From Halomarina salina (lineage in GTDB: Archaea > Halobacteriota > Halobacteria > Halobacteriales > Haloarculaceae), in contig NZ_JALLGW010000001.1 in the NCBI RefSeq assembly GCF_023074835.1, positions 1,364,001 through 1,428,000 of the forward strand: a stretch of 64,000 nt of DNA, in the 5' to 3' direction. The position numbers and the translations under genes are program-made. Within the stretch, counting starts at the first letter, position 1. Every line of letters starts with the position of its first letter. The notes under the pieces were generated by a model. The model worked only from the letters and a program-made list of their open reading frames with translations. It was not told where the DNA came from and searched no databases. Shown in pieces: positions 1-64,000 of the stretch.

Positions 1-1
1 C

Positions 2-526
2 GACATCGCCGAAGAGGAGGTCGACCTCGTCACCGCGAGCGCACTTCGAGGCGTGTTCCGCCCGCTAGAGAGCCGCGTCAACACCGTCAACGCGAACCAG
101 ATCGCCGAGGAGCGCGGCATCGATGTCACGGAGTCGAAGACCTCCCAGTCGGACGTGTTCCAGTCGCGGGTGAGCGTCATCGTCACCGACGGCGACAGCG
201 AGGTCCGCGTCTGCGGGACGCTGTTCGCGGGCGACGACCCGCGCATCGTCCAGATCGACGGCTACCGCGTGGACGCCATCCCCCACGGCCACATGCTCGT
301 CGCCCGCAACCACGACAAGCCCGGCGTCATCGGCCTCATCGGCACCGTCCTCGGCGACCACGACATCAACATCGCCGGGATGTTCAACGGCCGCGAGACC
401 ATCGGCGGCGAGGCGCTCACCGTCTACTCGCTCGACAGCGAGGTCCCCGAGGACGTCGTCGACGACATCGAGTCCGACGAGCGCATCATCCGCGCGCAGT
501 ATCTCGACCTGAACAACGAGGAGTAA
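2..526 (+). CDS. serA: D-3-phosphoglycerate dehydrogenase, C-terminal part (5' end outside window)
   Basis: The first step of serine synthesis oxidises 3-phosphoglycerate with NAD. Only the last 174 residues are present and the frame is open to the window edge. What remains is the allosteric substrate-binding region (about residues 20-85 of the fragment) followed by a C-terminal ACT domain, recognisable from the stretch around HDKPGVIGLIGTVLGDHDIN and the NIAGMFNGRE segment that usually binds serine in long-form SerA. The nucleotide-binding and catalytic domains lie upstream. The protein ends in an acidic tail before TAA. Confidence 0.93.
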   Translation, partial: DIAEEEVDLVTASALRGVFRPLESRVNTVNANQIAEERGIDVTESKTSQSDVFQSRVSVIVTDGDSEVRVCGTLFAGDDPRIVQIDGYRVDAIPHGHMLVARNHDKPGVIGLIGTVLGDHDINIAGMFNGRETIGGEALTVYSLDSEVPEDVVDDIESDERIIRAQYLDLNNEE

Positions 527-707
527 CCCGCCTCCTCTCCACGACCGGGACTCGTTCCACTGCGAACGTTCACGTAGAAAGCGGCGACCACCGCCGTCCG
601 TGTTCTGACGAACCGCTGCGAGCGGTCTCACGGGGCAGCACGACCTCACCCCGGAAGGGAGTTCGACACCGCCGCTCGCAGTCCGCCGCAGGTGTCGGCT
701 GTTCGAC

Positions 708-959
708 TCACTCCTCGTCGTCCCAGACGAGTTCGATACTCAACGACGCATCACAGGCGACGTCCCGATCGACGCTCTCGCTGTCTCCCTCGTCGCTCCC
801 GTAGCTGCGGCAGCGACCGGTCTCCAGTATCTCTGCGACGTAGGCGGGCGAGCCACAGCGCGGACAGTCGAGGTAGTGGCCGTCGTCGTCCTCGTGGAGC
901 GAGTCGGGTTCGAGTTCCATCCGGGCGGGTGCGGCGTCTCCGTCGATGTCGGTGCTCAT
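708..959 (-). CDS. Small acidic protein with a CPxC knuckle
   Basis: An 83-residue very acidic protein from ATG (MSTDIDGDAAP). An in-frame upstream extension to 1019 looks non-coding because it is not acidic. It has one clear zinc-knuckle half, CPRCGSPAY, and two further Cys (GRCRSY and VACDAS), so a single zinc site is possible. I do not recognise the family. It lies between serA and thrC, transcribed with thrC's orientation and 76 nt downstream of it. Function unknown. Confidence 0.6.
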   Translation of the reverse strand: MSTDIDGDAAPARMELEPDSLHEDDDGHYLDCPRCGSPAYVAEILETGRCRSYGSDEGDSESVDRDVACDASLSIELVWDDEE

Positions 960-1035
960 GCTACTGGGGACAGCAGAACCGGGGATAGCCGTGTGGCCTG
1001 CAGGGTCACGCCGGGTCACCGACTGGACCGACGAG

Positions 1036-2376
1036 CTACGGCAGGCGACGACGGAGTCGCCCGACGATGCTCGACGACCGTCCTTCGAGGTGCGCCAGCA
1101 CCGCGTCGGTGTCGTTGGCGACCGGTTCGGGGTCGCTCCCGGCGGCCGCGGCCGCGTCGGGGTCCTTCAGCAGGTGCCCCGTCGTGAGACAGACCACGTC
1201 CTCGCCCGCGTCGACCACCTCGTCCTCGCGGAGTCGGCGGAGGCCCGCCACGCTCGCGGCGCTGGCCGGTTCGACGCCGATACCCTCGGCCGCGAGCGCC
1301 CGCTGGGCGTCGGTTATCTCGTCGTCGGAGACGGCGACGGCCGTACCGTCGGTCTCGCGGATACCCGGCAGGGCCTTCGGCGCATTGACCGGGTTGCCGA
1401 TGCGGATGGCCGTGGCGATGGTCTCCACCTCGTCCCAGCGCCGCACCTCGTCGTTACCCTCCTCGACGGCCTCGACCATCGGCGCGGCTCCCTCGGCCTG
1501 GACGCCGGTGAGTTTCGGCACGTCGCCGGGGGCGAGCGCGTCGGCTTCGACGAGTTCGCGGAACACCTTGTACAGCGCGGCGGTGTTGCCCGCGTTACCC
1601 ACCGGCAGGACGATGCGGTCGGGGAACCTGCCCTCCTCGGCGTAGAACCGTTCGAGAATCTCGTAGCCGATGGTCTTCTGACCCTCCAGTCGGAAGGGGT
1701 TCAGCGAGTTCAGCAGGTACGCCTCGTCGCGGTTCGCGAGGTCCTGCACGATGTCGAGACAGGAGTCGAAGTTCCCGTCGACCTCCAGGATGCGCGCGCC
1801 GTGGAGGGCCGCTTGTGCGACCTTCCCGGCGGCGACCTTCCCGGTGGGGAGCAGGACGAGCGTCTCCAGCCCCGCCCGCCCACCGTACGCCGCCAGTGCG
1901 GCGCTCGTGTTGCCCGTCGACGCGCAGGCGAGGCGGTCGACGCCGAGTTCCTGGGCGACGCGGACGCCCACGGTCATCCCGCGGTCCTTGAAACTCCCCG
2001 TCGGGTTCATCCCCTCGTGTTTGATGCGGAGGTTGCGGACGCCGAGGTCCTCCTCCAGTCGCGGGGCCTCGTACAGCGGCGTGTCGCCCTCGGGGAGCGA
2101 GACGCCCTCCTCGAACGGGAGCGCTGCGCTGTATCGCCAGACGCCGAGGCTGTCGCCGTCGGCGACGGTCGGGCGGGCGGTGTCGCCGTCACCGTCGCCG
2201 AAGTCGGCGAACGTCGGGTACTCCTCGTAGCGCGCCTCCAGCAGGCCGCCGCACTCGGAACAGGTGTAGATTACCTCCTCGAACGGCGCGAACGTCTCGC
2301 CGCACTCGATGCAGGCCAGCCAGACGCCGTCGTCGGCCGTCTCGGGCGTCTCCGTCGAGAGGTCCAGGTCTGCCAT
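1036..2376 (-). CDS. thrC: Threonine synthase
   Basis: A PLP enzyme that converts O-phosphohomoserine to threonine. It is 446 aa from the ATG reading MADLDLS; the longer ORF adds nine non-conserved residues. The N-terminus has a zinc-ribbon typical of archaeal ThrC (CIECGETF then CSECGGLLEARY, about residues 24-47). The PLP-lysine motif NPTGSFKDRGM is near residue 130, followed by the CASTGNTSAALAAYGGRAG phosphate-binding region and, later, LPVGNAGNTAALY. It is a single gene with no operon partner except possibly the small protein downstream. Confidence 0.95.
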   Translation of the reverse strand: MADLDLSTETPETADDGVWLACIECGETFAPFEEVIYTCSECGGLLEARYEEYPTFADFGDGDGDTARPTVADGDSLGVWRYSAALPFEEGVSLPEGDTPLYEAPRLEEDLGVRNLRIKHEGMNPTGSFKDRGMTVGVRVAQELGVDRLACASTGNTSAALAAYGGRAGLETLVLLPTGKVAAGKVAQAALHGARILEVDGNFDSCLDIVQDLANRDEAYLLNSLNPFRLEGQKTIGYEILERFYAEEGRFPDRIVLPVGNAGNTAALYKVFRELVEADALAPGDVPKLTGVQAEGAAPMVEAVEEGNDEVRRWDEVETIATAIRIGNPVNAPKALPGIRETDGTAVAVSDDEITDAQRALAAEGIGVEPASAASVAGLRRLREDEVVDAGEDVVCLTTGHLLKDPDAAAAAGSDPEPVANDTDAVLAHLEGRSSSIVGRLRRRLP

Positions 2377-2443
2377 TGGCGCACCTGCGAGGGTGCGGAC
2401 CAAAAAGCGGCCGGTCCGCGCGGGTTCTGCCGCGCCCGGCGAA

Positions 2444-2821
2444 CTACTCGCCGTACTCGTCGATGCGGTCGTGAACGTACGCCGACCACTCGTCGAGCGT
2501 CTCGTGCATCATCCCCTTCGCCTCGTCGAGCGGCGTCGCGGTGTACTGGTAGACGTGGCCGCCCCCGTCGAGGAGGCGGCGTCGGCGTTCGGCGAGGCCC
2601 TTCTCGCGCAGCGTCGACAGCGATCGGTTGACGTTCGAGCGGTCGCGGTCGACCACCTCGGCGAGTTCGGCGACGGTCGTACCGGGGTTGTCGAGCAACG
2701 TGAGGTACGTCTCGGACTCGTGGTGCTGGACGCCGAAGACGCAGGCGAGGACGTCGGCGAACGACGGCGCTTCGTCGACCATCAGTTCGCGGAACTGGTT
2801 CGGACTCGGGTCCGGGTCCAT
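2444..2821 (-). CDS. Winged-helix transcriptional regulator (TrmB/MarR-like)
   Basis: A 125 aa DNA-binding protein. Residues 35-100 form a winged helix: the AELAEVVDRDRSNVNRSLST segment is a clear helix-turn-helix and the following GLAERRRRLLDGGGHVYQYT is a basic wing. The C-terminal helix (MMHETLDEWSAYVHDRIDEYG) probably dimerises. This matches small single-domain haloarchaeal regulators. It lies 67 nt upstream of thrC in the same orientation, but nothing shows that it controls thrC. Target unknown. Confidence 0.82.
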   Translation of the reverse strand: MDPDPSPNQFRELMVDEAPSFADVLACVFGVQHHESETYLTLLDNPGTTVAELAEVVDRDRSNVNRSLSTLREKGLAERRRRLLDGGGHVYQYTATPLDEAKGMMHETLDEWSAYVHDRIDEYGE

Positions 2822-2857
2822 GAGGGGGAGTACGGTCGAACTGTGGATAAATCCACG

Positions 2858-3094
2858 TTACGCGTCGGCCGCGTAGCCGTTCTTCACGATGCAGGTCCGC
2901 ATCTCCTCGGCGGTGGGGTGCTTGTGGAGGCGCGTCGGCGTGTCGCAGTAGTACGTCTCGCCGTCGAAACGCAGCGTCACCTCGTGCGGCTCGTCGAGGA
3001 AGGTCGTCGTGACGACGATGCGTTCGCCCGCTTCGAGTCGTTCGAGCAGTTCGTCGGTGCTGTACTCGCCCGCGTCCACCGTAGTCGGCCCACC
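2858..3094 (-). CDS. Small conserved haloarchaeal-type protein
   Basis: A 78 aa acidic soluble protein starting at ATG (MGGPTTVDAGEY); upstream in-frame residues to 3160 look like promoter DNA. The middle reads as a small beta-sheet (GERIVVTTTFLDEPHEVTLRF, DGETYYCDTPT) followed by a basic-acidic helix (EEMRTCIVKNGYA). I have no family name to offer. It lies 36 nt upstream of the winged-helix regulator on the same strand, so the two may be co-transcribed. Confidence 0.65.
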   Translation of the reverse strand, partial: GGPTTVDAGEYSTDELLERLEAGERIVVTTTFLDEPHEVTLRFDGETYYCDTPTRLHKHPTAEEMRTCIVKNGYAADA

Positions 3095-3239
3095 CATCGT
3101 CCGTACTGAGGAAGCGACGACCAAGAGTGTTCGTTCGGGGGCATGGTTCACCGTCCACACGGCGACACGATATCAGTGACATGCCCGAATTCGGACCAGA
3201 GGAAGGCTGAATACCTCGAACAGCGTATTGTGTGTCGCT

Positions 3240-3725
3240 ATGGCTTCAACAGCACGCACCCCAGAGACCACGATAGTAGAGTCCACGACCACGCAGAGCC
3301 GGTGGCTCGGCTCCATCGGTGACGGCATCCTCGCCGGCGTCGCCATGGGCGTCGTGATGGCGTTCGCGATGCCCGAGATGCTCGACGAGGCAATCCCCGC
3401 CCTGTACGGACAGGAAGGGGCGCTCGTCGGCGTCACGGCGCACCTCGCACACGCGGCCGTCTTCGGCCTCCTGTTCGCCGCTATCGTCCGATTCGGGAAC
3501 CTCTCGCGGTACACCGACGACGTCACGACCAGCACGGCGCTCGGCCTCGCATACGGCCTCGTCCTGTGGATACTCGCCGCGAGCGTCGTCATGCCCGCCT
3601 GGCTCGACGCGATGAACGTCGCTGGCGCACCCGCCATCCCGACGTTCGACACGATGTCGCTCCTCGGCCACGCCGTCTTCGGCGTCGTCCTCGGCGCGCT
3701 CTACCCGTACCTCAAGCGGTACTAG
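3240..3725 (+). CDS. Four-helix integral membrane protein
   Basis: 161 aa from the ATG at 3240. A polar N-terminus is followed by four hydrophobic helices: around GILAGVAMGVVMAFAMP, TAHLAHAAVFGLLFAAIV, ALGLAYGLVLWILAASVV and LLGHAVFGVVLGALYPYL. His residues in helices 2 and 4 (HLAHA, GHAVFG) and the repeated MP dipeptides could be structural. Similar haloarchaeal proteins are sometimes labelled histidine kinase, but no kinase domain is present. Function unknown. Confidence 0.8.
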   Translation: MASTARTPETTIVESTTTQSRWLGSIGDGILAGVAMGVVMAFAMPEMLDEAIPALYGQEGALVGVTAHLAHAAVFGLLFAAIVRFGNLSRYTDDVTTSTALGLAYGLVLWILAASVVMPAWLDAMNVAGAPAIPTFDTMSLLGHAVFGVVLGALYPYLKRY

Positions 3726-3818
3726 AACGACTTTTTCGGACCGCAACGCGACGGAGAGCGCCGCGTGCGGTTCAGGAGTGGTGTACGGGCAGGCTATCCA
3801 CTACCTGTTACTACGCCG

Positions 3819-4769
3819 TCACTGGTCGAGCAGCCACGTCAACAGCGCCTTCTGGGCGTGCAGGCGGTTCTCGGCCTGGTCCCAGACGAGGGAGCGCTCG
3901 GACTCGATGACGGCGTCGGTTATCTCCTCGCCGCGGTGGGCGGGCAGGCAGTGCATCACCGCCGCGTCCGTCCCGGCGAGCAGGTCCTCGTCCAGTTGGA
4001 AGCCGCCCTCGGTGAACGTCTCCAGCTTCGCCTCCCGCTGGTCCTCCTGGCCCATGCTCACCCAGACGTCCGTGTAGCAGACGTCCGCGTCCGCGACGGC
4101 CGCCGCTGGGTCGTCGGTGACGGTCGGTCGCGCGCCGAGGTCGGCCGCGCGGTCCAGCACCGCATCGTCGATGCCGTACTCCGCGGGTGTCGCCACCGAG
4201 ACGTCCAGTCCGGCCAGCGCGGCCCCGACGACGAACGACTGGGCGACGTTGTTGCCGTCGCCGACCCACGCGACGCTGGCGTCGTCGCCGAACCGTTCGC
4301 GGATGGTCAGCAGGTCGGCGAGCGTCTGACACGGGTGGGCCGCGTCCGTGAGGCCGTTGACGATGGGGACGGTGGCGTACTCGGCGAGTTCGACCACCTC
4401 CGCGTGGTCGAACGTCCGCGCCATCACGACGTCCACGTAGCACGACAGCGTCCGCGAGATGTCCTTCCCGGGTTCGCGTCCGCCGAGGCCGATGTCGTCG
4501 GGACCGAGGAAGACGGCGTGACCGCCCAGTTGCGTCATCCCCGTCTCGAAGGAGACGCGGGTGCGCGTCGAGGGCTTCTCGAACACCATCGCGAGCGTCT
4601 GGCCCGCGAGGTAGCGATGCGGCGTCCCCGACGCCTGCGCCGCCTTCAGCGCCGTCGCCCGGTCGAGTATCTCCGTCAGTTCGTCGGGCGAGAGGTCGTC
4701 GATGTCGAGCAGGTGGCGCGGCCCGTCGCTCGTCGCCTCGTCCGCGCTCTCGTCGGTCGAGACGCCCAT
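3819..4769 (-). CDS. argF: Ornithine carbamoyltransferase
   Basis: Makes citrulline from ornithine and carbamoyl phosphate. 316 aa, the usual family length. It shows the carbamoyl-phosphate motif STRTRVSFETG (near residue 53), HPCQTLADLLT, and the ornithine-loop region HCLPAHRGEEITDAV near the C-terminus. It is the last gene of the lysW-argF run. Its ATG shares one base with the TGA of lysK; an in-frame GTG one codon earlier would give a 4-base overlap. Confidence 0.96.
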   Translation of the reverse strand: MGVSTDESADEATSDGPRHLLDIDDLSPDELTEILDRATALKAAQASGTPHRYLAGQTLAMVFEKPSTRTRVSFETGMTQLGGHAVFLGPDDIGLGGREPGKDISRTLSCYVDVVMARTFDHAEVVELAEYATVPIVNGLTDAAHPCQTLADLLTIRERFGDDASVAWVGDGNNVAQSFVVGAALAGLDVSVATPAEYGIDDAVLDRAADLGARPTVTDDPAAAVADADVCYTDVWVSMGQEDQREAKLETFTEGGFQLDEDLLAGTDAAVMHCLPAHRGEEITDAVIESERSLVWDQAENRLHAQKALLTWLLDQ

Positions 4770-5911
4770 CACGCGTCACCTCCGAGCGTCTGGGCGACCG
4801 ATTCGAGCACCGCGACCGAGCGGTCGAACTCGGCCAGCGGGAGGCGCTCGTCGGGCGCGTGGTCGAGGTCGGAGTCGCCCGGCCCGTACGTCGCCATCGG
4901 GCAGTCCCACGCCTCGGCGTAGAGGTTCACGTCGGCCGTCCCCGTCTTGCGCAGCAGACGCGGGTCGCCGCCCGCCTCGCGGATGGCGACGCGGAACGCG
5001 CGGGCCACCTCGGTCCGGGGGCTGGTCATGACGGGCGGGATGGCGTCGTGCCAGTGGACGCTGCCGCCGTTCAGTTCCCGCTCGACGCGTTCGCGCACGT
5101 CGTCGGTGGTCATCGCGGGCGGGACGCGGAACTGCACGTCCATCGTCGCCTCGACGGCGAGGCCGTCGTCGCTCGTGCCGCCCTCCACGCTGGTCGGCTT
5201 CGGCGTCACCTGCTCGAAGACGGGCGACCACTCGTCGCCCTCGCCGGGTTCGAACGCCGCCTCGACGCGCGACCACCACTGGAGCGCGTCCTGGATGGCG
5301 TTGTTCTGCGGGCGTGAGGTGTGGCCCGACTCGCTGGTGGCGACGTAGCGCCCCGCCAGCAGACCGCGGTAGCCGAGCGTGATGCCGTCCCAGCCCGAGG
5401 GTTCGCCGTTGACGAGCGTCTCGGGGGCCTCGCGGTCGGTGACGAGGTGACGCGCCCCGCGCGAGTCCGTCTCCTCGCCGACGACGCCGACGAACGAGAC
5501 GCCGGTGTTCACCGCCGCGACGGCCATCGCCGCGAGCGGTCCGGTCGCGTCGACGCTCCCGCGACCCCACAGTTCGGGGCCGCCGTCGCCGTCGTCCCCT
5601 CCGGCGGTTTCACCGCCTTGGTCTCGGGACGACGAAGTCGTCCCGCTCTCCTCGACCCGGACCGGAATCTCGCCGGGCACCGTGTCGACGTGGGAGGTGA
5701 GGAGCACCGCGTCGTCCGCGGGTGCGCGAACGTTGCCGACCTCGTCCAGCCACGCCTCGCGGCCGTGGTCCTCGAAGAACGCCACGAGCAGGTCGCACGC
5801 CTCGCGCTCCTCGCCCGACACCGACGGCGTCGAGACGAGCGCCTCCAGCAGGTCGCGTGCCTCCTGCTCGGAGACGCCCGCGTCCGTCGCGCACTCGGAG
5901 GAGGCGTTCAC
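4769..5911 (-). CDS. lysK: LysW-ornithine (or acetylornithine/lysine) hydrolase, M20 peptidase
   Basis: Releases ornithine (and possibly lysine) from the LysW carrier. 380 aa, starting at a GTG that overlaps the argD stop by 4 nt. M20 metal ligands are visible: SHVDTVPGE (near residue 73), GSVDATGP, GVVGEETDSRGA with the catalytic Glu pair, NGEPSGWDG, and a late His in DLDHAPDERLPLAEF. The stretch between the first two metal motifs carries an odd Ser/Gly/Asp-rich linker (SSSRDQGGETAGGDDGDGG) encoded by two DNA hairpins; see the repeat entry. argE is the older name in haloarchaea. Confidence 0.93.
   Translation of the reverse strand: MNASSECATDAGVSEQEARDLLEALVSTPSVSGEEREACDLLVAFFEDHGREAWLDEVGNVRAPADDAVLLTSHVDTVPGEIPVRVEESGTTSSSRDQGGETAGGDDGDGGPELWGRGSVDATGPLAAMAVAAVNTGVSFVGVVGEETDSRGARHLVTDREAPETLVNGEPSGWDGITLGYRGLLAGRYVATSESGHTSRPQNNAIQDALQWWSRVEAAFEPGEGDEWSPVFEQVTPKPTSVEGGTSDDGLAVEATMDVQFRVPPAMTTDDVRERVERELNGGSVHWHDAIPPVMTSPRTEVARAFRVAIREAGGDPRLLRKTGTADVNLYAEAWDCPMATYGPGDSDLDHAPDERLPLAEFDRSVAVLESVAQTLGGDA
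5604..5645. repeat. Two adjacent perfect hairpins inside lysK
   Basis: GGCGGTTTCACCGCC at 5604-5618 and GGGACGACGAAGTCGTCCC at 5627-5645 are perfect inverted repeats with 3-nt loops, 8 nt apart. They encode the low-complexity linker of the M20 hydrolase between conserved motifs and keep the frame. I read this as a short palindromic insertion tolerated in a surface loop. The insertion history is inference. Confidence 0.75.
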
Positions 5912-7035
5912 CCCATCACCTCCGCGAGCGCGTCGACGACCTGTTCGCAGTGCGCCTCCTCCACGACGAGCGGCGGGAGCAGGCGCAGGACGGAGCGGCC
6001 CGCCGGGAGCGCGAGCACCTGGTGGCTCATCGCCAGCTTCGGGAGCAGACGGTTCGCGCCGCGTTTCACCTCGACGCCGACCATCAGGCCCGTCCCGCGC
6101 ACGTCGCGCACGTCGTCGCCGATGGCTCCCTGTAGCTCGGTCAGCAGGTGGTCGCCCATCGAGGCGGCGTGGCCGGGCAGGTTCTCGTCGACCAGCACGT
6201 CGAGCGTCGCGTTCGCCGCCGCGGCGACGACGGGCCCGCCCGAGAACGTCGAGCCGTGGGGGCCAGCGTCCTCGGCGACCCAGTCCTTGCAGAGCGTCGC
6301 GCCGAGCGGCAGACCGCTGGCGATGCCCTTCGCCGTCGTCAGGATGTCGGGCGTCACACCGTGGTGCTCGCAGGCCCAGAACTCGCCGGTGCGACCGAGC
6401 CCGGTCTGTATCTCGTCCATCACCATGGCCGCGCCGTGGTCGTCGCAGGCCTCGCGAACGGACTGGAGATACCCCTCCGGCGCGGGGTTGACGCCTCCCT
6501 CGCCCTGCATCGGTTCGAGGATGACGGCGGCCGTCTCGTCGTCGACGGCGTCGGCCATCGCGTCGCCGTCGCCGTACTCGACGAACTCGACGCCGCCAGC
6601 GACCGGTTCGAACGGGTCGCGGTACTTGTTCTTCCACGTCGTCGCCAGCGCGCCCATCGTCCGGCCGTGGAACGCACGCGTGGTGGCGACTATCTTCGAG
6701 CGGCCGGTCGCGCTCCGGGCGAACTTCAGCGCGGCCTCGTTCGCCTCCGTCCCCGAGTTGCAGAGCCAGACGTTCTCGCAGTCGCCCGGCCCGAGCGAGG
6801 CGAGGCGCTCGTACAGGCCGTCGCGCACGTCGACGGGGTACGACCCCTGGACGTACAGCAACTCCGCGGCCTGCTTCTGGATGGCCTCGACGACGTCCGG
6901 GTGGCAGTGGCCGACCGGCGTGACGGCGTACGACGCGCCGAAGTCGAGGAACTCGGTATCCGAGTCGTCGTAGAGGTGGACGCCCTCGCCGCGGTCGATG
7001 CGCAGCGGTTTCTCCGAGAAGACGAAGCCGCTCAC
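5908..7035 (-). CDS. argD: LysW-glutamate-semialdehyde / acetylornithine aminotransferase
   Basis: A class III PLP aminotransferase that makes the amino-protected ornithine intermediate. 375 aa, starting at a GTG whose GTGA overlaps the argB stop. Family marks: ASYAVTPVGHCHPDVVEAI near residue 35, NSGTEANEAALKFAR near 93, MDEIQTGLGRTGEFW near 205, and the PLP lysine in TTAKGIASGLPLGA near 235. In archaea with LysW this enzyme often serves both arginine and lysine branches. Here the argG/argH context points to arginine. Confidence 0.95.
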   Translation of the reverse strand: MSGFVFSEKPLRIDRGEGVHLYDDSDTEFLDFGASYAVTPVGHCHPDVVEAIQKQAAELLYVQGSYPVDVRDGLYERLASLGPGDCENVWLCNSGTEANEAALKFARSATGRSKIVATTRAFHGRTMGALATTWKNKYRDPFEPVAGGVEFVEYGDGDAMADAVDDETAAVILEPMQGEGGVNPAPEGYLQSVREACDDHGAAMVMDEIQTGLGRTGEFWACEHHGVTPDILTTAKGIASGLPLGATLCKDWVAEDAGPHGSTFSGGPVVAAAANATLDVLVDENLPGHAASMGDHLLTELQGAIGDDVRDVRGTGLMVGVEVKRGANRLLPKLAMSHQVLALPAGRSVLRLLPPLVVEEAHCEQVVDALAEVMG

Positions 7036-7898
7036 TGTCCGACCTCCGTCGCCTCAGTGGCGTCGTCCGTCGCCAGCGCGCCGGGGAGTATCGTCGTCCC
7101 GGCACCGTCGAGCGCACCGCTGACGGGTGCGTCGGCGTTCGCGTCGCCGACGACCACGCTCGACGCGCCTCCCTCCAGCGCCTCCGTCGCCGCCATCACC
7201 TTCCGGGTCATGAACCCCTCGGCGGCGTCGGTGAGCACGTCGTAGTCCGCCGCGGAGTCCACCACGTCGATGACCGAGTCGGGGTCGTCGAGGTCCGCGA
7301 GGACGCCCGGCACGTCCGTCAGCAGGACGAGGTCGGCGTCCAGCGCCCCCGCGACAGCCGCCGCGGCGCGGTCGGCGTCGGAGTTGACCGCCAGCCACTG
7401 GTCCTCATCCTTCGCCAGCATCGGAACGGTCACGACGGGCGTGTAGCCGCCCGCGAGCAAGGTGTCGAGGAGGTCGGCGTCGACCTGCTTCACGGTCCCC
7501 GAGTGGTCGCCGCGGCGGATCTTCTGCTTCCCGTCCTCGACGACGCGCACGGCGGACTTCCGGGGACCTTTCAGCAGGCCGCCGTCCACACCGGAGAGAC
7601 CGACGGCGTTCACGCCCGCGTTCTGCAGGCCGACGACGAGGTCGGTGTTCAGCTTGCCGGGCAGCACCATCGAGAACACCTCCATCGTGCGCTCGTCGGT
7701 GAACCGCCCGACGACGCCAGACGGCGTCTCGACGTACTCCGGGTCCTCACCGAGCGATTCGAGGGTGTCGTCCACCGCCGTCGACCCGCCGTGGACGACG
7801 ACGACCTGTTCGCCGTCCGCTACGAGGTCGGCGATGTCCTCCAGCGCGCCCTCGGGGTTCACCGCCCGAGCGCCGCCGATTTTGACGACCACCGTCAT
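7032..7898 (-). CDS. argB: LysW-glutamate kinase / acetylglutamate kinase
   Basis: Phosphorylates the carrier-bound glutamate gamma-carboxyl. 288 aa from ATG (MTVVVKIGGARAV); the longer ORF to 8063 is intergenic DNA. An amino-acid kinase fold is evident from VVKIGG at the N-terminus, VVHGGSTAVDD near residue 38, GLSGVDGGLL near 125, NSDADRAAAAVAGAL near 195 and LLTDVPGVL. It is separated from argC by a 218-nt gap containing an inverted-repeat element, the largest gap of the operon. Confidence 0.95.
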   Translation of the reverse strand: MTVVVKIGGARAVNPEGALEDIADLVADGEQVVVVHGGSTAVDDTLESLGEDPEYVETPSGVVGRFTDERTMEVFSMVLPGKLNTDLVVGLQNAGVNAVGLSGVDGGLLKGPRKSAVRVVEDGKQKIRRGDHSGTVKQVDADLLDTLLAGGYTPVVTVPMLAKDEDQWLAVNSDADRAAAAVAGALDADLVLLTDVPGVLADLDDPDSVIDVVDSAADYDVLTDAAEGFMTRKVMAATEALEGGASSVVVGDANADAPVSGALDGAGTTILPGALATDDATEATEVGQ

Positions 7899-8116
7899 GC
7901 GGCGGCCACCTCGGTACGGGTGGGACTGGAAGGGGCCGCGCTCTGCACGAAGCACGACGACGTAAGCACTGGAGCGAACGAGCGTAGCGAGTGAGCGAAG
8001 CGCGCAGCGAGTCGCGCGAGTGCAGAGCGCGGGGGCTTCCGAGCCGTCGCTGTCGTTTCCCACTCAATCGCCCGTCCACTCAAAATCGTATCTGCGTTGA
8101 AAGTCATCGAGATCAC
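7895..8116 (-). CDS. Doubtful 73-aa ORF bridging argC and argB
   Basis: A GTG directly after the argC TAG opens a frame that closes with a TGA overlapping the argB ATG (ATGA). The translation (VISMTFNADTILSGRA...) is Ser/Ala/Arg-rich and not acidic, and most of it is encoded by the inverted-repeat element at 7928-8040. It may not make a useful protein, but it could carry ribosomes to argB. Two other gaps of this operon are bridged in the same way. Confidence 0.25.
   Translation of the reverse strand: MISMTFNADTILSGRAIEWETTATARKPPRSALARLAARFAHSLRSFAPVLTSSCFVQSAAPSSPTRTEVAAA
7928..8040. repeat. 113-bp inverted-repeat element between argC and argB
   Basis: The left end (7928-7948) and right end (8020-8040) are about 21-nt inverted repeats with three mismatches; the core GCGCTCTGCAC/GTGCAGAGCGC is perfect. 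The interior holds the GAGCGAACGAGCGTAGCGAG-type sequence that recurs between genes of this window (53.4 kb). It looks like a MITE-like palindromic element sitting in an operon gap. I see no obvious target-site duplication. Confidence 0.7.
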
Positions 8117-9148
8117 CTAGGGCGCACCTACGGGGTGCAGCCCTTGGAACTCCAGCCCCGCCGTCTCCTCGACGCCGAGCGCGATGTTCGCCGCGTGGAC
8201 CGCCTGGCCCGCCGAGCCCTTCATCACGTTGTCGATGGCCGAGAACACGACGATGCGGCCGTTCCGGGGGTCGAGTTCGAAGCCGACCTCTGCGAAGTTC
8301 GTCCCCGCCACCGCCTTCGGTTCGGGGTAGCGGTAGACGCCGCCACCGCCCGAGACGAGGCGGACGAACGGTTCGTCCTCGTAGCGCTCGCGGAACGCGC
8401 CCCAGAGGTCGCCCGTCGTGACGCGCTCGTCGGGGAAGACGTGACAGGTCGCGCTCGCACCGCGCACCATGTCCACGGCGTGGACGGTGAACGCGACGCG
8501 GCCGACGAACTGCTCTATCTCGGCCTCGTGGCGGTGGCTCGTCGGCGCGTAGGGACGCACGACCCCCGAGCGCTCGGCGTGCGACGAGGCGGCTCCGCCG
8601 CCCGCGCCGCCCTCCGAGGAGCCGACCTTCACGTCCACGACGGGTCGCTGCGACCCGAGCATGTCGCCGTCGGCGAGGGGGAGCAGGCCGAGCATCGTCG
8701 CGGTGGCGTTGCAGCCCCCCGACGCGACGAGGTCCGCACCCGCCAGCTCCTCGCGGTTGAGTTCGGGCAGCGCGTACGTCGCGTCCGCGAGCAGCTCCGG
8801 CCGTTCGTGGCCGTCGTACCACTCGTCGTACTGGTCTTCCGTGTTCAGCCGGAAGTCCGCCGAGAGGTCGACGACGGTGTCCGCGGCGTCGCGGAACTCG
8901 TCGATACGGTCCATCGAGACGCCGTGGGGCGTCGCGGCGAACAGCACGTCCACCGATTCGAGGTCCGCGGGGTCGGTGAAGCGCAGGTCCTCACCCCGCA
9001 GGTTCGGGTGGACGTGGCCGACGGTCTTGCGGGTCGCCGACCGACTCGTCGCCTGCTCGACCGTGAACTCGGGGTGGCCGGCGAGCAGACGGAGCAGTTC
9101 TCCACCGGCGAACCCGCTGGCACCCACGACGCTGGCGGTGAGCGTCAC
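8117..9148 (-). CDS. argC: LysW-glutamyl-phosphate reductase / N-acetyl-gamma-glutamyl-phosphate reductase
   Basis: Reduces the acyl phosphate to the semialdehyde with NADPH. 343 aa from the GTG at 9148, preceded by GGAGG about 10 nt upstream. N-terminal nucleotide-binding GASGFAGGELLRLL, catalytic Cys in ASGGCNATATMLGL near residue 145, and the family loop GSSEGGAGG...SSHAERSGVVRPY followed by TSHRHEAEIEQF. Haloarchaeal ArgC proteins normally have that Gly/Ser loop, so it is not an insertion. A TAG stop precedes the element-containing gap to argB. Confidence 0.95.
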   Translation of the reverse strand: MTLTASVVGASGFAGGELLRLLAGHPEFTVEQATSRSATRKTVGHVHPNLRGEDLRFTDPADLESVDVLFAATPHGVSMDRIDEFRDAADTVVDLSADFRLNTEDQYDEWYDGHERPELLADATYALPELNREELAGADLVASGGCNATATMLGLLPLADGDMLGSQRPVVDVKVGSSEGGAGGGAASSHAERSGVVRPYAPTSHRHEAEIEQFVGRVAFTVHAVDMVRGASATCHVFPDERVTTGDLWGAFRERYEDEPFVRLVSGGGGVYRYPEPKAVAGTNFAEVGFELDPRNGRIVVFSAIDNVMKGSAGQAVHAANIALGVEETAGLEFQGLHPVGAP

Positions 9149-9180
9149 GCCGCTCCCTCCGTCGCACTCCCCCACCGCAT
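9145..9180 (-). other. 11-codon mini-ORF linking lysX and argC
   Basis: ATG shares one base with the lysX TGA (TGATG), eleven codons follow (MRWGSATEGAA), and its TGA overlaps the argC GTG (GTGA). It spans the short gap exactly. It may be a termination-reinitiation bridge rather than a gene; translation is not shown. Confidence 0.35.
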
Positions 9181-10091
9181 CACGTCGTCGCCTCCAGTTC
9201 GGCCAGTTCGCCGTCGTCCTCGTCACCGTCGTCCCCCTCGGCCGCGACGCGGGACTCCAGCCAGTCGACGACCGCGGCGGGGACGTCCACGTCGACGGCG
9301 TCGTTCAGCGCCTTGAACTCGACGGTGTGGTTGACCTCGTGGACGGTGTAGCCGCCGTCGTCGCCCGTCTCCATCAGGTCGACACCCAGCAGTCCACCGC
9401 CGACGGCCTCGCTGGCACGTTCGACGAGTTCGCGCGCCTCGTCGTCTAGCTCGAACGCCTCGGCGTCGCCGCCCTTCGCGGCGTTGGTGAGCCAGTGGTC
9501 CGACGAGCGGGTCATCCCCGCGACGGGTTCGCCGTCGACGGCCACGACGCGGATGTCGCGGCCGGGTTTCTCGACGAACTCCTGGACGTAGAACACCTTG
9601 TGCTCGTAGTGACCGAGCGTCGCCTTGTGTTCGAGGATGGCCTCGGCGGCGCTCCGGGAGTCGAGTTTGGCCATCAGCCGGCCCCACGAACCCACGACGG
9701 GCTTGAGGACGCAGGGGTAGCCGAACTCCTCGATAGCTTCGAGGGCGGCGTCGGTGGTGAACGCCACCGTCGTCTCGGGCGTCGGGACGCCCGCCGCCGA
9801 CAGCGCGATGCTGGTCTCGGCCTTGTCCGCGCAGAGCGCCGCGGTGTCGGCGCTGTTCACGACGGGGACGCCGTAGTGGTCGAGGAAGCGCGTCGCGTAC
9901 TTGCTGCGACTCGTCGCCAGGCAGCGGTCGACCACGACGTCGCAGTCGGTCAGCTCCTCGGGCGCGTTCGACAGCGAGAACTGCTGGTCGCGCACGTCGA
10001 TCTTCGTCACCTCGTGGCCGCGCTCGCGCAGTTCCGACAGCAGCAGTTTCTCGTCGCGCCGGATGCGCGAGTAGAGGATGCCGACGTTCAC
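9180..10091 (-). CDS. lysX: Glutamate--LysW ligase (ArgX/LysX), ATP-grasp
   Basis: Attaches the alpha-amino group of glutamate (or aminoadipate) to the C-terminal Glu of LysW. 303 aa with a GTG start. RimK/LysX ATP-grasp features: CVLKPVVGSWGRLM near residue 130, FVEKPGRDIRVVAVDGEPV near 175, GVDLMETGDDGGYTVHEVNHTVEFK near 245. Haloarchaea use this system for arginine, and the HEVNHTVEFK segment is where substrate preference is set in the family. An acidic tail of about 20 residues ends the protein. Confidence 0.94.
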   Translation of the reverse strand: MNVGILYSRIRRDEKLLLSELRERGHEVTKIDVRDQQFSLSNAPEELTDCDVVVDRCLATSRSKYATRFLDHYGVPVVNSADTAALCADKAETSIALSAAGVPTPETTVAFTTDAALEAIEEFGYPCVLKPVVGSWGRLMAKLDSRSAAEAILEHKATLGHYEHKVFYVQEFVEKPGRDIRVVAVDGEPVAGMTRSSDHWLTNAAKGGDAEAFELDDEARELVERASEAVGGGLLGVDLMETGDDGGYTVHEVNHTVEFKALNDAVDVDVPAAVVDWLESRVAAEGDDGDEDDGELAELEATT

Positions 10092-10189
10092 GCCGACTCC
10101 TCCGTCGAGGCGTTCTGGTCACCGAGTCGGGTCCTGCTGGCGTCGCTCACGTGGGTCGCGAGCGAGCCGGTGGGAGTGCCGTTCGTCAC
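10088..10189 (-). CDS. 33-residue small ORF between lysW and lysX
   Basis: A GTG two bases after the lysW stop opens a 33-codon frame (reading MTNGTPTGSLATHVSDASRT from the start) whose TGA overlaps the lysX GTG as GTGA. The product would be polar and mildly acidic (STEESA end), which fits haloarchaeal composition. It is too short to recognise. It may be a micro-protein or only a ribosome bridge. Confidence 0.4.
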   Translation of the reverse strand: MTNGTPTGSLATHVSDASRTRLGDQNASTEESA

Positions 10190-10191
10190 CG

Positions 10192-10356
10192 TCACTCCCC
10201 CCAGTCTTCCTCCAGTTCGGGTGCCACGTCGAGTTCGACGGGGTCCGTCGAGAGGACCTCCAGTTCGGCACCGCAGGTGTCGCAGTCGAGTATCTCTCCG
10301 GTCTCAACGTCGTCGGGCAGGGCCACGTCGGCCCCGCACTCTGGGCAAGTCGTCAT
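10192..10356 (-). CDS. lysW: LysW amino-group carrier protein
   Basis: A 54 aa acidic carrier whose C-terminal glutamate gamma-carboxyl holds the amino group of glutamate during arginine synthesis. It begins MTTCPECGADVALPDD, has two zinc-binding pairs (CPEC at 4-7 and CDTC at 25-28) and ends in the hallmark EDWGE. It leads the run lysW-lysX-argC-argB-argD-lysK-argF, and a TATA-like box lies about 26-34 nt before its ATG, implying a leaderless transcript. Confidence 0.96.
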   Translation of the reverse strand: MTTCPECGADVALPDDVETGEILDCDTCGAELEVLSTDPVELDVAPELEEDWGE

Positions 10357-10380
10357 CGTAGCTACGACTCCGACGACGAT

Positions 10381-10390
10381 CTACTTAATT
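10381..10390 (-). promoter_or_regulatory. TATA-like box for the lysW-argF operon
   Basis: Read on the minus strand this is AATTAAGTAG, about 26-34 nt upstream of the lysW ATG at 10356. That is the spacing expected for a haloarchaeal leaderless promoter. A second AT-rich patch lies near 10411-10420. The 245-nt gap to argH also carries GC-rich palindromic sequence near 10500-10530. Confidence 0.6.
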
Positions 10391-10601
10391 CCATCGAACT
10401 TGTCAGCGCAATTAATAGACGGAACGGCCGCTAACAGCCTCGGGAGAGCGTTCGGCGGCGGTCGCGTCGGCAACGTATCATGGGTGTGGTAGGTCAGGTC
10501 CGGCCGGAGCCGGCGGCTTCGGGAGCGGTCGCGGAACGGCGTGGGCGGTCGTCGCCGCGTCGCTGGACCCGGCGACGAGCGTCCCGCGAGTCGTCACGAC
10601 C

Positions 10602-12071
10602 TCAGACATACGCCGTCACCTCCTCGCGGAGTTCGTCGTTCGCCGCGTTGAGCGACGCAGTGAGGTCGTCGAGGGTCGCCTCGTCGGTCGCGATTCCGTC
10701 GCTCACCTCGTCGAGGTGTGCGCGGACCGTCTCGGGGGCGGGGCCGCCGAGCGAGTCGCGCGCCGCGACGTTCGAAACGGGGTCGAGCGCCGTCTGGACC
10801 GCCTCCTCCGAGACGTACGTCGAGAGCGGTTCGTCCAGCACCTCGTCGGCGGCCGTCGCCACGGTGTCGTAGTCGGGCGTACCGCCGTCTTCGGCGGCCT
10901 CCGCAGCGAGCGCCAGCACCTCGTGGGCCGTCCTGAACGGCAGGCCCGACGCCGCGAGCAGGTCCGCGACGCCCGTGGCGGTCGAGAACCCCTCACCCGC
11001 GGCCGCCTCCAGTTCCGCCTCGGGCCAGTCGGCGGTCGCCACCGCGCCGGCCGCTACCTCCGTGGCCTCGGTGACCACGTCGACGCTCGCCCAGACGTGG
11101 GGCGTCGCGCGCTGGAGGTCACGGTTGTACGCGCGCGGGAGGCCCTTGAGCGTGGTCAGCAGGCCGTCGAGGCCCGCGCTGGCGTCGCCCGCCGTCGCCC
11201 GGACCAGTTCGAGCGTGTCGGGGTTGACCTTCTGGGGCATGATGGAGGACGTCGAGGAGTACTCGTCCGCGAGGTCCACGAGCCCCCTGTTGGCGAAGAC
11301 GACGAGGTCCTCGGCCAGTCCGGAGAGGTGCGTCGCCAGCGTAGCCAGCGCCGACGCCGTCTCGACGAGGAAGTCGCGGGTCGCGCTGGCGTCCATCGCG
11401 TTGTCCAGCACGCCGTCGAACCCGAGCAGTTCGGCGACGCGGCCGCGGTCCACGTCGAACGTCGTCCCGGCGAACGCGGCCGCGCCGAGGGGCGACTGGT
11501 TCGTCCGGGCGAACGCCTCGAACAGGCGCTCCGTGTCGCGTTCGAGCGCCTGCTGGTACGAGCAGACCCAGTGGGCGACGGTCGTCGGCTGGGCGGGTTG
11601 CAGGTGCGTGAAGCCGGGCATCACCGTCTCGACGTGCTCCTCGGCGACGGTCGCGAGCGACTCGCGGCAGACGAGCGTCGCCTCGATGGCCTCGACGAGG
11701 TCCTCGCGCAGGCGGTAGCGGATGCACGCCGCCACCTCGTCGTTGCGCGAGCGGGCGGTGTGCATCTTCCCGCCGACGGCTCCCACCTGGTCGATGACGG
11801 CCGTCTCGATGGCGGCGTGGATGTCCTCGCCCTCGGGGAGGCCGTCGTGTTCGCCGACCTCCACGACGTCGAGCGCCTGCAGGATGGTCGCCGCCTCGTC
11901 GTCGGTCACGACGCCCTGCTCGGCGAGCATGACGACGTGCGCGCGGTCGACGGCCAGGTCGGCCTCGAAGATGCGCTCGTCGGCCGACAGCGACGAGAGG
12001 AACGACCGGGCGGGGCCGCCGCTGAAGCGCTCGCGGCGGACCACGTCCGAGTCCCCTCCCGTCCCCGTCAT
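10602..12071 (-). CDS. argH: Argininosuccinate lyase
   Basis: Splits argininosuccinate into arginine and fumarate. 489 aa from ATG (MTGTGGDSDVV); earlier in-frame residues overlap argG. Signature STSSIMPQKVNPDTLELVRA near residue 285, HTARSRNDEVA near 108 and MPGFTHLQPAQPTTVAHW near 160 are typical of the fumarase/aspartase superfamily. It starts one base after the argG TGA, so the two are one transcription unit separate from lysW-argF. Confidence 0.96.
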   Translation of the reverse strand: MTGTGGDSDVVRRERFSGGPARSFLSSLSADERIFEADLAVDRAHVVMLAEQGVVTDDEAATILQALDVVEVGEHDGLPEGEDIHAAIETAVIDQVGAVGGKMHTARSRNDEVAACIRYRLREDLVEAIEATLVCRESLATVAEEHVETVMPGFTHLQPAQPTTVAHWVCSYQQALERDTERLFEAFARTNQSPLGAAAFAGTTFDVDRGRVAELLGFDGVLDNAMDASATRDFLVETASALATLATHLSGLAEDLVVFANRGLVDLADEYSSTSSIMPQKVNPDTLELVRATAGDASAGLDGLLTTLKGLPRAYNRDLQRATPHVWASVDVVTEATEVAAGAVATADWPEAELEAAAGEGFSTATGVADLLAASGLPFRTAHEVLALAAEAAEDGGTPDYDTVATAADEVLDEPLSTYVSEEAVQTALDPVSNVAARDSLGGPAPETVRAHLDEVSDGIATDEATLDDLTASLNAANDELREEVTAYV

Positions 12072-12072
12072 C

Positions 12073-13320
12073 TCACTGGTCCCCGTCGTCGGTGCCGCCG
12101 TCGGTGACCGCGTCCACCGACTTCGCTTCCTGTTGCTTCGCCTTCGCACTGTTCGCGAGGCGCGTCTGGAACCCGTGGTACTTCGCGACGCCCGTCGCGT
12201 CCTCCTGGGCGATGCCGTCGACGGTCTCAGTGTCGAACGACGCCGCGGACTCGGAGTACGTCGCGTACTCGCTGTCGCGGCCGACCGGACGGCACTGGCC
12301 GCCCTCGAACTTCAGCGTGACCGTGCCCGTCACGCGCTCCTGCGTGCTGGCGATGAACCCCTCCAGCGCGTCGACGAGCGGAGCCATCACGAGGCCCTCG
12401 TAGGCCTTCTGGGACCACTGGGCGTCGACCTGCTGTTTGAACTGGCGCTCCTCGTGCGTCAGGACGAGTCCCTCCAGCGCCTCGTGTGCGGTGAGCAGCG
12501 CCGTCGCGGCCGGGTGCTCGTAGTTCTCGCGGACCTTCAGCCCGAGCATGCGGTCTTCCATCATGTCGGTGCGGCCGACGCCGTGCGCCCCGGCGACCGA
12601 GTTGAGGTGCTCGACGAGCGTGACGGGGTCCATCTCCGACCCGTCCACGGCGACCGGGTAGCCCTCCTCGAACGTTATCTCGACGAGTTCCGTCTCCGCG
12701 TCGCCGGGCGTGTCGGTCCACTCGTAGATGTCCTCGGGCGGGACGTAGTTCGGGTCCTCCAGCGCGTCGCCCTCGACGGAGCGACTCCAGAGGTTCGTGT
12801 CGATGGACCAGTCGCCGCCGTTACCGCCCTCGACGGGCAGGTCGTGTTCGGCGGCGTACTCGGACTCCCAGTCGCGGGTCAGGCCGAGTTCGCGGACGGG
12901 CGCGACGACGTCCAGGTCGGAGGCGCGCCAGACGGCCTCGAAGCGCAACTGGTCGTTGCCCTTCCCGGTACAGCCGTGGGCGACGGCGTCACAGCCCTGT
13001 TCGAGCGCCACGTCGAGGATGGACTGGGCGATGACGGGGCGGGCGAGCGCCGTCCCGAGCGGGTAGCCCTGGTAGTCGGCGTTCGCGCGGACGGCGTCGA
13101 GACAGAGGTCGGCGAACTCGCTCTTCGCGTCGACGACGTAGGTGTCGACGCCGAGCGCGTCGGCCGTCTCCTCTGCCTCCTCGAACTCCTCGGCTGGCTG
13201 GCCGACGTCGACGGTGACGCCGATGACCTCGTCGTAGCCGTACTCCTCTTTCAACAGCGGTACGCAGACGGTCGTATCGAGCCCGCCCGAGAAGGCGAGC
13301 GCGACGGTGGTGTCGGACAT
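12073..13320 (-). CDS. argG: Argininosuccinate synthase
   Basis: Joins citrulline and aspartate with ATP. 415 aa. The N-terminal PP-loop ALAFSGGLDTTVCVPLLKEE is at residues 8-27, YVVDAKSEFAD near 56, AHGCTGKGNDQLRFE near 115, and GRTDMMEDRMLGLKVRENYEH near 255. It ends with an acidic Asp/Gly-rich tail. Upstream on the minus strand, GTTTATGTCC (13518-13527) could be a TATA box, which would give a leader of about 180 nt. Confidence 0.96.
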   Translation of the reverse strand: MSDTTVALAFSGGLDTTVCVPLLKEEYGYDEVIGVTVDVGQPAEEFEEAEETADALGVDTYVVDAKSEFADLCLDAVRANADYQGYPLGTALARPVIAQSILDVALEQGCDAVAHGCTGKGNDQLRFEAVWRASDLDVVAPVRELGLTRDWESEYAAEHDLPVEGGNGGDWSIDTNLWSRSVEGDALEDPNYVPPEDIYEWTDTPGDAETELVEITFEEGYPVAVDGSEMDPVTLVEHLNSVAGAHGVGRTDMMEDRMLGLKVRENYEHPAATALLTAHEALEGLVLTHEERQFKQQVDAQWSQKAYEGLVMAPLVDALEGFIASTQERVTGTVTLKFEGGQCRPVGRDSEYATYSESAASFDTETVDGIAQEDATGVAKYHGFQTRLANSAKAKQQEAKSVDAVTDGGTDDGDQ

Positions 13321-13620
13321 TGGTGGTGTGGGGTGACGTGGGATGTCGTGGGGTGCGCCGAAACCTCGGCGCTAGGCGGTTGGAGACTGGGCGACGGTCG
13401 GATTGAAAATGGAGTTAGTGGGCCAGGAGGCCCGGTCGCACTCGTCGCGGAATGGCACCGCTCGCGGCCTGCGTGCCGAGGGAACGGTGAGTCGTCATTA
13501 CCAGCACGAAACGACGCGACGGACATAAACCTGTCTCGTCAGGCAAGCGCTGCCCCGGCGTGTGAGCACCCCACACGACGGTTCGCGGCGTTTTTGAACG
13601 TGCGTCCAGTGTCTCTCGAC
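13321..13620. other. Divergent intergenic region argG / RNA ligase
   Basis: Three hundred bases with no convincing gene. They hold a likely minus-strand TATA box at 13518-13527 for argG, a small hairpin GCCGAAACCTCGGC around 13355, GGGCCAGGAGGCCCGG near 13420, and a T-run at 13591-13595 about 26 nt before the plus-strand GTG at 13621. The unusually long argG leader could host regulation, but I see no defined element. Confidence 0.5.
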
Positions 13621-14127
13621 GTGTACAGTCTGAACGCACCGATTCCGACCGCAGCCGAGACAGTCGTGCAGGAACTGCAGACCGACCTCCCCGCCGACTG
13701 CCGCCCCCGCGACCGCCTCACGCTCGTCGTCAAGCGGGTGGGCGAGGGCGAGACCGACCACCGGGAACTCGCCGCCCGCTGTCGCGACGCGCTCTCGGGG
13801 GAACCGCGGTGTGCGGCCCGCGTCGCGGGAGTCGACGTCTTCGACGCGGACGACGGGGGGCCGGTACTCCACCTCCGAGTCGACAGCCCCGGTCTCCGGG
13901 CGCTCCACCGTCGGCTCTGTCGCGCGTTCGACCCGGTCCCGGTCATCGAGGGCGAGGACTACGTCCCGCACGTGACGCTCGGGCGCGGCGGCGACCCCGA
14001 CGCAGTACAGCGCTTCCGTGAGCGCTACGACGGGCAGGTGGACCCGGTCGAGTGGACCGTCTCGGACCTCCTGCTGTGGTCGAACCGGTGGCGCGAACCG
14101 GTCGCGACGCTCCCGCTGGGTACGTGA
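13621..14127 (+). CDS. 2'-5' RNA ligase / cyclic phosphodiesterase family protein
   Basis: 168 aa from a GTG read as MYSLNAPIP, the start typical of haloarchaeal homologues; a GTG four codons earlier is possible. 2H-superfamily proteins hydrolyse or form 2',5' or 2',3'-cyclic phosphodiester bonds in RNA. Expected His-x-Thr motifs are only partly clear: HVTLGRGGD near residue 119 fits the second, while the first appears as TLVVKRV without a His. That makes catalytic activity uncertain. Confidence 0.75.
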   Translation: MYSLNAPIPTAAETVVQELQTDLPADCRPRDRLTLVVKRVGEGETDHRELAARCRDALSGEPRCAARVAGVDVFDADDGGPVLHLRVDSPGLRALHRRLCRAFDPVPVIEGEDYVPHVTLGRGGDPDAVQRFRERYDGQVDPVEWTVSDLLLWSNRWREPVATLPLGT

Positions 14128-14184
14128 GAACTCGCCGAACGTACGTGCCGAACGTAGGGTCTGTCGGTCGCGGCGGCGACCCAC

Positions 14185-16650
14185 TCATGGTCGCGGCGGC
14201 GACCCGTCCCACGCCTCCATGTCGGAGTAGAAGTTGAGCATCGCGAACTTCAGCTTCTCGGGTTCGATATCTATCTGCTCGACGCGCTCCTCGGCCGGGA
14301 ACGCCTCCTTGACGCTGTACTTCTTCATCTCGCGGCGGGCGCGCTTCGTGTAGCGCTCGTCGAGCAGGATGCGGACGCCGAAATCCTCCGGCGAACGCAC
14401 GACCCGGCCGAGCGCCTGTCGGGTCTTGCGCACAGTCGGCACCTCGACGGCGTACTGCCAGCCGACGTCCTTACCGGCGAAGGCGTTCTCGTAGGCGTCC
14501 TGCACCGCGTCCATCCGGTCGTCGAGGTGCGGGTACGGGACGCCGACGACCACCACGGTCCGGGCGTCGTCGTCGTCGAAACTGACGCCCTCGGCGAGGG
14601 TGCCCCACAGCGAGGTGAACAACACGCCGTCGTCGTCCGCGGTGAACCGCTGGCGCAACTCCTCGGCGCGTTCGCCCGGCCGGTCGAGGTACCGGTTCGC
14701 ACTCACGTCCGGGTGCGACCCCAGCAGGTCGTGGTAGCGCTCGGCCTCCCGGTAGCTGGGGAAGAACGCGAGAGTGTTCCCCGGCGTGAACCGCACGGCG
14801 TCGGCGAGCGCCGAGGCGACCTGCGTCTGCGTCTCGCGCTCCTCGCGCTTCGAGGCGAACAGCGCCGGGATGTCGACGGCGTACGTCCGGCGGCGCTTCT
14901 CGGGGAACACCGCACCGTAGGCCATCTCGACGGGACCGTCGGTGTCGCTCTCCTCCGTCCCGTCCGCCTCCGCCTTCGGGGTCGGGTCCCCGTCGTCGCT
15001 CCCGCCGTCCCCGTCGTCCGTCTCACCCACCGACGCGCCCGACAGGCCGAGGACGTCGCCGAGGACGTCGAACGGCCTGAGCGTCGCGCTCATCAGGACG
15101 CTCGCGTGGAGTTCGTCGAACAGCGGCTCGGTGACGCGCCGCGGGATGCAGGTGTACAGTTCGGCGCGGCCGTAGATGGCGTCCTCGGCGTCCGTGGCCG
15201 TGCCGCCGTCGGTGGTCACGCTGTCCTCGCCCGCGTCACCACCGACCGCCGCCCGCTGGCCGTCGCCAGAACGCTCTGCGTTCTGGCTGCCTGCCGAGGA
15301 TTCCTCGGCATCGCCGTCGCCCTCGCCTCCGGCGTCGAACCGACCCGGCCTGCGAACGGAGACGACGGGGTACTGGCCCTCCTCGTCCGAGTCTCGGAGC
15401 CAGTCGTCGACGAACGTCGCCGCCTGCAGCACGCGACACTCCTTGCGGGTCCGCGTCTCGCCCTCCTTGTACGCCTCGTGGTACTGGCGGTCGAGGTCCT
15501 TCCCGAGTTCCAGCGCCACGTCGAGGTCCTCGTGGATGCCCTGGCCCGTGTAGGCGTCGAGGAACGCGAGCGTCAGGTCGTCGCGCCCGCGGTCGTTCGT
15601 GATGGAGAGGTCGTACCAGTCCTCGTCGACCTCGTCGCGTTCGCCGTAGGCCAGCGCGTCCTCGTAGGTGCGCCGGAGCGCCTCGCGGAACGCGCTCACG
15701 ACGTTCTCGGCGGGCGGCACGCGCGGGTCGGCCGTCTCCTCCAGCTCCCCGAGCGCGCTGTCGAGCGTCGGTTCGGCCAGCGCGCGCGTCGCGTGGTCGC
15801 GGGCGGCGTCCTCGACGTTGTGCGCCTCGTCGAACACGCACACCACGTCCTCGGGGTCGCGGCCCAGCCACCGGAAGAACTGCTCGCGGATCATCGGGTC
15901 GAGCAGGTGGTGGTAGTTACAGACGACGAGGTCCACCCCCTCCATCCCCTCCTTCAGCAACTCGTAGCCACAGAACCCCTCCTCGTGGGCGTGGTCGTAT
16001 ATCTCGTCGGGCGTCCGCACGTCGTCGAACAGCCACTCGTAGAACCCGTCGGTGTCGCCGACGAGGTTCTGCCGGTAGTACTCGCAGATGGACTGGTCGC
16101 GTAGCTCCTCCAGTTCCGCCTCCAGCGCGTTCATCTCGTCCATCACGGCCTGTCTGCTCGCGGCCGCCTCGTCGGCCGCCGCGCCGCCAGTGCCCCCCGA
16201 CTCGGCACCGTCGCGGGCCTCGTCGAGCAGGTCCTCGCTCGTCGCGCCGAGTTCCGCCCGCTCCTGTTCGACCTCGACGACCTCCTTCGTCGTGTCCCGG
16301 AGCGCCTGGCACTCCTCGTAGCCCACGTCGATGTGGCACATCGAGGACTTCCCGCGGAAGACGACCGTTCTGATGGGTTCCTGTCGCGTGATGGCGCGGG
16401 CCTCCTCGATGAACTGGCGGGTCTGCTGGTGGACGTTCGTCGTGATGACGATCGTCTTGTCGGTCCGGCGAGCGTGTTCCAGCGCCGGCGCGAGCGCCGC
16501 CAGCGTCTTGCCCGTGCCGCAGGCCCCCTCGAACAGCACGTCACGGCCGTCGTCCAGCGCGCCGGCGATGGTGTCCATCGCCTCCCGCTGGTGGTCGTAC
16601 GGGCTCCCGTACGGGAAGAAGCGAAGGTGGTCCGACGACGACTGACTCAC
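14185..16650 (-). CDS. XPD/Rad3-type ATP-dependent DNA helicase
   Basis: An 821 aa superfamily 2 helicase. Walker A GACGTGKTLAAL at about residue 43, DEAH-type Walker B VCVFDEAHNVEDAARD near 275, and motif VI region RQALGRVVRSPEDFGVR near 760. Cys residues at SSMCHIDVGYEECQ, SICEYYRQN and GFCGYELL are spaced like the four ligands of the XPD/DinG 4Fe-4S domain. The central region carries low-complexity acidic linkers, one made by DNA hairpins at 15265-15310. It likely acts in repair. Confidence 0.92.
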   Translation of the reverse strand: MSQSSSDHLRFFPYGSPYDHQREAMDTIAGALDDGRDVLFEGACGTGKTLAALAPALEHARRTDKTIVITTNVHQQTRQFIEEARAITRQEPIRTVVFRGKSSMCHIDVGYEECQALRDTTKEVVEVEQERAELGATSEDLLDEARDGAESGGTGGAAADEAAASRQAVMDEMNALEAELEELRDQSICEYYRQNLVGDTDGFYEWLFDDVRTPDEIYDHAHEEGFCGYELLKEGMEGVDLVVCNYHHLLDPMIREQFFRWLGRDPEDVVCVFDEAHNVEDAARDHATRALAEPTLDSALGELEETADPRVPPAENVVSAFREALRRTYEDALAYGERDEVDEDWYDLSITNDRGRDDLTLAFLDAYTGQGIHEDLDVALELGKDLDRQYHEAYKEGETRTRKECRVLQAATFVDDWLRDSDEEGQYPVVSVRRPGRFDAGGEGDGDAEESSAGSQNAERSGDGQRAAVGGDAGEDSVTTDGGTATDAEDAIYGRAELYTCIPRRVTEPLFDELHASVLMSATLRPFDVLGDVLGLSGASVGETDDGDGGSDDGDPTPKAEADGTEESDTDGPVEMAYGAVFPEKRRRTYAVDIPALFASKREERETQTQVASALADAVRFTPGNTLAFFPSYREAERYHDLLGSHPDVSANRYLDRPGERAEELRQRFTADDDGVLFTSLWGTLAEGVSFDDDDARTVVVVGVPYPHLDDRMDAVQDAYENAFAGKDVGWQYAVEVPTVRKTRQALGRVVRSPEDFGVRILLDERYTKRARREMKKYSVKEAFPAEERVEQIDIEPEKLKFAMLNFYSDMEAWDGSPPRP
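15265..15310. repeat. Two adjacent perfect hairpins inside the helicase gene
   Basis: GCCAGAACGC-TCT-GCGTTCTGGC (15265-15287, 10-bp arms) is followed 4 nt later by TGCCGAGGA-T-TCCTCGGCA (15292-15310, 9-bp arms). They encode the variable linker SSAGSQNAERSGDGQ and preserve frame. The double-hairpin layout resembles the pair in lysK, although the sequences differ. Confidence 0.75.
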
Positions 16651-16812
16651 TACGAGAGGGTTGCGCGCCCGCGGCTAAAATCCCTCGCTCCGTACGGTCG
16701 GGTACTCCGACCGGAGTCGAAGGACGCTCCGTACGGTCGGCTACCACGTGGGGTCTCGAAGAAAGCCGCGAGCGGTCGGGGGCGAGTCGAGCGATTCCCG
16801 GTCGGAAGCCGC

Positions 16813-17955
16813 TCAGAGTTCGTTCAGCTTCCGGAGGAGCTGGCCCTTGTACTCCTCGTCGCTGCGCATCCCCTTCATCTCGATGACGTTGCGTTCGAGC
16901 TTGTCGAGGGCGACGCGGAACGCCGACTCAGCGCCGTACCCCTCGCCGCTCCCGGCGACCTGGCCGTGGGTCGTCCGGAGGCGGATCTGACACTGGATGA
17001 GCGGCGTGCCGCGGAGTTTCTCGCGGTGCTGGTGGAAGCGCACGTGGGCGTGCTGGACGCTCATCTCCTGGTACTTCTCGGCGACCTGCTCGATGCTCTG
17101 GCGGATGTTGTCCCGCGTGAGCGTGTCGAGCACGTCGATGTTGGTTATCTGGACGTCCATGTGCTCCTCCTCGGTGTAGGTGAGCGCGCGGAGCACGTCG
17201 GTCTTCGTGAGGATGCCCGCGACCAGCGAGTCGTCGTACTCGGGCGTGACGACGAGGCCGGCGACGTCGTGCTCGAACATGAGTTCGACGGCCTCCTTCA
17301 CGCTGTCTTCGAGGTCCGTCGTGATGACGGGGCTGGACATCTCGTCGTAGACGGGCAGGTCGAGGATGCGCTCGATGTCGCCCGCGCGGTCGCCCTGCGT
17401 CGCCTTGTCCATGTTCCGGACCGCCACGTCCACGATGTCGTGGGTGGTGACCATCCCGGTCAGCTGGCCGTCCTCGTTGACGACCGGCAGTCGGGAGACG
17501 CTGTTCTCGCGCAGGAGGTTGATGACCCGACCGATGTGCGTGTCCTCGTCGATGCTGACGACGTTGTCGGTGTATATCTGATCGACCGTCAGCACGTCGA
17601 GGTTGTCGATGACGGCGTGCAGGATGGCGTCGGCGTCGACGATGCCCCACAGGTCGCCCGCCTCGAACACGGGAGCGACCTTCGTGTCGCCCTCGACGAG
17701 CATCCGGGCGACCTCGCGGACGTCGGCCGTCCGCTCGATCTTGGGGGCGGACTTCACCATCGCGGCGGCCTTGGTGTCGTCCTCGATGTGTGACTGGAGC
17801 AACTGCTGCTGGGTGATGATGCCCGAGTAGTCGCCGTCGTCGGTGACGATGACGCCCTTCGGGTTCTCGTGCTCGAAGATGGAACGGACCTTCGAGAGTC
17901 GCTGGTTGGCGTCCACCTCGACGAACTCCTCGGCCGCGATGTCTGCGATGTCCAT
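16813..17955 (-). CDS. Four-CBS-domain protein with C-terminal HPF/S30AE-like domain
   Basis: 380 aa. Four consecutive CBS motifs are visible, each with the G-(I/V)-(I/V)-T core: GVIVTDDGDYSGIITQQQLL, VAPVFEAGDLWGIVDADAIL, LPVVNEDGQLTGMVTTHDIV, and GLVVTPEYDDSLVAGILTKT. The last 100 residues (MDVQITNIDVLD...VRFHQHREKLRGTP...CQIRLRTTHG) look like the ribosome-hibernation fold, including the final basic helix. CBS pairs usually sense adenosine nucleotides. An energy-sensing ribosome-binding role is inference. Confidence 0.85.
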   Translation of the reverse strand: MDIADIAAEEFVEVDANQRLSKVRSIFEHENPKGVIVTDDGDYSGIITQQQLLQSHIEDDTKAAAMVKSAPKIERTADVREVARMLVEGDTKVAPVFEAGDLWGIVDADAILHAVIDNLDVLTVDQIYTDNVVSIDEDTHIGRVINLLRENSVSRLPVVNEDGQLTGMVTTHDIVDVAVRNMDKATQGDRAGDIERILDLPVYDEMSSPVITTDLEDSVKEAVELMFEHDVAGLVVTPEYDDSLVAGILTKTDVLRALTYTEEEHMDVQITNIDVLDTLTRDNIRQSIEQVAEKYQEMSVQHAHVRFHQHREKLRGTPLIQCQIRLRTTHGQVAGSGEGYGAESAFRVALDKLERNVIEMKGMRSDEEYKGQLLRKLNEL

Positions 17956-18052
17956 TGTGCTCTCCTTGGGTGTTCTCCACCCGCGTTTATGAAGCTAGGC
18001 CGCAAACGTGGCAAGCACACAGGACTATCGGTGTCGCGACCCTCCGTTCGAC

Positions 18053-18469
18053 ATGGACATCACCGTGTTCGGCCGGTACACCTACCTCGTCACCGAGGTC
18101 GCGTGGGCCGTCGTCGCGCTGGCGCTCGTCGCGCACGCCGACGCGTGGCGCGCGGCCGCCAGGACGACGCTCGTCCTCTACCCCTTCGCGTACGCCTGGG
18201 ACTGGTACACCCTCGAAGTGGGCGTGTTCGAGATTCCGCTCCGGACCGGTGTCGAACTGCTCGGTATCCCCATCGAGGAACACGTCTTCATGCTACTCGT
18301 CCCGACGATGGTCGTCGGGGTCCACGAGACGCTGCGGAAACGCGACCGCGACCGGGAGGTGGCCGCGACGGACCGAGACAGGGTCGAGGCGGCGACCGGT
18401 GTCGAGACGGAGACGGACGGCGTCGAGGCGGAGACGACGCGGTCCTCGGCGGAGAAGCGTCAGTCGTAG
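18053..18469 (+). CDS. Single lycopene cyclase-domain membrane protein
   Basis: 138 aa with three hydrophobic helices (near YLVTEVAWAVVALALV, TTLVLYPFAYAWDWYTL and EEHVFMLLVPTMVVGV) and the PIEEH motif seen in CrtYc/CrtYd-type lycopene cyclases. A full haloarchaeal CrtY contains two such domains, so this is half of one. A charged Glu/Thr tail of about 45 residues follows. Its 3' end overlaps the convergent GH15 gene by 10 nt. Whether it cyclises lycopene or pairs with another half is unknown. Confidence 0.8.
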   Translation: MDITVFGRYTYLVTEVAWAVVALALVAHADAWRAAARTTLVLYPFAYAWDWYTLEVGVFEIPLRTGVELLGIPIEEHVFMLLVPTMVVGVHETLRKRDRDREVAATDRDRVEAATGVETETDGVEAETTRSSAEKRQS

Positions 18470-20394
18470 CGCGTCGTGGCGACCGGTTCGTCCGCGTCGA
18501 CCGGTTCCGAGGCGTCCCGGGCGAGACCGAGGACGCTGTCGACGAGACCGGCGTGGGCGAACCCGAGCGGGTAGTTCCCCCGGTGTTCGCCGTTCATCGG
18601 GTCGATCTCCTCCGCGAACAGGTCGAGCGAGGAGGCGCGGCCGAGGATGTCCTCCAGCACCTCGACGGCGGCCTCGCGGCGCCCGGCCTTCAGCATCGCG
18701 TCGACCAGCCAGAACGTGCAGAGGACGAACGCGTGGTCCTCCCCCGACAGGCCGTCCGGCCCCTCGTACCGCTGGACGAGGCCGTCGTCGACCAGCAGTC
18801 GGTCGAACACCGCGTCGATGGTGCCCTGCACGCGCGGGTCGTCCGCCGGGAGGAACCCGACGAGGGGAATGCGCAGGCAGGCGGCGTCGAGCGCCTGGTC
18901 GGCCTCGAACGACCGGACGAACGCGTTCTGGTCCTCGCGGAACCCCTCCTCGCAGACCGTCTCGTGGATGTCGGTCCGGGCGTCGAACCAGTGGTCGGGA
19001 ACCGGTTCGCCGCGCCCTTCGGCGATGGTGATGCCGCGGTCGACGGCCGCCCAGCACATCACCTTCGAGTGGACGAACTGCTCCGGGTTGCTCCTGACCT
19101 CCCAGATGCCGTAGTCGGGCTGGTGCCAGACGGCGCAGACGTGCTCGACGACGCGCTTGAGGCCCGTCCACTCCTCTTCGGTGAGCGTCACGCCCGCCTC
19201 GACGAGTTCGCTCGCGCTCAACAGCAGTTCGCCGTAGATGTCGATCTGCTTCTGCTCGCGGGCGGCGTTGCCGATGCGGACCGGCTGCGAGTCGCGGTAG
19301 CCCGAGAGGTGGTCGAGTTCCAGTTCGACCGTCCGGTCGACGTCCTCGACGGTCTCGGCGTCGGGTCGCGACTCGACGGCCGTCTCCTCGTCGAGGGCGT
19401 CGAGGTCGTACAGCGGGTGGAACAGCACCTCCTCGTTCGCCGGCCCGTGTTCGCGGAGGTAGCTCAGCCACCAGTTGAGGTTCGCCCGTGCCGCCGCCGT
19501 CGCTCCCAGGCGGGCCAGCGAGCGCGCCACTATCGACGAGTCGCGCACCCAGTGGAACCGGTAGTCCCAGTTCCTGACGCCGCCGACGTCCTCGGGGAGC
19601 GATGTGGTCGGGGCGGCCGCGATGGCTCCCGTCTCGGCGTTCGAGAGCAGGCGCATCGTCAGCGCCGACCGGACCAGAAGGTCTCGGTTCGCGCCCTCGA
19701 TGCCCGCGAGCGTCCCGACCCACTCGCGCCAGTGGGCGATCGTCGCGTCGAGCGTCCGGCGGCAGTCCTCGCGCGTCGGTCGCGGGCCGTCGCCCTCGGT
19801 GAGGACGAACCAGCGCGACTCGCCCTCGGTCAGCGTGACGGTCCCCGTCGCGTCGCCGTCGCTGACGTCCAGGTCGGCGTCGGTCCACAGCGTGAGCGTC
19901 TGGTCGCCGCCTGTCACGCGGTAGCCGACGATGCCGCCTTCCGACAGGTGGCCGTTCGTCGTCCGCGACTCCGAGACGCTCTCGATGGTCGTCTCGCCGC
20001 GGGCGTAGTCGAACCGCGGGTGGAACTCGATGCTCAGCGTCTCCTCGGACTCGGTGCAGGTGACGCGGCGGACGAGCGACCGTTTGGTGAGGGTGTCCGA
20101 CCGGACGACTGCGCGCGGGGGCATGAAGTCGGTGAGGCGCAACGTCCCGTCGTTCCCTCGGAACGTCGTCTCGAGGACGGGCGTATCGGGGATGTAGTCG
20201 TGATTCGACTCGAAGTCTCCGATGGGACGCAGGCAGAAACACCCGCCCACGTCGATATCGAGCAGCCGGGCGAACACGCTCGACGAGGAGAGGCGGGGGA
20301 ACGGTAACCAGTCGACGCTACCGTCAGGACCCACGAGCGCGCACGTCTCGCGGTTCCCGACGACGCCATACGACTCTATCGAGCGGTACTCCAT
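18460..20394 (-). CDS. Glycoside hydrolase family 15 (glucoamylase/trehalase-like)
   Basis: 644 aa. An N-terminal beta domain (IESYGVVGNRETCALVGPDG at the start) is followed by an (alpha/alpha)6 barrel with GVRNWDYRFHWVRDSS near residue 270, DYGIWEVR near 425 (putative catalytic acid Glu) and AEEIDPMNGEHRGNYPLGFAHAG near 600 (putative catalytic base). No signal peptide, so it is probably cytoplasmic, acting on maltooligosaccharides or trehalose. The exact substrate cannot be read from sequence. Confidence 0.92.
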   Translation of the reverse strand: MEYRSIESYGVVGNRETCALVGPDGSVDWLPFPRLSSSSVFARLLDIDVGGCFCLRPIGDFESNHDYIPDTPVLETTFRGNDGTLRLTDFMPPRAVVRSDTLTKRSLVRRVTCTESEETLSIEFHPRFDYARGETTIESVSESRTTNGHLSEGGIVGYRVTGGDQTLTLWTDADLDVSDGDATGTVTLTEGESRWFVLTEGDGPRPTREDCRRTLDATIAHWREWVGTLAGIEGANRDLLVRSALTMRLLSNAETGAIAAAPTTSLPEDVGGVRNWDYRFHWVRDSSIVARSLARLGATAAARANLNWWLSYLREHGPANEEVLFHPLYDLDALDEETAVESRPDAETVEDVDRTVELELDHLSGYRDSQPVRIGNAAREQKQIDIYGELLLSASELVEAGVTLTEEEWTGLKRVVEHVCAVWHQPDYGIWEVRSNPEQFVHSKVMCWAAVDRGITIAEGRGEPVPDHWFDARTDIHETVCEEGFREDQNAFVRSFEADQALDAACLRIPLVGFLPADDPRVQGTIDAVFDRLLVDDGLVQRYEGPDGLSGEDHAFVLCTFWLVDAMLKAGRREAAVEVLEDILGRASSLDLFAEEIDPMNGEHRGNYPLGFAHAGLVDSVLGLARDASEPVDADEPVATTRYD

Positions 20395-20991
20395 TACGCG
20401 ACCCTAGGCGATGGTCGTTGAAAGTAGTGTTCGTCCAAACCGACGGTAGCTGTCCCCTAACTGATGTGAATCCGGTCGAATCGTCCGGGCCACCGACCGG
20501 CGACCGGTCGGTCCCCCGTGTCGGGTCACTGTTCGCCCGGTATCGTCGTCCTTCGCCGGGTGCGTCGCTCGGTGGAGTCAGGAGCGGTCCGCTCTACGGT
20601 AGGATGAAAAGTGTGCCAGCCCTTGCGGATACTGGCGGCCACGGAACCGGCAGAGACTGGGAAACCGCTGGTATGGTTCCGTGGAACCGAGGTGCGCCAC
20701 CCGCCTGAGCACGCGATGAACGGGTTCTTCTCTCCCCGTCTTCGATTTCGATGACGCGCCTCGTTCACTCGAATACGCCATGTGTACTTATACCTTGGCG
20801 TTCGAACATCGAACGTCTCTCTGAACTGGCTACTCAGTCACATAGTGGCCTCGAACGCGGTATTTTGTGCTCGTATGTATCATTCTACACCTGCTTGATG
20901 GTGCCTACGTTCTAGTACAGCGCGAACCCGTCGGGAAAAATATATTTGTGGGAGAGAAACTATATGTCGTGACATTCAATTGGTGGGACAG
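20395..20991. other. Gene-poor, lower-GC stretch
   Basis: About 600 bases after the GH15 promoter end hold no ORF with haloarchaeal codon use or acidic translation. The last 250 bases are noticeably AT-richer, with GTACTTATACC near 20785 and AAAAATATATTTG near 20938 as possible TATA boxes, the latter for the DUF7344-like gene downstream. It marks the left side of an accessory segment. Confidence 0.45.
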
Positions 20992-21312
20992 ATGGGGAGA
21001 TACGAACCGGACGTGCTGCCGAAGAGCGTCGCGTACGACCTCGTCGCCGTGAAACGTCGGCGGATCGTGGTCTCGGTCCTGCTCGACCTCGCCGACGAGG
21101 TGCCTCTCGTCGACCTCGCTACGCAGGTAGCGGCCCGAGAAGACGGCGTCGCCGAGTCCGCGGTCACCGAAGAGACGCATCGGGCCGTCGCCGTCTCGCT
21201 CAGACACCACCACCTCCCGACGCTCGACGACGCCTCCGTCGTCGAGTTCGACTCCGAACGGAACACCGTCGTGTCGAACGACTCGCTCGACGACCTCGAA
21301 CCGCTCGTCTGA
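20992..21312 (+). CDS. DUF7344-like small regulatory protein
   Basis: 106 aa from ATG (MGRYEPDVL); a GTG three codons upstream is possible. A helical DNA-binding-like N-half (AYDLVAVKRRRIVVSVLLDLADE, VPLVDLATQVAARE) is followed by ETHRAVAVSLRHHHLPTLDDASVVEFDSERNTVV, which fits the haloarchaeal DUF7344 domain, a winged-helix-like fold common in signalling proteins. An AT-rich promoter lies at 20935-20965. Target unknown. Confidence 0.75.
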   Translation: MGRYEPDVLPKSVAYDLVAVKRRRIVVSVLLDLADEVPLVDLATQVAAREDGVAESAVTEETHRAVAVSLRHHHLPTLDDASVVEFDSERNTVVSNDSLDDLEPLV

Positions 21313-21358
21313 GGTGTCCGCGTCGCTCCGGGGGCGGTCTGGCGGCCGCGGACGAGGA

Positions 21359-21661
21359 CTACTCGGGGTGGAGTCGTGCGACGACCACCGTTCGGTCGCT
21401 GTAGACGGTCACGGCACAACCACAGAACTCGAAGGAGACACAGCCACTCCCGTTCACCGGCGTCCCTGCCGCCACGAACAGCCCATCGAGGGCGTCCGGG
21501 TCCATCACGTCGTACAGCGCTTCGGGGAGGTGCAACGGGTCACGGCCGGTCGCTTCACCGACCGCACGGACGGTGGCGAGGCTCCAGGGCTCCCCCTCTC
21601 TCATCTCGTACCGAAACTCCGTCGGTCGACCGACGTCCCCGGGTGGGGAGTCACTGTTCAT
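21359..21661 (-). CDS. HalOD1 output-domain protein
   Basis: 100 aa. The core DPLHLPEALYDVMDPDALDGLF followed by GCVSFEFCGCAVTVYSDRTVVV is characteristic of the haloarchaeal output domain HalOD1, thought to be a signalling output module. It stands alone and convergent with the DUF7344-like gene 46 nt away. There is no receiver or sensor domain, so partners must act in trans. Confidence 0.82.
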   Translation of the reverse strand: MNSDSPPGDVGRPTEFRYEMREGEPWSLATVRAVGEATGRDPLHLPEALYDVMDPDALDGLFVAAGTPVNGSGCVSFEFCGCAVTVYSDRTVVVARLHPE

Positions 21662-21985
21662 CTGTTCGAACCTTCTGCTTCTATCGTTTTCGTACTATCA
21701 CATCAATATAATCTATTCTGCGACTCTGTTTAAACTCTAGAAAAAGAATGACGCTCGAATCGGAGTATCATCCCTTGCGACGATTCGAGCGATTCGACGG
21801 AATCGATTCACCGGGTAGCGGCCCACCCACCCCAGTCCAGTGGGTCCCTCCCGCCCCGTTCTACCGGGCTCTTCCCCGCCTGACACGATGGCTCTCGGAT
21901 GGAGTCGACGAGGTTCGGCCCGGACTACCGACGAGTTACCCCCGACGTATGCCGATTCACCGTCGGGTAACTATGCGAGGCGACG
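21662..21985. other. AT-rich divergent promoter region
   Basis: 324 bases between the HalOD1 gene (minus) and the membrane-anchored protein (plus). The segment 21690-21745 is AT-rich (TCAATATAATCTATTCTG, TCTGTTTAAACTC), giving TATA candidates for both directions. I see no convincing gene; ORFs here have basic translations unlike neighbours. Confidence 0.45.
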
Positions 21986-22546
21986 ATGACGGCTCCGACA
22001 CCCATGAGTACCGAGACGGAGCGCATCGAACGCGTCGGGTACGTCCTGTGGGGCGTCGTGCTGGCGACCGTCGTGTTCGGCGGCCTGGCGGTCGCGAGCG
22101 GCGCGCTCGACGCCAGTAGCGGCGGCCACGCGTCACCGCCGACGACCGGCGACGACGACACCAGCGACGGGACGGACCGTGCCGAAGCCGAGGCGGAGTC
22201 GCGCTGGGGTGTCCCGGTGGAGTTCGAGGTCGACGACGACGTGCCGTCGTTCGACTTCGCAGTCGACCTGCCCGGCGTCGACGTCTCGGGTGAGAACGTG
22301 GGCGACCCAGACGACCCCCAGTCGGTCGCGGTCGACACCGACGCCATCGACGACGGGGTGGCTCGGAACGCGGACTCGGGGCTCTGTGCTATCGGGCTGA
22401 ACGAACCGAACCCGTCGGGCGTCGCAGTGAGCGTGGACGGAAACGGCTCGGCCAGCGCGTCCATCGACCCGGCACCGGACGAGACCACCGACGGGCCGCG
22501 CGAGCGCCCGCAGTCGGTGGTCGACCGCTGTACCGACGACGAGTGA
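21986..22546 (+). CDS. Membrane-anchored acidic protein of unknown function
   Basis: 186 aa; a second ATG at 22004 is an equal candidate. One hydrophobic helix near the N-terminus (YVLWGVVLATVVFGGLAVASG) is followed by a very acidic, Gly/Ser/Asp-rich exterior region with no Cys pattern and low complexity. No family recognised. Codon use and acidity are haloarchaeal, so I accept it as a gene. Confidence 0.6.
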   Translation: MTAPTPMSTETERIERVGYVLWGVVLATVVFGGLAVASGALDASSGGHASPPTTGDDDTSDGTDRAEAEAESRWGVPVEFEVDDDVPSFDFAVDLPGVDVSGENVGDPDDPQSVAVDTDAIDDGVARNADSGLCAIGLNEPNPSGVAVSVDGNGSASASIDPAPDETTDGPRERPQSVVDRCTDDE

Positions 22547-22777
22547 GTGGGCAATCGTACGTCGGGTCTGAACCGGAACGAGGGGCGAGCCTCGAACCCC
22601 GCTGCGCGTTCGACGTCCGAACACGACGATTCGACTCGTCGCGTCGGCGAGGCCGTCGAAGAGTCCTCCACCTCTGCGGGGGACGGCGTGGCGTCGGTTA
22701 TCGCGCGGGTCTACGACCACACTGACTGCGTGCCCCGAACGTACCTGCCGACTGCAGAAAAGGTGATGCTCGAGTAA
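22547..22777 (+). CDS. Possible small ORF upstream of the trypco2 gene
   Basis: 76 codons from a GTG abutting the previous TGA and ending 25 nt before the trypco2 ATG. The translation is mixed and not clearly acidic (RVGEAVEESSTSAGDGVASVIARV in the middle), and no family is recognised. Position suggests co-transcription with the trypco2 gene if real. Confidence 0.3.
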   Translation: MGNRTSGLNRNEGRASNPAARSTSEHDDSTRRVGEAVEESSTSAGDGVASVIARVYDHTDCVPRTYLPTAEKVMLE

Positions 22778-22802
22778 CGCTATCTGTGGTGTCGGTGATT
22801 GA

Positions 22803-23225
22803 ATGTCTGCAACGAAAGCATCAGCCGACGGATTAGAAGACGATCTCCCCCTGAAAGAGTTCATTCGTGCGGTGCAGGCGGAGCTAATCGAGTCGGAGAG
22901 CGAGCGCGAGGAATCTAACATCCCACCCCTGTTCAAGGTCGATTCGCTGGAGATCGAGGCGTCCGTGGTCGCCTCGAAGCGAGTCGAAGGGAAGGGTGGC
23001 ATCGACATCCAGGTCGTGTCACTCGGCGGTGGGGGTCACGTCGAGGAGCAGTCTGTCCAGAAGATCAAACTCACGCTCTCCACCGTAGAGGCGGAGGATA
23101 TCGAGCGGTACGAGCAGCGACTGGAGGAGATGCAGCAGGAAGCGCAGACGACTGGAGGAGGCGGAATGCTGGTCAACGACGCGATCGTCAACGGGTTGCT
23201 CCCGGCACCCACGCCCGAGCCCTGA
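22803..23225 (+). CDS. Trypco2 (trypsin-co-occurring domain 2) protein
   Basis: 140 aa. An N-terminal helix LKEFIRAVQAELIESESERE, then a beta-rich core FKVDSLEIEASVVASKRVEGKGGIDIQVVSLGGG and KIKLTLSTVEA, matches the trypco2 family, which in bacteria accompanies trypsin-like proteases and effector-associated domains in conflict or signalling systems. A short coiled coil and a Gly/Pro tail follow. No protease or NTPase gene is adjacent, so the usual partner is missing here. Family call from memory. Confidence 0.7.
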   Translation: MSATKASADGLEDDLPLKEFIRAVQAELIESESEREESNIPPLFKVDSLEIEASVVASKRVEGKGGIDIQVVSLGGGGHVEEQSVQKIKLTLSTVEAEDIERYEQRLEEMQQEAQTTGGGGMLVNDAIVNGLLPAPTPEP

Positions 23226-23290
23226 CGAGCAACACTCCGCTCCGCGCCGAGCGCTGGGGGAGGTTACTATCGCCGGCCCTCGGGTGACTC

Positions 23291-23330
23291 TCGTCCAGAC
23301 ACGGTGTGGTTCGTCCAGACACGGTGTGGT
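23291..23330 (+). repeat. Perfect 20-bp tandem duplication
   Basis: TCGTCCAGACACGGTGTGGT occurs twice back to back (23291-23310 and 23311-23330). It lies in the non-coding space between the trypco2 gene and the tRNA-Val-derived repeats. Confidence 0.95.
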
Positions 23331-23386
23331 CGTCGGTGACGCCTACGTACCTCATCGCTTCGCTCGCGGTCGTTGTGACGTGAAGA

Positions 23387-23410
23387 GTGGGTTGGGACAG
23401 ATTCGAACCT
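23387..23410 (-). repeat. Duplicate of the tRNA-Val 3' end
   Basis: This 24-nt stretch repeats 23521-23544 with three or four differences, that is, the acceptor stem and T-arm side of the tRNA-Val gene. The two copies are direct repeats 134 nt apart. Such copies are typical of att sites left by elements that integrate into tRNA 3' ends. Confidence 0.75.
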
Positions 23411-23514
23411 CGGTCGGACGTGCTCGCTTCGCTGCGCGCGACCTCTCTGGTTCAAATCTCCCGTGCCCGATTTCGGTTCCACGGACTCCTCGCTCCGCTC
23501 GTCGTTTCGTGGAA
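23396..23514. repeat. Stacked palindromes beside tRNA-Val
   Basis: Two imperfect inverted repeats in a row. In the first, GACAGATTCGAACCTCGGTCG pairs with CGACCTCTCTGGTTCAAATCTCC, so both arms look like a tRNA T-arm. It is centred on GCTCGCTTCGCTGCGC. In the second, TTCCACG (23477-23483) pairs with CGTGGAA (23508-23514) around CTCGCTCCGCTCG. No ORF is credible here. Confidence 0.6.
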
Positions 23515-23521
23515 TCAGAAG

Positions 23522-23596
23522 TGGGTTGGGGCAGATTTGAACTGCCGACCTCCTCCATGTCAAGGAGGTGTCATAACCAGCCTAGACCACCAACCC
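23522..23596 (-). tRNA. tRNA-Val (anticodon GAC)
   Basis: On the minus strand the sequence starts GGGTTGG and ends CCAACCC plus discriminator A, a 7-bp acceptor. The anticodon arm is CCTCC-TTGACAT-GGAGG with anticodon GAC. The T-arm GGCAGTTCAAATCTGCC is intact. No intron and no encoded CCA. Confidence 0.96.
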
Positions 23597-23780
23597 TCGC
23601 ATTATCGAGTATCCCACGGGGATACTTGAACCTTTCCGAACGGTACGGCGGTGCGTCCCCGTGCCGTGGGACGGTTTCGCGGCTCGTTCGGTCGCTCGTC
23701 CGTCCCCGACTCGACGACAACAGGGTTAAGTCGATGAACACTCTTGTACATCACAGACCAACAACGCTCATCGACTCACC

Positions 23781-24788
23781 ATGATGGACTACATCGAACG
23801 CGTCACGGACGGCGCGGACCTGACACAGGCGGAAGCGCGCGAGGCGTCGACGGCGGTGTTCGACGGGGCGACGGAGGCACAGATCGGGGCGCTGCTGGCG
23901 GCGCTTCGCGCCAAGGGCGAGACGGAAGCCGAGATCGCGGGGTTCGCCGAGGGGATGCGCGACGCCGCGCGGACCATCGACCCCGACCGGACGCCGCTGG
24001 TCGACACCTGCGGGACCGGCGGCGACGACTACGACACCATCAACGTCTCGACGACCAGCGCCGTCGTCGCGGCGGGCGCGGGCGTCGCCGTCGCCAAACA
24101 CGGCAACTACTCCGTCTCCTCGAACTCCGGGAGCGCGGACGTCCTCGACGAGGTGGGCGTCGACATCGACGCCGAACCACCGGCCGTCGAGCGGGCCATC
24201 GAGGAACGCGGCATCGGGTTCATGCTCGCGCCCGTGTTCCACCCCGCGATGAAGGCGGTCATCGGCCCGCGGCGCGAACTCGGGATGCGGACGCTGTTCA
24301 ACGTCCTCGGGCCGCTGACGAACCCTGCCGGGGCGGACGCGCAGGTCGTCGGCGTCTACGACCCCGACCTCGTCCCCGTCCTCGCCCGCGCGCTGGCGAA
24401 CCTCTCGGTCGAGCGCGCACTCGTCGTTCACGGCGACGGTATGGACGAGATCTGCCTCCACGGCGAGACGGTCGCCGCCGAGGTCCGCGGGGACGACATC
24501 GAGGAGTTCACGCTCACAGCCGCCGACCTCGGCCTCGACAGCGCCCCCGTCTCGGCCGTCGCGGGCGGCACGCCCGAGGAGAACGCCGCCGACCTCCGCG
24601 GCATCGTCACCGGCGATGTGACGGGGCCGAAGCGGGACATCATCCTCGCGAACGCGGGGGCCGCTATCTACGTGGCGGGTGAGGCCGACTCGCTGGCCGA
24701 CGGCGTGGCGCGTGCCCGCGAGTCCATCACGTCTGGCGCGGCCGCCGAGAAACTCGACGCCCTGCGTGGCACGACGGTCTCCCCGTGA
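23781..24788 (+). CDS. trpD: Anthranilate phosphoribosyltransferase
   Basis: Second step of tryptophan synthesis, transferring phosphoribose from PRPP to anthranilate. 335 aa. PRPP-site motifs DTCGTGGDDYDTINVSTTSA (near residue 75) and VAKHGNYSVSSNSGSADVL (near 105) are intact, and the REMG-type region RRELGMRTLFNVLGPLTNPA follows. It opens the trpDFEG operon; GGTTAAG at 23724-23730 is a possible TATA element. Either of two adjacent ATGs may be used. Confidence 0.96.
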   Translation: MMDYIERVTDGADLTQAEAREASTAVFDGATEAQIGALLAALRAKGETEAEIAGFAEGMRDAARTIDPDRTPLVDTCGTGGDDYDTINVSTTSAVVAAGAGVAVAKHGNYSVSSNSGSADVLDEVGVDIDAEPPAVERAIEERGIGFMLAPVFHPAMKAVIGPRRELGMRTLFNVLGPLTNPAGADAQVVGVYDPDLVPVLARALANLSVERALVVHGDGMDEICLHGETVAAEVRGDDIEEFTLTAADLGLDSAPVSAVAGGTPEENAADLRGIVTGDVTGPKRDIILANAGAAIYVAGEADSLADGVARARESITSGAAAEKLDALRGTTVSP

Positions 24789-25435
24789 ACGCGATGACGC
24801 GCACCAAACTCTGTGGTATCACGTCGGCGAGCGACCGCGCGGCGGCCGTCGCCGCGGGTGCGGACGCCCTCGGCTTCGTCGTCGACGTGCCCGTCGACAC
24901 GCCGCGGGAACTCGCGCCCGGCACGGCCGCGGACCTCGTCGCGGACGTACCGCCGTTCGTCACCACCGTCCTCGTGACGATGCCCGAGGCACCTGGAGCC
25001 GCCGCCGACCTCGTCGAGACGGTCGGGACCGACGTGGTCCAGGTCCACGGCCTCGACCCGGCCGCCGTCTCGGACCTCGCGGCGACCACCGACGCCCGCG
25101 TCGTCGCCGCGACGGACCTCGACGGGGACCACGCGGGGTACGCTGCGGCGGCCGACGCCGTCCTCGTCGACTCGGTGGACGACGACGGTGCAGGCGGCAC
25201 CGGCGAGACGCACGACTGGACTCGCACGCGCGACCTCGTCAGAACGCTCGACGACGAGTACGGCACGCCCGTCGTCCTGGCTGGCGGGCTGACGCCCGAG
25301 AACGTCGCCGAGGCCGTCGAGACGGTCGGACCGTTCGCCGTCGACGTCGCCAGCGGCATCGAGGCCGCGCCGGGCGAGAAGGACGCCGAGGCGATGGCGG
25401 CGTTCGTCCGCGCCGCACGAGGTGACGAGACGTGA
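24785..25435 (+). CDS. trpF: Phosphoribosylanthranilate isomerase
   Basis: 216 aa TIM barrel. KLCGITSASDRAAAVAAGAD at the N-terminus holds the catalytic Cys, FVVDVPVDTPRE and VVQVHGLDP are central, and VVLAGGLTPENVAEAV with VDVASGIEAAPGEKD are the phosphate-binding C-terminal strands. The GTG start overlaps the trpD TGA by 4 nt; an ATG three codons on is the alternative. Confidence 0.95.
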   Translation: MNAMTRTKLCGITSASDRAAAVAAGADALGFVVDVPVDTPRELAPGTAADLVADVPPFVTTVLVTMPEAPGAAADLVETVGTDVVQVHGLDPAAVSDLAATTDARVVAATDLDGDHAGYAAAADAVLVDSVDDDGAGGTGETHDWTRTRDLVRTLDDEYGTPVVLAGGLTPENVAEAVETVGPFAVDVASGIEAAPGEKDAEAMAAFVRAARGDET

Positions 25436-27117
25436 CCGACCCCTCGGCGGACGCCGAGGGTGGGGCCGACGCAGCCGATGCCACCGCCGCACTCGACTGC
25501 TCGCGCGAGCGGTTCCGGGAGCTCGCCGGCGACGGCGAGGCCGTCGTCCACGCGACGGCGACGCTCGACGTGGCTGTCGAACCGCTCACCGCCTACGCCG
25601 CGCTCCGGGCGGCCCGCGATGGCGACTACGGCTTCCTGCTGGAGAGCGCCGAGAAGGTCGCCTCGTCGGACCCGAACGGCGCGTTCACGCCCTCCGAGGG
25701 CCTCGCGCCCGAGTCGGAGGAGGCGACCCGCCACGCCCGCTACTCGTACGTCTGCGTCGACCCGGCGGCGGTGGCGACGGTGGGACCTGCCAGCGGCGTC
25801 GAGGTGTTCGACGACCGGTACGCCGACCTCGGACTCGACGCCGGCGTCGCGGACGCCACCGACGGCGACGCCGACTCGCTCGACGAACTCCGGGCCGTGC
25901 TCCCGGACGTACCGACGCGCGGATTCCCCGAGAGCGACCGCCAGCGACTCACGGGCGGCCTCGTCGGCTTCCTCACCTACGAGGCGGTGTACGACCTCCA
26001 CCTGTCGGAGGTGGGCGTCGACCGCCCCGACACGGACACGCCGGACGCGCAGTTCGTCCTCGCCGACCGCGTGCTGGCGTTCGACCACGCGACGGACTCG
26101 CTGCAGGTCGTGTTCACGCCGCTCGTGCGCGAGGACGAGGATGTCGACGCCCTCTACGACGCCCTCGTCGCCGAGACCGAGCGCGTCCGGACGGTGCTGA
26201 CCGACGCGACGCCGCCCGACCTCGGCGGCTTCGTCCGCCACGACGAGCGTGCCGGCTCCCGCGAGACGTACGAGGAGGCCGTCCGCACCGCGAAGGAGCA
26301 CGTCCTCGACGGCGACGTCTACCAGGCGGTCGTCTCCCGCGAGCGCGAACTGACGGGCGAGATCGACCCGCTCGGCCTCTACGCGTCGCTGCGGGAGGTC
26401 AACCCCTCGCCGTACATGTTCGCCCTCGACTTCGGCGACCGACGACTCGTCGGCGCGAGCCCCGAGACGCTCGTCTCGGTGCGGGGCGACCGCGTCGTCG
26501 CCAACCCCATCGCCGGGACCTGCCCGCGCGGCGCCTCGCCCGTCGAGGACCGCCGTCTCGCCGGCGAACTCCTCGCCGACGAGAAGGAGCGCGCCGAACA
26601 CACCATGCTCGTGGACCTCGCGCGAAACGACGTGCGGGTCGTCTCCGAGCAGGGCAGCGTCCGCGTCGAGGAGTTCATGAACGTGCTGAAGTACAGCCAC
26701 GTCCAGCACATCGAGTCGACGGTGACCGGACGTCTCGCCGACGACGCTGACGCGTTCGACGCGACCCGCGCCTCGTTCCCCGCCGGAACGCTCTCGGGCG
26801 CGCCGAAGGTCCGCGCGATGGAACTCATCGACGACCTCGAACCCTCGCCTCGCGGCCTGTACGGCGGCGGCGTCGGTTACTACTCCTGGACCGGCGACGC
26901 CGACGTGGCCATCGTCATCCGGTCGGCGACGGTCGAACGCGCAGGTGACGCTCGCGACGGCCACGATACGGTCACCGTCCGCGCGGGTGCGGGTATCGTC
27001 GCCGACTCCGACCCCACCAGCGAGTACGAGGAGACCGAGTCGAAGATGCGCGGCGTGCTCGCGGCGCTGGAGGCCATCGAGGACGCTCCCCTCGACGACC
27101 CCGAGGTGCCGCGATGA
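25432..27117 (+). CDS. trpE: Anthranilate synthase component I
   Basis: Converts chorismate and ammonia to anthranilate. 561 aa with GTG start overlapping trpF. The C-terminal chorismate-binding half shows HVLDGDVYQAVVSRERELTG (near residue 290), NPIAGTCPRGASPVEDRRLA (near 358), ERAEHTMLVDLARNDVRVV (near 385), SGAPKVRAMELIDDLEP and RAGAGIVADSDPTSEYEET. The N-terminal domain, which usually carries the tryptophan feedback site (LLES-type motif), appears as GFLLESAEKVA. Confidence 0.96.
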   Translation: MTDPSADAEGGADAADATAALDCSRERFRELAGDGEAVVHATATLDVAVEPLTAYAALRAARDGDYGFLLESAEKVASSDPNGAFTPSEGLAPESEEATRHARYSYVCVDPAAVATVGPASGVEVFDDRYADLGLDAGVADATDGDADSLDELRAVLPDVPTRGFPESDRQRLTGGLVGFLTYEAVYDLHLSEVGVDRPDTDTPDAQFVLADRVLAFDHATDSLQVVFTPLVREDEDVDALYDALVAETERVRTVLTDATPPDLGGFVRHDERAGSRETYEEAVRTAKEHVLDGDVYQAVVSRERELTGEIDPLGLYASLREVNPSPYMFALDFGDRRLVGASPETLVSVRGDRVVANPIAGTCPRGASPVEDRRLAGELLADEKERAEHTMLVDLARNDVRVVSEQGSVRVEEFMNVLKYSHVQHIESTVTGRLADDADAFDATRASFPAGTLSGAPKVRAMELIDDLEPSPRGLYGGGVGYYSWTGDADVAIVIRSATVERAGDARDGHDTVTVRAGAGIVADSDPTSEYEETESKMRGVLAALEAIEDAPLDDPEVPR

Positions 27118-27719
27118 GCGTCCCGCGGACCCGGACGACCGACCGCTCGCGCGTGCTGTTCGTGGACAACTTCGACTCGTTCACCTACAACCTCGTCGAG
27201 TACGTCGGTGACTACGCGGACACCGAGGTCGTGCGCAACACCGCGTCGCTCGACGACGTGCGCGCGTACGACCCGGACGCCGTCGTCGTCTCGCCGGGGC
27301 CGGGCCACCCCGAGAACGACCGCGACGTGGGTGTGACGATGGACGTCCTCCGCGAGGTCAGTCCCGAGGTACCGACGCTCGGCGTCTGTCTCGGCCTCGA
27401 AGCGGCCGTCTACGCCTACGGCGGGACGGTCGGCCGCGCGCCCGACCCGGTCCACGGGAAGGCCCACGCCGTCGACCACGACGGCGAGGGCGTGTTCGCG
27501 GGACTCCCGTCGCCCCTGCGCGGTGGCCGGTACCACTCGCTCGTGGCGACCGAGGTGCCCGACTGCTTCGACGTTACCGCACGCACCGACGACGGCCTCG
27601 TGATGGGCGTCCGCCACCGCGAGTTCCCCATCGAGTGCGTCCAGTTCCACCCCGAGAGCGTGCTCACCGAGCGGGGACACGACGTGATAGCGAACTTCCT
27701 GCGACTGGCGACGGCGTAA
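27114..27719 (+). CDS. trpG: Anthranilate synthase component II (glutamine amidotransferase)
   Basis: Supplies ammonia to TrpE. 201 aa class I amidotransferase: FVDNFDSFTYNLVEYVG near the start, VVSPGPGHPEN (oxyanion region), nucleophile Cys in LGVCLGLEAAVYAYGG, and catalytic His-x-Glu in ECVQFHPESVLTERG. The residues after the nucleophile are LE rather than the common HQ. The ATG overlaps the trpE stop (ATGA), completing trpDFEG. Confidence 0.95.
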   Translation: MSVPRTRTTDRSRVLFVDNFDSFTYNLVEYVGDYADTEVVRNTASLDDVRAYDPDAVVVSPGPGHPENDRDVGVTMDVLREVSPEVPTLGVCLGLEAAVYAYGGTVGRAPDPVHGKAHAVDHDGEGVFAGLPSPLRGGRYHSLVATEVPDCFDVTARTDDGLVMGVRHREFPIECVQFHPESVLTERGHDVIANFLRLATA

Positions 27720-27882
27720 CCGGAACCCACCGCTCCAGGCCTCTTTCGACCGCTCCCGTCCTCGCCTCGCCGCTTCTCTGCAGCGTCCGTCAGCGAGTGG
27801 ACTCGGGTCCTCCCGACGACCACACGACGACCCGGTGTGCCAGACAGGGCTATCTCCACCGAGCGACTACTCGTCGTGGTAT

Positions 27883-28371
27883 ATGGTCACTACCACCACT
27901 GTCGCCGAGGCGAACGTCGAGACCCAGCGACGGCTCGTCGCCGAGGTCTGGAACGACCGGAACCCGGACGCAGCCCACGAGTTCTTCGCCGAGGGATGCG
28001 TCGCCTACGACCCGACCGCTCCCGAGGCGATACGCGGTCCCGAGGGGTACGCGGCGTACGTCCGGGACACGCTCCGCGCGTTCCCGAACTTCCACGTCGA
28101 CCTGCACGCCGTCGTCGCCGACGGGAACCGGGTGATGACCCACTACACGGTCTCGGGGAAGAACGACGGTCCGTTCGGCCCGCTGCCGCCGACCGGGCGG
28201 TTCGTGGAGATGGAGGGGATGTCCACCGTGCGCTACGTCGACGGGCGAATCATCGAACTCCGGGAGTTCGTCGACACGGCGGCGCTCCGCCGACAGCTCG
28301 GGCTGTCGTTCCCGGCGGTCCTGCTCACGCTCCCGCGACTCGCGCTCCGGGAGGTTCGGCGTCGACGGTAG
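27883..28371 (+). CDS. SnoaL-like ester cyclase family protein
   Basis: 162 aa from ATG (MVTTTTVAEANVE). NTF2-like cone fold: RRLVAEVWNDRNPDAAHEFF, YVRDTLRAFPNFHVDLHAVVADGNRVMTHYTVSGKNDGPF and EMEGMSTVRYVDGRIIELREFVD match the SnoaL/ester cyclase domain. Members range from polyketide cyclases to proteins of unknown role, so the substrate is not assignable. A basic C-terminal helix (LPRLALREVRRRR) is unusual for a halophile. Confidence 0.82.
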   Translation: MVTTTTVAEANVETQRRLVAEVWNDRNPDAAHEFFAEGCVAYDPTAPEAIRGPEGYAAYVRDTLRAFPNFHVDLHAVVADGNRVMTHYTVSGKNDGPFGPLPPTGRFVEMEGMSTVRYVDGRIIELREFVDTAALRRQLGLSFPAVLLTLPRLALREVRRRR

Positions 28372-28395
28372 CGTGCGGTGGTGTGACGCCCTCGC

Positions 28396-28584
28396 CTAGG
28401 GGAACAGCGCCGCGACCTCCGGCACGCCGGCCATCCAGAGGACGACGAGTGCGACGAGTGCGACGAGGGCTACCTTGAACGCGACGCGGAGGGCGAGTCT
28501 AGCGACGAGCAGGACGACGACCAGCGCCACCACCGCGACGAGGAGGTCCGGCGCGGCGACCGGTCCGAACAGCGAGGTGACCAT
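28396..28584 (-). CDS. Small two-helix membrane protein
   Basis: 62 aa, nearly all hydrophobic: helix 1 around DLLVAVVALVVVLLVARLAL and helix 2 around VALVALVALVVLWMAGV. A TATA-like ATTTATCTC on the minus strand near 28603-28611 lies about 25 nt before the ATG, supporting a leaderless gene. Function unknown. Confidence 0.6.
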   Translation of the reverse strand: MVTSLFGPVAAPDLLVAVVALVVVLLVARLALRVAFKVALVALVALVVLWMAGVPEVAALFP

Positions 28585-28962
28585 GTGGCCGCTTGACCGA
28601 CGTCGGAGATAAATCCGTCGGCGCTCGGGAATGACTCCCCGTCGAACACCCTACGCTTTCGACTCGAACCCTCGTCCACTGGTGCGGTTTTCTCGTCGCG
28701 GTGGCACTTTCACCGTGGTCCAACAACGGTTATACTCGGGCCATTCCTGTCTCCACTTGTGCGCCGTCGGTCGCTCGCAATCCGGCCGACGGCCCGGACA
28801 CACCACACTGAATCGACCAGCGAACTCTCCGAACAACGCCGAACCGACCAGCAAAATCTCCGGACCCGATGGGTTGAACTTGCTGGACGGTAAGCACTCG
28901 TCGTTACCGATGACTGGACTCACTATCACGCCGACCACCGTATCGACCGCCGCGGGGGGCCT
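28585..28962. other. Long intergenic region upstream of nrdJ
   Basis: 378 bases with no credible gene. The minus side carries the promoter of the small membrane protein. On the plus side CGGTTATACTCGG near 28728-28740 is the best TATA-like sequence, which would give an nrdJ leader of about 200 nt. A cobalamin-dependent enzyme follows, but I see no recognisable cobalamin-riboswitch core. Confidence 0.45.
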
Positions 28963-31900
28963 ATGAGCAAGGCCGACCTCTCCGCGGACGAACTCGTCTT
29001 GCCCGTCAAACGCACGGACGGGGTGACGCTCGCCGACCGGATGACGAGCAACGCCTACGACAACATCCTGCCCGCGCGCTACCTCCAGCGCGACGCCGAC
29101 GGCGAACTCGTCGAGACGCAGGAGGACCTGTTCGTCCGCGTCGCGAAGAACGTCGCGCTCGCCGAGGCCGTCTTCGAGGCCGAGAAGCGCGACGAGACGG
29201 TCACCGTCACGCCCGCGCAGTTGAAGCCCGACCACCCGCGACGCGACGAACTCGCCGCCGATGTCTTCGGAGCGGGTACCACCGCCGACACGGACACCGA
29301 GACCGACCTCTCCGTCTACAACGTCTCGAAGTTCGCCTACGACACCGTCGTCCCCGAACTCGACGACGAGATTCGGACGCACGTCGAGGACGTCCGCGCG
29401 GACTTCCAGGAGGCGATGGAACGGCTCTCGTTCGTCCCCAACTCGCCGACGCTGATGAACGCGGGCGGTGAACTCCAGCAGCTCTCCGCCTGCTTCGTCG
29501 ACTCGCCCGAGGACGATCTGACCGACATCCACCAGACCGCCAAGGAGGCTGCCGAGGTCTTCCAGTCGGGCGGCGGGATGGGCTACGCGTTCTGGCGACT
29601 CCGGCCGTTCGGCGACGCCGTCGGTTCGACCGGCGGTATCGCGTCGGGTCCCATCACGTTCATGCGGACGTTCGACCAGATGTGCGAGACCATCGCGCAG
29701 GGGGGCACCCGGCGCGGCGCACAGATGGGCGTCATGCGCGTCAGCCACCCCGACGTCATCGAGTTCATCCACGCGAAGAACAAGGACGTGAGCCTCGCGC
29801 ACTGCCTGCGACTCAACGACCCCGACGACTACACCTACACCAGTTTCTCCGAGGCGCTGGAGGAGGCTCGCGGCCTCATCGACGACGACGGCCGCGTCCC
29901 CAAACACCTCCGCAACGCCGTCGAGGGCCACCTCTCTAACTTCAACATCTCCGTCGGCGTCACGGACGAGTTCATGGACGCGCTCTACGAGGGCGAGGAG
30001 TACGTCTTCGAGAACCCGCGCACGGAGGAGCCACACGTCGCGACGCCCGAGACCAAGGAGATGTACTCGCGCTACGGTCTCGGCGAGTACATCGAACCGG
30101 GCGAGGTCATGTCCATCCCCGCCGACGTGCTCTGGGACCGCATCGTCTCCGGCGCACACGAGAACGGCGAACCGGGCGTCATCTACCTCGAACGCGTCAA
30201 CAAGGAGCACTCCTTCGACGTCGAGGAGCACCCCGACCACCGAATCCTCGCGACGAACCCGTGTGGCGAGCAGCCACTGGAGGAGTACGAGGCGTGCAAC
30301 CTCGGGCACATCAACCTCTCGACCATCGTCGCCGAGGACGCCCCCGACTGGCGCGTCTTCCGCGAGAACCACGACGGCGACCTCGACTCGGCCGTCGAGG
30401 CGTTCCTGGCGGAGGCCATCGACACCGAGGAGTTCGACCGTCGCATCGAACTCGGGACGCGGTTCCTGGAGGACGTCGTCACGATGTCGGACTTCCCGGT
30501 CCAGAAGATCGAGGACAAGGTCCGCGCGATGCGGAAGATCGGACTCGGCGTCATGGGCCTCGCACAGCTCTACATCCAGCTGGGCATCCGCTACGGCAGC
30601 GACGAGGGCAACGAGGTCGCCCGACAGCTGATGACCCACATCAACCACGGCTCGAAGGCCGCCTCCCACGACCTCGCCGAGGAGCGCGGCCCCTTCGAGG
30701 ACTACGAGGACTCGAAGTACGCGAACCCCACGCAGTACCGCGAGTGGTTCGAGCACCAGACCGGCGAGTCCGCCGACGACTGGGCGGACGGCTACCCGAT
30801 GCGCAACCACAACACGACCACCATCGCGCCCACGGGGACCACGTCGATGGTCGGCAACACGACGGGTGGCTGTGAGCCCATCTACAACGTCGCGTACTAC
30901 AAGAACGTCTCCGACGACGTGCAGGGCGACGAGATGCTCGTCGAGTTCGACGACTACTTCCTGCGCACGCTGGAGGCCAACGACATCGACGCCGAGGAGG
31001 TCAAGCGCGAGGCCCAGGAGCAGATGGCGACCAACGAGTTCGACGGCGTCGAGGGGCTGGAGACGGTCCCGAACGCTATCGGCGAGCTGTTCGTCGTCAC
31101 CGCCGACCTCTCGGGCAAGCAGCACGCTGCGGTCCAGTGTGCCTGCCAGGAGGGCGTCGACTCCGCCATCTCGAAGACCTGCAACTTCCCGAACTCCGCC
31201 TCGAAGGAGGACATGGACGAGGTGTACCGCTACATCTACGACCACGGCGGGAAGGGCGTCACCGTCTACCGCGACGGCACCCGCTCGAAGCAGGTGCTGA
31301 CCACGCGCGCGGACAACGCCGAGTTCGCCGACGAGGAGGAGGCCGCCGAGGCCATCGTCTCCCAGATCGAGGAGGTGTTCGGCGGCCTCGACGGGTTCCT
31401 CGACGACGAGAACGTCCGTGCGGCGCTCGACACGGAGGTCGACGCCGTCATCGGCGGCGCGGCCGCCCCGGACTACGCCGAGAAGCAGGCCCGTCCCGAC
31501 GTGCTCCACGGCGTCACCCAGCGCATCGACACGGGCTACGGCAAGGTGTACGTCAACATCAACGAGGACGACCACGGCCGCCCGTTCGAACTGTTCGCGA
31601 ACATCGGTCACTCCGGCGGGTTCACCAACTCCTTCACCGAGGCGCTGGCGAAGGTCATCTCGACGGCCCTGCGCTCCGGTGTCGACCCAGAGGAGATCGT
31701 CGACGAACTGCAGGGCACCCGTAGCCCGAAGGTGGCGTGGGACAAGGGCGAGCAGATCCAGTCCATCCCCGACGCCATCGGGACGGCGATGCGCCGCTAC
31801 CTCGACGACGAGATCGACAAGCCGTACCCCAAACAGCAGAACCTCACCGAACTCGCGGAGGGCGACGCGGACGCACCCGAAACCGACGGCGGGGTCGCCG

Positions 31901-32076
31901 CCGAGGCCGGTCTCGCCGCCCAGGACGACACCGCCACCGACGAGAACCAGGACATCACGAAGGACCTCATCGCCGCCGGCGAGAGCCCCGAGTGCCCGAC
32001 CTGCGGGTCGATGTCGCTGTACATGAGCGAGGGCTGCAAGACCTGCCAGTCGTGTGGCTGGTCGGAGTGCTCGTAA
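28963..32076 (+). CDS. nrdJ: Adenosylcobalamin-dependent (class II) ribonucleoside-diphosphate reductase
   Basis: Makes deoxyribonucleotides using B12. 1037 aa. Active-site features: first redox Cys in LSACFVDSPED near residue 173, the N-C-E radical motif ILATNPCGEQPLEEYEACNL near 430, and SPTLMNAGG plus QGGTRRGAQMGVM upstream. The C-terminus has a CPTCGSMSLYMSEGC...CQSCGW zinc-ribbon/redox tail. No intein interrupts the usual sites. It is a monocistronic gene. Confidence 0.97.
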   Translation: MSKADLSADELVLPVKRTDGVTLADRMTSNAYDNILPARYLQRDADGELVETQEDLFVRVAKNVALAEAVFEAEKRDETVTVTPAQLKPDHPRRDELAADVFGAGTTADTDTETDLSVYNVSKFAYDTVVPELDDEIRTHVEDVRADFQEAMERLSFVPNSPTLMNAGGELQQLSACFVDSPEDDLTDIHQTAKEAAEVFQSGGGMGYAFWRLRPFGDAVGSTGGIASGPITFMRTFDQMCETIAQGGTRRGAQMGVMRVSHPDVIEFIHAKNKDVSLAHCLRLNDPDDYTYTSFSEALEEARGLIDDDGRVPKHLRNAVEGHLSNFNISVGVTDEFMDALYEGEEYVFENPRTEEPHVATPETKEMYSRYGLGEYIEPGEVMSIPADVLWDRIVSGAHENGEPGVIYLERVNKEHSFDVEEHPDHRILATNPCGEQPLEEYEACNLGHINLSTIVAEDAPDWRVFRENHDGDLDSAVEAFLAEAIDTEEFDRRIELGTRFLEDVVTMSDFPVQKIEDKVRAMRKIGLGVMGLAQLYIQLGIRYGSDEGNEVARQLMTHINHGSKAASHDLAEERGPFEDYEDSKYANPTQYREWFEHQTGESADDWADGYPMRNHNTTTIAPTGTTSMVGNTTGGCEPIYNVAYYKNVSDDVQGDEMLVEFDDYFLRTLEANDIDAEEVKREAQEQMATNEFDGVEGLETVPNAIGELFVVTADLSGKQHAAVQCACQEGVDSAISKTCNFPNSASKEDMDEVYRYIYDHGGKGVTVYRDGTRSKQVLTTRADNAEFADEEEAAEAIVSQIEEVFGGLDGFLDDENVRAALDTEVDAVIGGAAAPDYAEKQARPDVLHGVTQRIDTGYGKVYVNINEDDHGRPFELFANIGHSGGFTNSFTEALAKVISTALRSGVDPEEIVDELQGTRSPKVAWDKGEQIQSIPDAIGTAMRRYLDDEIDKPYPKQQNLTELAEGDADAPETDGGVAAEAGLAAQDDTATDENQDITKDLIAAGESPECPTCGSMSLYMSEGCKTCQSCGWSECS

Positions 32077-32191
32077 GCTGAACTGAGGCGTCTGGACTAC
32101 ACTTCTTCCCGTCTTTTACGAACCTCCCGAGCGGTAGTGCTGTCTCGTCTCGACTGCCGTTAGCGGTGGCTGGCGCACGCCGCCGGTCGGT

Positions 32192-33529
32192 CTACTCGCT
32201 CTCGAAGGCGACGACGCCGTGCTCGGTCTGGACGTACAGTCGACCGCCAGCGACGACTGGCTCGCCGACGGCATCCGGTGGGAGGTCGTACGTCGCCTGT
32301 CGCTCGCCACTGGCGAGGTCGAAGACGCGAAGTGAGGCTCCCTCACGACCCCACTGTGTGTGGGTGAGGTAGAGTCGGTCGCCCGCGACCGTCGGTGTCG
32401 AGTACACGTCGCCGCCTCCCTCGTCCTCGCCCACGAACTCCCACCGCTGGTCACCCGTCGCGGTGTCGTAGGCGACGACGCGGTCGGGGTCGACCCCGTA
32501 GAACCCGACGCAGGTGAGGACGACGTCGTCGGTCACCGCGCCGACGGTGAACTCGCCGCGGTCTCGCCCACTCTCGTCGTCTGTCGTTCCGAGGTCGTGC
32601 TCGACCGACCAGACGGATTCGCGTCGGTCGACGTCGAACGCATCCAACCGCGTGTGGAGTTGCTCCTCGCCGGTCGGTGTGAGCGTGTAGAGTCGCCCGT
32701 CATGGAAGGGAACCGTCTCCTGGGTCGGCTGGGTGCTGCCCCAGCGCCGCTCACCCGAACGGGCGTCGAACGCGAGCAGGTGGTCCTCACCGTCGCCGGC
32801 GAACTGGCCGTAGTAGACGTCGTCCGGGCCGACCGTCGCCATCCACGGAATCGAACCAGCGACGTCCTGAGCCCACCACTGTTCGCCGGTTCGAGGGTCG
32901 AGTGCGGCGAACCGGCTCTCGTCACGCTCGGCGAGCGGTTCCGAGACGTGGACCAGACCGTGGGCGGGAACCGCCGTCCTGGCCTGGCGGAGGTCGAACC
33001 GTTTCGACCAGAGAACCTGACCATCGGCAGCATTGAGGGCGTAGAGGGTCGTTCCGTCGTCACTCGTGGCATCCACGAAAACCGTTTCACCAGCGACTGT
33101 GGCCTGTGGGCCGACGATGGCGGCGTCGTCCCCACCCTGCACGAAGCGCCATCGCTCCGCACCGGTCCGTGCATCGATGGCGAGGAGCCGAATCGGAAAC
33201 CGTCGGCCGTAATCGACGACCTGTGTGAGGTACACCTGTCCGTCGGCGACGACCGGTGTCGCCTGGTGGCCCACGTCTCTGCTGTCGAATGACGCCGACC
33301 ACGTCCGCTGGAGTGGTCCGTCGGGTGCGGCCTCGGCGGGGGCCGCGTTCGTGTTGGCGGCGTCGTAGTTCGGCTGTGGCCAGTCGGTCGGCTCGTGGAG
33401 GAACGGGACTGGTGCCTCGGGCGTGGACTGGTCGTCGCCGTCGTCGTCGGAGAACGACGGCACGGAGCTACACCCGGCAGTCAACGCGACACCGCACGTC
33501 GCGAGCACCTGCCGGCGGGAGGGCGACAT
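32192..33529 (-). CDS. TAT-exported lipoprotein with PQQ-type beta-propeller
   Basis: 445 aa. The N-terminus SRRQVLATCGVALTAGC combines a twin-arginine signal with a lipobox Cys near residue 20. The mature part is a beta-propeller of PQQ/PQQ-like repeats, each with the xxxDxxTGxxxW blade end: AIDARTGAERWRF, ALNAADGQVLWSK, ALDPRTGEQWWAQD, AFDARSGERRWG and AYDTATGDQRWEF. No enzymatic active-site set is evident. It probably acts at the cell surface. Confidence 0.9.
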   Translation of the reverse strand: MSPSRRQVLATCGVALTAGCSSVPSFSDDDGDDQSTPEAPVPFLHEPTDWPQPNYDAANTNAAPAEAAPDGPLQRTWSASFDSRDVGHQATPVVADGQVYLTQVVDYGRRFPIRLLAIDARTGAERWRFVQGGDDAAIVGPQATVAGETVFVDATSDDGTTLYALNAADGQVLWSKRFDLRQARTAVPAHGLVHVSEPLAERDESRFAALDPRTGEQWWAQDVAGSIPWMATVGPDDVYYGQFAGDGEDHLLAFDARSGERRWGSTQPTQETVPFHDGRLYTLTPTGEEQLHTRLDAFDVDRRESVWSVEHDLGTTDDESGRDRGEFTVGAVTDDVVLTCVGFYGVDPDRVVAYDTATGDQRWEFVGEDEGGGDVYSTPTVAGDRLYLTHTQWGREGASLRVFDLASGERQATYDLPPDAVGEPVVAGGRLYVQTEHGVVAFESE

Positions 33530-33583
33530 AGGGTCGCCTTCGTTTGGGGTAGAATAAGTCTGTGGACTGACGAGTCCGCCCGA

Positions 33584-33883
33584 CTACTTCACCGTCACGT
33601 ACGTCAGGAACGTCAGCGCCAGCGCCTGCAACCCGCGCAGGAGGGCGACGACCTGTTCGACGCCTGGGTCCATCGCGTACAGCGACTGCATGCTGAAGAA
33701 GAAGTAGACGGCGACTGCGTTCTCGACGAACATCACCGCGCCGAACGCGACGAGGCCGGCGACCATCCCCGACCGGAACGTCCGGTAGTTGCGGAGCCAG
33801 ATAGCGGTCAGCACGCCCAGCAGGAGGAGGTTGACCCCGGCGAGGGCGGTGGCGAGCAGCATCCAGGAACCCATCTCGGCCAT
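33584..33883 (-). CDS. Small membrane protein paired with HTH regulator (DUF7521-like)
   Basis: 99 aa with three hydrophobic helices: MLLATALAGVNLLLLGVLTAIWL, GLVAFGAVMFVENAVAVYFFF and LRGLQALALTFLTYVTVK. Its ATG shares a base with the stop of the winged-helix gene directly upstream, so the two form one unit. A second such pair lies at 61.7-62.4 kb. This looks like the haloarchaeal DUF7521 family. Function unknown. Confidence 0.75.
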   Translation of the reverse strand: MAEMGSWMLLATALAGVNLLLLGVLTAIWLRNYRTFRSGMVAGLVAFGAVMFVENAVAVYFFFSMQSLYAMDPGVEQVVALLRGLQALALTFLTYVTVK

Positions 33884-34155
33884 CAGATGTGCTCCGTGAT
33901 TGCCTCGAAGCGGTCGCGGTGGCGTTCGAAGCGGTCGGTGAGGAAGTACAGTTTCCCGTAGTCACCGCCGCCGGTCTCGACGACGTCGTGTTCCAGTAGC
34001 ATGTCCAGGTGGTGTCGAACGGTGTTGTAGTCCACGTTCAGGCACTCCGAGAGCTGGTTGGCGTTGCGGGGGCGCTCGGAGAGGGCTCGGATGATGCGCG
34101 CCCGGTTCGCGCCGCCGCGGGTCCCGACGAGCAGGTACCAGAGTGCCTTCTCCAT
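33883..34155 (-). CDS. ArsR-like winged-helix regulator
   Basis: 90 aa. Single winged helix: ANRARIIRALSERPRNANQLSECLNVDYNTVRHHLDMLLEHDVVETGGGDYGKLYFLTD has the recognition helix VDYNTVRHHLDML. It is the first gene of a two-gene unit with the three-helix membrane protein, suggesting that DNA binding responds to a membrane signal or that it controls its own operon. Confidence 0.85.
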   Translation of the reverse strand: MEKALWYLLVGTRGGANRARIIRALSERPRNANQLSECLNVDYNTVRHHLDMLLEHDVVETGGGDYGKLYFLTDRFERHRDRFEAITEHI

Positions 34156-34240
34156 CCGTCAGTACGGGTCGCTCGCGTCGTGGTAACTCCATCGGTCGTG
34201 AACAGAGCGCTGTCGGGCGCTCGCGCTCGGTAGCACCTGA

Positions 34241-35779
34241 TCACGGCGACACCGTCTTGGTGACCCACCCGGAGGGGCCGCTCGGGAAGGACTGCTCGCG
34301 CTTCTCCGGTTGCATCGTCCCCTCGCCGTCGTACGCCCGGACGACCACCTCGTGGTCGCCGTCCGGCGGGTCGTAGCGGTAGGCCCACTGCCGCCAGACG
34401 TCCTCCCCCGGCAACTCCTCCGAGAGGCGCGCCTCGGACCACGACCCGCCGCCGTCGGTCGAGACTTCGACCTTCGAGATGCCTCGCGTCCCGGCGTAGG
34501 CGTGCCCCGCCACCTCGATAGAGCCGTCGTCGTCGTGGTTCGTGACGTGGAGCTTCGCGACGGTGTTGACGGGACCGGTGCCGTGCCAGCCGCGTTCCTC
34601 CCAGTAGCCCGTCGCCTCCTCCTCCAGTATCTCGAGTTCGGTGAGCCACTTCACGTTGATCTCGCCCCAGTGGCCGGGGACGAGCAGTCGGGCGGGCGCG
34701 CCGTGTGAACGGGGCAGGGACTCGCTGTTCATCGCGTAGGCGATGCGGGCGTTCCGGAGGGCCGACAGCGGGAACTCCTCGTAGAAGCCGTCCTCGGCGC
34801 GGGCCATGACACAGCAGTTCTCGTCGCCGACGCCGACCTCGTCGAGCAACGGGGCGACGGGGACCGTCTCCCACAGTGCGTTGTCCATCTTCTTGCCGTT
34901 GAGGCCCTCGCCGACGCAACGGAGCGTGACGAACTCCGGGCTGGAGTCCATCGCGCGCAGGTCGTCGTAGTCGTAGCTGACCTCCTCGGCGACGTTACCC
35001 GTGAACGTCAGCGTCCAGGTGTCGGCGTCGATGGTCGGGTCGACGGCGTTGATATCGACGTTGTAGAACGAATCGCTCACCAGCGGTTCGAGCCCCTCGA
35101 CGTCGAGCGACCGTTCGCTCGCCTGCGCGAGGAGCGTCTCGGTGTCGGCGCTCCCGGCCGGCTCGGACGGTCCTGCGGCTCCCCCGCCCGCCCCGTCGAC
35201 GCCGCCGAAGCGACTGCCGAGAGTGACGCCGAGGGCACCGAACGCGAACGCGGCGGCCAGCGCGGCGAGTGCGCCCCGTCGGTCGGGGTCGACGCCGCTG
35301 GTCCCTGCTGTCCGTCCTGTCGGTCTCTGCTGACCCCCTCGACCGTATCGGGCGTACAGGTCCACCGCGCCGAGGACGACGGCGACGGGCACCGCCGCGC
35401 CGAGCGACGCGAGCGGTGCGCCGGTCACCAGCACGGCCCCAGCACCGACGACCACCCCCGCGGCGAGCGCCCCGACCAGCGGCGGCGTGCGTCCCGCGAC
35501 CAGCAGTCCGCCGAGTGCGAGGGCCGCGACGACGCCGACGACGAGCAGCGTCGCCGTCAGCAGGCTCACCTGCTGGCCGAGGCTCCCGAGCGTCGTGATG
35601 GCGAACGTGACGACCGCGCCCGGCATCGCCTGCGACAGGGCCGACTCGACCGGTGCGACGACGTAGCCGGTGGTCGACCCCGCGACGGCGTACGACCCGG
35701 CGACGCCCGCGACGCCCGCCGCGAGGGCGACGCCGACCGCCGGGAGAGCCGCTCGTGTCCTCCGCGCGTACTCGTTCAT
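34241..35779 (-). CDS. Membrane-anchored sulfite oxidase-like molybdopterin oxidoreductase
   Basis: 512 aa from ATG (MNEYARRTRA). The first 190 residues hold four to five hydrophobic helices. A soluble domain follows: TLRCVGEGLNGKKMDNALWE with the molybdenum-ligand Cys near residue 287, then SLPRSHGAPARLLVPGHWGEINVKWL for molybdopterin binding, and a C-terminal Ig-like dimerisation domain (AGHAYAGTRGISKVEVSTDGG). Substrate could be sulfite or another oxo-anion. The fused multi-helix anchor suggests electron transfer into the membrane. Confidence 0.88.
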   Translation of the reverse strand: MNEYARRTRAALPAVGVALAAGVAGVAGSYAVAGSTTGYVVAPVESALSQAMPGAVVTFAITTLGSLGQQVSLLTATLLVVGVVAALALGGLLVAGRTPPLVGALAAGVVVGAGAVLVTGAPLASLGAAVPVAVVLGAVDLYARYGRGGQQRPTGRTAGTSGVDPDRRGALAALAAAFAFGALGVTLGSRFGGVDGAGGGAAGPSEPAGSADTETLLAQASERSLDVEGLEPLVSDSFYNVDINAVDPTIDADTWTLTFTGNVAEEVSYDYDDLRAMDSSPEFVTLRCVGEGLNGKKMDNALWETVPVAPLLDEVGVGDENCCVMARAEDGFYEEFPLSALRNARIAYAMNSESLPRSHGAPARLLVPGHWGEINVKWLTELEILEEEATGYWEERGWHGTGPVNTVAKLHVTNHDDDGSIEVAGHAYAGTRGISKVEVSTDGGGSWSEARLSEELPGEDVWRQWAYRYDPPDGDHEVVVRAYDGEGTMQPEKREQSFPSGPSGWVTKTVSP

Positions 35780-35880
35780 ACCCGACCGGAGGCCAGGCAC
35801 ACCTAAACGGGTTGTCCGAACTGGTTCTAGAATTGGACCCGAATCCCAACCGTGAAGCGACTCGCGGCGAACTGCGACGC

Positions 35881-36000
35881 ATGAGCGAACGCAGTGGTCG
35901 GCCCTGTCCGTACTGCGAGGCGGCGATGTTCAAGCGCCACTGCAAGTACGTCTGCCCGAACCACGGCGTCGTCGTGGACTGCTCGGACCCGTTCGTCTGA
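35881..36000 (+). CDS. Zinc-finger micro-protein
   Basis: 39 aa from ATG (MSERSGRPCPYCEAAMFKRH). Two CxxC-type halves, CPYC and CKYVC, with HCKYVCPNHGVVVDC give a Cys/His-rich zinc site. It resembles a family of haloarchaeal zinc micro-proteins of about 40 residues (I recall HVO_2523 as a relative). Role unknown. It is divergent from the sulfite oxidase-like gene. Confidence 0.8.
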   Translation: MSERSGRPCPYCEAAMFKRHCKYVCPNHGVVVDCSDPFV

Positions 36001-36066
36001 GCCGTCGTCGCTCGTCTCGCTCTCCGCTACTGCTTCAGCTCCCGCCGCTCGTCGGCGCTCCTCCGA

Positions 36067-36723
36067 CTACTCCGGTGCTCCGGTCGTGAGCTGTCGGTAC
36101 ACCGGGCCGCCCAGGAGCAGTGCGCCGACGGCGACGCCGCCGACGACGAGCGGGAGTCCGGCCGACAGGCCCTCCGTCGTCAGCGACTCCATCGAACTCC
36201 CGGCGAGCAGCGCGGCGACGACCCACGGTAGTTCCCCCAGCGCCGTCCCGACGAGGTACGGTTCGAGCGCGACGCTGGAGAGGCCCGCACCGTACGAGAC
36301 GACGTCCGTCGGGAGCGGTGCGAGGCGAGCGACGACCACCCCGCGGGTGTCGCCGGCCGTCTCGAAGCAGTCCGCGCCCGCGTCGCCGACCCACCCGAGG
36401 ACCCCCTCCGTCGGGCGGTAGCGCCGCGCGAGGAGGTACGGGAGGACGCTCGTCCCGACGGCGACGGCGACGCCGAGTGCCAGTGCGGGCAGGCTGAGAC
36501 CGAGGACGTAGCCCACGGCACCGACCAGCGGCGTCATCGGCCACGCGACGACCGGCCGGAGGAGGGCGAGGCCGAGCACCGCGAGCGCGAACACGACGGG
36601 GTCGGCGGCGACGCCCGCGACGGCGTGCAACACCTGCTCGGGCGAGACGACGAGCGAGGCGACGGCGACGACACCGACGGCCAGCGCCAGTCCCGTCAGT
36701 TGCCGCCGCGTCGCCGGTTCCAT
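36067..36723 (-). CDS. VTT-domain (TVP38/TMEM64-like) membrane protein
   Basis: 218 aa with about six hydrophobic segments. The region MTPLVGAVGYVLGLSLPALALGVAVAVGTSVLPYLLAR and VARLAPLPTDVVSYGAGLSSVALEPYLVGTALGELPW follows the VTT/DedA-like pattern, including the G-x-x-P helix break. Such proteins are proposed lipid scramblases or transporters. Isolated gene, leaderless by position. Confidence 0.82.
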   Translation of the reverse strand: MEPATRRQLTGLALAVGVVAVASLVVSPEQVLHAVAGVAADPVVFALAVLGLALLRPVVAWPMTPLVGAVGYVLGLSLPALALGVAVAVGTSVLPYLLARRYRPTEGVLGWVGDAGADCFETAGDTRGVVVARLAPLPTDVVSYGAGLSSVALEPYLVGTALGELPWVVAALLAGSSMESLTTEGLSAGLPLVVGGVAVGALLLGGPVYRQLTTGAPE

Positions 36724-36849
36724 ACAGTGCGGTTCTACGGACCGGGTAAGTCCCTTCTGGTCGTCGCACTCGTCTGCACTCTGTCGTTCCCTCGGTCCTC
36801 GCCCCCGCTCGTCGTACCGTTTAAGCGGGCGGCCACTGTATCGCCCTCC

Positions 36850-37209
36850 GTGAGCGACGAGACGGTCGAACTCGGCGTCCAGCTACTCGAACGCCTCGAA
36901 CACGAGGAGCTGTCGCTCGCCGAGGTCGTCGACCGTCTCGAGACCATCACCAGCGACCCGACGACGACGCGGACCATCCTCGACACCGCAGAGAAGCGCG
37001 GCATCGTCGACCGCGAGGACGGCATCATCCGACCGACCGGCGGCCGATTCCTGCGGTTCCAGAGCGAGGTCGTCGAGAAGAAAGGCGACTTCACCTGCAG
37101 GCGCTGTGGCGCGTCCATCTCGACTGGCTACTTCATGCGCCTCCAGGCGGGCGAACACGGTCCGTTCGGCTCCTCGTGTATCCGGAAGGTGACCGGTCGG
37201 GAGTCGTGA
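36850..37209 (+). CDS. Haloarchaeal conserved protein with winged-helix and Zn half-site (DUF5830-like)
   Basis: 119 aa from GTG (VSDETVELGVQLLERLEHEE). Residues 1-65 resemble a winged helix (AEVVDRLETITSDPTTTRTILDTAEKRGIVDRE). The C-terminal part CRRCGASISTGYFMRLQAGEHGPFGSSCIRKVTGR has three Cys and a His for a possible metal site. It fits a haloarchaeal family I recall as DUF5830. Possibly a DNA- or RNA-binding protein. Confidence 0.8.
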   Translation: MSDETVELGVQLLERLEHEELSLAEVVDRLETITSDPTTTRTILDTAEKRGIVDREDGIIRPTGGRFLRFQSEVVEKKGDFTCRRCGASISTGYFMRLQAGEHGPFGSSCIRKVTGRES

Positions 37210-37501
37210 GCGCGGCTCTCGGTCCACTGCTGTCACGAAGAGAGCCCACGACGGCCGACGCTGACTGTCTGTAGTGTCGCGAGGCCCGCGTGGCCGGACC
37301 GCTCGCCGGACGCGCGTCGGGAAAGCGCTTCCACCTTCGTTCCCGTCCCCATCCTCTCGCGTGCCGAACGAGCGGGTCCGGCCGCTACTGTACAACGTAG
37401 CGACATAAGTTTTGTTCCCGCAATACTTGCGGAACAGAATACACGGCGTAATTTATTTACTGCATATAGTTTTGAGCGGGAACAACCCATCTCGCCCGTC
37501 G
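37210..37501. other. Convergent intergenic region with AT-rich hairpin
   Basis: Between two convergent genes. From 37400 to 37490 base composition drops sharply in GC. TTCCCGCAATACTTGCGGAA (37414-37433) is a near-perfect hairpin, GTTCCCGC there is mirrored by GCGGGAAC at 37477-37484, and GTAATTTATTTACTGCATATAG lies between. It may be a bidirectional terminator or a small RNA. ORFs here translate to basic proteins and look false. Confidence 0.45.
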
Positions 37502-38482
37502 TCAGCGGCCCTGGCGGAGCTCCTCGATGAGCAGTTCGAGGGTCTCCTGTTGTCGTTCGATGAGTTCCGTCTGGTGCTCGACGGTCGCCTCCAGCGCCTC
37601 CAGTCGTTCGAGCACCTCGTCGTCGTGGACCGCCGTGCCCGTGACGCCGTTCGTCTGCGCGGTAGCGGTGCTGGACGACTGCTCGCTCGCCCGCCGTCCG
37701 GTCGGTCCGTCGTCCGAGTCGTCGGTGAGGAGCGGTTCGACCGTCCGTCCGGCGTCGCGTCCCCCGGCTTCGGCGGCGTCCGACTCGGTGTCGCTTCCGT
37801 CGTCGTCCCTGTCCTCGCCCGCTCCCCCGCTCTCCGCCTCGGTTTCGTCGGCGTTCTTCGTCCGGAGGGCGACCAAAGAGTCGACGCCGTGGTAGTCACA
37901 GAGCGCCCCTTCGAGGGTCTGTCGGACCGTCCCGGCCTGCTCGTTCGGGGTCTTGATTCGCTGTGGCCGACCGTCGACCGTGAGGACGAGTTGCGTGGCG
38001 ACGCTCCCCTCCTCGACGCTCAGGTCGGTCACCGCCGAGAACGGGTACGACTCGTACTCGGTGTCCCAGAGCGCGGTCCCGATGTGTTTGACGACACGGC
38101 CCTCGGTGACGACGAGCGTGAGCTCGCTGAACCGGTACACCGCCAGCATCGCCTCGTCGTCGGCCGTCTCGCCCGCGGCGCGGAGGACGCCGTTCAGCAG
38201 CGGCGAGAGGACGTCGTCCAGACGCTTCGTCGGGACGGTGAACTCCTCCTCGCCGGTGAGCGAACTCGTCGCGATGGTCGTCTTCCGGCGACCCTCCGTC
38301 AGTTCCACGCGGTCGACGTCGTGTGCGATGGTCTCGACGGCTTCGTCGCGGAGCAGGCCCTCCGCCCGGTAGATGAGCGTTCGTGTCGGCGTGACGACGA
38401 GGCGGTCGTCGCCACCGAGGGGGACCTCCGCCTCGACGGGTTCGCCCTCGCACGCCACCGCGAGCAGACTCGGGGTTTCCAT
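37502..38482 (-). CDS. PH-like domain protein with coiled-coil tail (DUF7115-like)
   Basis: 326 aa. Two tandem beta-rich PH-like units fill residues 1-200 (DRLVVTPTRTLIYRAEGLLRDE... and ELTLVVTEGRVVKHIGTALWD...). A disordered acidic linker follows, and the C-terminus is a coiled coil (DEVLERLEALEATVEHQTELIERQQETLELLIEEL). No membrane segment. It resembles a haloarchaeal family I recall as DUF7115. Role unknown. Confidence 0.75.
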   Translation of the reverse strand: METPSLLAVACEGEPVEAEVPLGGDDRLVVTPTRTLIYRAEGLLRDEAVETIAHDVDRVELTEGRRKTTIATSSLTGEEEFTVPTKRLDDVLSPLLNGVLRAAGETADDEAMLAVYRFSELTLVVTEGRVVKHIGTALWDTEYESYPFSAVTDLSVEEGSVATQLVLTVDGRPQRIKTPNEQAGTVRQTLEGALCDYHGVDSLVALRTKNADETEAESGGAGEDRDDDGSDTESDAAEAGGRDAGRTVEPLLTDDSDDGPTGRRASEQSSSTATAQTNGVTGTAVHDDEVLERLEALEATVEHQTELIERQQETLELLIEELRQGR

Positions 38483-38564
38483 GCCACCGCCTCCGTCTGA
38501 TATCTTATAAATCCCTGGGGGAAGATGGGAAGAGTCAAGTGCGAAACGGGGAAACTCGGAGACG

Positions 38565-38703
38565 GGCCGGGTGGCTTAGCTGGACATAGCGCCGCACTCA
38601 TAGGGTTCACACTCGCGCGGCACCTAGCCCGCATCCCGCGGGGTCTCGCCGACCCCGCACCTGGGACATGCGGAGATCGTGGGTTCGGAGCCCACCCCGG
38701 CCA
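38565..38703 (+). tRNA. tRNA-Met (elongator, CAT) with 65-nt intron
   Basis: Acceptor GGCCGGG (38565-38571) pairs with CCCGGCC before discriminator A at 38703. The anticodon arm is CCGCA-CTCATA, interrupted after position 37 by an intron at 38603-38667, and continues A-TGCGG. The T-arm GTGGGTTCGGAGCCCAC is intact. The archaeal splice point after position 37 and the CAT anticodon identify the elongator tRNA-Met that carries an intron in haloarchaea. Confidence 0.95.
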
Positions 38704-38912
38704 CTACTCGTTTCGTCGACGGCACTGACTCCCGAGCAGTCGCTCCACGTCTCGCTCTGCACATTCATATCTGAACGCTGACGGTTGCGTGCCGCGATTG
38801 CCATCCGTCTCGTGCGGCGAACCGAACGGCCGCATCGCGGTTTCGGTCTATCCACACGCTGAGGCGCGAAATATACCTCTGATTACTTATACTATCGGCT
38901 CCAAACAGTTCT

Positions 38913-39251
38913 ATGATGGGTGATGTATCGACGTTGTTCGAACTGCTCGCCTCTGAGACCCGACGTAAACTCCTCGTGATGCTGTGTGATACGGAGTCCA
39001 TCGACGTATCGAACGGCCTCCCGATGCGGTGTACCGCGGCCACTGCCTCGTCGCCGACGACCCAGCGGACGGCGTCGTCGCGCGACATCGAACTGTACCA
39101 CGTCCACCTGCCGAAACTGGAGGCGGAGGGCGTCGTCGAGTGGGACCGGACGGTCGGCTCGGTCTCGCGGGGCCCCGAGTTCGACGCGGTGGAACCGACG
39201 ATACGACTGCTCGCGGAGAACGAATCGACCCTCCCCGGTCCGTTCTACTGA
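38913..39251 (+). CDS. DUF7344-like small regulatory protein
   Basis: 112 aa; ATG at 38913 or the next codon. STLFELLASETRRKLLVMLCDTE is the helical first half of a winged helix, and RDIELYHVHLPKLEAEGVVEWDRTVGSVSRGPEFDAVEP is the DUF7344-type second half with the conserved ELYHVHLPKL core. TATACTATCGG near 38890 gives a close TATA box. A second member in this window is at 20992. Target unknown. Confidence 0.82.
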   Translation: MMGDVSTLFELLASETRRKLLVMLCDTESIDVSNGLPMRCTAATASSPTTQRTASSRDIELYHVHLPKLEAEGVVEWDRTVGSVSRGPEFDAVEPTIRLLAENESTLPGPFY

Positions 39252-39412
39252 CCACGCTCGGAGCGGCTCGACGGAAGCGACGACTCTCAGAGGAGTGAGC
39301 GACGCGTCTGCCGGTCGACACGGTCCGCTAGAGTCGTCACAGTACCGGAGCAGTCACCAGAAACCGACAGTTGGTCCTGACGGACGAGGGAGGGACCCCG
39401 CTGGACGGGCGC

Positions 39413-39802
39413 TCACGCCCCTGGGACGCCCAGTGCCTCGAAGCCGACCAGTCCGGCCGTCGCCAGCAGCCACAGCAGCCCCACCGCGACGAGCCACGCG
39501 ACGACGCCGATAGCCGCCGCGGTGACCCACCCGCCCGGATACTGCCAGTTGATGAGCGTCACCCAGACGACGAGCCCCAGCAACGGGGCGAGCACCGGTA
39601 TCCCCGGTACGAAGAAGACGACGAGCGCCCACACCAGCGCTCCCGCCAGGGCCGTGATCGCTGCCCGAGTGTAGCCGGTGTCCACGTCGACCACGAGCAT
39701 CGCGCCGAGGTGGATGGCACCGACGCCGATGACGAGGTTGACGACGAACGCGAGGACGGAGTCGGCGAGTGCGGCGTCGCCTCCCGCCTGCAGGAGCGTC
39801 AC
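39413..39802 (-). CDS. Four-helix integral membrane protein
   Basis: 129 aa from GTG. Four hydrophobic helices: LAFVVNLVIGVGAIHLGAML, AAITALAGALVWALVVFFV, VLAPLLGLVVWVTLINW and VTAAAIGVVAWLVAVGLLWLL. GYTRAAI and LINWQYPGGWV are polar turns. I do not recognise a named family; many haloarchaea have proteins of this shape. Confidence 0.75.
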   Translation of the reverse strand: MTLLQAGGDAALADSVLAFVVNLVIGVGAIHLGAMLVVDVDTGYTRAAITALAGALVWALVVFFVPGIPVLAPLLGLVVWVTLINWQYPGGWVTAAAIGVVAWLVAVGLLWLLATAGLVGFEALGVPGA

Positions 39803-40083
39803 GCCTCTCGCCCTCCTGTCAGTCGTCGCATCGTCGCGTTCGCTACCCCCCCGCCGCCCGCCGTCGACCTTCTATCGCGAATCATCGATACGACGTGGTA
39901 CACGAGCGGGGGGACCAAGGGGCTACTGCCAGCGTTCACAGGCGACCCCGTCCGCCGTCGGCCGGTCGGCGTCCTGTCTAGCGATTTGACTATTGGTTCT
40001 ATCTTTCTTTATTAATTCAAGATTAAATATCTAAAATCTATTCAGTAAAATTGATTGTATGAGCGGGCATGGGTAAAATCGTC
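39803..40083. promoter_or_regulatory. AT-rich promoter region for the 44-residue peptide gene
   Basis: From 39985 to 40060 the sequence is strongly AT-rich (TTTATTAATTC, GATTAAATATC at 40021-40031, CAGTAAAATTG at 40044), unlike its surroundings. GATTAAATATC is the best TATA box and would start transcription about 30 nt before the ATG at 40084. The preceding 180 bases are GC-rich with no gene. Confidence 0.5.
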
Positions 40084-40218
40084 ATGTCCGATACCAAGGT
40101 CTCGACGTTCCTGGCAGAGCACCCGAAGATGACCGGCGTCCTGTTCACGACGCTCCTGTTGCTGTCCCAGTCGGGGGCAGTGTCCGCGGCACAGTGTGCC
40201 AGCAACAACGGTCCGTAA
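40084..40218 (+). CDS. 44-residue signal-peptide-like polypeptide (DUF7503-like)
   Basis: MSDTKVSTFLAEHPKMTGVL starts a 44 aa product with one hydrophobic helix (VLFTTLLLLSQSGAVSA), an A-x-A site (VSAAQ) and a nine-residue end AQCASNNGP. The FLAEHPKMTGVLFT-LLLLSQ pattern resembles a haloarchaeal family I recall as DUF7503. An in-frame ATG five codons earlier is less likely. Its stop is 15 nt from the stop of the convergent CHAT protease gene. It could be a membrane peptide or a secreted short peptide; function unknown. Confidence 0.75.
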   Translation: MSDTKVSTFLAEHPKMTGVLFTTLLLLSQSGAVSAAQCASNNGP

Positions 40219-40233
40219 TCGACTCGACCCGAT

Positions 40234-42321
40234 TCAGTCGAGGCGCAGTTCGTCACTCCAGCCCAGTTCTCCGTCGAAGTTAGTGGGCGTCCGTTCGCTC
40301 TTGAGGTACTGGAGGAGTTCCTCGCGGTCGACGACGGACTGCACGAACCGCCCCGAGTTGAGGTAGCGTGTCGTGTCGTCCCCGATGTTCGGTGTGATGA
40401 GCGTCCCCATCCCGAACGTCGCGGTCGGGTAGCCGTAGATAGAGAGGTCGTACCGGCCGTCCGACCGTCGAGCGATTTCGTTTCTCACCGGCGTTCCACT
40501 CCGACTGTCGGCGATCTGTAGCTGTGCGTCGCCGAGGACGGTGTACTGGCGACCGGTGATGGTGTCGCTCGAGATGATGTCCAGCGCCCCGGCCATCGAG
40601 AACCCCGCGTTGAGGAGCCGTGCGAGCGTCCGGCCGACCCGCGTCGCCGGTTCGTTGCCGACCTCGGCCAGGGTGACGACGCCCGCGATGGCTCCCTTCT
40701 CGACGAGTTCCATCCCCTGTTCGAAGGAGCGACAGGCGTTGAGGACGAACGCGCGTGCTCCGACGTAGTCGAGCGTCGTCGCGTCGAGACGGCCGTCGGC
40801 ACACTGCATGCCATCGTCGTCGACGTGGCCGACGTAGTGGACGAAGTCGTAGTCGTCGGCGAGCACCCGCGCCAGTTCCGAACCGGTCAGGTCCTCGAAC
40901 ATGTCGATGTCGAACGCGACGAGTTCTCGCAGGCCGTAGAGGTCGCGCACGTCGGTCTCGGCGCGCATCTCCGGGGAGTTCGAGACGACGGCCACCTCGA
41001 TGGCACCGCTCGGCTGGGCTTCGAGCCGACGCTTGCACGCCGCGACCGTCGGCTTCGACGCACCCATCGGGACGCCGTCGCCGACCCACGCGTGCTCGAT
41101 GGTGTCGGTGGGTTCGGGCTGGACGACGGTGACGTCGTCGTCGAACGGGGTGCCCTCGGGACGACGGACGCTGCCGCGTGCGACCCCGCCGTCGGCGCGG
41201 TAGAAGTCGCTGATGGCCTCCGACGGCCCCGTCGAGTCGGTGGCGAGCGTCGGTTGCGGGCAGCGGACGCGCGCGAGGTCGGCCGTCGCGAACGGGAGGT
41301 GGACGAGGTTCTCTGTGGTCGGCGTGAGGTCGACGGTCGACTTCCAGGTCGGAATCGCCGGTTCGACGACCTCCTGTGGCGTGTCGAGGTACGCCTGCAA
41401 CTGCTCGGTGAACGGAGCGTCGTACAGCGACGCCACGTCGAACGGTAGGTCACCCTCGACGAGCCGTCGGGCGTGGAGGTCGACGGGGTACAGCCCCTCC
41501 GTCCTGACGATACAGTCGAGGGTGAACAGTCGTTCGAGCGTCCGGTGGACGGTCCGTTCGAACCCGCCGTCGCCGTCGAGCGGGTACGACCGACCGCCGA
41601 CGCGCAGTCGCGGCTCGGCACCGATGGCCACCACGGCGTCGGTGTAGTACGCCAGCGGCGCGACCGGGAACAGCGAGGCCACGTCCGGCGGCACCTCGAT
41701 CCGGACGGGGCCGTCTCGGCGTTCGGCCTCCGGTGGCGCGTCGAACGTCTCGCCGAGTTCCAGCAGTGGCGGGTGGCCCCGGAGGGTCGGCCACGACCGT
41801 TCCGGCGAGGTCGTCTTGAGCGCCGACCCGAGACAGGAGAGCGCGCGGGCGACGTCGTCCGGCCGAGCGGTCGTCGTCACCGTCGTCGCGGGGTACTCGT
41901 GCATCGAGCGGATACCGAGCCGGACGTGGTCGGTCCCCTCTACGAGGAGTCGACGCCCCACCTCGTCGGTCGTCGAGCGGAGCGCACCGTCGACGGCGAG
42001 GTACGTCTTGACGGCGAGGGCGGTCACCTCGACCACGTACTCGCCGTCCGGGAGGTCGACGTCCGTCCGGTTGACACCCTCGGCGACGACCTGTCCCTCG
42101 ACGTCGCGGACGATGACGTTGACGTGTTGTGGGATGCGGAGGGCGGTAGTGTCGAGGCGGACCGCCACGTCGACGGGGAACACGAACCCCTCGGGCGTAC
42201 TCGGTTCGGGACTGACCGGCGTCGGCGTCTCCAGCCGCGTGGTGACGCCCTGGATGTCGTCGGCGACCTCCACGCCCACGGGGTCGTCGATGGCGGTGAC
42301 GGTCAGATAGCGAGCGCTCAC
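40234..42321 (-). CDS. CHAT-domain caspase-like protease
   Basis: About 695 aa from GTG at 42321 (a GTG at 42342, directly after the upstream TAG, is also possible). The last 250 residues form a CHAT peptidase: strand-His motif YDFVHYVGHVDDDG (catalytic His near residue 499) and ARAFVLNACRSFEQGMEL (catalytic Cys near 530), followed by GVVTLAEVGNEPATRVGRTLARLL. The first 430 residues are beta-rich and unlike TPR-type CHAT partners. It is co-transcribed with the DUF7504-like gene and faces the small peptide gene. Confidence 0.85.
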   Translation of the reverse strand: MSARYLTVTAIDDPVGVEVADDIQGVTTRLETPTPVSPEPSTPEGFVFPVDVAVRLDTTALRIPQHVNVIVRDVEGQVVAEGVNRTDVDLPDGEYVVEVTALAVKTYLAVDGALRSTTDEVGRRLLVEGTDHVRLGIRSMHEYPATTVTTTARPDDVARALSCLGSALKTTSPERSWPTLRGHPPLLELGETFDAPPEAERRDGPVRIEVPPDVASLFPVAPLAYYTDAVVAIGAEPRLRVGGRSYPLDGDGGFERTVHRTLERLFTLDCIVRTEGLYPVDLHARRLVEGDLPFDVASLYDAPFTEQLQAYLDTPQEVVEPAIPTWKSTVDLTPTTENLVHLPFATADLARVRCPQPTLATDSTGPSEAISDFYRADGGVARGSVRRPEGTPFDDDVTVVQPEPTDTIEHAWVGDGVPMGASKPTVAACKRRLEAQPSGAIEVAVVSNSPEMRAETDVRDLYGLRELVAFDIDMFEDLTGSELARVLADDYDFVHYVGHVDDDGMQCADGRLDATTLDYVGARAFVLNACRSFEQGMELVEKGAIAGVVTLAEVGNEPATRVGRTLARLLNAGFSMAGALDIISSDTITGRQYTVLGDAQLQIADSRSGTPVRNEIARRSDGRYDLSIYGYPTATFGMGTLITPNIGDDTTRYLNSGRFVQSVVDREELLQYLKSERTPTNFDGELGWSDELRLD

Positions 42322-42342
42322 ACTGGCTCTTCGACTCCCCAC

Positions 42343-43023
42343 CTATAACAGCATCCACTCGGTCGATTCGTCCGAGTCGATGAACGACCACCGCTGCTCC
42401 GGCGGGAGGCCGTCGCGCTGCCGGAGGTCGATGCGGGCGTCGAACGCGGACTGGAGCGTCCTCACCGTGGGTGCGGCGGTCGGACCGGCGACGTGACAGT
42501 GGTACATCCCCCGGTGCTCGCGCACGGCGGCTCCGAGCGACCGAACGACCCGACCACATCGCTCCGGACCGTAGCGGTCGGTCAGCGTTCCGAGACCGAC
42601 GAGGCCGACCCGGAGTTCGGCGGGTGCGAACGCCCCCGGCGCGTCGCCCTCGGCGTCGATGGCGGCGAGCGTCGCGGCGTGGAAGTCGGCGAGCGGGTCG
42701 ACCGACGCGTTCAACGGGGCCGGTTCGGCGCTGGCCGTGGCTCCCGACCGGAGGGGGTCCGCGTGCTCGACGACGGTGACCCGGTCGTCCGTCGGCGTGA
42801 CCGGGTGAGGGAGGTACTGCGACGGCGAGGAGTCGTCGGCCAGCGCGAGGACGCGAGCGCGCTCCTCGGACGGCGACCCGAGCAGTCGGCGCGTCTGCTG
42901 TGCCCGGACTGCGCGTCCCACCTCTCCCGTGACGAGGAGGCTGGCTCCCTCGCGTTTGAGCCGCTGGAGGGTCGCGGCGACCGCAGGCGACCCTCCGTCT
43001 CCTGCTCGCGGCGTTTCGTCCAC
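42343..43023 (-). CDS. DUF7504-like degenerate RecA-fold protein
   Basis: 226 aa with GTG start. LKREGASLLVTGEVGRAVRAQQTRRLLG looks like a RecA/KaiC-type strand and P-loop position without a functional Walker A, followed by ERARVLALADDSSPSQYLP and a late AELRVGLVGLGTLTDRYGPERC resembling Walker B and sensor strands. This matches a haloarchaeal family I recall as DUF7504. Its TAG directly abuts the CHAT gene's GTG, and a strong TATA box at 43041-43053 drives the pair. Confidence 0.72.
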   Translation of the reverse strand: MDETPRAGDGGSPAVAATLQRLKREGASLLVTGEVGRAVRAQQTRRLLGSPSEERARVLALADDSSPSQYLPHPVTPTDDRVTVVEHADPLRSGATASAEPAPLNASVDPLADFHAATLAAIDAEGDAPGAFAPAELRVGLVGLGTLTDRYGPERCGRVVRSLGAAVREHRGMYHCHVAGPTAAPTVRTLQSAFDARIDLRQRDGLPPEQRWSFIDSDESTEWMLL

Positions 43024-43040
43024 AGTGGTAACCCAACGAC

Positions 43041-43053
43041 AATTATTAAATAG
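43041..43053 (-). promoter_or_regulatory. TATA-like box of the DUF7504-CHAT unit
   Basis: Minus-strand CTATTTAATAATT sits about 18-30 nt before the GTG at 43023, the position for a leaderless haloarchaeal promoter. Confidence 0.6.
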
Positions 43054-43235
43054 CTAACGTCTGATACGCTGCGGGCCAGCCACACTCGCGGCCTCCCTCT
43101 CCTCTCTGGCTCTTGGATTTATGGTCGGGCCGTGAGTGTCTGGAAACGATACATGGAGCCGTCACTGCCAGTGAGAGGCACCGTACGTCGAACCGAGCGG
43201 CCGTTCCGGACCACTCGTCGGTCGGAGGCGGACAG

Positions 43236-44168
43236 ATGAGTACGCTACTCGCGTTACAACAGGACGGGAGCGAGTCGGATGGGTTCACCGTCCCGGAGAC
43301 GCCCGCCGAGGCGCTCGACGCGTTCAGCGGCGTCATCACGGCCGCGGGGAAGTTCCTCGTCGCCTTCGTCGTCGTCTACCTCCTGGGCCGGTTCGTCCTC
43401 GTCCCGCTGACGAAACGTGCGATGAAGGCCCGCGGGTTCAACGCGACCATCCGGAGCCTCGCCGACGACGTGCTCTCCGCGGTCGTCCTGTTCGCGGCGC
43501 TGGCCATCGCGCTGACGCTGGCGGGGTTCGGCACGTTCCTCGCGGCGTTCGCCACCATCGGCGGTGCGCTGGCGCTGGCGGTCGGCTTCGCCGCGCAGGA
43601 CCTCATGGGCAACTTCGTCGCGGGGGTGTTCATCCTCAAGGACAAGCCGTTCGAGGTGGGCGACTGGATAGAACAGGACGACCTCGTCGGCCGGGTCGAG
43701 GACATCGACCTCCGGGTGACGACCGTCCGGACGTTCGACAACGAGAAGATAACCGTCCCGAACTCCGAACTCGCCGACAACCCGGTGAAGAACCCGGTCG
43801 CGTACGACAAACTCCGGCAGAAGTTCGTCTTCGGCATCGGCTACGACGACGACATCGACCACGCCCGGCGGGTCATCCTCGACGAGGCGAGCAAGCAGGG
43901 GGAGATCCTCGACGACCCCGCGCCCGACGTGCGCGTGACCGAACTCGCCGACTCGTACATCGGCCTCCAGACGCGGTTCTGGATGGACAACCCCTCGAGA
44001 TCGGGGTTCACCACCATCCGCTCGGACTTCGTCCAGGCGGTCAAGGAGCGCTGTGACGCCGAAGGTATCGACATGCCGTACCCCTACGTGCAGGTCGTCG
44101 GCGGCCTCGACGTCGAGATGGACGGCGAACTCGCGACCCAGCAGCTACAGCCGTCGGCCGACGACTGA
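43236..44168 (+). CDS. Mechanosensitive channel, MscS family
   Basis: 310 aa from ATG (MSTLLALQQDG), preceded by GGAGG 8 nt upstream; earlier in-frame codons are promoter. Transmembrane helices are near residues 28-50, 70-95 and the pore helix LAAFATIGGALALAVGFAAQDLMGNFVAGVFI, a Gly/Ala-rich TM3. The cytoplasmic MscS beta domain (EVGDWIEQDDLVGRVEDIDLRVTTVRTFDNEKITVPNSEL) and C-terminal alpha/beta domain follow. It releases osmolytes under hypo-osmotic shock. Confidence 0.93.
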   Translation: MSTLLALQQDGSESDGFTVPETPAEALDAFSGVITAAGKFLVAFVVVYLLGRFVLVPLTKRAMKARGFNATIRSLADDVLSAVVLFAALAIALTLAGFGTFLAAFATIGGALALAVGFAAQDLMGNFVAGVFILKDKPFEVGDWIEQDDLVGRVEDIDLRVTTVRTFDNEKITVPNSELADNPVKNPVAYDKLRQKFVFGIGYDDDIDHARRVILDEASKQGEILDDPAPDVRVTELADSYIGLQTRFWMDNPSRSGFTTIRSDFVQAVKERCDAEGIDMPYPYVQVVGGLDVEMDGELATQQLQPSADD

Positions 44169-44291
44169 CGGCGTCACTCGCCGTCGGCGTCGGACTTCCG
44201 TGACCACGGCCGTCCTAGACGGTTTTCCGTCTCGACACTGGTCAATCCGGGAGGGAGAACGGACTTTGCGGCACGCCTCCCTGTTCCCCCT

Positions 44292-45383
44292 GTGAACCGC
44301 GACACCGCGCGCCGGGTGCTCGCCACCGCACTCCCCGAGCGTCGCGTCGAGGCGCTCGCTCCGACGGCGACGGGCAACACGAAACGGACGTTCCTGGCGA
44401 CGCTCGACGGCGCTGACCGGGTGGTCGTACACCTCCATCCCGCCCCCGAACACCTCCGCCTCGAAGCGGCGCTCGCCCACGCTATCGCCGCCAGGACGTC
44501 CCTCCGCGTCCCCGCCGTCCGCGCGACCGGTCGCCTCGACGGGGCCGGCTACCTCGTCGCCGACTACGCACCCGGTGTGGACCTCCACGAACGGTTCACC
44601 ACGCTCCCACCGGACGAACGGCGGTCCGTCGTCGCCGCGTTCGGTCGGGCGCTGGGGACGCTCCACGAGACGTTCCGCTTCACGGGACACGGCCGACTCA
44701 CGCTCGACGACCAGGAGGACTGGGACGACAGGAACGGCCGGGAGGACCGGGTGGACCCGCTCCCCGACGGTCACCGCCTCACCGTCGCCGACCCCCAGTC
44801 GTGGCCGTCCTGGTTCGACACCCTTGCGAACGAGGGTCTGGCGGCGCTCCCGGACTCGCTGGCTGACCAGCGCGGCCGGGTCGCAGCGGCGCTCGACGAC
44901 TTCTCACCGGACGACGCACCCGCGACGCTGTTCCCGTGGGACCTCCGCCCCGGCAACGCGCGGTACGCCGAGGACGCCGGCGAGAACGTCGACGCCGACC
45001 AGAGCGCCGAGGACGCGACTGTCGACACCCCCACCGGCACTGCGGCCGCCGAGCGCCTGACGCTCATCGACTGGGGCGACCCGCTGACCGCCCACGCCGA
45101 GTTCTCGCTGGCGAAGGCGGAGTACGTCGTCGTCGACTGGTACGCGCCCTCCCCGGCGCTCCGGGCGGCGTTCCACGACGGCTACCGCGAGGCGAGGACG
45201 CTCGCGGCCGACTACCGGGCGGCGCGTCGCCCCTACTACCGACTGGCGGCCATCGTCCGGACGGCCGTCGACGCACGCGGTGTCGTCACTCGACCGGGCT
45301 ATCCCGAGCGTGACGGCGACCAGGCGATGGCGTTCCACCGCGCTCATCTGGACCGCGTGCTACGGACGCTCGAAAACGAGTAG
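44292..45383 (+). CDS. Aminoglycoside-phosphotransferase-like (APH) family protein
   Basis: 363 aa with GTG start. A small-molecule kinase fold: N-lobe GNTKRTFLATLDGADRVVVHLHPAPEHLRLEA, hinge LVADYAPGVDLHERF, catalytic loop LFPWDLRPGNARY and LTLIDWGDPLTAHAEFSLAKAEY for the metal site. The loop has Trp where the family has His (H-x-D-x-x-x-x-N), so the normal Brenner-type motif is altered. It may still phosphorylate a small substrate or be degenerate. Confidence 0.8.
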   Translation: MNRDTARRVLATALPERRVEALAPTATGNTKRTFLATLDGADRVVVHLHPAPEHLRLEAALAHAIAARTSLRVPAVRATGRLDGAGYLVADYAPGVDLHERFTTLPPDERRSVVAAFGRALGTLHETFRFTGHGRLTLDDQEDWDDRNGREDRVDPLPDGHRLTVADPQSWPSWFDTLANEGLAALPDSLADQRGRVAAALDDFSPDDAPATLFPWDLRPGNARYAEDAGENVDADQSAEDATVDTPTGTAAAERLTLIDWGDPLTAHAEFSLAKAEYVVVDWYAPSPALRAAFHDGYREARTLAADYRAARRPYYRLAAIVRTAVDARGVVTRPGYPERDGDQAMAFHRAHLDRVLRTLENE

Positions 45384-45421
45384 TCGTGGTTCGTGGCCGA
45401 ACGCGGTCGGTCGCGGTCGGT

Positions 45422-46930
45422 TCAGTCGCGGCGTGCCAGCAGCGCGGTCGCACCGAGTGCGACGAGCGCCGCGAGGACGCCGAAGCCGGGTCCGCTCCCG
45501 TCCGACGTGTCGTTCCCCTCGCCACCGATGACCTGTGCGGTCCGCGTGGCGTTCTCGCCAGCGGCCGTCGTCCCCGTCTCGTTGGCGGGTGCGCCAGGCC
45601 CGGCGGCCGGTGCCGAGGTGGTGTTCGCCCCACCTTCGCCGGTCGCCGTGTCGTCGGTGGTCGCGGACTCGCTCCCGGCCGTGGAGTCGGTCGTGTCGCC
45701 GCCGGTCGCTGCCGAGGTGGTCGCGTCGGCCTCGTTACTGTCCGGCGACTGGTCGATGGTGGACTGCTCGGTGCTCTCTGTGCCGTCGGACCCACCGGCG
45801 TCTCCACCGTCGCCAGCACCAGCGTCGCCGTCACCGGCTCCGGCGTCGCCGTCTCCGCTACCGTCCCCGCTGCTACCGTCGTCGGTCGGTGCGGCCGTCG
45901 TCGGTGCAGTGGTGGTCGGTTCGTCGGTGGTCGGTTCGCTGGTCGGCTGCTCCGTCGTGGGTTCGTCGGTCGTCGGTTCGTCGCCCACGAGCTGGCCGTC
46001 GCCGGTCCGCGGGTCGGTCACGTAGTACGGGTCGAACCGGACGTTCGAGACGCCCGACTCCGACCCCTCGCTGACGCTGTCGCCGCTGCCGTCGGCGAGT
46101 CTGCCCGTCGCGGGGTCCTCGACGTTCCCGGAGGGACCGCTGTCGGCACCCCACCAGTTCTCGCGGGCGTCGACCTGCCCGCGCTCGGCGCTCACGCCGT
46201 TCCCGTTGCCGGCGATGATGGTGTACTGGATGGTCGTGGACTCCGGCATGGACACACTGATACCGTTGTTACCGTTGTTCTCGACGGCGCTCCGGTCGAC
46301 CGTCAGCGAACTCGAATCGGTGACGATGCCGTCCCCGTCGTTGTTCGAGACGGTGCTCTGTTCGAGGACGATGTCCGCGTAGAGGCCCCCGATACCGTTC
46401 GCGTTCTCGGTCACGTCGACGCTGCTGAGGGTGACCTGACTCTCCTCGACGAGGATACCGTAGTCGTTGCCGGTCGCCGTTGAGTCGCTGACCGTCGCCT
46501 CGACGGTCTGGCCGAACGTGATACCGCGCTGGTTCCCGCTGACCGTCACGCCGTCGACGCTGGCACCGTAGGCGTCGACGAGGTCGATACCGTTCGTCCA
46601 CCCGGTGACCGTCACGTCACCGATGGCGACGTTCTGCTGGCCGCGCTGGACGAGGATGCCGGTGTCCGCGCCACCGGCGTTGTCGACTGAGTGGCCGTTC
46701 CCGTCGAGCGTCACGTCGCCCGCCGCGATGGTGAGGCAGGCCTCCCCGGAGGCGTTCGCGCCCACGTCGCTCGTGAGCGTGTACTCCCCGGCCTGGTCGA
46801 TGGTCGTACAGGTGTCGATTTCGTTCTGTGTCGACTGCTGTGCGGTCACAGCGGCCGACGCGGTGGGTACCGCGACGAGGGCGACGACGAGTGCCAGGAT
46901 GGCGACCCGCCGCCCGTGCGAGACTGTCAT
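45422..46930 (-). CDS. PGF-CTERM surface protein with right-handed beta-helix
   Basis: 502 aa. Signal peptide (AILALVVALVAVPTASA), then a right-handed parallel beta-helix of repeated NNG/GNDYGI turns (residues about 50-270, ending at NWWGADSGPSGNVEDPATGR). A long Thr/Pro/Glu/Asp low-complexity stalk suited to O-glycosylation follows. The C-terminus GSGPGFGVLAALVALGATALLARRD is a PGF-CTERM signal, implying cleavage and lipid attachment by archaeosortase A. The protein is probably a surface glycoprotein; ligand unknown. Confidence 0.92.
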   Translation of the reverse strand: MTVSHGRRVAILALVVALVAVPTASAAVTAQQSTQNEIDTCTTIDQAGEYTLTSDVGANASGEACLTIAAGDVTLDGNGHSVDNAGGADTGILVQRGQQNVAIGDVTVTGWTNGIDLVDAYGASVDGVTVSGNQRGITFGQTVEATVSDSTATGNDYGILVEESQVTLSSVDVTENANGIGGLYADIVLEQSTVSNNDGDGIVTDSSSLTVDRSAVENNGNNGISVSMPESTTIQYTIIAGNGNGVSAERGQVDARENWWGADSGPSGNVEDPATGRLADGSGDSVSEGSESGVSNVRFDPYYVTDPRTGDGQLVGDEPTTDEPTTEQPTSEPTTDEPTTTAPTTAAPTDDGSSGDGSGDGDAGAGDGDAGAGDGGDAGGSDGTESTEQSTIDQSPDSNEADATTSAATGGDTTDSTAGSESATTDDTATGEGGANTTSAPAAGPGAPANETGTTAAGENATRTAQVIGGEGNDTSDGSGPGFGVLAALVALGATALLARRD

Positions 46931-47096
46931 CGTCCCTACTGAGCTAGATGGATGCTTCGTTACCCGGGCGTTTCAATCGAAAGGCAGCGCACAACCGACG
47001 TGGAACGGACGGTGAGGCTCCGGTTACCACCCCGGTTACGTGCTGCCGTTTCACCGGCAACAGTTTCCGGATTGACGAGTTCGCTTCGGGTCGTTG

Positions 47097-48146
47097 TCAG
47101 GTGAATCGTATCGTCTCGCTACCGGGGTCGACGACGACCCGACCACCGACGGGGAGGGGGACGGTCGGGTTGGTGTGACCGAAGTCGAGGTCGAAGACGA
47201 CGGGCGCGTCGGGGTTGTAGCGCGCGAGTTCGCCCAGGATAGCCTCACGCTGTTCGCGCCGATAGCGCTCCCGTCGCTCGTTCGACGGGCGTTCGAAGCG
47301 GTTCCGGGTCTGTGGGCGGCCGACGAGCACCGCGTCGAACCGTTCGAGCAGGCCGCGTTCGCCCATGCACATCAGCGTCTGCCGGACCTGCTCTGCGCGG
47401 GGGAGGTCCTCGGCGGTCTCCAGGGCGAGCACCTGGCCGTCGAGTCGCTCGGGCGCGGGGAGGTAGCGGTCGGTCGCCAGGTGCCAGTCGACGATAGCGA
47501 GACAGCCACCCCACACGCGGCCCGTCACTCGCTCGGTCCCACCTGCCCACGTCCAGTCGGGAGCCGGTTCGTACTCCGGGGTCGTCTCGGCGTACTCCGG
47601 GTTCGACCACTCGATGGTGTCGTCGGTCCAGCGCGGGGCGCCGTCGAGGTCACCCAGCGTCTCGTCGAACAGCGCCCGTCGCAGGTAGCGTTCGGTGAAC
47701 GCCGGGAGGCGACCGGGCGCCCCGACCTGGTTGAGCAACTGGCCGCCGTTGTACGAGACGACGCCCTCGCGCCAGAGGAGCAGCTGGAGGTTCGTGTTGT
47801 CGCTCATCCCGAAGAAGCGCGTCGGGTGCTCGCGCAGCACCTCGGGGTCCAGATATCGGAGGACGCGTAGCTGGTCAGCCCCGCCGATGGTGGCGAAGAC
47901 GGCCCGAATCTCGGGGTCGCGGAACGCCTCGTGGACGGCCGCCGCGCGTGCTCGCGGGTGCGCCGAGAGGAACTCGTCGCCCTGCCGGGCGGTGGGGTGG
48001 ACGACCGGGTCGAGGCCGAACCGGTCGCGGAGCCGGTCGAGCGCCAGCGAGAGGACGTGTGGCGCGCGGCGCGCACCGCCGCTGGAGGGCGCGACGACGG
48101 CGACCCGGTCACCGGCGACGAGGGGAGGCGGGGTGCGGAACTCCAT
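47097..48146 (-). CDS. S66 family peptidase (LD-carboxypeptidase/MccF-like)
   Basis: 349 aa. Ser-Glu-His triad: RFFGMSDNTNLQLLLW (Ser near residue 114), GQVLALETAEDLPRAE (Glu near 240) and VVFDLDFGHTNPTVPLPVG (His near 325). The N-terminal AVVAPSSGGARRA is family-typical. Archaea lack murein, so the substrate is unlikely to be LD-peptide; MccF-type homologues cleave amide-linked antibiotic nucleotides. An immunity-like role is possible but not shown. Confidence 0.9.
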   Translation of the reverse strand: MEFRTPPPLVAGDRVAVVAPSSGGARRAPHVLSLALDRLRDRFGLDPVVHPTARQGDEFLSAHPRARAAAVHEAFRDPEIRAVFATIGGADQLRVLRYLDPEVLREHPTRFFGMSDNTNLQLLLWREGVVSYNGGQLLNQVGAPGRLPAFTERYLRRALFDETLGDLDGAPRWTDDTIEWSNPEYAETTPEYEPAPDWTWAGGTERVTGRVWGGCLAIVDWHLATDRYLPAPERLDGQVLALETAEDLPRAEQVRQTLMCMGERGLLERFDAVLVGRPQTRNRFERPSNERRERYRREQREAILGELARYNPDAPVVFDLDFGHTNPTVPLPVGGRVVVDPGSETIRFT

Positions 48147-48281
48147 GCGACGGATTCGCAGAGGCTGCGGAAAGGCGTTCGGGGAGCCGTGTCACCGTGT
48201 GAGAGTTCGGCGATGCCGGTGGTTCGGCGCGCCGACGCGGCGGCCGTGGTGGTTAAGCACCAGCGACCGTTCCCTCGGAGC

Positions 48282-48725
48282 GTGGACCCGACCGCCGTCC
48301 GTTCGCTCGCCGTCACCGTCGACGACGTGGTGAGCGCCGCGGAGGCCCGACGGAACGGTCGTCCGGTCGTGTTGCGAGCGACGCCGCCGTTCCACGGCCG
48401 GATGCGGGCGCGCCTCCACGTGGCGACGCCCGACCGCACCGAGCCCCCGGCCGGCTGCGGCGCGTGGGTGGTCACCGACCCCGACGCGATTCACGTCGAC
48501 CCGTGGGCGCTGTTCGACGCGGACGCGCCCCCGTACCCGACCACCGCCGAGACGGAGGACCGCCTGCGGGCGAACGATGGGCCGTTCAGCACCGACGCGC
48601 ACCACGACTACCACGCGACGGCGGTGGCCGCGTGGCGTCGCGCCGTCGTCGACCACCTCCGCGACGACCTCCAGCTCTCCACCGCCGACGGCGCCAGGCG
48701 ACTCCGGGTCGGCAGACTCGGCTGA
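48282..48725 (+). CDS. Conserved haloarchaeal-type protein of unknown function
   Basis: 147 aa from GTG (VDPTAVRSLAVTVDDVV). GGTTAAG at 48251-48257 lies 25 nt upstream, supporting a leaderless start here rather than earlier in-frame codons. The core RPVVLRATPPFHGRMRARLHV followed by GAWVVTDPDAIHVDPWALF and HHDYHATAVAAWRRAVVDHLRDDL suggests a compact alpha/beta domain with several His. Not recognised. Confidence 0.7.
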   Translation: MDPTAVRSLAVTVDDVVSAAEARRNGRPVVLRATPPFHGRMRARLHVATPDRTEPPAGCGAWVVTDPDAIHVDPWALFDADAPPYPTTAETEDRLRANDGPFSTDAHHDYHATAVAAWRRAVVDHLRDDLQLSTADGARRLRVGRLG

Positions 48726-49030
48726 AGTGGCCGTGGGCCCGTCTCCACCGGTGAATCGGCACTTAACTCCGGGTTGTACGGCCCCTATAACGCGCCGTGG
48801 GAGACGGTGGCGCACGTTGACGGCTTCGTTCGTCCGTCTCGACGACGACAGAATCGACTCGGCGAGAGTGTCACGAAAAGCGACGAGAGCGGGCGATAAA
48901 AGTTCTAACCGTCTCTGGGCGCTCCGTGAAAGGTCGGGTATCATTGTCTTCCGGGGTGAAAAGTCATGAAATACGACGAACGCTCTGCGGGCTATAAGCC
49001 CTCACAGGATGAGGTGAGGACGAGTCCCCG
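48726..49030. other. Intergenic region with palindromic TATA segment
   Basis: 305 bases without a gene. GCGATAAAAGTTC near 48893 and GGGCTATAAGCCC (48990-49002) are TATA-like; the second is itself a small hairpin and could drive the membrane protein downstream. AGGATGAGGTGAGGACGAG follows just before its ATG. I found no C/D-box or other RNA signature that holds up. Confidence 0.4.
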
Positions 49031-49321
49031 ATGTCAACCGAAACGCTCCGTTCCGAACCGACGCGGACGCCCTCCCTCCCCGTACAGTACCTCAGAACGA
49101 CGGCGCGGACGGTCTCGGCCATGGCCTTCTGGCTCGCGGTGGCCCTGCCGTTCTGCTACCTCCCGCTGCTCGCGGGCGGTCTCGACTCCCTCTCGACGCA
49201 GTCGACCGTCGGCGCCCTCCTCGCGCTGAACGCGGTCTGTCTCGTCCTCGGCCACGCACACCGCCGCGACGGGGACGGGGACGCGGCCCCTGGCGACGCG
49301 GCCCCCGTGCGCGACGACTGA
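49031..49321 (+). CDS. Small two-helix membrane protein
   Basis: 96 aa. A basic N-terminus (QYLRTTARTV) precedes helix 1 (SAMAFWLAVALPFCYLPLLAGG) and helix 2 (STVGALLALNAVCLVLGHAH), then a charged acidic tail. No named family recognised; compact two-helix proteins of this shape are common in haloarchaea. Confidence 0.7.
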   Translation: MSTETLRSEPTRTPSLPVQYLRTTARTVSAMAFWLAVALPFCYLPLLAGGLDSLSTQSTVGALLALNAVCLVLGHAHRRDGDGDAAPGDAAPVRDD

Positions 49322-49456
49322 ACCCGTTCCGGTCCGGCCTGGACGCTCCTCGACCCCCTCCTCTCTTCGTGGCCGAACGCCCGTCGGTGTGACCGTCGGT
49401 CCACCGCCGAGCGGTCCACCGCCGCGACTAAGACCCATCCGCACGACGGCGGCGGT

Positions 49457-50446
49457 ATGGACCTCGATACGGTGCCGCTCGGCCGAACCGGTACGACCGT
49501 CTCCTCGCTCTCCTTCGGGACGTGGCGCTTCGGCCGCGAGACCGACGCCGGAACGGTAGAGGTCGAGAAGGGCCAGGCGTTCGACCTCCTCGACGCCTAC
49601 GCCGACCACGGCGGGAACTTCATCGACACGGCCGACATGTACGGCGACGGCCTCAGCGAGGAGTGGATCGGCGACTGGCTGGCGAACCGCGACCGGGAGG
49701 ACTTCGTCGTCGCATCGAAGGTGTACTGGCCGACCCGCGAGGACGACCCCAACGGTCGCGGCATCGGCCGCAAACACCTCCGACGGCAGCTCAAACACAT
49801 CCTCCAGCGCCTCGGAACGGACTACCTCGACGTGCTCTACTGTCACCGGTTCGACGACCAGACGCCCCCGGAGGAGTTCATGCGGACGCTCGACGGGTTC
49901 GTCGACGACGGCCGGGTGAACTACCTCGGCGCGTCGACGTTCGAACCGAACGCGTGGGAGGTCGCACGGGCGAACGAGATTGCCGACCGACGCGGCTACG
50001 AGCCGTTCACGCTCGCGCAGCCCCGCTACAACCTCGTCAACCGCGAGATAGAGTACGACTACGTCGACATGTGCGAGACGTACGACGTCGGTATCTGCCC
50101 GTGGTCGCCGCTCGCTGGCGGGTTCCTGACGGGCAAGTACACCCGCGAGGCGGACATGCCGGAGGGGACCCGCGGCGCGGAGTCGAGTCGGTTCGCCGAG
50201 CGCTACCTGACCGAGGAGAACTTCGACGCCCTCGACGTGGTCCGCGAGGTGGCCGACGAGGTCGACGCCACGCCCGCACAGGTGAGCCTCGCGTACCTCC
50301 AGCACCACCCGCAGGTGACCGCGCCCATCGTCGGCGCGCGGACCGTCGAGCAACTCGAGGAGAACCTCGTCGCGGACGACGTGACGCTCGACGACGACCA
50401 GTTCGAGCGACTGGCGGCGTCGAAGAACGTCTCGTTCATGGACTGA
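49457..50446 (+). CDS. Aldo/keto reductase
   Basis: 329 aa TIM-barrel NADPH oxidoreductase. The tetrad is visible: Asp in NFIDTADMYGDG (with Tyr), Lys in VVASKVYWP near residue 88, and His in LDVLYCHRFD near 130. NADP-site residues follow in the C-terminal region YLQHHPQVTAPIVGARTVEQLEENL. The YakC/voltage-channel beta-subunit-like subgroup fits best. Substrate unknown. Confidence 0.93.
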   Translation: MDLDTVPLGRTGTTVSSLSFGTWRFGRETDAGTVEVEKGQAFDLLDAYADHGGNFIDTADMYGDGLSEEWIGDWLANRDREDFVVASKVYWPTREDDPNGRGIGRKHLRRQLKHILQRLGTDYLDVLYCHRFDDQTPPEEFMRTLDGFVDDGRVNYLGASTFEPNAWEVARANEIADRRGYEPFTLAQPRYNLVNREIEYDYVDMCETYDVGICPWSPLAGGFLTGKYTREADMPEGTRGAESSRFAERYLTEENFDALDVVREVADEVDATPAQVSLAYLQHHPQVTAPIVGARTVEQLEENLVADDVTLDDDQFERLAASKNVSFMD

Positions 50447-50525
50447 CCGTCGGACCTCGACTGCGCGTCGTCCCCCCGGCGGACGACACGTCGGTCGCTC
50501 TTCTTGGCCCTCCTCGTCCGCCGTC

Positions 50526-50696
50526 CTACACCTCCTGAATGTTCGACCGGGCTAGCTGGACCGTCTCCTCGTCCAGCGTCAGGTCGGGGTGTGTCTGCTG
50601 TGCGTGCGCTTCCGCCTGCGCCATCACCTCGTCCTCGCTCTCGCCCTCGATGGAGGCGTCACAGCCGTCGACGATGCATTCCAGTCTCTTTGACAT
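50526..50696 (-). CDS. DUF1059 family small protein
   Basis: 56 aa. MSKRLECIVDGCDASIEGES followed by EDEVMAQAEAHAQQTHPDLTL matches the DUF1059 pattern, a C-x-x-x-x-C zinc-like pair with a later H-x(n)-H in an amphipathic helix. Function unknown; members are often found alone, as here, convergent with the aldo/keto reductase. Confidence 0.88.
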   Translation of the reverse strand: MSKRLECIVDGCDASIEGESEDEVMAQAEAHAQQTHPDLTLDEETVQLARSNIQEV

Positions 50697-50872
50697 GTCC
50701 GGTGCCGGGTTGGGTAGTCGGTCGGTTAACGGTGTCGTCGGTCATCACGGAACACAGTCACCCTGCGGGGTTGGTCTGGTCCGGGGTGAGTTACGCTACC
50801 CTCGCGTCGTGGCCGGTGGAAGGGGTGCCCGATATCCAACCTGTTAAACCGACCGCCGACCGATTCGATTCC

Positions 50873-51685
50873 ATGCAACTGGGCATCGTCGCGCAGCGGG
50901 ACAACCCACGAGCGGCGGCGCTCGCGGGCGACATCAGCGATGCCGTGGCGGCGGAGGTGGTGGTCGACGACGCGACCGGCGCGGCCATCGACGCGTCCGG
51001 CGTCCCCGTCGACGCGATGAGCGACCGCGACCTGGTGGTGAGCATCGGCGGCGACGGAACGTTCCTGTTCACGGCCCGCGGCGCGGGCGAGACACCCGTG
51101 ATGGGCGTCAACCTGGGCGAGGTCGGGTTCCTCAACGTCACGGCCCCCGAGGACGCCGTCACCGCCGTCGAACGCGTCGTCGACCAGTACCGGCGCGACG
51201 AGATGCCCGTCAAGGAACTCCCGCGGGTGCGGGCGACGGGCGAGGACTGGGCGCTCCCGGCGTCGCTCAACGAGGTGGTCGTGATGGGCGAACGGCGCGG
51301 CCACGGCGGCGGCGTGGAGGTCGAGGTGCGCGTGGACGGGTCGCTGTACTCGGGCGGCAGGGCGGACGGCGTTCTCGTCGCCACGCCGACCGGGAGCACC
51401 GCGTACAACCTCAGCGAGGGTGGGCCGCTCGTCCACCCCGAGACATCGGGCCTGGTCGTCACGGAGATGTGCGCGAGCGAGGGGATGCCGCCGCTCGTCG
51501 TCGGCCCCGACAGCGACGTCGTGGTCCGCGTCGACGGCCCGGACCGGGCCGTCGTGGTCAGCGACGGTCGACGCGTCCAGGAGGTGACGCCGCCGACCGA
51601 CGTGACCATCCGGCGGTCCGGGACGCCGGTGCGCATCGCGGGGCCGGACCTCGACTTCTTCGCGGCGCTGGCGAAACTCGACTGA
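50873..51685 (+). CDS. nadK: NAD kinase
   Basis: 270 aa. Makes NADP from NAD and ATP. The catalytic GGDGT motif is in LVVSIGGDGTFLFTARGAG near residue 59; GVNLGEVGFLNVT and GVLVATPTGSTAYNLSEGGPLVHP are conserved NAD-site elements. The start is ATG (MQLGIVAQRDNP), with CTGTTAAACC at 50841-50850 as TATA box 25 nt upstream, so leaderless. Confidence 0.95.
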   Translation: MQLGIVAQRDNPRAAALAGDISDAVAAEVVVDDATGAAIDASGVPVDAMSDRDLVVSIGGDGTFLFTARGAGETPVMGVNLGEVGFLNVTAPEDAVTAVERVVDQYRRDEMPVKELPRVRATGEDWALPASLNEVVVMGERRGHGGGVEVEVRVDGSLYSGGRADGVLVATPTGSTAYNLSEGGPLVHPETSGLVVTEMCASEGMPPLVVGPDSDVVVRVDGPDRAVVVSDGRRVQEVTPPTDVTIRRSGTPVRIAGPDLDFFAALAKLD

Positions 51686-51849
51686 GCGGAGACGAGCGGC
51701 CGGGACCGCTCGGCGACCGCGGCGTCGGCGTCGTCACTTGCCGCTATCTCGGATTCCGACGGTAAGAAGCCGACAGAGTGTACTCGTTACTGGTCTCGGC
51801 GTTGGCGCTTTCGGAACCCATAACAGACTGGCAAGCCAACTGTATATTA

Positions 51850-52788
51850 ATGAGCAAACAGCTACCGGACGTCCAGGCGACGAGCCCGGACGTCACGGTT
51901 GGGCTCAATCGCGTCGGTGTGACCGGCGTCGAGAAACTCGTGAAACTGGACCGCGACGAGCGACGGCCCATCGTCTTGATGGCCGAGTTCGAGGTGTACG
52001 TCGACCTGCCGTCGTGGCGGAAGGGCGCCGACATGAGCCGGAACATGGAGGTCATCGACGAGACGCTGGAGCAGGCCGTCAGCGAGACGGCCTACCGCGT
52101 CGAGGACGTCTGTGGCGACGCCGCCGAACGACTGCTCGCGAAACACGAGTACACGACCGAGGCGGAGGTCCGGATGGAGGCGACGTACGTCACCCACGAC
52201 CGGACGCCCGCGTCGGACCGCGTCACGCAGTCGACGGCCGACATCATCGCCGCGGCGACGGCCACCGACGACGGCACCCGCGAGACGGTCGGTGCGCGCG
52301 TTACCGGGATGACCGTCTGCCCCTGTTCGCAGGGCATGTCCGAGTCCCGTGCCCGGACGACGCTGGAGGACCTCGGCGTCGAACGCGAGACCATCGACGA
52401 GTTCCTCGACCAGGTTCCACAGCCAGGACACTCCCAGCGCGGGCACGCGACGCTCACCATCGAGGCCGACGGCTCGCCCGACGTCGACCTCACGGACGTC
52501 ATCGACGTCGCCCGCGACTCGATGAGCGCTCGCATCTACAACCTCGCCAAGCGCCCCGACGAGGACCACATGACCTACGAGAGCCACGCCGACGCGAAGT
52601 TCGTCGAGGACTGCGTCCGCGCGATGGCAGACGGCGTGGTCGAACAGTTCGAACACCTCCCGGACGACGCCATCGTCACGATGAAGCAGTCGAACGACGA
52701 GTCCATCCACCAGCACAACGCCCACGCCGAACGCGTCGCCGAGGTGGCGACGCTCCGCGGCGAGGTCAACGGGCACGACGAGAACTGA
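51850..52788 (+). CDS. mptA: GTP cyclohydrolase MptA (FolE2 type)
   Basis: 312 aa metal-dependent GTP cyclohydrolase that supplies 7,8-dihydroneopterin cyclic phosphate for folate-type cofactors and archaeosine precursors in haloarchaea. FolE2 core: [33 protein letters not shown], the metal Cys in [19 protein letters not shown] near residue 160, and [15 protein letters not shown] near 198. Start ATG ([11 protein letters not shown]); TATATTA lies only six nt upstream, too close to act as its TATA box. Confidence 0.94.
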
Positions 52789-52922
52789 CGGAAGACGCTC
52801 GGAATCGGCCGTCTGGAGGCTGCTGCGCGTTCTTCACTCGCTCACTTTCACCCCGCTAGGCGCGCGTTCATTGCCGGTCGTTGCCAACTCCGACTGCCGG
52901 GGAGTCCCCGGCGGAGCGCACC

Positions 52923-53321
52923 ATGACACACGCTATCATCTGGTTCGACGTACCGGCAGAGGACCTCGACCGGGCGGCCGAGTTCTACTCGACGGTGTTC
53001 GACACGGAGCTACAGGAGGCGAGCGACACGGACGAACCCTACCTCATGTTCGCCGTCGAGGAGGGCGAGGTCGGCGGCGGCCTGTTCGAAGCGGGCGAGA
53101 TGACGTTCGGCGGTGGCGACACCGTGTCGTTCGACCCCGGCGAGACAGGGCCGACCGTCTACCTCACCGTGACCGACGCGATGAGCGACGCACTCGACAG
53201 GGTCAGGAGTGCAGGTGGTGAGATCCTCGTCGGGGCGGAGGACATCGAGGGCGAGTCGATGGTGTACGCCATCGTCCGCGACACCGAGGGCAACCGTATC
53301 GGACTGATGGGCGACCACTGA
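52923..53321 (+). CDS. VOC-family (glyoxalase-fold) protein
   Basis: 132 aa from ATG (MTHAIIWFDVPAEDL). A single-chain glyoxalase/bleomycin-resistance fold with two beta-alpha-beta-beta-beta units: HAIIWFDVPAEDLDRAAEFYSTVFDTEL and GPTVYLTVTDAMSDALDRVRSAGGEIL, ending AIVRDTEGNRIGLMG. The His/Glu metal pattern is incomplete (H3, E-rich), so enzymatic class is unassigned. Confidence 0.88.
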   Translation: MTHAIIWFDVPAEDLDRAAEFYSTVFDTELQEASDTDEPYLMFAVEEGEVGGGLFEAGEMTFGGGDTVSFDPGETGPTVYLTVTDAMSDALDRVRSAGGEILVGAEDIEGESMVYAIVRDTEGNRIGLMGDH

Positions 53322-53436
53322 GGAGGCCCGTCGGCTATCGGTCAGCTGTCTTCAGTTTTCCACCGCCATCCAGTTCGGACGCTCGGAGTCTGCAGAGGCA
53401 GTGCGATGGTGGCGTCACACACAATCGTTCCATCGT

Positions 53437-53467
53437 ACCCCGAGCGAACGCAGTGAGCGAGCGGGGT
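53437..53467. repeat. Hairpin element A
   Basis: ACCCCG (53437-53442) pairs with CGGGGT (53462-53467) around AGCGAACGCAGTGAGCGAG. It belongs to the same compositional family as 7928-8040. Confidence 0.7.
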
Positions 53468-53473
53468 GACTGA

Positions 53474-53504
53474 ACCACCGAGTGAGCGTAGCGAACGAGG
53501 TGGT
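53474..53504. repeat. Hairpin element B
   Basis: ACCACC pairs with GGTGGT around a GAGTGAGCGTAGCGAACGA core, seven bases after hairpin A and with the same GAGCG/CGAACG core words in reversed order. Confidence 0.7.
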
Positions 53505-53512
53505 GAGGGAAT

Positions 53513-53637
53513 CCTTTTATCGAGCTTTTACCCTGTGGGGTGAGCGAGCCGGGCGAGACGGCGAAGCCGTCTCGCTGGAAGCCGGCGGCTCCGCCGCCGG
53601 CGACGAAGCGAGCGAACCCCCACTCGTGGATAAAAGG
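53513..53637. repeat. 125-bp inverted-repeat element with internal hairpins
   Basis: Ends are perfect 9-nt inverted repeats, CCTTTTATC (53513-53521) and GATAAAAGG (53629-53637). Inside lie two perfect hairpins, GAGACGGCGAAGCCGTCTC and GCCGGCGGCTCCGCCGCCGGC. The element ends five bases before the TrmB gene's stop codon. Together with hairpins A and B it fills the gap after the VOC gene. Confidence 0.75.
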
Positions 53638-53641
53638 TCGT

Positions 53642-54445
53642 TTAGAAGCTCAGCGGTTCGGCTCCAGCCCACCGCGGTTCGAACTCGTCGCGGATCTCGC
53701 CGGCGAACTCGCGGTCCTTGAGGTCGATCATGGCGAACGTGCCGTCCGAGTGGAGCGGGTGGGGGACCTCGATACAGGCCTCGACACCGTCGATGACGGT
53801 GAAACTCCCCGTCACGTCGTCGCTGGTCCGACAGTCGAACTGGTCGTGTGGCGACAGCGAGTTCCGGTAGCGCTGGCCGACCGACTGCGGGAGGTCGTCG
53901 ATGAGCTGGGGGCGCATGAGGAGCGAAATCTCGACGCCGCGGTCGAGCGCGCGTTCGAGTTCTCGGGCGATGCGCTCGCCCAGGTCGTTCACGTCGAGGC
54001 CCTGGGAGAACGTCGAGGCGACCATCAGGATGCGGTCGTCCGCGGCGGCCAGTCGCTCCACCATCAGGTCCTGGGTCTCTCCCGGCCCGACGGCGGCGGT
54101 CCAGAAGCGCTCCTCGACCGTGTTCGCAGTGTCCAGGCTCCCGACGAGGTCGTCGACGATGCCCTCGTACTGGGTCTCCTTCTCGGCCAGTTCGCGCTTC
54201 TTGTCCTGCAGGAGGCGGTCGAGCGCGGTCTCGGGTTCGACCGCGACGTACTTCTTGGGGCGGGAGGCGCTCTGCGAGCGAACGAGGTTGTACTGCTCGA
54301 TGCTGTTGAGCACGTCGTAGATGCGGCCCATCGGCACGTCGCTCACCTGCGACAACTCTTTCGCGGTTGTCGGCCCGGTCGTCAGGAGTGCACGATACGC
54401 TCGTGCCTCGTACTCGGACAGACCCAGGTCGCGGAGGCTAGCCAT
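53642..54445 (-). CDS. TrmB-family transcriptional regulator
   Basis: 267 aa. N-terminal TrmB winged helix (LRDLGLSEYEARAYRALLTTGPTTAKELSQ, MGRIYDVLNSIEQYNLVRSQS), then a short coiled coil, then a C-terminal PLD-like/DUF7437-type sensor region (TQDLMVERLAAADDRILMVASTF, GVEISLLMRPQL). TrmB proteins usually sense sugars and control their uptake or use. Start ATG (MASLRDLGLSE); an upstream extension is less likely. Confidence 0.88.
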   Translation of the reverse strand: MASLRDLGLSEYEARAYRALLTTGPTTAKELSQVSDVPMGRIYDVLNSIEQYNLVRSQSASRPKKYVAVEPETALDRLLQDKKRELAEKETQYEGIVDDLVGSLDTANTVEERFWTAAVGPGETQDLMVERLAAADDRILMVASTFSQGLDVNDLGERIARELERALDRGVEISLLMRPQLIDDLPQSVGQRYRNSLSPHDQFDCRTSDDVTGSFTVIDGVEACIEVPHPLHSDGTFAMIDLKDREFAGEIRDEFEPRWAGAEPLSF

Positions 54446-54487
54446 TACACGTTCCACGGACCCATCTACCAAAAACGATTCGGGAGT

Positions 54488-56170
54488 TTAGTTCAGTTCG
54501 GGAACACGACGCTGGAGTTCGGCCGGTGTCGTGGCCGTCGCGTGCGTCCCGTTCGCGGTGATTCGAGCGAACGGTGCGTCGCCGTCCTCGGGGTCGCCGT
54601 CCACCGTGGCACCGGGGACGACGACCTTCTCGTGGTCCGCGACCCGGAGCGCCGCGCGGTGGAGGTCGCTCCCGGCGTCGCTCGTCACCTCGATGGTCAG
54701 CGGCCGGTCGACGACGCGCGCCGCCGCGGTGGCGTAGCCCGCGACGTCGACGCCCATGCGGTCTCGCGCCCCGGCGAACGCTTCGAGGCTCTCGCGGGCC
54801 GTCTCGCGGTAGCGCTCTTCGCCGGTGAGGACTGCCAGGTCGACCAGCGCGTCGGCGAACTCGACGGTGGTGTCGATGGGTCGGAGCGGCCGGTCGAGCA
54901 GGCCGAGCGCGTCGTCCGCGGGCGGACTGTCGAGGAGGCTCCCGTCGACGAACAGCGTCTCGACGGTGCGGTCGGCGACGCGGCGTGCGGCGTCGACGTA
55001 CCGCTCGTCGCCCAGGACCTGCGCGGCGGTCGTGAGCGCGCCACAGGGGCGGGCCTGGTCGCCGATGAGGAACGTCGGGCCACCGTCGTGGTGAGCGACG
55101 ACACCGTCGGATTCGAGCGTGTCGAGGACGGTGTCGAGCGCTGTCGCTGCGTACCGGCGTGCAGTGTCGTCGTCGGTGTACGCGTGGTACCACAGCAGGG
55201 CGTCGACCGCGAGCGCGTTGCGGTCGGCGAACGCCGTCGCGTCGACGTGGGGTGCGTCCGCGTCGCCTCGGTCGTCGACCGGGCGTTCGAAGTAGTCGTC
55301 CTCCCCGGACTGACTCCCCGCGAACGCGCCCGTCGGCTCGGTCTCTGCCGTCACCCCGCCGTCCGTCGTTTCCTCGTCACTATCGGTCCAGAGCGTCGTC
55401 GTGAGGTAGCCGACAGCGTTCTCGGCGACGTCGCGGTACTGCTCGTCGCCCGTGTGGAGGTAGGCGTTGGCGAACGCGCGGAGCAGGGCGGCGTTCTCGT
55501 CGAGCAGGCGCTCGTAGTGGGGGTCCGACCAGTCGCGGGTCGTCGCGTAGCGGTAGAACCCGCCGTCCGGGTCGGCGAGGTTCCCGGCGACGGCGTCGAG
55601 AGTGCGGAGCGCGCGCTGTCGGTCCCGCTTGAGCGCGAACTCGACGGTCCGCGGGAGCGGGAACTTCGCGTCCGTGCCCCACCCGGCGAACTGCTCGTCG
55701 AACGAGTCCTCCAGCTGTCCCGCCATGTGGGCCTCGACGCGGTCGTCCAGCGCGCCACGTGGCGGGTCGGGGTCCTGCAGCGCACGCGGGACGCGCCCCG
55801 TCTCCGCGCCGCGTTCGGTCCACACCTCGCGGACGCGCTCGACCACCGAGCGCAGGCCCTCCGGGTCGAGGTACGTCGCGCCGGTGACGAGTCGGCCGTC
55901 GGGCGTGAGGAAGACGAGCGACGGGAACCCGCCCATCTGGTAGCGCTCGCGGACCGCGGGCTCCCGGTCGGCGTCGACCCGGACCGGGACGAACGCCTCG
56001 CTGACGTTCGCGGCGATCATCGGACTGCCGAACCCCTCGCGCTCCATCCGGTCACACCAGGTACACCACGGCGCGGTCAGGAACACCGCCAGCGGCGCGT
56101 CGCGGTCCCGTGCAGACGCGAACGCCTCCGGCCCCCACTCGTACCAGTCGACGAGCGACTCGTTGGTCAT
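54488..56170 (-). CDS. Thioredoxin-domain protein, DUF255/SSP411-like
   Basis: 560 aa from ATG (MTNESLVDWYEW). The N-terminal thioredoxin-like domain has FLTAPWCTWCDRMEREGF with a C-x-x-C active site near residue 36 and GGFPSLVFLTPDGR. The rest is an (alpha/alpha)6-like region (AALLRAFANAYLHTGDEQYRD, DRNALAVDALLWYHAYTDD) as in Spata20/YyaL proteins, often misnamed epimerases. Cytoplasmic. It is 43 nt from the TrmB gene on the same strand. Confidence 0.9.
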   Translation of the reverse strand: MTNESLVDWYEWGPEAFASARDRDAPLAVFLTAPWCTWCDRMEREGFGSPMIAANVSEAFVPVRVDADREPAVRERYQMGGFPSLVFLTPDGRLVTGATYLDPEGLRSVVERVREVWTERGAETGRVPRALQDPDPPRGALDDRVEAHMAGQLEDSFDEQFAGWGTDAKFPLPRTVEFALKRDRQRALRTLDAVAGNLADPDGGFYRYATTRDWSDPHYERLLDENAALLRAFANAYLHTGDEQYRDVAENAVGYLTTTLWTDSDEETTDGGVTAETEPTGAFAGSQSGEDDYFERPVDDRGDADAPHVDATAFADRNALAVDALLWYHAYTDDDTARRYAATALDTVLDTLESDGVVAHHDGGPTFLIGDQARPCGALTTAAQVLGDERYVDAARRVADRTVETLFVDGSLLDSPPADDALGLLDRPLRPIDTTVEFADALVDLAVLTGEERYRETARESLEAFAGARDRMGVDVAGYATAAARVVDRPLTIEVTSDAGSDLHRAALRVADHEKVVVPGATVDGDPEDGDAPFARITANGTHATATTPAELQRRVPELN

Positions 56171-56295
56171 GCGTCCGAGTCGGGTGGCGTCCGTCGAAAG
56201 GGTTCTGACTCGGGCGGTCGTTGCGACCGTCGTTCTCCGGCCCGGAGACGCGGCAGGCCGGAACACGTTTGCGTCCGGACGGACTATCGTGGCCC

Positions 56296-56790
56296 ATGGG
56301 AATGCTGCGTATCGTCGGGCTGTTGCTGCTCATCCCCCTCCTCGACGTGCTCGTGCTGCTCGTCGGCGTGCGGCCGATTCTCGGCCTGGTACCGACCGTC
56401 GCGCTCGTCGTCCTGACGGGACTCGTCGGGCTGTTGCTCGTCCGCGCCGAAGGCCGTCACACGGCGCGGCGCATCCAGCGCAAACTCGCCCGTGGGTCGC
56501 TCCCCGAGGACGAACTCATCGACGGTGCGTTGCTCGTCGCGGCGGGCGCGTTCCTGCTCACGCCGGGGCTGGTGACCGACTCCATCGGGTTCCTGCTGGT
56601 GTTGCCGCCGACGCGCTACCCGGTCCGCGTCGCGGTCCGACGGTGGGTCGTCCGCCCCTACGTCGACGCGAAGACTGGCGGCTTCGCCACCGGGCAGGTG
56701 TACACCAGCGGGTTCCCGGACGACGACGACCCGTACGACCTCGACGACGACGAGTACGACGTGGGTCGGAGTAGCGGGAGCGACAACTGA
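56296..56790 (+). CDS. FxsA-family membrane protein
   Basis: 164 aa from ATG (MGMLRIVGLLLL); a second ATG is two codons on. Three to four hydrophobic segments with the FxsA pattern RIVGLLLLIPLLDVLVLL, GLVPTVALVVLTGLVGLLLVRAEG, SLPEDELIDGALLVAAGAFLLTPGLVTDSIGF. The acidic C-terminal tail is typical. In E. coli FxsA modulates phage T7 exclusion; archaeal role unknown. Confidence 0.9.
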   Translation: MGMLRIVGLLLLIPLLDVLVLLVGVRPILGLVPTVALVVLTGLVGLLLVRAEGRHTARRIQRKLARGSLPEDELIDGALLVAAGAFLLTPGLVTDSIGFLLVLPPTRYPVRVAVRRWVVRPYVDAKTGGFATGQVYTSGFPDDDDPYDLDDDEYDVGRSSGSDN

Positions 56791-56872
56791 AACCGGGCGA
56801 CGAGAGACAGTCGACGCTGCCGAAGCGACACGCTTAATTGTATCTCGCCGGTATCCCGAACTGCGCCCTGAC

Positions 56873-56946
56873 GGGTCGATAGCTCAGTTAGGTTGAGCGC
56901 TCGGCTGATAACCGGGAGGTCCGCGGTTCAAATCCGTGTCGACCCA
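56873..56946 (+). tRNA. tRNA-Ile (anticodon GAT)
   Basis: Acceptor GGGTCGA pairs with TCGACCC before discriminator A at 56946. The anticodon arm is CTCGG-CTGATAA-CCGGG with anticodon GAT, and the T-arm is CGCGGTTCAAATCCGTG. No intron. Confidence 0.95.
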
Positions 56947-57698
56947 TCCGGTCGCCACCCGGCGACCGAACCGAAACGGGGCGTACCTCCCCAGCCATTC
57001 AATCTCGGACTCGCACTTCGAGGAGCACCTGCGTCGATTCGTACCGGTTCTGTTTCGTTTCCCACGCCGTTCTGTACGACAGAACGTAGTGACGGTTCTT
57101 CGGTCGGGAGTGGCCACGAACGCTGAGTCTATCGGTTCGCGACAATTGACACTAGGCTTATGGGTCTGGACTTCTCAGAGAAGTTACACGCACGGCTCCG
57201 GTCCGGTCACAGGTGGGTTTCCGAGATGTGGGGATGCGGAACGTGGCCCGTCGAGTAGCGTGGGCCACTGCCCGGCCGGAGCGGTGCGTGTTCCGACTCT
57301 CGGGTGCGACGTATTTAACTAATGTCCGGGATTCGCGTGAGTGTGTCCGTCCCATAGGGATAGGTAAGACTGTATTATCGTCCTTAACTAGCCCGAAGTG
57401 CGCCGCTCGTCCGACGACGAGGACGCAGTTGCTGGACGTGTCGAGAGGAGTGCCGCCAGTGCATTCCGGGCACTGGCGGTACACACACGGGCCGTCGGGG
57501 CCTGTCTGGAGCGTGTGTGGGTCGAGACGTGCCGCCCGTGAGCATGAACGGGACTCGTCCACCTTCCTTCACTGTCGGTCCCGAGGGAGCGACGACGTCT
57601 CTACCATCGACTCGCGGCGCACCATACTTAATTCTATTGACAACTATAGCGACCGGGTACCGTCTACTGGCCGTGACGCTCACCGAACGGGGGACTCG
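56947..57698. other. 752-bp intergenic region after tRNA-Ile
   Basis: No convincing gene. AT-rich promoter-like patches occur near 57308 (GTATTTAACTAATG), 57365 (GACTGTATTATCGTCC) and 57625 (CATACTTAATTCTATTG). CGCCAGTGCATTCCGGGCACTGGCG near 57450 is an imperfect palindrome. A minus-strand frame there has a CVYRQCPECTGG cluster but is not acidic and lacks a clear start, so I do not call it. I see no second copy of the tRNA-Ile 3' end. Confidence 0.4.
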
Positions 57699-58442
57699 CT
57701 ACGCGGTCGTGAACCGCTGGACCATGTCACGCGAGAGTTCCTCCTTGGAGAAGACCGTCACCACGTCGTCCGGGCGGATGGCGGTCTCACCGCGCGGCGT
57801 GATTATCTGGCCGTCGCGTTCGATGGCGACGACGAGGAGTCCGTCGTCGAGCAGGCCGTCCTCGTTGGCCTCCTCGAGCGTGTGGCCGGCGACCGGTGCG
57901 TCGGACGTGACGGTCACCTCGACGACCTGCGCGTGGCCCGCGAGACTGATGAAGTCCGTCAGCGAGGCCGTTCCGTGACCGTTCTCCGGGCCGAACGGCG
58001 CGTAGGGTTCGATGTGTTCGCGCTGGAGCAGGTCCTCGCCGTCGATCTCCAGGTCGAACGACGCGATGGCCCGCGAGATGCGCGTCAGGTCCTCCATGCT
58101 GGTCCCGACGGCGACGACGTGGAGGTTCCGCTGCCCGGTCATCACCTCTCGGACGTTGACGACGCCCGGAATCTGGCTCACCTGCGCGGCGAGTTTCGCC
58201 CGCTCCGGGACCGGGACGGTACAGACGATGAGGTTGGTCAGCCGCTTCTCGACCCGCTCGAAGTCCACGTTGACGTGGTAGCCCGTGATGATGTCGTGCT
58301 CTTCGAGCTGGCGGATGCGGTTGCGGATGGTGCCCGGCGAGACGTTCATCTCCGAGGCGATGTCGGGCGCGGAGGTGTTCCGCGCGTCCTCCATCAGCCG
58401 GTAGATGACTCGCTTGTCTATCTCGTCGAGTCGATAATCCAT
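57699..58442 (-). CDS. Lrp/AsnC-family regulator fused to TrkA-C (RCK_C) domain
   Basis: 247 aa from ATG (MDYRLDEIDKRVIYRL). N-terminal Lrp-type HTH (TSAPDIASEMNVSPGTIRNRIRQLEEHDIITGYHV), an AsnC ligand-binding domain (VPVPERAKLAAQVSQIPGVVNVREVMTGQRNLHVVAVG), and a C-terminal RCK_C/TrkA-C domain (VVEVTVTSDAPVAGHTLEEA... DDVVTVFSKEE). The TrkA-C unit usually gates K+ uptake, so a potassium-linked response is plausible; in haloarchaea such proteins are called Trh regulators. Confidence 0.92.
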   Translation of the reverse strand: MDYRLDEIDKRVIYRLMEDARNTSAPDIASEMNVSPGTIRNRIRQLEEHDIITGYHVNVDFERVEKRLTNLIVCTVPVPERAKLAAQVSQIPGVVNVREVMTGQRNLHVVAVGTSMEDLTRISRAIASFDLEIDGEDLLQREHIEPYAPFGPENGHGTASLTDFISLAGHAQVVEVTVTSDAPVAGHTLEEANEDGLLDDGLLVVAIERDGQIITPRGETAIRPDDVVTVFSKEELSRDMVQRFTTA

Positions 58443-58494
58443 AGACAAGAGAGCAGGGGTCCGGTACTAATCCTTTCCACTCACAGTCTCCTCG

Positions 58495-58842
58495 TCACTG
58501 CTCGACCGGTCCGAGCGAGGCCCAGTGGAGGTGCGTCGTCCCGTCGGGGTGGCGCTCCTCCGTGACGTGATAGAGGAACGGCCCGTGCGGACAGTCCGAA
58601 CAGCCCTCGGCGCAGGGCTCTCGTTTCACCACTTCGGTGTACGCCTCCCGCTCGGTGACCTCGACGAACTCCTCGCCCGGTTGCGGTTCGAGGTGTGTCG
58701 ACACCGGGTCGTGGAGTTCGTCGAGCCGTCGTCGGCAGTACTCGACGAGCGTCCTGACCGCTCGCTCGTCCAGTTCGTCGACGCTGGTTCGCAACTCCTC
58801 GGGGACGGTGGCGGTGGTCGCTGTCTCGTCGTCATCGTCCAT
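58495..58842 (-). CDS. Small acidic protein with Cys cluster
   Basis: 115 aa. Helical N-half (ELDERAVRTLVEYCRRRLDELHD), then KREPCAEGCSDCPHGPFLYHVT with three Cys and a His in CxxxCxxCxH spacing, and HPDGTTHLHWASLGPVE at the end. The cluster could bind zinc or an iron-sulfur centre. Same strand and 53 nt upstream of the Lrp/TrkA-C gene, so possibly co-transcribed. No family recognised. Confidence 0.78.
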   Translation of the reverse strand: MDDDDETATTATVPEELRTSVDELDERAVRTLVEYCRRRLDELHDPVSTHLEPQPGEEFVEVTEREAYTEVVKREPCAEGCSDCPHGPFLYHVTEERHPDGTTHLHWASLGPVEQ

Positions 58843-59089
58843 AGACCCGGTACTCGACTCACCGCCTTAACTCCCACCCCGAATCGCGGGATATTCTACT
58901 GCTAGTGTGGGGAATCGAGTTCTAAATTCCTCTTTCGATATCTGAGGAGGATGTAGATACGCCTCCAGCAATAGATCGGGATGCTGCCTGCCCGCTGACC
59001 GACACCGAGGGGCCCGTCCTCGGTGAGCGTGCACTTGGTCGCCATCGACCGGCCGGACCCCGACGCCGCTGGCGTGAGGCCGCGGTCAG

Positions 59090-60007
59090 CTAGGCCGTCC
59101 CGGCGTCCGAGTGCGCGGCGGAGGGTACCGTCACCACTGGGACCGAGGCAGTCTGGACGACGTGCGCCGCGACGCTCCCCAGTACGAGGCGGTCGAGGCC
59201 GGTTCGTCCGTGTGTGCCGACCACGACGAGGTCGACGCCGTGGTCCGCGACGTACTCGACGATGGCTTCGTGGGGGACGCCCTCGACCAGTTCCGTGCGG
59301 ACGTGGACTCCCGCCTCGGCGGCCCTGTCGAGCACCGACCGGAGCGCTCGATACCCCTCGTCCTCCACGAACTCCCGGAACGACGAGCGCGCGTATCGTC
59401 GCTCGACGACCGATATGGCGTGGAGCGTCGCCTCGTACTCCGCCGCCAGCGCGACGGCGTGCTCGACGGCCCTGGCCGACCCCGGACTCCCGTCAGTCGC
59501 GACGAGGATATCGGCGTACTCCGTCGTGGGGTCGCCGCGCTCGGTGGCCGTCTCGTCGGATTCAGCGCGGAGCGTCAGCACCGGTACCGGGGAGGCTCGA
59601 ACGACACGCTCGGTCGTACTGCCGACGAAGAGGCGACGAATGCGGGACGTCCGCCGTGGTCCCATCACGACGAGGTCGGTCGCCGTCTCCTCGATGGTGT
59701 CGAGGACGACCTGTGCGGGGTGACCGTGTCGAATCGAACGGACGACCGATATCGTCGGCGAGCGCTCCTGAGCGAGCAGTGCGAGGTCGTCGAGCGCCGC
59801 GTTCGCCTCGCGTTCTGCGTCCTCGTAGACGCTCCTCCAGGCGTCGTCGTCCGGGAACTCCGCCTCCGAGTAGCCCAGGTCGACGACGTACAGCGCGTGG
59901 ACCGACGCGTCGAACCGCTCGGCGATGGCGAGTCCGTGTTCGAAGGCCGGCGTCGTCTCGGTCGACCCGTCGGTCGGAATGAGGATGGTGTCGTAGGTCA
60001 CGGTCAC
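59090..60007 (-). CDS. Universal stress protein, two UspA domains
   Basis: 305 aa, GTG start. Domain 1 (residues 1-150) has DTILIPTDGSTETTPAFEHG and GPRRTSRIRRLFVGSTTERVV; domain 2 (160-300) has DILVATDGSPGSARAVEHA and GTHGRTGLDRLVLGSVAAHVV. Domain 2 keeps the ATP-binding G-x-x-G-x(9)-G-S, while domain 1 has R in the second Gly place, so only one site may bind ATP. Cytoplasmic. Confidence 0.92.
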   Translation of the reverse strand: MTVTYDTILIPTDGSTETTPAFEHGLAIAERFDASVHALYVVDLGYSEAEFPDDDAWRSVYEDAEREANAALDDLALLAQERSPTISVVRSIRHGHPAQVVLDTIEETATDLVVMGPRRTSRIRRLFVGSTTERVVRASPVPVLTLRAESDETATERGDPTTEYADILVATDGSPGSARAVEHAVALAAEYEATLHAISVVERRYARSSFREFVEDEGYRALRSVLDRAAEAGVHVRTELVEGVPHEAIVEYVADHGVDLVVVGTHGRTGLDRLVLGSVAAHVVQTASVPVVTVPSAAHSDAGTA

Positions 60008-60319
60008 TCACGACGTGTCACTACGCGAGCCGGTCGCTTGAGTCGTGTCGAACGGTTCCTGACGCTCGGTCTCGGAAGGAAGTCGCTTCGTCCCGTCCGC
60101 GGGCGCAGCGAGCACTGCCCCCCTAGACAGCTAGGCGGTACTGATTCCTCGTTGGGGGACCGACACGTTGCTGGCGGTTGTCGGGGAGTTGTCAGAGGCA
60201 CCCACCGTCCCCCGCTCGTCGCTCCTCCTCGCATCGACCGGTCAGTACCTGTGACGACCTGTTCCGCACCGACGAGTCACGTCCCTATCACCGCGGTCCA
60301 GCACCCCCGTCGGCGACTC
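60008..60319. other. Intergenic region between UspA and HtrA-like genes
   Basis: 312 bases with no gene I can support. CCCCCTAGACAGCTAGGCGG near 60118 is a small palindromic spot and the rest is GC-rich. A TATA-like motif for the UspA gene is not obvious. Confidence 0.4.
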
Positions 60320-61468
60320 CTATCGGCGACCGTTCGGCGTCTCGGTCCCCCCGACGCCCGCACCCGGTCGCTCGGGCCGCTCGCCGAGTTCGACGGTCAC
60401 CGTTCGCTCCTCGCCGTCCCGGAGCACGGTCACGTCGACTGCCTCCCCGGGCGAGGCCTGGAGCGCGAGGTACGACGAGAGCTGCTGGCGGGTGTCGACG
60501 GCCGTCCCACCGATGCCGACGACGACGTCGCCACCCGTCGGTACCGCCGCACCGTCGACGCGCTGTCGGCCGTCGCTTCCCTGCAGGGCACCGTCGGACG
60601 GCCCGCCGCCGAGCACCCGGTCGACGTAGACGCCGCGCGGTCGCTCCAGCCCGTTCGCCTCGGCGAGCGCGGGCGTCACCGTCGCCAGCCCGACGCCCAC
60701 GTAGGCGTGGGTGTAGTCGCCGTCCTCGACCAGTGCGGGGACGACGCGACGTGCGAGCGCCGCCGAGATGGCGAACGCGATGTTCTCGCCGCCGCCGGAG
60801 TTGATGACGCCGGCGACCCGGCCGTCGAGGTCCACGAGCGGGCCGCCGGAGTTACCGGGGTTGACCGCGGCGTCGGTCTGGACGGCGTCGGGGATCGTGT
60901 AGCCGTTCTGTGCCGGAATCGACCGGTTGACGCCGCTGACGATGCCAGCCGAAGCCGACCCGTCGAACCGCCCGAACGGGTTGCCGATGGCGACGACCTC
61001 CGTCCCGATGGCCGGTTCGTCCTCGCGGAACCGGAGGTCATCGGCGTAGTCGGGCCGGTCGTCGACCTGGACGACCGCGAGGTCGCTGGAGACGTCCGTG
61101 CCGACGACCGAGGCCGAGCGCCACTCGCCTCGGGAGAAGCGCACCTGGACGTCGGTAGCATCCGCGACGACGTGCTCGTTGGTCACGACGTACTCGTCCC
61201 GGAAGACGAACCCCGACCCCTGTCCCTCGCCGCTGGCGGTGGTCACGTTCAGCAGGACGACCGACGGCATCGCGTCGCGGTACACCTGCGTGTACGGGCT
61301 CTCGCTCCCGTCCGCGGTGCCGTTTCCGGCGTCGGTCGTTGGGGGCTCGGTCGCGCTCTCGTTCGACTCCTGGTCACCGAGGACGCCCGAACATCCGGCC
61401 AGTCCGCTGGCGGCGGCGGTCGCGAGACCGCCGAGGTAGCGCCGACGCGAGAGCGAGCGGTCACTCAT
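60320..61468 (-). CDS. HtrA/DegP-like serine protease lipoprotein (S1C)
   Basis: 382 aa. TAT plus lipobox N-terminus (SRRRYLGGLATAAASGLAGC). Chymotrypsin-fold triad: His in YVVTNEHVVADA near residue 97, Asp in VSSDLAVVQVDD near 129, Ser in VNPGNSGGPLVDL near 208. A C-terminal PDZ domain follows (GVYVDRVLGGGPSDGALQG, GGDVVVGIGGTAVDTRQQL). It is predicted to act outside the cell membrane as a quality-control protease. Confidence 0.94.
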   Translation of the reverse strand: MSDRSLSRRRYLGGLATAAASGLAGCSGVLGDQESNESATEPPTTDAGNGTADGSESPYTQVYRDAMPSVVLLNVTTASGEGQGSGFVFRDEYVVTNEHVVADATDVQVRFSRGEWRSASVVGTDVSSDLAVVQVDDRPDYADDLRFREDEPAIGTEVVAIGNPFGRFDGSASAGIVSGVNRSIPAQNGYTIPDAVQTDAAVNPGNSGGPLVDLDGRVAGVINSGGGENIAFAISAALARRVVPALVEDGDYTHAYVGVGLATVTPALAEANGLERPRGVYVDRVLGGGPSDGALQGSDGRQRVDGAAVPTGGDVVVGIGGTAVDTRQQLSSYLALQASPGEAVDVTVLRDGEERTVTVELGERPERPGAGVGGTETPNGRR

Positions 61469-61690
61469 CGCTCGCCCTCCAGTCGCCGTTCGTCACGGTT
61501 CCGTCCCTGCGTCCGGGGGTCCGTCCGACCGGAGAGCGGTGCGTCGACTGCGTTCGACCGTCGGCTCGTGAGTCGCTCCATCGTGGGTGGAGGTGGGGGC
61601 TACGCGGGGAAAGGTACCCGAGCGCGACTAGATTCGATGAAAACGCCCCCGTCGAGCCGGTGGTGCGGTCGGTCGCCCCGGCGCGACGCC

Positions 61691-61990
61691 TCACTGGTAC
61701 AGCGAGTAGACGAGCGCCAGCAGTCCGAGCGCGACCATCGTCGTCTGGACGGTCTGGAGTCGCAGCAGCTCCACCCCGCCGAGGACGTACGAGCGCCGGA
61801 CGACCGACTGGTAGAACGGGATGACGACGCTCCCGGCCGTGAGCAGCGCGAACCCGACGGTGGCGGTGCGGAGCGACCGTCGCTCCTCCCGGCGGTAGGC
61901 GAGGTAGCTGACGGCCGCGAGCGCGCCGCCGACGACGAGCAGGAGGAGGGTGCTGACGGCCGTCGTCCAGAGTTCGGGTGGCTGGGACAT
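61691..61990 (-). CDS. Three-helix membrane protein paired with HTH regulator (DUF7521-like)
   Basis: 99 aa. Hydrophobic helices near WTTAVSTLLLLVVGGALAAVSYL, ATVGFALLTAGSVVIPFYQSV and VQTTMVALGLLALVYSLYQ. Length and three-helix plan match the protein at 33584-33883. It lies 34 nt downstream of a winged-helix gene on the same strand. Function unknown. Confidence 0.75.
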   Translation of the reverse strand: MSQPPELWTTAVSTLLLLVVGGALAAVSYLAYRREERRSLRTATVGFALLTAGSVVIPFYQSVVRRSYVLGGVELLRLQTVQTTMVALGLLALVYSLYQ

Positions 61991-62024
61991 GGGGGTGCTC
62001 GGTCCGTTGGGTGACGCGCCGCGT

Positions 62025-62381
62025 TCAGTCGGAGGGCGCTTCGAGGTCGTTCCAGAGGTCGCCGAACCGGTCGACGACGTCGAGTTGTCGCCGGACGGTG
62101 GCGAGGAACCCCGACTGGTTGAGGTCGAACCGGACGTAGTCGAGGTTCGTGCGGTACACGGTGTAGTGGTTGCCGTCGGGGTCGAGTTCGGTCCGCTCTT
62201 CGAGCATGCCGAGGTCGACGAGGGCCTCGACGTGGCGGTAGACGGTCGGGAGCGAGACGTCGCAGTGGTCGGCGAACTCCTCGGCCGAGAACTGCTCGGA
62301 CGCGGCCGCCACGAGCATCTCGCGGGCGTGCGCGCTGCAGAGCGCCGCGAACACCTCGGCCGACTCCCGCTCCGTGCTCAC
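62025..62381 (-). CDS. ArsR-like winged-helix regulator
   Basis: 118 aa from GTG (VSTERESAEVFAALCSAHAR); a TTG nine codons earlier is less likely. HTH: HAREMLVAAASEQFSAEEFADHCDVSLPTVYRHVEALVDLGMLEERTEL, with recognition helix SLPTVYRHVEAL. It precedes the three-helix membrane protein, repeating the arrangement at 33.6-34.2 kb. Confidence 0.85.
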   Translation of the reverse strand: MSTERESAEVFAALCSAHAREMLVAAASEQFSAEEFADHCDVSLPTVYRHVEALVDLGMLEERTELDPDGNHYTVYRTNLDYVRFDLNQSGFLATVRRQLDVVDRFGDLWNDLEAPSD

Positions 62382-62477
62382 ACACGACTCGGACTCCGGC
62401 GTGCACAATATGTCTGTCCCTCCGGGAGGTTCGGAGGTCGAGAGGCATCGGACGGGCGGCCTGCGGCGCGGTCCGGA

Positions 62478-63782
62478 CTACTCCTCGCCCGGTTCTGCGT
62501 GGCCGGACCGCCCCGACCCACCGCCCTCCTGGCCGTCGGCGACGAGTCGGAGCGTCGTCCCCTCGCCGTCGCTCTGGGTGCGCGTCACCGTGTACTCGCC
62601 AGCGGTCAGCCAGTCGGCGTCGACTTCGAGCAGGTCGCGGGTCGGCGTGTCCCAGACCGTCGCCGAGACGCCGTCGGGCGACGGTTCGGGTGACGGCTCC
62701 GTGGGTGGAGACGGTGCGGGGGCCCCACCGTGGCCGACCGCGGCGCGGTAGTCGGCGAGTCCGGCCCCGTCGCGTGGCTGGTCCTTGATGTCGCGGGCGG
62801 TCTCCTCGAACGCGGTGACGATATCTGCGGGGGCGGCGTCGGGGTGGACGCCGAGGTACTTCGCGACCATCCCCGCGACCTCGGGTGCGCTGAACGACGT
62901 GCCGGAGGCCTTCACCCAGCGCCCGGAGAGCTCCGTGCCCATCGTCGTCCCGTCGGCCTGCGCGAGTCGGTTGTCCTTCCCGATGGCGGTGACGTCGGGG
63001 TTGTCGCGCCGTGGGTTGTACGAGGAGAACTCCGCCATCGTCCCGTCCACGGTACACGCGCCGACGCTGAACGCCCGGTCGGCGGTCGCGGGGCTGCCGC
63101 CCTTCTCGCCGCTGTTCCCGGCCGCGACGACGCCGCGGACGCCCTTCGCTATCAGTTCGTTGTGCGTCCTGTCGATCTGCTCCGAGCGTTGCTGTGCGCC
63201 CCAGGACATGTTGACGACGTCGTACTCGCCGGTGTTGTTGTGGAGCCACTCGTACGCGCGCATGATGACGTTCGTCTTCGTCTGCCCCTGCTCCCCGAAG
63301 ATGCGGAGGGAGACGAGGTCCGCCTCGGGAGCGAGCCGGGTGACCTGCCCGAGCACGGCCGTCCCGTGCCCGACGGCGTCGCCCCTCCCGCTCCCGGTGA
63401 CGTCGACCTGCTCGATGGTCGCGTCGCTGAACACGGGATGGGAGGTGTCGACCCCCGAGTCCATCGCCACCACCGTCACGCCGCTCCCGCGCGCGCTCTT
63501 CGCGGGGACGTCGTGGAGCCGTCGGACGTCCTCGATGGTGGCGACGTCGTCGGGGTTCTCGCTGACGTACTCGGGTTCGAGACGGAGGGTCGCCGTGTGG
63601 TTCTCCTCGATGCTGTGGACCCGGTCGTCGGCTTCTAGCACCGACGCCGCCTCGGCCTCGGTGTCGTACTCGACGAGCGCCGCCGACCCCCAGCGGCCGA
63701 AGTCGTAGGTCTCCTTGACGGTACACGGACAGTCGTACAGGAACTCGGGACGTCCCGTGACGAGGATGATGCGTTCGGCCAT
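62478..63782 (-). CDS. Subtilisin-like S8 protease without visible export signal
   Basis: 434 aa. Catalytic triad: Asp in VVAMDSGVDTSHPVFSD near residue 107, His in VGHGTAVLGQVTRL near 138, Ser in KASGTSFSAPEVAGMVA near 297. The N-terminal 70 residues (ERIILVTGRPEFLYDCPCT, VHSIEENHTATLRL) look like an I9-type propeptide. No Sec or TAT signal is visible, unlike secreted halolysins. A Pro/Ser linker and a small beta domain end the protein. Confidence 0.9.
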   Translation of the reverse strand: MAERIILVTGRPEFLYDCPCTVKETYDFGRWGSAALVEYDTEAEAASVLEADDRVHSIEENHTATLRLEPEYVSENPDDVATIEDVRRLHDVPAKSARGSGVTVVAMDSGVDTSHPVFSDATIEQVDVTGSGRGDAVGHGTAVLGQVTRLAPEADLVSLRIFGEQGQTKTNVIMRAYEWLHNNTGEYDVVNMSWGAQQRSEQIDRTHNELIAKGVRGVVAAGNSGEKGGSPATADRAFSVGACTVDGTMAEFSSYNPRRDNPDVTAIGKDNRLAQADGTTMGTELSGRWVKASGTSFSAPEVAGMVAKYLGVHPDAAPADIVTAFEETARDIKDQPRDGAGLADYRAAVGHGGAPAPSPPTEPSPEPSPDGVSATVWDTPTRDLLEVDADWLTAGEYTVTRTQSDGEGTTLRLVADGQEGGGSGRSGHAEPGEE

Positions 63783-64000
63783 AGTTCACTCTGGGTCGGC
63801 CGCCGGCTACCGGTGACCGACCTCGCTATTGGTTCGCGCGACGTTGTGTTAAACCAACCGACCAGATAGCTGATTGTTCGATTCGGCTATCGTCTCGTCC
63901 GTCATCGCCCACCTCCGAACCGGTCCGACATCGACCGGTAGGGCGGTCGGTTGAGCCACCTGTCTAGCACTCCCGCTGGGCACCGCCAGTTTTTATCTGA
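63783..64000. other. Region upstream of the subtilase, to window edge
   Basis: Contains a probable minus-strand promoter (CAGCTATCTGGTCGG and AT-rich words around 63855-63880) and, on the minus strand, an 18-codon ORF starting at 63905 that I regard as chance. CAGTTTTTATCTG near the right edge is a further TATA-like element. Confidence 0.35.

Follow-up and report, generated by a model that had tools for sequence, protein, structure and literature searches.

Organization of the locus

The window, i.e., the complete 64,000-nucleotide stretch of Halomarina salina DNA that was analyzed, contains a gene for a CHAT-type cysteine protease that is flanked on one side by a convergent gene for a 44-residue peptide and on the other by a gene for a RecA-like protein. 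The relevant features are as follows:

40234 to 42321, minus strand: CHAT-type (clan CD) cysteine protease; 695 amino acids, with His499 and Cys530, fold at about residues 400 to 600
40084 to 40218, plus strand: DUF7503 peptide gene; 44 amino acids, product MSDTKVSTFLAEHPKMTGVLFTTLLLLSQSGAVSAAQCASNNGP
42343 to 43023, minus strand: DUF7504 protein; 226 amino acids, pseudo-RecA/KaiC-CI fold, upstream of the protease gene on the same strand
40037 to 40060, plus strand: DUF7503 promoter element, beginning 47 nucleotides 5' of the start codon
39984 to 40065, plus strand: AT-rich stretch 5' of the DUF7503 peptide gene

The protease open reading frame carries both signatures (YVGHVDDDG and VLNACRSF) in which a first-pass annotation, made from the sequence alone, had recognized a CHAT His/Cys pair, and the convergent 44-codon gene was likewise found where it had been placed, with its stop codon 15 nucleotides from that of the protease gene. 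The 226-codon frame does lie immediately upstream of the protease gene, as annotated; the claim that the two abut without a gap (TAG-GTG), however, does not hold for the 695-amino-acid form, which starts with a GTG at position 42321 and leaves a gap of 21 nucleotides. The GTG that abuts the DUF7504 stop codon is an alternative start at position 42342 and would give a product of 702 amino acids. Since both smaller products score well above the respective Pfam cut-offs, the peptide as DUF7503 (PF24335; 66.8 bits versus a cut-off of 27, E=1.3e-18) and the 226-residue protein as DUF7504 (PF24336; 133.2 bits versus a cut-off of 27, E=1.8e-38), neither reading frame can be attributed to chance.

Two further genes of the window are an MscS-type mechanosensitive channel gene (43239 to 44168, plus strand), divergent from the DUF7504-CHAT operon, and a gene (45422 to 46930, minus strand) whose NosD/beta-helix product carries a PGF-CTERM sorting motif. 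Elsewhere in the same genome, a second site (G000:C1:2891133-2896934; loci L162 and L201) holds a mirror-image double module, in the order peptide, CHAT (reverse), DUF7504, CHAT, peptide (reverse), so that two CHAT genes are arranged head to head around a single DUF7504 gene. An additional CHAT gene (G000:C1:2302135-2303733; L318) belongs to a peptide-less sister group.

Conservation of the protease-peptide pair

The linkage between the peptide and protease genes, whose loss in other genomes had been named beforehand as grounds for doubt, turned out to be retained. At least 149 DUF7503 genes are present among the matches listed for the taxonomic family of the window (146 genomes), and 140 of the 145 that could be assessed are convergent with a CHAT gene, a count that combines 127 convergent cases among the matches listed with 13 added after inspection, leaves four of the 149 outside the denominator and, like the other linkage counts, takes in related genomes. 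The five exceptions comprise two genes on the same strand as CHAT, one divergent gene, one with no CHAT gene closer than 5 kb and one adjacent to a CHAT remnant. An independent collection, in which the organisms are named, shows the peptide gene in convergent orientation at 72 of 80 haloarchaeal CHAT loci, including those of Haloferax, Haladaptatus, Halorussus, Haloarcula and Halosimplex; loci of the same genus as the window were found in Halomarina rubra, H. halobia and H. oriensis.

Because the raw counts include related genomes, the argument for conservation of the pair rests on the breadth of genera and on the CHAT tree described below. A search for co-occurrence and gene order across the haloarchaea, as had been suggested, confirmed the pair as conserved: DUF7503 occurs, mostly in single copy, in 335 of 391 sampled Halobacteria genomes and in 73 of 86 genera, and Haloferax volcanii, in the control set, matches both DUF7503 and DUF7504. 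The neighbors of the protease-peptide unit differ between genera, indicating that the arrangement is carried as a block. In multicopy genomes, moreover, CHAT and peptide paralogues are coinherited (r = 0.49, versus 0.27 after peptides had been swapped within genomes). At one locus (L188:4998-5316), two tandem DUF7503 genes lie on the minus strand, approximately 1.9 kb past a CHAT gene.

The CHAT protease

The high-confidence AF2 model of the 695-amino-acid protein (pLDDT, 88; pTM, 0.89) has a CHAT/caspase fold at about residues 400 to 600, preceded by the long, beta-rich N-terminal part that had been read from the sequence. In a Foldseek search, this model matched SAVED-CHAT (PDB 8tl0, the best structural match; E=5e-7), gingipains R and K, separase, caspases and the TPR-CHAT protein of Craspase (CHAT chains 8d9h [E=7.6e-5], 7zoq and 7y84). 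The Pfam CHAT model (PF12770) did not match the window protein and matched 6 of 60 relatives (best E value, 2.2e-5), and no match was obtained either when PDB sequences were searched with the CHAT profile or in an NCBIfam search. No TPR repeats were found on the protease in the Pfam family scan, in keeping with the beta-rich N terminus of the model.

Both His499 and Cys530 are invariant in the alignment (120 of 120 CHATs), so that the absence of a catalytic residue from most homologues, a second point on which the annotation might have failed, was not observed. The dyad is kept at every peptide-bearing and divergent-peptide locus; CHATs without a typical peptide still hold it, and several of these face a divergent, convergent peptide gene that the profile had missed. 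In a tree built by a quick method from a sample enriched for peptide-less CHATs, the peptide-bearing CHATs form one haloarchaeal clade, and the peptide is absent both from the sister group and from homologues that belong to a different family of this phylum, although some CHATs inside the peptide clade are without a detectable peptide gene as well. The homologues from the other family (L308 to L311, from nonhalophilic relatives) are presumably those of Methanocella; at least one of them (L310) has lost both the His and the Cys, and none has a recognizable peptide gene.

Another residue that is invariant in the alignment, Glu455, lies 44 residues before the catalytic His in a beta1-loop motif. 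It resembles the S1 acidic residue of gingipain R, and such a residue would suit a basic P1. As a peptide-specific residue, Glu455 had to be rejected, because most relatives that lack the peptide retain it, those of the sister group and the Methanocella-type proteins among them. In one peptide-less clade (L215 to L218 and L315), the otherwise invariant loop containing N448, M452 and E455 is altered while His and Cys are kept; a connection between this alteration and the loss of the peptide is only suggestive, given that it represents a single event and that the loop is intact in other CHATs without a peptide.

The DUF7503 peptide

The hydrophobic helix and A-x-A site that had been noted on the Halomarina peptide belong to a layout found throughout the family. 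Eight to 15 polar residues are followed by [HN]-P-[KR], directly ahead of a hydrophobic helix in which a G, an F, a Q and a further G are conserved, and in the peptide alignment the Pro and the Lys/Arg are present in 120 of 120 sequences and the Gln in 114. An [AV]xA site follows in 113 of 120, versus 43% when the local end sequence was shuffled. The subsequent tail of 8 to 9 residues is variable, almost uncharged and different among paralogues within one genome, and 113 of 120 peptides end in Gly-Pro. Selection acts on the peptide at the protein level (dN/dS of about 0.16). The Gly-Pro end is encoded by all synonymous Gly and Pro codons and is followed by any of the three stop codons, which led us to reject a DNA-level or terminator constraint as its origin.

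The same variability of the Gly-Pro and stop codons bears on the idea that antisense pairing of the convergent 3' ends couples expression of the two genes, much as in a type I toxin-antitoxin system. The peptide is small and hydrophobic and the stop codons adjoin or overlap at many loci, as such a system would have it, but the gaps range up to 228 nucleotides, Rfam gave no match, and the packing of other convergent gene pairs at these loci is nearly as tight (21% within -20 to 2 nucleotides, against 33%). We therefore rejected antisense or 3' overlap as the reason for the arrangement, considering it highly improbable, and, tight 3' packing being common in these genomes, we left it out of the evidence altogether.

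A second explanation makes the peptide a pheromone: a Sec-exported precursor would be cut at A-x-A, and the resulting 8- to 9-residue peptide ending in GP would be sensed via CHAT or DUF7504. RRNPP pheromone precursors (Phr, PapR and PrgQ) are approximately 44 amino acids long, with a signal-like helix and a short C-terminal tail, and DUF7503 resembles them in all three respects. The positive-inside, signal-peptide layout, the well-placed [AV]xA site and a tail of fixed length and fixed GP end, yet of variable, almost uncharged sequence that distinguishes paralogues of one genome, would all fit. Unlike a plain signal peptide, however, DUF7503 has a helix that is strongly conserved at individual residues (Gln, Gly and Phe), and it further differs from the RRNPP precursors in being convergent with a protease gene and in having no RRNPP receptor; indeed, no known type of pheromone receptor is linked to the peptide gene. 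Additionally, a set of divergent members (L206, L207, L211 to L214, L294 and L299), in which the hydrophobic stretch is weaker or broken and a clear signal sequence is missing, keep GP and Pro-Lys, with HPK in all except L213 (EPK). We consider the pheromone explanation rather unlikely. That these divergent peptides mostly keep HPK and GP while losing the core argues that the two ends of the peptide are read by the protease or another partner, rather than serving export alone. In two other divergent peptides, L233 (NPS) and L208 (RPT), the Lys has been lost.

Promoter of the peptide gene

The AT-rich promoter reported 5' of the peptide gene is present, and its motif proved to be common to the whole family: the consensus of DUF7503 genes is AATtTTtAGATAAATTTAaT, of which the window copy is CTATTCAGTAAAATTGATTG. 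In most of 79 nonredundant upstream regions the element starts 44 to 50 nucleotides before the start codon, and AT content peaks between -80 and -20 across the family. Of the promoters of other genes at these loci, only 0.3% exceed the lower quartile of the peptide genes for this element, and CHAT upstream regions, including that of the window, never do; no promoter motif common to peptide and CHAT genes was found. The element may be a near-ideal BRE/TATA, which we take as the probable reading, or a regulator site. Shine-Dalgarno-like sites are rare upstream of DUF7503 genes, which suggests a near-leaderless, strong transcript.

DUF7504 and other neighbors

The upstream protein had been described as RecA-like without a Walker A motif, and this was borne out: the protein is modeled with a KaiC CI/RadA fold (Foldseek match to KaiC CI, 4tlc; E=8e-7; TM of about 0.55), and no GK[ST] occurs in the window protein or in a consensus drawn from 38 relatives. 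DUF7504 genes were found near 55 of 120 pairs, 28 directly upstream of CHAT and 27 head to head with the peptide gene, and nowhere else. With none near the other 65 pairs, we rejected DUF7504 as an obligatory third member. At many loci without DUF7504, the gene adjoining the peptide gene head to head encodes a receiver-PAS regulator or a member of an unnamed family without a Pfam match. Neighboring genes were predicted with a simple codon-usage script, and those of the window and of some other loci were scanned against Pfam; an all-versus-all clustering of neighbors was dominated by shadow frames and served as a pointer only.

One conserved gene of approximately 137 codons, without a Pfam match (VVYxTxGLxxALLxxAxxRDPxxVT...), is head to head with the DUF7503 gene in loci of several genera (L093:6881-7295, numbered with CHAT on the plus strand, and many others). 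This family is reminiscent of TbsP/DUF5821.

A proposed model for protease and peptide

In summary, it is established that protease and peptide form one coinherited, selected module in which the catalytic residues of the protease are intact. Given the linkage, the invariant dyad, the breadth of distribution and the protein-level selection on the peptide, the two almost certainly represent one functional unit; the original suggestion that they form one system is thus strongly supported by convergent linkage, coinheritance, a single CHAT clade and an invariant dyad.

As to how the unit might work, we infer a physical interaction, a membrane topology, a cleavage event with its site and an outcome as follows. 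The cytosolic, caspase-like protease would act together with its own 44-residue peptide, the hydrophobic helix of which would insert in or cross the membrane with the N terminus inside. Recognition would involve the N-terminal HP[K/R] motif and the Gly-Pro C terminus, the candidate cut being after the K/R of HP[K/R], next to the membrane, and proteolysis would change the membrane helix or free the tail. DUF7504, non-ATP-binding, KaiC-like and a candidate sensor in the first-pass annotation, might be an added input or regulatory subunit at about half of the loci. We propose that the protease may prefer a basic P1, because Lys/Arg is invariant and because Glu455 is presumably placed as in gingipain R.

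That the peptide is a dedicated substrate or docking partner of CHAT in a haloarchaea-wide module is the reading we favor and strikes us as plausible, if a little short of probable. Several observations speak against it: the positive-inside rule also yields Lys/Arg before a hydrophobic helix, the two divergent peptides mentioned above have Thr or Ser at this position, peptide-less CHAT relatives keep Glu455, which is thus not peptide specific, and for some CHATs of the peptide clade a peptide gene could not be detected. Alternatively, the peptide might inhibit the protease or anchor it at the membrane without being cut. The same convergent linkage and the motifs conserved at both peptide ends, which fit binding, would serve this explanation equally well, and sequence cannot separate it from the substrate model; with nothing specific against it, we nevertheless regard it as unlikely. 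More broadly, the module could constitute a new kind of archaeal protease-peptide signaling or regulated cell-death circuit, with a KaiC-like pseudo-ATPase or receiver-PAS input and an exported or membrane-inserted peptide, which we put forward tentatively as a possibility.

Relation to known systems

As in bacterial TPR-CHAT/gasdermin systems, a CHAT cysteine protease gene adjoins the gene for a membrane-active or membrane-bound partner. The haloarchaeal gene differs in being chromosomal and near universal, the protease model is without TPR, and the partner is a 44-amino-acid convergent peptide: among the Pfam-scanned neighbors, i.e., those of the window and some of those at the 120 gene-predicted loci, we found neither a gasdermin nor a TPR receptor adjoining the peptide. 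A minimal gasdermin analogue, in which cleavage of the peptide by CHAT would release a helix that permeabilizes the membrane and kills the cell, would suit both a single-helix peptide adjoining a CHAT protease and the membrane-adjacent Lys/Arg in all 120 aligned peptides. Since most haloarchaea carry approximately one chromosomal copy, unlike a mobile defense gene, and since neither the PADLOC defense profiles nor viral contig and phage collections gave a match, we consider such killing quite improbable.

Craspase (type III-E CRISPR, with the TPR-CHAT protein Csx29) has the CHAT fold in common with the protease; the haloarchaeal loci differ from it in having no Cas7-11/CRISPR genes among the predicted neighbors, no Csx30 and a beta-rich protease N terminus. 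Similarly, and in contrast to the SAVED-CHAT filament (8tl0), no SAVED domain was found on the haloarchaeal protein, which has no CRISPR context either. The first-pass annotation had called the combination undescribed. Literature searches for DUF7503, DUF7504 and haloarchaeal CHAT returned nothing relevant, and no description of an archaeal CHAT system with a partner was found in them, which agrees with that claim; the two families, however, were already named in Pfam as DUFs, with no function given there or in the searchable literature.

If the peptide is a substrate, CHAT proteases would have in it a very small natural target, and if it is a signal, it might be an archaeal peptide pheromone. 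The pair, which is conserved, mostly single copy and genetically accessible, is present in most haloarchaea, including Haloferax volcanii. In this haloarchaeon, which has DUF7503 and DUF7504 matches, a caspase-type activity was reported for which the gene is not known (PMC3615174). Extracts cut Asp-P1 substrates and showed no activity on ARR-AMC (PMC3615174), so that a CHAT protease with a basic P1, if that is indeed its preference, would not explain this Asp-specific activity.
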